This document shows positions 1-21,952 of a DNA stretch of 21,952 nt, piece after piece. Below the pieces are notes generated by a model. That model saw only the letters and a program-made list of their open reading frames with translations, was not told the DNA's origin and ran no database searches. Source of the stretch: a virus; the IMG/VR virus record IMGVR_UViG_3300043427_001807, positions 1 to 21,952 of that record; one strand, 5' to 3'. How positions within the stretch are numbered: the first letter of the stretch is position 1; each line of letters opens with the position of its first letter. A program made the position numbers and the translations under genes.

Positions 1-1293
1 GTTTCCGGTTGGATTAAAATAAAAAGTAGGATCAAAATTTAACGCAGCCTTGTTTTGAATGCCATCTAGGTATGCTTTAGCACGTGTATCAGCAAGTGTC
101 CTCAATGAATCTAGAGCGTTCTGACTGAGTGCAACGTTTTGCGTCTGGAAGATATTTTCCTCTCCTTGCTTGACGTCAATGTAGCTGACAAACTCATCCA
201 TCGATTTGGATGTGTCAAAACGTGGTTTCAGGTATTCGGTGACAAACTTCGCTGCAAAGTCTTTATCTACCTGGTACTGAACGTCTGCGTTCACCGGATC
301 TTGTAGAGTCAGACCTTCGTTGTAACGTTTTGATAACACATTATCAAACCAGTTTTGCCAGTTGTAAATAACTGAATTAGATGTTTTTAAACCTGTTAAA
401 GATGCAATTTGATTCTTTGCTTCTTCTTCTGTTGCGCCACCAAGCGACAAAATTCCACCGATGCCTGAATCCCCTAATAACGAATTAACAAGAGAAGAAC
501 TGGCATTAGCGGTTTGCTCAAAGCCTGTCAAGCTCTTCATGATATCCATATTGCTTTCTTTCATCTTTGCAGCTTTGATTTCACTCAAAGTCTGCTTAAG
601 AACATCCTGGGTTAAAGCACCAAACACACGTTGCTTTTGTTGATCCAGCGTGCTGATTGTCTTTTGTAATTCTTGCTCCAGGGCAGTGGTTGGTTGCTCT
701 GGTGTTGCAAGGCCCAGAATCTGATCACGATACGCCTGGTACTCGGCATCCGTCAGTTTTTCTTGGTATGCAGTAGATGATGTGAGTGGTGTCTCTGCAT
801 TGGCACGTATTGTTTCACCGGCCAGTGTTCGTCTTGTGTAATCCTGCAGTAGGTAATTGTCTTTGGAGTAACGTTGAATGATATCAAGATCATCACGTTT
901 TACGGCATCATCCCACTTGGCAACAGCATCGGGATTGTTGGAGCCATAATACGCTGCATCAAACTCTCCAGCTGGGGGTTTTAGTCCCAGGCTTGCATCC
1001 CATGGCGCAACGATTGTTTGCGAGTAATAGTCTCTAAAATTTTCTTTAGTTGCATTAAGATATCGATCAGCCACTGACTGATCAATCAATCCTTCTCCTA
1101 CGAGCTCATTTAATTCTTTTGTTGGAATACTGTCACGCGTGTAGACGTACGTTCCGGGTGCCGAGTTGGATAAATAATTGACAGCACTCTGGCTCCAGGC
1201 ATTTAATTTTGTATTGATTAATGCAGTTTGCTCATCAACCCCTTCTGTTGGTAGCTTGAATGTTGACCAACCATTAGGACTCCAAGTTGCCAT
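1..1293 (-). CDS. Large probable virion protein, N-terminal 431 residues only (runs out of the window)
   Basis: I translated this frame by hand. From the ATG at 1293-1291 it stays open for exactly 431 codons to the first base of the window, so the C-terminus is missing. It begins MATWSPNGWSTFKLPTEGVD. The sequence is soluble-looking and mainly helical, rich in Gln, Ala, Asp and Leu, with Gln/Leu/Lys stretches that could form coiled coil (about residues 215-260) and no signal peptide or obvious membrane helix. I recognise no catalytic motif. Its start overlaps the stop of the HNH gene by one base (TAATG), so it is probably translated by coupling to it. A long helical protein at the end of a phage structural module could be an internal (ejection), tail or fibre-associated protein, but this is inference from position. 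The existence of the gene is well supported; its function is unknown. Confidence 0.8.
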   Translation of the reverse strand, partial: MATWSPNGWSTFKLPTEGVDEQTALINTKLNAWSQSAVNYLSNSAPGTYVYTRDSIPTKELNELVGEGLIDQSVADRYLNATKENFRDYYSQTIVAPWDASLGLKPPAGEFDAAYYGSNNPDAVAKWDDAVKRDDLDIIQRYSKDNYLLQDYTRRTLAGETIRANAETPLTSSTAYQEKLTDAEYQAYRDQILGLATPEQPTTALEQELQKTISTLDQQKQRVFGALTQDVLKQTLSEIKAAKMKESNMDIMKSLTGFEQTANASSSLVNSLLGDSGIGGILSLGGATEEEAKNQIASLTGLKTSNSVIYNWQNWFDNVLSKRYNEGLTLQDPVNADVQYQVDKDFAAKFVTEYLKPRFDTSKSMDEFVSYIDVKQGEENIFQTQNVALSQNALDSLRTLADTRAKAYLDGIQNKAALNFDPTFYFNPTGN

Positions 1294-1631
1294 TAAACTT
1301 CACCAAAAATGAAAGCTGTCTCTTGTTGACACCAGGAGTTAATCCTATCAAGAGTTTCAGAAGAAAAGAATGATTGTTGTTGGAACCATTCACGCATTTC
1401 ACTAGATCCCTTGTTGGAATTGCAACGACGGCAGCAAGGGATCAAGTTGTGACGATTGGAGGAGCCAGACTTGAAGCGGGGAATGACATGGTCTAAGCTT
1501 GTCGCCGCATCGCCGCAGTAACCGCATTTATAGTCCCAGGCTTGATATATACTTTCTCTAAATCGTTTCTTTGCAAGTTTTGGCGTCAGTTCAACTAGCA
1601 GGGCAAGGGGCTCATGCTGGTTGCAAAACAT
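1293..1631 (-). CDS. HNH endonuclease, free-standing
   Basis: A 112-residue protein with a complete HNH (beta-beta-alpha metal) nuclease core. There is a first zinc pair C36-x2-C39 (CGYC), the catalytic DH pair D47-H48 in LDHVIPR, the Asn of HNLIP at 62, and a second zinc pair C67-x2-C70 followed by N71 and K74 (CNSNKG). Such small HNH proteins nick or cut DNA. In phages they occur as free-standing homing endonucleases or, beside terminase genes, as packaging nickases. Here terminase is about 18 kb away, so a homing role is more likely. The ATG at 1631 has no clear Shine-Dalgarno. The stop overlaps the start of the next virion gene by one base. All catalytic and zinc residues are present, so the enzyme should be active. 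Confidence 0.9.
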   Translation of the reverse strand: MFCNQHEPLALLVELTPKLAKKRFRESIYQAWDYKCGYCGDAATSLDHVIPRFKSGSSNRHNLIPCCRRCNSNKGSSEMREWFQQQSFFSSETLDRINSWCQQETAFIFGEV

Positions 1632-1725
1632 GCTATTTAATTGCCGTTAATTTATTCTAATTTCCACACATGTATAAAGAACTGCAACGCAGGTATGAAA
1701 TTTAGATTAAGAAACGCAATGGGTC
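1632..1725. promoter_or_regulatory. Divergent AT-rich spacer, candidate promoters for the HNH and HTH genes
   Basis: This 94-base AT-rich spacer separates the minus-strand HNH gene from the plus-strand HTH gene, so it should hold their promoters if they have their own. On the plus strand TATAAA at 1673-1678 is a fair -10 box, but the bases 16-17 nt upstream are only a poor -35 (TTTATT). On the minus strand TAGAAT at 1655-1660 matches a -10 in five of six positions, again without a good -35. ACATGT at 1668-1673 is a small palindrome. The boxes were found by eye and are weak. The divergent layout is what makes a regulatory role plausible. Confidence 0.3.
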
Positions 1726-1989
1726 TTGACGGATCGATATGCTGCGAAGGCAAGCGTTACACGCGCCATGTCACAGAGCACCGGATGGGTGTCAATCCAG
1801 AAAGCTGAGGAGCTTCTGGGCATTGACCGCAAGACTCTCTTCAAGTACCGCGACGACGGCACCCTGAAGCTTGGTCCGCACTATGCCGCATTTCCGGAGA
1901 CACGTTCCAGGGATGGCTATCGCTGGAATGTGAATGCAGTCAGGAAACAGCTGCGTAAGATGGAGCAACCTGCTGAGATGGCTGCTTGA
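1726..1989 (+). CDS. Small excisionase-like / MerR-type helix-turn-helix DNA-binding protein
   Basis: One of only two well-supported plus-strand genes. The product is 87 residues from a TTG at 1726, or 73 from the in-frame ATG at 1768. Neither start has a Shine-Dalgarno, and the ATG is the more orthodox choice. Residues 21-45 (WVSIQKAEELLGIDRKTLF, then KYRDDGTL) form a helix-turn-helix followed by a turn, as in excisionases and MerR-like proteins. They are followed by an aromatic GPHY segment and a C-terminal basic helix (RKQLRKM). Size and fold fit a recombination directionality factor or a small repressor. By eye the gene is clearly GC-richer than its neighbours, which suggests separate ancestry. 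Its last 50 bases overlap tail to tail with the recombinase-like gene on the other strand, so an excisionase-type partnership is possible but unproven. Confidence 0.72.
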   Translation: MTDRYAAKASVTRAMSQSTGWVSIQKAEELLGIDRKTLFKYRDDGTLKLGPHYAAFPETRSRDGYRWNVNAVRKQLRKMEQPAEMAA

Positions 1990-2398
1990 GCTTATGGTAA
2001 AAACTCTTGCGTAAACGATGGGCCAGGATTAAGTCCGTCACGTTTAGCTTGACGTCTTGATACGCCATCGCTCGATACAAGGACGAACAAAGGGGACCAA
2101 GGCAGCTCCAGATGTTCTGGGGCTGCTTTTCTTTGAGTTGAAACAAAGAAACCCACTGTGGGTGAAGTGGGCGGACAGGGCGCTTTTTGTCGGCAAACAA
2201 TATGGCGTCACCTTGCCAAGACCATTCTTTGTCGCGGAATTGATCTGGAGTGATGCCAAAGGTGGCGACCATGCCGTAAAGCCAAGCTACAGGCTTGGTG
2301 GAGCGGCGGGAATCAAGGTGGAAGTAATCATCCACGATGCGCTGGTCCAGTGGAGGGGAATGTCCCATGGCTGTAATGAACTGAAGTACGCCCACCAT
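1940..2398 (-). CDS. Truncated, catalytically degenerate tyrosine-recombinase (integrase)-like protein
   Basis: I recognise the pattern of the catalytic domain of cyanobacterial tyrosine integrases. From the ATG at 2398 (152 residues), YGMVATFGIT at 41-50 corresponds to the usual YGMLATYGLR, where the final Arg is the first catalytic Arg; here it is Thr50. It is followed by a beta-strand Lys segment (DKKRPV, 70-75), LHPQWV, and an HxxR-like HRLR at 127-130. No nucleophile Tyr is suitably placed afterwards; Y148 is too close to HRLR. Full-length integrases of this group are about twice as long. The frame is open upstream to 2563 (TTG at 2539), but that part overlaps the 76-residue gene and resembles no core-binding domain. 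This is either a decayed integrase or a DNA-binding protein built on the recombinase fold. The family assignment is from memory and moderate. The antisense frame is also open and cannot be wholly excluded. Confidence 0.5.
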   Translation of the reverse strand: MVGVLQFITAMGHSPPLDQRIVDDYFHLDSRRSTKPVAWLYGMVATFGITPDQFRDKEWSWQGDAILFADKKRPVRPLHPQWVSLFQLKEKQPQNIWSCLGPLCSSLYRAMAYQDVKLNVTDLILAHRLRKSFYHKLKQPSQQVAPSYAAVS

Positions 2399-2437
2399 AT
2401 CTCTCAGGGCGCACCAGCGGAAGTGGTTAAAGGAATC

Positions 2438-2460
2438 CTTAATAAGTCTATTAAGACTTA
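2438..2460. repeat. Two interlocked inverted repeats
   Basis: On the plus strand CTTAATA (2438-2444) pairs perfectly with TATTAAG (2449-2455) around AGTC. The overlapping TAAGTCT (2443-2449) pairs perfectly with AGACTTA (2454-2460) around ATTA. The two 7-bp stems share bases and are mutually exclusive. Just upstream, AAGGAATCCTT (2430-2440) is a third, odd-length palindrome. No U-run follows in either direction, so this is not a terminator. It lies between the stop of the 76-residue gene and the probable start of the recombinase-like gene. An operator, a recombinase or excisionase binding site, or a leader RNA switch are possible readings. Confidence 0.55.
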
Positions 2461-2489
2461 AGTTGATTCTAGCTGGTGAGTATTTTTGC

Positions 2490-2720
2490 TCATTCCGCTG
2501 GACCAACGCCGCTGGCAAAAGCAGCCCATGCCAAGCCAACTGCTTCGATTGTGGAGGTTTCGTTCACACCGTACGGAAGATGGACGACATCGCCAGCGTG
2601 ATAGGTGACGGGTGTGCCGTCGTAACTGATCGGGCTGAAGCCCCGCTTGCGTGAATCGATTTGTTCTTGGGATGGAAAGGTAGTGGTGTCAACAACATCA
2701 CCAAAGCCTGGATCTGCCAT
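2490..2720 (-). CDS. Hypothetical 76-residue protein
   Basis: ATG at 2720, stop at 2490. It is a small acidic soluble protein beginning MADPGFGDVVDTTTFPSQEQ. It has an SPISYDGTPVTY stretch, a GDVVHLPYGV segment and a hydrophobic C-terminal helix (AVGLAWAAFASG). There is no Cys, no membrane helix and no motif that I can assign. The even, protein-like composition and the clean ATG support a real gene. It sits on the late strand between the glycosyltransferase and the recombinase-like gene, while the methyltransferase starts divergently about 50 bases away. It might be a small virion or attachment protein; that is only a guess from position. Confidence 0.6.
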   Translation of the reverse strand: MADPGFGDVVDTTTFPSQEQIDSRKRGFSPISYDGTPVTYHAGDVVHLPYGVNETSTIEAVGLAWAAFASGVGPAE

Positions 2721-2773
2721 AACAATTGATGCGTTTTAAAAATGCTAAGATGCCACAATTCAGCAATCAATGT

Positions 2774-3355
2774 ATGAGTACCGAACACGATTATGAATTT
2801 GAAAAAGCATATTGGGGTGATTGCTGCAATACGTTCGATGAAGAGCAAAAGCATTTTGTCTATGCCAGCTTGATGGGAATCAAGCGGGCTCACTTCAGTT
2901 TTGATGCAGGCAATAAAAGTGTACTGGACATTGGTGCCGGTCCGGTATCAATGCTGCTCAAGACAATTAATCTGACGAAGGGAAAAGTTGTCGATCCAAT
3001 TATTTATCCCAGGTGGACGCGCGATCGCTACCTGGCACACAACATCAATATTCTTGTGTCCAGGGGAGAAGATATCAACGAGAGTGGATGGGATGAGGTA
3101 TGGATTTACAACTGCCTGCAACATACGGATGATCCCGGATTGATCATCAGGAATGCGTTGAAGGCAGCTAAAGTGTTGCGCCTATTTGAATGGATTGATA
3201 TTCCAGCTCACGAAGGACATCCTTGTGAGCTGACCCAGGAATTACTCGACGAATGGATTGGCGGAAAAGGTAATGTTGCGAACCTCAATCACTCTGGGTG
3301 TTATGGCAAGTGTTATTACGTAGTTCATACCAGCCCTTACGCCAAAGATCATTGA
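2774..3355 (+). CDS. Class I SAM-dependent methyltransferase
   Basis: A plus-strand gene with a Rossmann-fold methyltransferase core. Counting from the ATG at 2774 (193 residues), motif I is VLDIGAGP at 50-57 and binds S-adenosylmethionine. The acidic residue ending strand 2 is D74 (KVVDP). The segment DEVWIYNCLQHTDDP (107-121) matches the motif IV region and LRLFEWIDIP (135-144) the following strand. I see no NPPY/DPPY base-methylase motif, so a small-molecule, sugar or protein substrate is as likely as DNA. Upstream in-frame starts exist at 2726 (TTG), 2729 and 2750 (ATG). I prefer 2774 because it leaves a 53-base spacer to the divergent gene. The 3' end overlaps the 3' end of the minus-strand glycosyltransferase by 71 bases, so the two genes converge. 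The adjacency suggests a shared role in modifying a glycan, by inference. Confidence 0.85.
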   Translation: MSTEHDYEFEKAYWGDCCNTFDEEQKHFVYASLMGIKRAHFSFDAGNKSVLDIGAGPVSMLLKTINLTKGKVVDPIIYPRWTRDRYLAHNINILVSRGEDINESGWDEVWIYNCLQHTDDPGLIIRNALKAAKVLRLFEWIDIPAHEGHPCELTQELLDEWIGGKGNVANLNHSGCYGKCYYVVHTSPYAKDH

Positions 3356-4391
3356 GTGTCTGGAAGACACGGTCGTACATTTTGCCGCAGGTTTCTAAGC
3401 TGTAGCGCTGACGTGCAGTGTTGGCAATCTTGCGGCGATCGAGGGTGTCTGCGTTGTGGATGGCATCAACCCAATCCTGGAGCGTATGACACCTGAAGCC
3501 AGTTACGCCATCAATAACGGTCTCCGTGAAGGCGCCGTAATCAACGGAAATTAAGGGTGTGCCGCACAGCATGGCTTCTACGCCACTGCCACCAAACGGT
3601 TCGGTAAATACCGTTGGCATCAATGCAGCCCGTGCATTGCGAAGAAAGTCGGACCTTTCGGTGCCGTGAATGGGACCGCAATATTCAATGTTGGGGTGGT
3701 TCCAGGGCGTTGGATCTCCTTGTCCGTGGAGCACGATTGGCCAGGGGCTGTGGTCTGCAAGGGCTTTGATTGTGTCCATACCCTTTTGGCTGCAGATACG
3801 CCCAAGGAATGCCAGGTAATCACCTGCTTTGTATTTAGGTTTCCACTCCGTGATGTCGAAGTAATTAGGAATCACCCACTCGTAGTTACGCCCACTGCGG
3901 TTTTCTTTGCCCTGGTGATAGTGCATCCAGGCGTATGACTCAAAGATCCTATAGCTTTTCGGCATCAAGGTCGGGTAACCAATCCCTGTTTCAACGTGCT
4001 GATGATCAGGGAAGTGATCCATTAGTACTTGATGAGCGTGGCCAAATGGATGACAGATGATGTCCTCTGGTTCCAGGTTGCCCTTCAGGTGGATGATCAG
4101 ACGGTCTTCAAATAGGCGATGGCCCTCGCTGCCAATGGTGGCATCATCACCGTAGAAATCGGTTGCTTTTCGTTTGTTGTAAAGGTTGTCAAATTCTGTA
4201 TCGGAGATGATTGGTATATGAGTTGATGACCCTGCTTCGCTGGTCCCATTGGAATATTCGATTACTTCGTAGCCTTGTGCTTGCATCATGCGCGGAAAGC
4301 GCAATGCTTTGCCAGTAAAAGCACAGTGTGAATATTTAAGTTGCGATTTGGTATGAAAAATACCAATCAAATGAAGACGAGGTTTTGCCAT
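3285..4391 (-). CDS. GT4-type (GT-B fold) glycosyltransferase
   Basis: A 368-residue protein of normal length for a single-domain GT-B enzyme. The C-terminal nucleotide-sugar domain is clear: AFLGRICSQKGMDTIKAL at 194-211 (the strand and helix opening that domain), then the hallmark E-x7-E motif E264-PFGGSGV-E272 followed by AMLCGTPLISVD, which contacts the donor. The N-terminal acceptor domain (about 1-180) is less conserved. No membrane helix is seen. It should transfer a sugar from a nucleotide-diphosphate donor with retention, as GT4 members do; the acceptor is unknown. It starts 9 bases after the stop of the Thr-rich protein gene and lies downstream of the collagen-like fibre on the same strand, so a virion protein or the host surface glycan could be its target. 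Its 3' end overlaps the opposing methyltransferase gene by 71 bases. Confidence 0.92.
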   Translation of the reverse strand: MAKPRLHLIGIFHTKSQLKYSHCAFTGKALRFPRMMQAQGYEVIEYSNGTSEAGSSTHIPIISDTEFDNLYNKRKATDFYGDDATIGSEGHRLFEDRLIIHLKGNLEPEDIICHPFGHAHQVLMDHFPDHQHVETGIGYPTLMPKSYRIFESYAWMHYHQGKENRSGRNYEWVIPNYFDITEWKPKYKAGDYLAFLGRICSQKGMDTIKALADHSPWPIVLHGQGDPTPWNHPNIEYCGPIHGTERSDFLRNARAALMPTVFTEPFGGSGVEAMLCGTPLISVDYGAFTETVIDGVTGFRCHTLQDWVDAIHNADTLDRRKIANTARQRYSLETCGKMYDRVFQTLNDLWRKGWYELRNNTCHNTQSD

Positions 4392-4400
4392 CTACGGTGA

Positions 4401-5123
4401 TCATGTCACCGCAATATAGCGTTTTGGCACGTAGAAAGCAGCTGCCACCATGACATGACGAGAAGAAGCTACCGCTCTGCAAATAATGTTTCCTGTAGAT
4501 CCAGTGGTTGCTTTGACCCCGTCAGCAATACCCAGTGTTGTGTCAGCGCCAAGGGTGGTATTTGAATCGGCACGTTCGTACCAGGTGTTAGCAGTTGGTT
4601 GTGTTGTTGTGTTTGTTGCGCCGCTTGCGACACTTGGATCCGTCGCATCAAACGCAGAAACTGTCGTGTTGTCTGCTCCACAGAATCCGGCAACAATCAA
4701 CGTATCTTTACTGGTGACGTTAATAGCTGCAGTTGAAAGAGCCGTTGCGTTTGCTGCTGCAGTACTGGAGGAAGACGCCATGAACTCTGGTATGCCATTA
4801 CTTGCCCTATAAATCAAAATACGCCCAAGTCCAATGTCACCCAGTGTTCTGGTGAATGTGTTAGCCGGTGCTGCATCACCACGAACAATCGATGCAATCA
4901 AACCAGATCCAATCGACGTACTTGTGGTTGTACTTGTGTTACCTGTATTTTGCGTTTCGTGGATTGTCCAACCAGTAGGAGCTGTAAAACCGACGTTACT
5001 TCTGTAGGCAATAACAGCTACATATAGGTCTCCCTTCTGACCACCTGCCGGAAGTGTGATGGCAAGGTTTCCGCCGTTTGCTGTAGAAGCTGCGCCAACG
5101 GCAACAAGTGTCCAGGCAGTCAT
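4401..5123 (-). CDS. Thr/Ala-rich beta-sandwich virion protein (fibre-associated)
   Basis: A 240-residue protein rich in Thr, Ala, Ser, Asn and Gly. It opens with MTAWTLVAVGAASTANGG, then AITLPAGGQKGDLYVAVIAY and FTAPTGWT, with an alternating polar/hydrophobic pattern throughout. The WTLVGS...TLPA...GD...APTGW pattern is, from memory, common in phage and prophage proteins of tail-fibre or capsid-decoration regions and looks like a jelly-roll or beta-sandwich. No enzyme motif is present; two Cys are far apart. The ATG at 5123 lies 3 bases after the fibre stop with no Shine-Dalgarno, so it is probably translated by coupling to the fibre. I infer a surface or adhesion role. Its high Thr/Ser content also makes it a conceivable glycosylation substrate. 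Confidence 0.75.
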   Translation of the reverse strand: MTAWTLVAVGAASTANGGNLAITLPAGGQKGDLYVAVIAYRSNVGFTAPTGWTIHETQNTGNTSTTTSTSIGSGLIASIVRGDAAPANTFTRTLGDIGLGRILIYRASNGIPEFMASSSSTAAANATALSTAAINVTSKDTLIVAGFCGADNTTVSAFDATDPSVASGATNTTTQPTANTWYERADSNTTLGADTTLGIADGVKATTGSTGNIICRAVASSRHVMVAAAFYVPKRYIAVT

Positions 5124-5126
5124 AAG

Positions 5127-7901
<2,775 letters not shown>

Positions 7902-7941
7902 GCTGCGTCTTTATACCATCTATGCTTTAGTCATTTTACTA

Positions 7942-9579
7942 TCACTGACCCGGTTTCTGTCCGAGCGATGGAACATACGGCAAACCATCTTTGTCGTACA
8001 TTGTGAAGCCCTGCATCAACACAAATGTCGATGGGACGTTAAACAGTTTTTGCATCATCGGCATCATCATTGGTGCTTGACAGTTGTACGGAGGAACATC
8101 CATATAAGCCAATGAATTGTACGCAAGCTCTCTATTAACTTTCTCTTGTTTATCTTCTGTGTCACTTACAAGTTTTTGCTCCCACTCAGCCATGCTGCCG
8201 ACATCAACTGGGAAATCAGACGGCTCCGGTGGAAACACACCTTCCTTAAACTTCAATGCATAGATGTGTTTGCAGTAACGCATCTCATCCAGCAGTGGTG
8301 TCCACGTGTCCGTCAATGAGGTAATAACATTACCAACGGCTGAATAGTCTTCATAATCCGGCATGCCATCTGCTCTGGATCCAGGTAAAGACGGATTGCT
8401 TGTCCGTAAATACATGGAACCAAAATCACGGAATACACCAGGATTGTCTCGGTTAGCTCCAGGAACTGTTGATGAATTTGGCGTGATAGCTGGTGGAATA
8501 TTGTATTGAGGATCTGGTGAGATGACTGTCATGTTGCGATTTTCATTCGCAGATGTCATGGCGCGGTTATCAACGTTACCACGACGATCTTTCATGATTT
8601 CGTAACGACCAGGTTTCAATGCAGCAAGGTTGGTGCGTGGGAAGTAACGCTGTTTGCGGTCGTTGAGGTTTGTCATGTACGCGTAATCACGACGCGTAAA
8701 GTCCTGGCATGAGCAACAGTAACGCGTACCCGTCATCAGGTAACGACCCACGGCAGGTGGTCTGGTTGCAGGGGTAATAAACTCACGGTCTGGTGTGGAT
8801 TCAACGGAACCCTGCTTCTTCAGCGTCAAGACTCCAGTGAAAGGATCTGTGTTAACTAAGACGGCTTGAACGTAGCCATAACGCTTTTGAGTTGCAGGAT
8901 CAATCGTATCCCTGGTGATTGGAACACCACCCGCTGTAATAATGCGGTCTTCCAGGATTTCACCGTTGATTGGCTTTAGTCCACCAGGTACACCTGGGAC
9001 TGGAACATAAAGTGGAGGAGGAAGTGGATTGGATTGGCTCCAGCCACCTGCCAATTTCACATACCAGTAATCAGCATCTTCTGTTACTGATTCAATAAAT
9101 GCCGGCTGCGACGAAATGCGGGTGTCTTCATCAAAGAATTGACCCTGGTTCTCGTAGTCTTCAAATTGAAGATTTGGCCAATAATCTGTACTTAATAATA
9201 CTGATTGCTTGATATTGTCCATACGCAGGCTGCCCGCCACGCGGGTGCCAGCCCAGTGCATACCAAATTCTTTGTTGAAAGTTGGGAATCCCTGGAACAC
9301 GCCAGGAATTGACGGTTGATTTGGGCCAACAGTTTGAACGCCTGGAGGCAGTGGAATTTGATATGTGAATGAATATTCGTAATTGTTATTAACACTGAGA
9401 GCCGTAGCTAACTCGTAACCACGGCGCCAACGAGTCCATGCAGATTCTCGGTTGACAGCATACAGAGAACCCTGGACACTGCCTTTTGAAAATTCAGTTC
9501 TGATCGGCTTAACACCATTTAATTTAAATGGTTTTGATGTGCCGAAATTGCCAAAGGTATTTCCCAGTGCGGGAGCCAT
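7942..9579 (-). CDS. Virion protein with split SWIM-type zinc motif
   Basis: A 545-residue protein starting at the ATG at 9579, two bases after the previous stop. I know no family for the whole. It starts MAPALGNTFGNFGTSKPFKL. Residues about 110-280 look beta-rich, with a Pro-rich loop (PLPPPLYVPVPG, 185-196). C289-S-C291 followed by QDF, and C436-K-H438 followed by IYALKF, together match the SWIM zinc-binding consensus CxC...CxH, including the hydrophobic residue after the first pair and the CKHI-x-AL form. Between them lie 144 residues, far more than the usual 6-25. The C-terminus is Met/Pro/Gln-rich (MMMPMMQK). The position between fibre and head-surface genes suggests a tail or fibre-base protein that uses zinc for folding or DNA/protein contact. 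The gene is certain; the motif is a strong match by eye; the function is unknown. Confidence 0.82.
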   Translation of the reverse strand: MAPALGNTFGNFGTSKPFKLNGVKPIRTEFSKGSVQGSLYAVNRESAWTRWRRGYELATALSVNNNYEYSFTYQIPLPPGVQTVGPNQPSIPGVFQGFPTFNKEFGMHWAGTRVAGSLRMDNIKQSVLLSTDYWPNLQFEDYENQGQFFDEDTRISSQPAFIESVTEDADYWYVKLAGGWSQSNPLPPPLYVPVPGVPGGLKPINGEILEDRIITAGGVPITRDTIDPATQKRYGYVQAVLVNTDPFTGVLTLKKQGSVESTPDREFITPATRPPAVGRYLMTGTRYCCSCQDFTRRDYAYMTNLNDRKQRYFPRTNLAALKPGRYEIMKDRRGNVDNRAMTSANENRNMTVISPDPQYNIPPAITPNSSTVPGANRDNPGVFRDFGSMYLRTSNPSLPGSRADGMPDYEDYSAVGNVITSLTDTWTPLLDEMRYCKHIYALKFKEGVFPPEPSDFPVDVGSMAEWEQKLVSDTEDKQEKVNRELAYNSLAYMDVPPYNCQAPMMMPMMQKLFNVPSTFVLMQGFTMYDKDGLPYVPSLGQKPGQ

Positions 9580-9582
9580 GGC

Positions 9583-10368
9583 TTAGAAGAATCCGCCTTG
9601 AGCAATAACGTGAGCACCTGGGGTGTAACCAGAGGGATTCGCTGCGTCTGGGAACACACCAACATAAATACGGTCGCCGCGCTCCAAGTAAATACCCTTG
9701 TTACGGAGAGGAGCTGTGGGGCCAAGGCCGTTGGTATTACCGGCTTGTGCAACAGGTACTGCAAGCTGAGGCATCACATCAGCGCAATCGACAGTACCGC
9801 TGTTGGCAGGAAGTGTCTTGGCGAAGATCAGACGGTAATCACCGGAGCCAGGAATTGGCGTGGTGGTATTACGAGTCTGGTAGAACGCAAAGGTAACAGC
9901 TGGTTGGTAACCGTAAGCAACACCCTTGTACTCAAAGCCGGATGTTTGAGCACCCGAATAATTGAGTGCAGTATTAACACCGGTCAGCGTGGAAGCACCG
10001 GTGTAAGTGTAGTAACCGTAACCGCTGTAAGGAGCACCGGAACCAGTCAGTACACCTGTAGAAGAAACAAAGACAATCTGGCCGCTCACCAAAGAGATGG
10101 GCGTACCGGATGTCGATGCATTGACAGTGTAATCAGCTGCACGATAGAAATCGTTACGCGTAATGGTAATCGAATCAACGACACCGCCACTGTTATTGTC
10201 TTCGCTCAGGTTGGCATCCATGTCCACCAGGATGGATGGAGCTTGGCCGCCCTGCACAAATAACGTATTGGCAGAAGCACTACCAACAGTCTGTGTTGTC
10301 ACACGGACAGTATCGTATAACGGCCGATCAATAAGTAATGGCTGTTTGTTTGTGCTGCTACTAGACAC
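9583..10368 (-). CDS. Beta-rich virion surface protein
   Basis: A 261-residue protein rich in Gly, Ser, Thr, Tyr and Asn, beginning with a Ser-rich tail (MSSSSTNKQPLL). It has a Gly/Tyr-rich stretch (GYGYYTYTGASTL), alternating beta-strand patterns, and ends in a compact domain (RIYVGVFPDAANPSG). No catalytic motif, membrane helix or Cys cluster is present. The GTG start at 10368 is preceded by AGGAT about 8-9 bases upstream. Overall look and codon choice resemble the abundant 263-residue head protein at 13720-14511, so a capsid-decoration or tail-tube-type structural role is likely by inference. Confidence 0.75.
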   Translation of the reverse strand: MSSSSTNKQPLLIDRPLYDTVRVTTQTVGSASANTLFVQGGQAPSILVDMDANLSEDNNSGGVVDSITITRNDFYRAADYTVNASTSGTPISLVSGQIVFVSSTGVLTGSGAPYSGYGYYTYTGASTLTGVNTALNYSGAQTSGFEYKGVAYGYQPAVTFAFYQTRNTTTPIPGSGDYRLIFAKTLPANSGTVDCADVMPQLAVPVAQAGNTNGLGPTAPLRNKGIYLERGDRIYVGVFPDAANPSGYTPGAHVIAQGGFF

Positions 10369-10401
10369 GTTATTAGATCCTATTTTTATCCATTATAGAT
10401 G

Positions 10402-11073
10402 TTAACGTCCAAGTAAGCCAAGGAGGCTGAATGGATCGGATGTTGGCAGTGCACTGACTCCAGGGCTCAGCAGTCCCAGCATTACTTCCTGCTTAAACAT
10501 ATCAAGCAAAGAGTTTGCTTTGGCCTGTGGTGTTGGAATCTGCACAGCTTGTGCAGCTTGTTGGGCAGGTTGAGATGTGGCAGGTGCAGCAGTCCTTCCT
10601 TGACCAAATGCCTGTTGCAGTGTTGATAAAGATTTAACAGGCTGCCCGTAATAACTCTTGCCAGACATCGTTGGGAACGATGCCCATTCAGGAGCAAGAG
10701 CTGCTGCCACCCTGGGACTTAAACCTTCTTTTTCAACAACAGCAAGGCCACCAAGCGGCATTAATCGTTCACGGGCCTTGGCAAGTGCAGCAACATCCTG
10801 CGATCTAGGACTGAAGTCCTTGAGACCAAGACGTCCTGCAACTTCGTTCCATGTGCCGGGAAGAAATTGGTATGCACCAGCAGCTGCACTGGCATACCCA
10901 CCGCTCCTGATGACACGATCTGGATGCCTGCTTAGGTCATTAAAAGTGCCGCCACCAAACATGGTTTGGTAGCCCTTGGGACCTGCTGTCCCTTCTCCTG
11001 CGCGGATAGCACGAAGCAAACCCTGACCGGCCGGAGTACCAGCAAATTGTTGGAAAAACTTCAGGTCAGCCAT
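10402..11073 (-). CDS. Lambda-endolysin-type lytic transglycosylase (GH104-like)
   Basis: Residues 15-155 match the lambda R endolysin fold. RAGEGT (24-29) carries the catalytic Glu27. GYQTMFGGGTFNDLSRHPDR follows from residue 34, then AAGAYQFLPGTW, then LGLKDFSPRSQDVAAL. This enzyme cleaves the N-acetylmuramic acid to N-acetylglucosamine bond of peptidoglycan, forming a 1,6-anhydro product. The C-terminal third is a Gln/Ala/Pro linker and a short Leu-rich tail ending LLGLLGR, not seen in plain lambda R. There is no signal peptide or holin next door. With the linker, and its place among structural genes, it could be a virion-borne lysin used at entry rather than (or as well as) a release endolysin. 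ATG at 11073; no clear Shine-Dalgarno. Confidence 0.9.
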   Translation of the reverse strand: MADLKFFQQFAGTPAGQGLLRAIRAGEGTAGPKGYQTMFGGGTFNDLSRHPDRVIRSGGYASAAAGAYQFLPGTWNEVAGRLGLKDFSPRSQDVAALAKARERLMPLGGLAVVEKEGLSPRVAAALAPEWASFPTMSGKSYYGQPVKSLSTLQQAFGQGRTAAPATSQPAQQAAQAVQIPTPQAKANSLLDMFKQEVMLGLLSPGVSALPTSDPFSLLGLLGR

Positions 11074-11122
11074 AGGTGCTTGCGTTCTCGTTACAACATC
11101 AGTTGATGTGGATATAGCTGTA

Positions 11123-11332
11123 TCAATGTTCTCCTACCCAATTTGACTCTGCCTTAAGACCAGGTGTAAAGACTGTTTGCAGTGCGGCAACCAAACTTAA
11201 TTTGGCGGTAAGGCGTTTGACGAAATTAGGACAGAGAATCATGGGTTTAAAGCAACAACACTGGCCTCCGTGAATCAAAGATTCGTTATCCAGCTGGTTG
11301 GACTTACATGCAAAGCAATGCCAAGGAATCAA
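11123..11332 (-). CDS. Cys-rich mini-protein, possible zinc-binding
   Basis: A 69-residue protein from a TTG at 11332 that overlaps the upstream gene by 4 bases (TTGA), a layout typical of coupled translation. Seven Cys fall in the first half: CFAC, then QCCCFKP, then LCPNF, with two His nearby (WHC and IHGG). This spacing would suit one or two zinc sites. The C-terminal half is basic then amphipathic (FVKRLTAKLSLVAAL). I recognise no family. The rare start codon makes the exact N-terminus uncertain; the next in-frame ATG would remove the first Cys pairs. Its location just ahead of the transglycosylase gene gives no firm clue. Confidence 0.55.
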   Translation of the reverse strand: MIPWHCFACKSNQLDNESLIHGGQCCCFKPMILCPNFVKRLTAKLSLVAALQTVFTPGLKAESNWVGEH

Positions 11333-12048
11333 GTCTTAGCTTGATTTAAAAGACCTTGAAACTTTTTGATCAATTCAGGGTCGACACTAATACCTTGTGC
11401 GCCATATGTCTGAGTTGGGGCAAAGGAGCTGACTTGAGGTAATCCCTGTGGTGCACCAGCTCCAAGTGTTGGTGTTGGCGCAAGTTGTTGTGGTGTTGTG
11501 AATCCAAGTCCTGCGCGAGCTGCTTCACCAGCGCGGAAACCTTGAATGGCTTCGTATCCAGCTTGGCCAGGCTTTACTTTTGCTGCAAGGGTTGGATTGG
11601 CTTTAGCCCACATCTGCATGCCGATATCTTCTGCGGACTGCACTTGAGCAGGTGTTGCGTTTGGCCCTGCGGCAATCTTACGAGCAGCTTCGTAACGCTG
11701 AAGCTCAGGATCTTGTGCTGTCAACTGAGCGACACGAGAGGATTCCTGTTGATAAGCACGTTCAGCTGCTGGAGACTCAAAAGAAGACCCACTACCGACA
11801 CTGGCATAAGGCGCAGGACTTCCAATAGCACGCGCTGCTGCCGATAAACGAAGCTCTGCATCCCTATAGGATTCACCTGTTTTATCTCTTGGAGGAATAC
11901 TACCAACGCGTGGAGTTTTTTGTGCCGCAGATCCAGTAAGCCCTGCTCCAAGCAATGAGCCAAGTCCCAAGGCGTAACGACCAAGCTGTGCAGCTCCGCC
12001 AATTAAACGTGCGCCTTGCAAAGCAGGGCCAATAAATCCGATCGGCAT
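11329..12048 (-). CDS. Gly/Ala-rich virion-type protein with hydrophobic N-terminus
   Basis: 239 residues from the ATG at 12048, chosen over a TTG at 12060 because GGAGG lies 5 bases upstream. Residues 1-45 (MPIGFIGPALQGARLIGGAA and on) are Gly/Ala/Leu-rich and could be a membrane-active segment. Residues about 80-190 are helical, Ala/Gln/Glu-rich. The C-terminal part has Pro/Gln/Thr-rich repeats of the TP-x-LGAGAP type and ends in a short helix. No catalytic motif. Proteins with hydrophobic Gly/Ala segments in a phage structural module are candidates for internal ejection proteins, but that is inference only. Confidence 0.75.
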   Translation of the reverse strand: MPIGFIGPALQGARLIGGAAQLGRYALGLGSLLGAGLTGSAAQKTPRVGSIPPRDKTGESYRDAELRLSAAARAIGSPAPYASVGSGSSFESPAAERAYQQESSRVAQLTAQDPELQRYEAARKIAAGPNATPAQVQSAEDIGMQMWAKANPTLAAKVKPGQAGYEAIQGFRAGEAARAGLGFTTPQQLAPTPTLGAGAPQGLPQVSSFAPTQTYGAQGISVDPELIKKFQGLLNQAKT

Positions 12049-12050
12049 AA

Positions 12051-12512
12051 CTACCTCCAAACCTCACTTAAATAAAGACTAGAACCAACAGCAGTGTCAG
12101 CAGGGCCAGGTAATGCCTGGATGAATTCAGCACCAGAGCGTTCGTAACGGTAGCGAGCCTGGAACGGATCTTTGTAGTTAGGAACGTAAAGAATTTGGGC
12201 TAATCGATTCGTTTCGTAGAGATAGATCTCATCCCAAACCTTGAGAGCCTCTTTGGCATTGCTTGACCGAATTGTACGGTCAACGTCACCAGCAATGCTC
12301 TCCAGCCGAGTCGAAGGCGAAGTCGCCACTTCCGTCTTCTTCTCTGCTGTGTCACATCGTCCAATCTGGATGATGATCTTATTGTAGAAGTAAGAATCCG
12401 GAACTGTATTTAGTGCTTCTTCCAGACGAGCGTAATCACCCGCCGGCACGGAAACCGTGAAGTAGCCCAGATGATACCGGACTCTACTTTTGTCAAAATC
12501 TGACAGCTGCAC
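12051..12512 (-). CDS. Possible head-tail connector/adaptor protein
   Basis: 153 residues from a GTG at 12512 (weak CGGA upstream). It begins MQLSDFDKSRVRYHLGYFTV, continues with a mainly helical body rich in Arg, Glu and Tyr, and ends AVGSSLYLSEVWR. Helices such as RLEEALNTV and NAKEALKVWDEIYLYETNRL suggest a compact helical bundle, the usual fold of head-completion adaptors that sit on the portal. I do not recognise the family by sequence, and the portal is six genes away, so the role is inferred from size, helicity and position after the head genes. The gene itself is well supported; its stop codon overlaps the Shine-Dalgarno of the next gene. Confidence 0.7.
   Translation of the reverse strand: MQLSDFDKSRVRYHLGYFTVSVPAGDYARLEEALNTVPDSYFYNKIIIQIGRCDTAEKKTEVATSPSTRLESIAGDVDRTIRSSNAKEALKVWDEIYLYETNRLAQILYVPNYKDPFQARYRYERSGAEFIQALPGPADTAVGSSLYLSEVWR
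12054..12058 (-). promoter_or_regulatory. Shine-Dalgarno GGAGG that fixes the start at 12048
   Basis: GGAGG on the minus strand lies inside the last codons of the preceding gene, 5 bases before the ATG at 12048. It shows that the longer TTG-started frame is not the one used. Confidence 0.7.
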
Positions 12513-12551
12513 TGTTTATTTCCGTATGTTTTCAATTATAAATGCACTGAA

Positions 12552-13202
12552 TTAAGCAAGATATGGGTTGTTGAAGAAGGGGTTGGATGACAAGAAGTTG
12601 TTTAAAAATGCTTGACTGGAACTTTCGGTCGGCTTGAGTATATCGCTCAACAGTGCACGTTTCATTTTATCTTCTGTTGTTTCTTGTGGTTGTTGTCCAT
12701 ACCCCATCCCAATCAACATACCCTTAAGGAAAGACTCTTGGTCGGATGACGTAGCACCAACTGGCTGTTGCTGTTGTATTTGCTGAGTGGCTTGCTGAGC
12801 ACCTGGCATCATAGCGGATAATTTACCCTCTGGTGTTTTCCAGCGTCCCGTTGCCATCCACTCAAGCTGTTCATTACTCATTGCCTGTGGATTCTGTAAA
12901 GCAAGGTGAACGTGCGTGTCATGGCCCTTATCGCCAGGGCCTAATACTTCAGTAAATACACCCAGTTGTTTTGCGCGCCATTTAAGCTCACCGGTGCGTT
13001 GTTTCCAGGGGATCGGTTTACCTCCTTCAAAAGCAGGTGCTACATCAGGGCGCCAATCCCTGACGTCAATTGCTAGACCCTTAGGATGATAACCAGTTGG
13101 AGAATGGCCCCCGCCAACGCCACCGAACGCAGGATTTTCTCCAACGTTTAAACCGTACTTCTGGAGAAACTTACCAACATCTACAATACTGCGTTCAGCC
13201 AT
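12552..13202 (-). CDS. M15-type peptidase (D-Ala-D-Ala carboxypeptidase-like), probably virion-borne
   Basis: Residues about 1-105 carry an M15-like zinc peptidase core. GGHSPTGYHPKGLAIDVRDW at 31-50 holds the H39-x6-D46 pair, and HDTHVHLAL at 94-102 holds the third ligand (H97 or H99). Such enzymes cut peptidoglycan peptide cross-links or terminal D-Ala. After residue 130 comes a Gln-rich linker (about 134-150) and a C-terminal tail ending SSNPFFNNPYLA, which could anchor it in the virion. 216 residues; no signal peptide. The ATG at 13202 is preceded by an AT-rich leader directly after an intrinsic terminator, so this gene probably needs its own promoter or read-through. It forms a peptide-bond partner to the transglycosylase at 10402-11073. 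Confidence 0.82.
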   Translation of the reverse strand: MAERSIVDVGKFLQKYGLNVGENPAFGGVGGGHSPTGYHPKGLAIDVRDWRPDVAPAFEGGKPIPWKQRTGELKWRAKQLGVFTEVLGPGDKGHDTHVHLALQNPQAMSNEQLEWMATGRWKTPEGKLSAMMPGAQQATQQIQQQQPVGATSSDQESFLKGMLIGMGYGQQPQETTEDKMKRALLSDILKPTESSSQAFLNNFLSSNPFFNNPYLA

Positions 13203-13230
13203 TATCAGTTTTATTTCTTATTTTAAAACT

Positions 13231-13254
13231 AAAAAACCCCTGGTTTCCCAGGGG
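13231..13254 (-). terminator. Intrinsic terminator after the helix-hairpin-helix gene
   Basis: On the minus strand CCCCTGG (13254-13248) and CCAGGGG (13243-13237) form a perfect 7-bp GC-rich stem with a 4-base loop, followed directly by six T (13236-13231) and more T-rich sequence. It lies 18 bases past the stop at 13273. It should end or attenuate transcripts carrying the packaging and head genes before the peptidase gene. It is the only textbook terminator I found. Confidence 0.85.
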
Positions 13255-13272
13255 TCGATGAGGAGAGAGTTG

Positions 13273-13683
13273 TCAGACGCGAATGAGGTTTGCCGCGAAC
13301 ACGGAATCCCAATCCACCCGCTTAATTTGTTTTAACTGTTCGAGATTGTTAAACCTTTCACCCGATAACGACATCTGAAGATCTTTAATCTCTCGGGCCG
13401 TTTTCAAGCCGATACCCTTAATATGATCTGCGATCATTTGAGCGGTAGCGCCATTGATATTTAAGCGTGTGTCGGGCGGGAAGGAACGCGGCTCCTCTTG
13501 CGCAGCCTTGTCTTTTACTTGAAGCGTTTTTACTTTCTTTGTTGCTTCTTCATCCGGCTCCAGCTCAGATTGATAAGCGGTGAAAAGGCGACCGTCCTGG
13601 TCTTCGACCATGTACCAATCGCCATTATCAAATTCGCTTACAACTTTGACGCGTGCAGCCGTCTTTTTGTGCTTATAGAGCAT
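13273..13683 (-). CDS. Helix-hairpin-helix protein with N-terminal SH3-like segment
   Basis: 136 residues in two parts. Residues 8-44 are a beta-rich SH3- or Tudor-like segment (RVKVVSEFDNGDWYMVEDQD and the turn after it). Residues 50-70 are a charged linker. Residues 73-136 are a ComEA-like helix-hairpin-helix domain: LNINGATAQMIADHIKGIG then KTAREIKDL, with the GIG hairpin at 90-92, and a second half ending FNNLEQLKQIKRV. This domain binds DNA backbone without sequence preference. In a head operon it might bind the packaged genome or help close the packaging step; that is inference. The ATG at 13683 has no Shine-Dalgarno and sits one base from a strong hairpin. An intrinsic terminator follows. 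Confidence 0.85.
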   Translation of the reverse strand: MLYKHKKTAARVKVVSEFDNGDWYMVEDQDGRLFTAYQSELEPDEEATKKVKTLQVKDKAAQEEPRSFPPDTRLNINGATAQMIADHIKGIGLKTAREIKDLQMSLSGERFNNLEQLKQIKRVDWDSVFAANLIRV

Positions 13684-13684
13684 A

Positions 13685-13707
13685 AGGACCAGATGTATTC
13701 TGGTCCT
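13685..13707 (-). promoter_or_regulatory. RNA hairpin abutting the start codon of the helix-hairpin-helix gene
   Basis: On the minus strand AGGACCAG and CTGGTCCT form a perfect 8-bp stem around a 7-base loop (AATACAT). The stem ends one base before the ATG at 13683 and starts 12 bases after the stop of the abundant head protein gene. There is no U-run, so it is not a good terminator. It could block ribosome entry, cap the 3' end of the head transcript against nucleases, or be a processing site. Confidence 0.6.
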
Positions 13708-13719
13708 AGTTTACCCTAA

Positions 13720-14511
13720 TCAGCTAACAGTGCGACCCAGCAGATAACCATCAATATCTTCGTAGCCAGGAGCTTCATCCGGCTGGAGGTAGCACACTTC
13801 AACCACGAAGTAACCCGTGCGATTAGCAGATGCGTCACCGCTGGAGATGTACCAACCACCAGATGTGGAGGTAGCAGTCTGCGATTCACGGGCCTGCACG
13901 TAGTACGTAGCAGCACCAGTGATCTGCTTGTAGACGAGGTTCGGCAGCACACCTGTAGCGCCAGTGGCGGTCAGGAAGGGCTGGGAGCTGTAACCAGCGG
14001 TACCACCAGCGAAGAAGATCTCGCCGGACTGAGTGCCAGAGGTGGTGGAGACCAGGTTGGCCTGGGCCACAGCTTCACCCACGGTGCCGGTCGAGGTCAG
14101 GCCGGTGGCGAAGGTGATCACGTTGCCAGAAGCAGCGTAGATACCGGAAGCAACACGACCATCACCCCAGCCAGAAGCAACGGAGATGGTGGCGCGATAC
14201 ACATAAGCAGGCAGGTCGGCGCTACCGGAAATCACCATGCCGGTAATGTCGGGGCGGGTGTCGTCCTGGCGGTATGGCGAAGGAACGATCACCTTGCCGG
14301 AAGCAATGGCGCCAGCGCCAGAGGTGGTGGTGACAGGCACGTAACCACGCTGCTGGAAGTAGCGGTAGCCAGGGATAGCCAGCACCGAAGTGGGGCCACC
14401 CTTAGAACCATCATTGGTGCCGTTGTCGTTGGTATCAATGTTCTTGTACCAGCCGTTCAGCGGCTCGGCCCAGTTGCCTGGGAAGATTTTTTTAGCGGAC
14501 AAATAGGTCAT
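13720..14511 (-). CDS. Abundant head protein, probable capsid decoration/auxiliary protein
   Basis: A 263-residue, beta-rich, Gly/Thr/Ser/Ala-rich protein directly behind the major capsid gene. It opens with MTYLSAKKIFPGNWAEPLNG and an Asn/Asp/Gly-rich loop (NIDTNDNGTNDGSKGG, 24-39, possibly metal-binding). Its body has repeats of the type SG-x-VI-x-FATGLTSTGTV and it ends YEDIDGYLLGRTVS. No catalytic motif is visible. Codons are strongly C/G-ending for Asn, Asp, Tyr, Phe, Lys and Gly, as in the capsid gene and unlike the accessory genes, which suggests very high expression. A decoration, cement or capsid-fibre protein is the best inference. AAAGGG lies a few bases before the ATG as a weak Shine-Dalgarno. 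Confidence 0.78.
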   Translation of the reverse strand: MTYLSAKKIFPGNWAEPLNGWYKNIDTNDNGTNDGSKGGPTSVLAIPGYRYFQQRGYVPVTTTSGAGAIASGKVIVPSPYRQDDTRPDITGMVISGSADLPAYVYRATISVASGWGDGRVASGIYAASGNVITFATGLTSTGTVGEAVAQANLVSTTSGTQSGEIFFAGGTAGYSSQPFLTATGATGVLPNLVYKQITGAATYYVQARESQTATSTSGGWYISSGDASANRTGYFVVEVCYLQPDEAPGYEDIDGYLLGRTVS

Positions 14512-14548
14512 TTATTTTCCCTTTTGTGTAGATGTATTAGTTTAACAA

Positions 14549-15712
14549 TCAGACGGTACCGTCATCCTGCACAAAGCTGTAGCTGGTCGTAACAAAATCC
14601 TTGTTCAGGATCTCGAAACCGGCGTACAGTTGCCAAATAAGAATAATAAAACGGCTGAAATCGTCGTTATTGTTGATAAGAACCTGAGCGTTCGGGCCGC
14701 CGATACCAACACCAACCGACTGAGGACCGAAGAAGAAGCCTTGGGCAACTTCCTTGGAAGCGTAGGTAGAACCGCCGTCGAACGAAGCAGTAACGTTCTT
14801 GGTCGGGAAGTTGGTGGACTCGAAGAACTTAACGCCTTCAAACTGCACGCCAGTAGGCATCACAGGCTCGCCGCCCAGGAAGTAGGCTTGGCCAGCCTGA
14901 GGACCCATGTAGAAGCTGGCGTTGTTCGGCATCATGGGGTTACCCATGTACATGCCTTGGCCAGGATTACCAGCGTAACGAGCGATCTCGCGGAAGTCTG
15001 GGTCACGACGCAGGTGCATCATGAAGGTAGGATCGCAAATGCAGCGATACAGACCATCAGCGAATGTAGGAACGTTGCGCTTACGCAGGTCCTTAACAAC
15101 GGTCAGCAGGTCAGTACGCACCTGGAACTGCTGCACTTCGGCAGTGTACTCAGCGGTTTCGTACTTAATGCGACCGGAGGAATCTTTGGTCTTACCACCA
15201 GCGAAGTAGTAACCACCCTGGCTGGTAGAAGCAGCACCATTGGCTTCAGCTTTAGCTAATTCGTCAATAAAGACCCGGTCGCGCCAGCGCCGGTAGTCGT
15301 CCAGCAGCGTCAGGCTACCGATCGACTGGTGGAACATATTTAAGTTGCCGGAGTCCAAGAGCAGGCGCTGAGCCGTGATCAGGGTCTCTCGGGCAATCTT
15401 AAAGGTGCTAGGCTGAGTCGGATCACCCGGATCAGCAGGGCCGGTGTACTCTTTGAGCACCACCAACACCTTTTCCTTTGTGATGTTACGGCTGTTGGCA
15501 GTACCAATGGTCTGGTCAGCAATACGCTCCCGGCTGTCCTTGGTGCCAGGGGTACCCCAGAACTTATAGCGGTCTAACTGAACTGTTTGGCCGGGCTGGC
15601 GTGTGAAGTCGTGAACAACCACGGGCTCCACAGCCATCTCGGCAATGTAAGCAGGGTGGGGCCGATATAATTCAGCACCCAGAATCTTTGGAAAATCGTT
15701 ATCAATGAACAC
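14549..15712 (-). CDS. Major capsid protein (HK97-fold, N4-gp56-like)
   Basis: 387 residues. Position (after terminase, portal and scaffold), length, acidic, high-quality codon use and sequence style all fit a major capsid protein. An early segment around residues 33-70 (VVHDFTRQPGQTVQLDRYKF and on, then ADQTIGTANSRNITKEKV) resembles the N-terminal part of N4-gp56-type HK97-fold capsid proteins: an extended arm, then a strand pair leading to the E-loop and spine. A Met/Asn/Gly-rich loop (MYMGNPMMPNNASFYMG, about 255-271) is distinctive. No prohead protease gene is nearby, so maturation may occur without cleavage. The GTG start at 15712 is supported by GGAGG ten bases upstream. The 106-base gap upstream (15713-15818) is AT-rich and may hold a promoter, but I found no convincing -35/-10 pair. 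Confidence 0.87.
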   Translation of the reverse strand: MFIDNDFPKILGAELYRPHPAYIAEMAVEPVVVHDFTRQPGQTVQLDRYKFWGTPGTKDSRERIADQTIGTANSRNITKEKVLVVLKEYTGPADPGDPTQPSTFKIARETLITAQRLLLDSGNLNMFHQSIGSLTLLDDYRRWRDRVFIDELAKAEANGAASTSQGGYYFAGGKTKDSSGRIKYETAEYTAEVQQFQVRTDLLTVVKDLRKRNVPTFADGLYRCICDPTFMMHLRRDPDFREIARYAGNPGQGMYMGNPMMPNNASFYMGPQAGQAYFLGGEPVMPTGVQFEGVKFFESTNFPTKNVTASFDGGSTYASKEVAQGFFFGPQSVGVGIGGPNAQVLINNNDDFSRFIILIWQLYAGFEILNKDFVTTSYSFVQDDGTV

Positions 15713-15722
15713 TTTGTTTTAT

Positions 15723-15727
15723 CCTCC
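15723..15727 (-). promoter_or_regulatory. Shine-Dalgarno GGAGG of the major capsid gene
   Basis: GGAGG ten bases upstream of the GTG at 15712. Strong sites are rare in this window, so its presence both supports the non-ATG start and fits the high output expected of the capsid gene. Confidence 0.65.
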
Positions 15728-15818
15728 AGTGTCGCAGGAAGTGTTTGTTATCGGGTGAAAGATTCAGACAATAATATGTCTTATCTAACACAAATTTTAG
15801 CAGTCGGTAATTTATTTA

Positions 15819-16388
15819 TTACACGTACTGCATTGTCGACGTCTTGTATCGAGCGCCAACAGAATTACTGGAACCGTAAGCTTCGGGATCAACTGCGGCA
15901 TCTTGAACAAAACCTGGGACGCCAACAGCGCCAGGGATTGCGCCAAGAGCAACGCCACCAAGACCTGCAAGTCCAGCGGCGGCTGGTGCAGCAAGTCCAG
16001 CAGCTACATTGCGAACAGCGCGTTGACCGCCAGGCGTAATAGAAGCACCTTCTGCAGCTGCAATAATATCCGCAGCCTTGCCGATTGCCTTGCTGCGCAG
16101 GTTTGATTCGCCATGGAGCTGACGACCCACATTGCCAACAATATTGCCGAGAGGGATTACAGCTTTCTCTTGTGCTTTCTCAATCAACATCGGTGCGTAA
16201 CGTCCGGCAAGACGACCGGCACCTAAGCCACCACGAGCACCTAAAGCAGCAGCTGCACCGCCAAGTAATGCACTGCCGGGATCTTCACCTTGAGCGGCAA
16301 GAGCCCCGCCAACTGCCAAGCCGGCAGCAGCGGGGACTCCATATGCAAGCAAGGGACGTGTTTGTCCTAGTGGTCGCATCTGCCTCAC
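15819..16388 (-). CDS. Gly/Ala-rich hydrophobic head-region protein
   Basis: 189 residues. The GTG start at 16388 overlaps the preceding stop by 4 bases (GTGA); an in-frame ATG three codons later is the alternative. Three Gly/Ala-rich hydrophobic stretches are visible at about 13-33, 38-62 and 127-160 (for example GLAAPAAAGLAGLGGVALGA), separated by charged helical segments. The tail ends YKTSTMQYV. It lies between the scaffold-like gene and the capsid gene. This could be a membrane-active internal virion (ejection) protein or an assembly factor. A holin is less likely because the segments are so Gly/Ala-rich and the place is inside the head cluster. No family recognised. Confidence 0.72.
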   Translation of the reverse strand: MRQMRPLGQTRPLLAYGVPAAAGLAVGGALAAQGEDPGSALLGGAAAALGARGGLGAGRLAGRYAPMLIEKAQEKAVIPLGNIVGNVGRQLHGESNLRSKAIGKAADIIAAAEGASITPGGQRAVRNVAAGLAAPAAAGLAGLGGVALGAIPGAVGVPGFVQDAAVDPEAYGSSNSVGARYKTSTMQYV

Positions 16389-17380
16389 TCCATCACAAGA
16401 AGTTTGTTAGCAACAACTTGAGGCTGAGCTTGGTTCAGAACGCGCCATGCATTCTGGGGATCGCGATTCATCATCTCGCTAAAGCTGCCCCAGAAGTTTT
16501 CGGGCTGCTGAGGAGCAGCTGCAGAAGGAGGAGCAGGGAATTGACCCATGAAGTCGTTAACTTCTTCAGTGGGGTAGCCAGGACGCTCCAGTTCACCTTC
16601 CGATTCGTACACAGGATACGGACCTTCGGGGCCGAAGAACTTCAGCGTGTAATCGCTGAGGACGTCAGGATTGGTCAGGATTTCGTTGTAAGCCAGATTC
16701 TCCTGATGCTCGCCAACAGCAAAGCCGGCATAACCCTGGATCAGATCTTTGGCTTGGGAGCCCCAGGCAACAGCGCTGTCCAGCATGCCTTCCAGTTGGA
16801 GAGCATAGTTGTTCAGAACTGCAGGAGCATTCCAGCCGTAAGCATCAACGACGTGACGGCTTTCCTCGTTTAGCTGCAGGTAATCCGCGATCGCGTTGTT
16901 TACTTCCGGTGTCGGCTGAAGACCGTCCAGCGCCGAGTAAAGACTCGAGGAGATTTGGGAAGAGTTGGGCGAGAAGGCCCGGTTGGCTGACGAGATCTGC
17001 GTCGCCGATTGTTGCGTAGCTGGGTTGCTGTTGGGCAGGCCGTAATTGGCCGGGCTGTACTGAGTCGGAATCGCTGATGGTTGACCCTGGAACGGGGATT
17101 GCACTGGTGCGCTCAGCAGATTCACCACCTTGTTGAACGCCGATTCCCACGGATTGCCCGTCTCCGGTTGGGATTGGGGGGCGTACTGAGTAGGGGCGGA
17201 TTGGTAGCTGGGGCTCGCCTGAGGTACCGCTTGGGGGTAGCTGGTACCCACCTGGTACTGCACTGGAGCTGCCTGGTAGCTGTTGGCTGCCGGAGCTGCC
17301 GGAACCACGTAGCTGCTGGGCGCCACCGCTGCTGGCGACGGGCTCGTCTGTGGGATCGATTGGACGGTAGCGTCCTGCAT
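16385..17380 (-). CDS. Scaffold-like protein whose gene starts inside the portal gene
   Basis: 331 residues. Residues 1-130 are low-complexity and Pro/Gln/Ser/Tyr/Ala-rich with repeated SY-Q/P units. Residues 150-331 are helical and acidic (PEVNNAIADYLQLNEESRHV, LALQLEGML-type helices), ending in a short positively charged helix (NRDPQNAWRVLNQAQ). An acidic helical protein encoded between portal and major capsid is the classic place and style for a scaffolding protein that shapes the procapsid. The start at 17380 is firm: AAGGAG lies 7 bases upstream. The first 536 bases are also read, in another frame, as the last 178 codons of the portal gene. It overlaps the next gene by 4 bases. Confidence 0.82.
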   Translation of the reverse strand: MQDATVQSIPQTSPSPAAVAPSSYVVPAAPAANSYQAAPVQYQVGTSYPQAVPQASPSYQSAPTQYAPQSQPETGNPWESAFNKVVNLLSAPVQSPFQGQPSAIPTQYSPANYGLPNSNPATQQSATQISSANRAFSPNSSQISSSLYSALDGLQPTPEVNNAIADYLQLNEESRHVVDAYGWNAPAVLNNYALQLEGMLDSAVAWGSQAKDLIQGYAGFAVGEHQENLAYNEILTNPDVLSDYTLKFFGPEGPYPVYESEGELERPGYPTEEVNDFMGQFPAPPSAAAPQQPENFWGSFSEMMNRDPQNAWRVLNQAQPQVVANKLLVME

Positions 17381-19127
17381 AACTCATCTCCTTTTGTAGA
17401 GCTTCTAAAGTTCGATACAGATATGGCGTTAAATCCAATCTTGGATCCGCAGCCATCGGAAGGTCCGGTGCCTGCGGGTGGGGAGTCTGCATCATTCCCC
17501 CCACAAGGCGAGCAAATTGAGAGTATGCACTCTGTAATTCGTTCACCATCCTGAACGGAAACCCAGATAACATCTCGGCCCGTTCCTCATCCGTCTTGGA
17601 CGGGAAGAGGTATTTCAGTGCTTCAATGCTATCAACACCTAATTCCTGTAAATTTCGGACAACAATAGAGTTGTTCAGGATGTCTTGCGTTGAATCCTCA
17701 TAAACAGGACCAAGCCAACGCCAAATGACAGTAACATCACCATCAGGAATTAAGCCCATAACACCTGGTGGAATTTGCTGGGACTCCACACAGGCCATCA
17801 TTAATTTCTTCAGCTGTTCGTTATAAAGTTTTAAAGCTTCATCATAAGCAGCTTGCTCTTCTTGTGGCGCACCCTGAGGGAGGTCTACGGGCTTTTCAAT
17901 TCCAGCGGCAGATGCAAGCGTCGCCTTGAACAGCTGCTCTTCTTGATAAATAATCAGTTCAAGACACCGGCAAATGCCATGGGTGTAAATTGCATTTGCT
18001 TTTTTCTTGGATGTTGCCGCAACGCGGCCAAACAGAGATTTGTACTCCGTTGCGGTCACACCTGCGGAGATGGAAAGTTCATCAACACCACCAAGCGCTG
18101 TACGAATTTCTTCTCGGAATTGACGTGCAAATGCGTTTTGATCGCCCGTAATAGCGTCAGGGACAATGTAACCGACACGGTCATTTGGCTCCAGGTTTGC
18201 AATCACACGTGGCACACGAATCTGACCATCAACGCCACGACTGACGGGATCTGCTTTGAAGCGAGACTGGCTTAAAGGATTGGCACTAGCAAAGCCAGAG
18301 TTTGCTGCAATCGATGGACGCTGTACCACAGCATCACCACCTGCTTCCATCAGATCGGTTTTTGGCCTGGAGGAAAGCAGTGTGGGATTACCAAAGAACT
18401 GAACATTCTTCCGCATAGTGCGGATCAGTTCATCATGAATGCAAATCTGATTGGCAAAGGCATCAAATTCACCGACGCCTTCAGTAGAAAAACCTTTGGG
18501 GTTATTGAAGATCTCGACACAGGGAATAAATCCCAAAGAGTTCTTAAGTTTCTTGGTTTCACCCGTCAGGGTGTAAGAAGGCATATCAAAAGACAGCTCT
18601 GCATCAGAATGAGTTTCCTCAATTTCCTTTGCTTTGATTGACAGCCGGATGTAACGCTTGTGGCCTGGTGATCCAGTGGTTTGATTTCCAGTAAGATCTG
18701 CTGTATTCAGTTGGTCACCAAAACCAAAGCCACGCTTTACCTTATAGCTGTAGATGATCACAACTTGGTCAAGCTCGCCGTCAACGTTGTAGAACGTACG
18801 GTATTCGTGATTGCGGAAGTAGTAGAGCCTGTAGCTTTGCTTGGTGGGACGAATGTAAAAAAGACCTTTACCATCACACAGGAAATACTCCCAGATGGAA
18901 TCCAGGCGTGTATCCATCTTGTTGTACTTCAATACGCGATCAAGGAAATCCTTGCGCTGTGCACCGAAGTTGTCCTGTGATGGAAAAAACTCAACTCCTT
19001 GGCGAATGCCAAAGAGTTTCATCTGAGCAATGTGAGACGCAACAATTCCAGTGTCAACAACGGTACCGCTGTCTTTATCAAGGTATGCATCAACAATTTC
19101 CTTGAGCCTGGATTTAGCGTCTGCCAT
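16845..19127 (-). CDS. Portal protein with long disordered C-terminal extension
   Basis: 760 residues. The first 585 or so have the make-up of a phage portal protein: an alpha/beta wing (for example EYFLCDGKGLFYIRPTKQSY), a stretch on bound features (LGFIPCVEIFNNPKGFSTEG), a helical stem and crown (ALKYLFPSKTDEERAEMLSG), ending at MSYAGRYRPIDPTDEP. Portals form the dodecameric ring through which DNA enters and leaves the head and on which terminase docks. From about residue 585 to the stop the chain becomes disordered (GS/QLP-rich, then Pro/Ser-rich, with a basic end AKRGKPSRR). This part lies wholly over the start of the scaffold-like gene in a different frame. Location two to four genes after terminase supports the call. 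ATG at 19127, no clear Shine-Dalgarno. Confidence 0.88.
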   Translation of the reverse strand: MADAKSRLKEIVDAYLDKDSGTVVDTGIVASHIAQMKLFGIRQGVEFFPSQDNFGAQRKDFLDRVLKYNKMDTRLDSIWEYFLCDGKGLFYIRPTKQSYRLYYFRNHEYRTFYNVDGELDQVVIIYSYKVKRGFGFGDQLNTADLTGNQTTGSPGHKRYIRLSIKAKEIEETHSDAELSFDMPSYTLTGETKKLKNSLGFIPCVEIFNNPKGFSTEGVGEFDAFANQICIHDELIRTMRKNVQFFGNPTLLSSRPKTDLMEAGGDAVVQRPSIAANSGFASANPLSQSRFKADPVSRGVDGQIRVPRVIANLEPNDRVGYIVPDAITGDQNAFARQFREEIRTALGGVDELSISAGVTATEYKSLFGRVAATSKKKANAIYTHGICRCLELIIYQEEQLFKATLASAAGIEKPVDLPQGAPQEEQAAYDEALKLYNEQLKKLMMACVESQQIPPGVMGLIPDGDVTVIWRWLGPVYEDSTQDILNNSIVVRNLQELGVDSIEALKYLFPSKTDEERAEMLSGFPFRMVNELQSAYSQFARLVGGMMQTPHPQAPDLPMAADPRLDLTPYLYRTLEALQKEMSYAGRYRPIDPTDEPVASSGGAQQLRGSGSSGSQQLPGSSSAVPGGYQLPPSGTSGEPQLPIRPYSVRPPIPTGDGQSVGIGVQQGGESAERTSAIPVPGSTISDSDSVQPGQLRPAQQQPSYATIGDADLVSQPGLLAQLFPNLLESLLGAGRSSADTGSKQRDRGLPAAKRGKPSRR
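17388..17393 (-). promoter_or_regulatory. Shine-Dalgarno AAGGAG of the scaffold-like gene, inside the portal gene
   Basis: AAGGAG on the minus strand, 7 bases before the ATG at 17380. It is the strongest such site in the window and proves that translation is meant to restart here although the portal frame is still open. Confidence 0.8.
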
Positions 19128-19161
19128 TACTCGTGTTCTTTATACTTTGATGTTAACAGTT

Positions 19162-19491
19162 TCAGGAAACGTATTTATTTTGAAAACCCATCGGAATTGT
19201 TTGACCCAGTTGAGGCCCTGCAAAAAAGCCAGCGTTTCCCATTGGAACTTGACCGCCGTACTGTTGATATGCAAGGGGCAGTTGCGGGCCACCAGGCATG
19301 ATGCCGCGCCTCATTAGCTCGTCATTAAGTTGTTGATTTTGCTGTGTGCCACCTTCGTATAAACGCTTCAGCTGTTCACCAGAACGGCCACCAAGCGCAC
19401 CTGGGGAACGGTTGATTTGCCAATTTACATTGCCACCAGCAAGCAAGTTACCTGCTGCACCAGGGACATTTGACTCTCCTGCGTAAAACAT
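19162..19491 (-). CDS. Hypothetical Gly/Gln-rich protein
   Basis: 109 residues between the AbrB-like gene and the portal gene. It is rich in Gly, Gln, Pro and Asn, with a short charged helix in the middle (SGEQLKRLYEGGTQQNQQLN, about 37-56) and a Pro/Gly/Gln/Phe-rich C-terminus (GNAGFFAGPQLGQTIPMGF). No Cys, no membrane helix and no motif that I know. ATG at 19491; an AAGGA element lies about 20 bases upstream, too far to be a normal site. It might be a minor head or connector part; function unknown. Confidence 0.65.
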   Translation of the reverse strand: MFYAGESNVPGAAGNLLAGGNVNWQINRSPGALGGRSGEQLKRLYEGGTQQNQQLNDELMRRGIMPGGPQLPLAYQQYGGQVPMGNAGFFAGPQLGQTIPMGFQNKYVS

Positions 19492-19517
19492 GTCCTACAC
19501 TCTTTAATCCTTTTATT

Positions 19518-19700
19518 TTACTCTTCTATGACTTCGTATCCGCTGGCGTCATTTACTTTTGTAAGGATGATGCCAGAACCACGGACATCCCACTCAAGCA
19601 CATCACCTTCTTCCCAGCCCAGCTCTTCGATTACTTCATCAGGAAGAACAATATACGAATCTCCGTTTTCGTCTTCTTGTACTTCAAGAATGTAACTCAT
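19518..19700 (-). CDS. AbrB/MazE/SpoVT-like swapped-hairpin DNA-binding mini-protein
   Basis: 60 residues. MSYILEVQEDENGDSYIVLP followed by DEVIEELGWEEGDVLEW and SGIILTKV is the standard pattern of the SpoVT/AbrB looped-hinge fold: a strand with ILP (the place of the usual IP), a short helix (EVIEELG), a GD turn and two closing strands. Dimers of this fold bind DNA (transition-state regulators, antitoxins). This one is very acidic, and the basic DNA-binding residues of classic AbrB are few, so it may bind protein instead. It overlaps the previous gene by 4 bases (ATGA). No toxin partner is seen, so an antitoxin role is unlikely. A regulator of late genes or of the host is possible. Confidence 0.75.
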   Translation of the reverse strand: MSYILEVQEDENGDSYIVLPDEVIEELGWEEGDVLEWDVRGSGIILTKVNDASGYEVIEE

Positions 19701-19990
19701 TTTGACAAAAGCTTTTCCATAAGCTTATCAAGCTTATTGTTGATTTCGCGAAAATTGTCGTGCATTTCTTGAATTTCTCTTAAGAAATCAACTTTAAGAA
19801 CGTAGTCAAGTGGCATGCGATTAATTTGATCTTCAAGTAAATCAATGCGACGTTTCTGTGAACTTGTATAGCTCATGGCTTGTTGAATCTGATCACTTTG
19901 ACGATTCAAAATCTTATTGGCTACCCACGATCCACCCGTGACCGCAGAAATAATGGCACTTAGGCCAATAGCTAAATACTCGGGTCCCAC
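19697..19990 (-). CDS. Single-pass membrane protein with coiled coil (holin/spanin-like candidate)
   Basis: 97 residues from a GTG at 19990. Residues about 5-27 (YLAIGLSAIISAVTGGSWVA) form one membrane helix close to the N-terminus. Residues 30-97 are a charged amphipathic helix with heptad-like leucines and isoleucines (for example RRIDLLEDQINRM and FREINNKLDKLMEKLL), so a coiled coil is likely. Small phage proteins of this plan include single-span holins, spanin-type proteins and membrane anchors. The gene sits just after terminase, not beside a lysin, so I do not assign a holin. Its stop overlaps the AbrB-like start (ATGA), implying coupled synthesis of the two. Confidence 0.7.
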   Translation of the reverse strand: MGPEYLAIGLSAIISAVTGGSWVANKILNRQSDQIQQAMSYTSSQKRRIDLLEDQINRMPLDYVLKVDFLREIQEMHDNFREINNKLDKLMEKLLSK

Positions 19991-20020
19991 TGAAATACTG
20001 CTTTTTTTCTTATTCTAAAA

Positions 20021-21547
20021 TCAGTAATCAAGATGCAATTGTCCTTTGCGTGCTAAACCAGTAACAAGCCAGACCAAGGCGTCGACGCAATCGTCGTGAC
20101 TGCTAACGCCAAAGTTAGTCAACTCATCAAACAATGTTGTGAAGTTACGGAAGCGATTGAAGATAATCTTGCGGTCTTCAAACATACCCATAATGCCACG
20201 GAAACGAGCGAGTTTATCTGCGCGGAATCCTTTGACAGGATGCCAAATCAAGTTGTAAAGGCCTTCGTTATTTAAGCAAACACGCTTAAAGTCAGCCTCT
20301 AGAGATGCCTGGTACTGAACCGCCTCACTCCAAATATCACACGTTGAATACGTTGGGAAGTAATGGTCGTTATCATCTTTACCAATCACAGACCAATCAT
20401 TTAAAAGTTCTTTGAGGGCGTCAAGTTTTTCAAGGTTGCCCATCACGCGAATGCGGCGGTAATCAATGATATGAATTTGATCTCCAATGCGACCACCGAG
20501 AACCATTACGGTGTAATCATTTTTCTCTTTAGTACCAGCAGATAGGTCAACCCCTACGCCAAGCGTATCAAACTCCGTTGCAATCTCAGCTTTAACAATC
20601 AACTCTGGCGCCAGGGACAGCTCGTTCTGTCTGACGATTTGATTCATGTACTGGAATGAGAATGCAATTGGCGCCTGCCTGCGTTTCTCCCTGAGGTAAT
20701 CAACAGACCACATCTCAGGCCAATACGAAATCTCTTCCCCTGTCTTGGGATCATTGATCAATGCAGAAAGAACAATTTGTGTCCAGTTGTTTTGTTCGTT
20801 GAATGTTGTTGAGTGAATGTCATCATGGCGGAAACGCGTACCAAGACAGATCGCGCGTCCTCCTTCAAACATGGTGGGAGCAATCACAGCATTCCAGTTC
20901 TCCTGCATCATTTTCCTGATGTCAGGGTTAGCAATATCTGCTGCTGATTTGATGGCGTCATCAATGATGATCAGCTGGCTTCGTTTGGAGGTCACGGAGC
21001 CTTTGAGACCAGCGGCACAAAGCGTGAACTGTTCTTCACCAGTTACGTCAATGCCAGCAAATTTATGGTCAATGGACCAGTACTCATTACTGGTTACGTT
21101 CTTAAGAAGACGTACGGATGGAAATACTTCTTGATATCGTTTGCTTTCAATGATGCGCTTAATGGTTGCCGACTTGGAGCGGGCAATATCAACTGTGTAA
21201 GAGAGATAAAGAATCTGCAGTGGTTTCTTGGCTTGAGTATGGATACCAATAGCCCATGCCGTAAATAAACCAAGGATTGTGGACTTGGCTGAACCCCGTG
21301 GGGCAAGTAGATCAATATTTGGACCAGCGATTTTAAGAAGACAAGAGCTATCTTCGTTTGTCACAAAGTGCTTATGCCATTCTTTGTGGTGTGCTGCCGG
21401 GGGTTTATCAGCTACATAATCACAGAAAAAACCAAAATCTTCCCTGGCTTCTTTAAGAGCTTCCAGGTTGCGTGGTTTTTTAATTTGTTGATTGCGTGCG
21501 GCAGCTTTAGCGTTGCGGCGGTGAGCTAAATGAACGTAAGCAGGCAC
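20021..21547 (-). CDS. terL: Terminase large subunit (packaging ATPase and nuclease)
   Basis: 508 residues, normal for the family. ATPase domain: Walker A APRGSAKST at 82-90, a coupling segment (ILYLSYTVDIARSKSATIKR, 112-131), Walker B LIIIDDA at 192-198 with D196/D197, and motif III GTRFRHDD at 236-243. Nuclease domain (RNase H-like): VGVDLSAG with D334 (331-338), then the late acidic cluster HDDCVDAL (484-491). All key residues are present. The enzyme pumps DNA into the procapsid through the portal and cuts concatemers. The GTG at 21547 is the first good start; there is no Shine-Dalgarno. No recognisable small terminase is in the window; it may lie further right. Confidence 0.95.
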   Translation of the reverse strand: MPAYVHLAHRRNAKAAARNQQIKKPRNLEALKEAREDFGFFCDYVADKPPAAHHKEWHKHFVTNEDSSCLLKIAGPNIDLLAPRGSAKSTILGLFTAWAIGIHTQAKKPLQILYLSYTVDIARSKSATIKRIIESKRYQEVFPSVRLLKNVTSNEYWSIDHKFAGIDVTGEEQFTLCAAGLKGSVTSKRSQLIIIDDAIKSAADIANPDIRKMMQENWNAVIAPTMFEGGRAICLGTRFRHDDIHSTTFNEQNNWTQIVLSALINDPKTGEEISYWPEMWSVDYLREKRRQAPIAFSFQYMNQIVRQNELSLAPELIVKAEIATEFDTLGVGVDLSAGTKEKNDYTVMVLGGRIGDQIHIIDYRRIRVMGNLEKLDALKELLNDWSVIGKDDNDHYFPTYSTCDIWSEAVQYQASLEADFKRVCLNNEGLYNLIWHPVKGFRADKLARFRGIMGMFEDRKIIFNRFRNFTTLFDELTNFGVSSHDDCVDALVWLVTGLARKGQLHLDY

Positions 21548-21578
21548 AACAATTTAGCAACGGTACTTTAATCGTACC

Positions 21579-21731
21579 TTACTTTTGATCTTTTTGTTTC
21601 TTGTACTTACGTGCTTTATCTAACGCAGCTTTGCGCTTTTCTTTATCCGACATCTCGGAGCCGTCAGGATTCTTGGCTTCTTTCTTCTTGAAGTGTTCAA
21701 GAAGCTGGGGCGGCATTTTGCTTTTGCTCAT
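21579..21731 (-). CDS. 50-residue highly basic mini-protein
   Basis: A short gene found by reading the gap before terminase. From the ATG at 21731, MSKSKMPPQLLEHFKKKEAK leads to a Lys-rich helix (SDKEKRKAALDKARKYKKQK) and stops with TAA at 21579. The ATG five codons later (21716, MPPQLLEHFKKK) is an alternative start. It overlaps the end of the upstream gene by 35 bases (20 with the later start). About a third of the residues are Lys or Arg, so it may bind DNA or RNA. Similar tiny MPPQLLE-type proteins are, as I recall, common near packaging genes of cyanophages. Position just before terminase makes a packaging helper conceivable. Confidence 0.6.
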   Translation of the reverse strand: MSKSKMPPQLLEHFKKKEAKNPDGSEMSDKEKRKAALDKARKYKKQKDQK

Positions 21732-21939
21732 TCTCTTTATGTTTAAATAATGCAGACATTACCTCGTCACCTCCGGCAACGTTTTGAGCTAGAGGTGTAG
21801 GTCTGCGCACACCAGCAGCAGATTCACGATTCTTTTGAAGCTGGCGGACAACATCAAACAAGCGACCAGCAATGTTACCGCCGATATCCGTTTCGGATGA
21901 CGGCGTGAAGTTTGCTGGATCGTTTGGTTGCATTGCCAT
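21697..21939 (-). CDS. Hypothetical 80-residue protein upstream of terminase
   Basis: ATG at 21939, a second ATG two codons later. The chain starts MAMQPNDPANFTPSSETDIG, has a central helix (GRLFDVVRQLQKNRES, 25-40), a basic-Pro segment (VRRPTPLAQNV) and an Ala/Lys/Gln-rich end. No known motif. It is polar, without Cys or membrane helix. It is the first gene of the packaging cluster inside the window, just before the basic mini-protein and terminase, where a small terminase might be expected. It is too short for most of those and lacks a clear DNA-binding helix pair, so I leave it unassigned. Confidence 0.6.
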   Translation of the reverse strand: MAMQPNDPANFTPSSETDIGGNIAGRLFDVVRQLQKNRESAAGVRRPTPLAQNVAGGDEVMSALFKHKENEQKQNAAPAS

Positions 21940-21952
21940 TTGTTTATTTTAA

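Follow-up and report, generated by a model that had tools for sequence, protein, structure and literature searches.

Does a single stretch of DNA in a tailed phage encode, in two frames of the same strand, both the end of a portal protein and the beginning of the head protein that follows it? Long out-of-frame overlaps are typical of tiny viral genomes; in tailed double-stranded DNA phages, most gene overlaps span a few bases. The window that raises the question—the whole stretch of viral DNA analysed here, 21,952 nt long—carries a 760-aa portal ORF on its minus strand (16845–19127, assigned by profile and fold searches) and next to it, on the same strand and in the +1 frame, a 331-aa ORF for a probable scaffolding protein (16385–17380, minus), residues 1–178 of which are encoded inside the portal gene. 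The initial annotation had singled out the 536 nt that these frames share (16845–17380, minus), and the shared stretch is real, its coordinates exact. It is the sole head-to-tail, same-strand overlap of more than 60 nt in the window among ORFs of at least 100 aa. Across 12,609 virus reference genomes, +1 overlaps have a median length of 14 nt and an interquartile range of 8–26 nt (PMC8903798).

How readily might so long a frame stay open by accident? When synonymous codons were permuted in five sequences, the +1 frame stayed open in 0.05–0.8% of trials; when codons were sampled from core codon usage, it did so in 20% of trials for the window and 0.3–9% for the other four sequences. In one sequence by itself, then, the open second frame is mildly improbable. 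What marks the overlap as genuine, rather than a product of chance, is its conservation across relatives.

Judged by its sequence, the window falls within the lineage of the Synechococcus cyanophage S-EIV1, its closest isolate (portal identity 75%); in the phage collection S-EIV1 alone matches the portal core, the scaffold or the capsid protein convincingly. Related loci came from five scans, four over viral contigs (each with its own query portal, of which the closest set was taken) and a fifth over genome contigs. All 300 loci that reach past the second start keep the overlap, its frame and its start, and these loci, in which both genes are present, represent about 170 distinct portal DNAs, with pairwise amino-acid identities in the portal core as low as 75%. 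The 18 nt at the second start, AAAAGGAGATGAGTTATG, are identical in every one of the 300. In complete copies the overlap runs from 518 to 641 nt, and within it the scaffold frame is free of stops in all 146 unique sequences. Nine other portal-bearing loci lack the second ORF; in each, the contig ends before its start or at most about 150 nt past it. A TAC codon for the tyrosine of the portal motif would abolish the ATG; a search for that version among 2.9 million viral contigs gave no match. A short overlap of 185 nt (loci L216 and L250) has its stop 9 nt before the contig end and was treated as an artefact, and a locus from a Methanoregula bin (L085) was discarded because its match, in a P-type ATPase gene read in the wrong frame, is spurious. 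No homologous portal has its stop near residue 590, an outcome that would have told against the initial annotation, and a sequencing error behind the open portal frame—the other worry—is ruled out by hundreds of independent contigs, and by the isolate S-EIV1, that share the overlap.

What are the two proteins? The upstream ORF matches the phrog_64 portal profile (E = 6.8e-5), as do 38 of 44 relatives (best E 5e-6), and it matches phrog_20475, ‘virion structural protein’, at E = 1e-283. Its structural model is poor (mean pLDDT 43, TM 0.1–0.2); the top ~30 PDB fold matches to that model are phage portals or portal–tail complexes (best E 1.4e-6), the portals of T7, P-SCSP1u, A-1(L) and 80alpha among them. 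S-EIV1 rows were left out of the structure models.

The second protein is harder to name. Its gene lies two genes before that of the major capsid protein, in the order portal (16845–19127), second gene (16385–17380), a 189-aa gene (15819–16388) and major head protein (14549–15712; a match to phrog_1357 at E 2e-16). Its N-terminal half is predicted to be disordered and is rich in Pro, Gln, Ala and Ser, residues 77–90 forming the sole helix predicted in the first 140 residues; beyond lie a predicted 52-residue helix (185–236) and C-terminal helices (296–330), in a low-confidence model with a pLDDT of 57 overall. Because it sits between the portal and major capsid genes, and because of this predicted architecture, we consider the protein quite likely to be the scaffold. 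That it might be a real head protein of another sort, say a minor capsid protein or one internal to the virion, we regard as distinctly less probable though worth keeping in mind: the 189-aa gene separates it from the major capsid gene, and no scaffold family in PHROGs or Pfam was matched—nor, outside S-EIV1, did searches of PHROGs, Pfam, PDB sequences or phage records give any match—but the order of portal, second gene, small gene and major capsid protein is one that fits a scaffold, and a disordered N-terminus followed by a long helix and C-terminal helices is what is expected of such proteins. A viral structure library yielded one good match, a protein of 133 aa with 81% identity.

Some features of the neighboring genes deserve mention in their own right. 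The 189-aa gene (15819–16388, minus) encodes a Gly/Ala-rich protein without a family match, and over its codons 65–128 nonsynonymous change proceeds at about 0.9–1.3 of neutral, so that this part is nearly unconstrained. Synonymous rates in the major capsid gene (14549–15712, minus) are moderately lowered throughout, to about 0.2–1.1, consistent with the codon bias of a highly expressed gene. In S-EIV1 the major capsid gene occupies 13242–14468 of locus L082 (60784–62010 of KJ410740.1), with a GTG start and 383 aa, and its product is 86% identical to that of 14549–15712 in the window; in its place the S-EIV1 record wrongly gives AHV82227.1, an antisense ORF, together with AHV82228.1, which is a C-terminal fragment of it.

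If both frames code, both should show it in the way they change. We placed substitutions by parsimony on a tree built from the portal core only (145 sequences, 226 short branches), took the neutral expectation from four-fold sites of the portal core, and sorted changes into four classes with an implementation of our own, the four-class idea being that of programs such as OLGenie. This test supports dual coding of the overlap. Changes silent in both frames accumulate at 1.09 of neutral, those silent in the portal frame that alter the scaffold at 0.24, those that alter the portal and are silent in the scaffold frame at 0.45, and those that alter both proteins at 0.18; changes that create scaffold stops occur at 0.03–0.04. 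The same imaginary frame shift applied to the portal core, as a control, gives 1.07, 1.10, 0.09 and 0.09 for these classes in the same order, and second-frame constraint is absent there. For the scaffold frame w is 0.22 (95% 0.16–0.35) and for the portal tail 0.41 (0.29–0.65), with a bootstrap fraction at or above one of 0.001; constraint on the portal frame is the less certain of the two, doubly silent sites being few (113 changes). Purifying selection acts on both frames, and the second frame is not drifting freely, as the initial annotation had allowed that it might be.

The constraint is zoned, the scaffold prevailing over the first two thirds of the overlap and the portal over the motif at its residues 703–732. 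Scaffold residues 75–104 (NPWESAFNKVVNLLSAPVQSPFQ..., 17069–17158, minus) are the tightest stretch of that protein, with portal-silent, scaffold-replacing changes at 0.02–0.12 of neutral. Portal residues 703–732 (YATIGDADLVSQPGLLAQLFPNLL..., 16932–17021, minus) form the tightest motif of the tail outside the start region, with portal-replacing, scaffold-silent changes at 0.18–0.34 and doubly silent ones at 1.5–1.8; there the scaffold frame is looser (0.45–0.56). Constraint on the portal is clearest at residues 628–732 and weak at 598–627 and 733–760. Over residues 598–627 it is not visible, portal-replacing changes occurring at 0.54–0.82 of neutral versus just 0.14–0.34 for doubly silent ones.

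These weak zones bear on the possibility that the second ORF alone codes in the overlap, the portal having its functional end near residue 597 and staying open beyond it by accident. Past residue 597 the portal tail is Gly/Ser/Pro-rich and of low complexity, as such a reading would have it, and is predicted to be without structure except for short helices at 710–731, themselves of low confidence. But portal-replacing changes that are silent in the scaffold fall below doubly silent ones, most clearly at 628–732, and the tail carries a conserved YATIG..LLAQLFPN motif, is open in relatives for the whole of those 518–641 nt, and ends basic every time: its last 30 aa (16848–16937, minus) have a net charge of +5 to +9 in 145 of 145 sequences. 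An accidental portal tail we therefore hold to be improbable, and the disordered tail with a basic C-terminus that was suspected from the outset is borne out. On the supposition, made there too, that the tail is the newer of the two readings, the signs are contradictory. The portal frame fits the codon usage of the portal core better, and the scaffold frame that of the scaffold C-terminus, in 100% of sequences each, so that as pointers to the older frame the two comparisons contradict each other; and every scan saturates on close relatives, with no overlap-free outgroup or distant relative able to polarise the overlap among them.

A Shine–Dalgarno sequence, AAGGAG (17388–17393, minus), lies within portal codons 578–580, 7 nt before the scaffold ATG, and the portal codons around it, CAA AAG GAG (ATG) AGT TAT, are the same in all 145 sequences; the internal start that the initial annotation called unambiguous is just that, and invariant in relatives. 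At other invariant Q, K, E, S or Y residues of the portal core, the most frequent codon has an average share of 0.59–0.76. Of 274 residues in the upstream core that are invariant and have degenerate codons, only 8 keep to a single codon, as against five of five around the Shine–Dalgarno sequence and start. The second frame evidently has a conserved initiation site of its own. Two codons before the ATG stands an in-frame TGA (17384–17386, minus), part of a TGA GTT ATG string inside the invariant 18-mer, and because it closes the frame the scaffold frame has no entry from further upstream. Just past the ATG, at scaffold nucleotides +6 to +19 (17362–17375, minus), a nearly invariant hairpin, GGACG-CUAC-CGUCC, is predicted in most sequences checked.

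Programmed +1 frameshifting out of the portal gene, yielding a portal–scaffold fusion in the style of lambda G/GT, offers another way into the second frame. The shared strand, the +1 relation and the conserved junction nucleotides are all such as it would call for, but the invariant TGA bars entry upstream of the ATG, though a frameshift downstream of the ATG lies beyond its reach, and the frame has its own Shine–Dalgarno sequence and ATG at an invariant 7-nt spacing. Unlike fusions of the lambda G/GT type, it has an independent start preceded by an in-frame stop, and we think frameshifting very unlikely.

In the S-EIV1 record (KJ410740.1) the portal appears as a ‘hypothetical’ protein of 767 aa, AHV82224.1, and the second gene is represented by just a 133-aa C-terminal piece, AHV82225.1, also ‘hypothetical’, that starts right after the portal stop. 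In none of 131 sequences does an SD-like tetramer precede the internal Met of this annotated fragment. The S-EIV1 DNA itself contains the second ORF in full, with the same Shine–Dalgarno sequence and ATG and an overlap of 554 nt, and the scaffolds of S-EIV1 and the window are about 70% identical; the annotation of the type phage missed over half of the second gene. That the record is nonetheless right, the portal alone coding in the overlap, the true downstream gene beginning past the portal stop and the long ORF reflecting GC-rich, stop-poor DNA, we can hardly credit, because, apart from its agreement with that record and the 20% of sampling trials in which the window’s frame stayed open, it runs against the scarcity of portal-silent, scaffold-changing substitutions (0.24 versus 1.10 in the control), the invariance of a Shine–Dalgarno sequence and ATG that the annotated Met cannot match, and the absence of scaffold-frame stops from all 146 sequences. 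As we read the aligned loci, the dual coding, with its internal initiation, is very probably genuine and long maintained.

One further conserved feature, unexpected and passed over in the initial annotation, lies outside the overlap. Directly upstream of the scaffold start, over portal codons 496–582 (17382–17642, minus), synonymous change is suppressed: observed/expected values, mostly 0.7–1.7 further upstream, fall sharply at codon 496 and range from 0.02 to 0.50 (about 0.3 for the block of some 260 nt). The 5′ edge of this candidate cis-element (TTAGGTGTTGATAGCATTGAAGCACTG, 17616–17642, minus) is near-invariant, with a rate of 0.02 at codons 497–504; codons 496–504 are present in single copy in the window and in S-EIV1. 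Because synonymous rates are higher in the rest of the scaffold gene (about 0.5–1.5 in its non-overlapping part) and in the terminase gene (about 1–2), the suppression is a local feature, and because none of five alternative frames tried accounts for it as another ORF, an embedded cis-element seems likely. Over codons 540–579, folding is more stable than in synonymous shuffles (mean z −2.3, eight sequences), but covariation in the block is weak (3 of 68 pairs), and an RNA structure here is a candidate at most. No Rfam family matched the block. A repeated phage promoter was considered and rejected, the block being single-copy in S-EIV1 and without a sigma-70 match above chance. Our leading guess is that the block acts in cis, as RNA or DNA, on expression of the scaffold; a packaging site and a late promoter are the alternatives.

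How might such an arrangement operate? Translation begun at the portal’s own ATG would carry on through codon 760, adding to the portal core a tail of about 165–180 residues that comprises a disordered linker, the conserved 30-residue motif and the basic end. Further ribosomes would load at the embedded Shine–Dalgarno sequence and read the +1 frame into the scaffold’s disordered N-terminal half, its helical C-terminal half being encoded past the portal stop. One message with two starts is the simplest account. Termination–reinitiation is unlikely to drive scaffold synthesis, since from the scaffold start it is >500 nt downstream to the portal stop. The initial annotation had proposed that the tail could bind scaffold or DNA and so tie the synthesis of portal and scaffold together. 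Interaction between portal and scaffold in procapsid assembly is well established for phages such as P22 and HK97 (PMC12005531, PMC10275583). It is possible, and we suggest it tentatively, that the tail—probably the 703–732 motif and the basic end—aids recruitment of scaffold or coat at procapsid nucleation, internal initiation letting a single message yield scaffold in large excess over the 12-copy portal. More speculative still, and on balance doubtful, is that portal and scaffold make up one assembly module in which portal tail and scaffold N-terminus are co-evolved partners, and in which the ~260-nt block is the RNA or DNA element that sets the ratio of 12-copy portal to many-copy scaffold on one message.

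Parallels exist, each of them partial. In lambda Rz/Rz1 and other embedded two-component spanins, lysis genes all, Rz1 lies inside Rz. Papers on such genes include PMC6139136 and PMC5295617. Like Rz/Rz1, the present locus belongs to a tailed double-stranded DNA phage and encodes two proteins of one process out of frame over a long stretch of the same strand; unlike it, the genes are head genes rather than lysis genes, and a C-terminal extension runs over the N-terminal half of the next gene instead of one gene being embedded in another. The lambda protease gene C contains the in-frame internal start of the scaffold Nu3. Here too a scaffold is predicted to arise by internal initiation within an upstream head gene, but in lambda the frame is the same and residues are shared, whereas here the frames differ, no residues are shared and the upstream gene is that of the portal. 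In small viruses such as phiX174, overlapping genes were born by overprinting. Genes of that origin are the subject of a review, PMC8227390. The present overlap resembles the phiX174 type in that both frames are under purifying selection and the products are disordered and of low complexity; it differs in lying within a genome of about 80 kb, with no obvious pressure toward compaction, and in joining two core head genes. Overlapping genes are a known kind. As far as our searches reach, the literature, the original S-EIV1 paper apart, contains no description of a conserved portal–scaffold overlap this long in a tailed phage.

With the full second ORF the type phage’s annotation can be put right, and the conserved block that adjoins this ORF opens the regulation of portal:scaffold stoichiometry to direct tests. 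The overlap itself offers a natural system in which to see how one DNA stretch splits constraint between two proteins. An overlap of 518–641 nt, fixed in a widespread lineage of ~80-kb cyanophages, indicates that dual coding can persist for reasons besides compaction.
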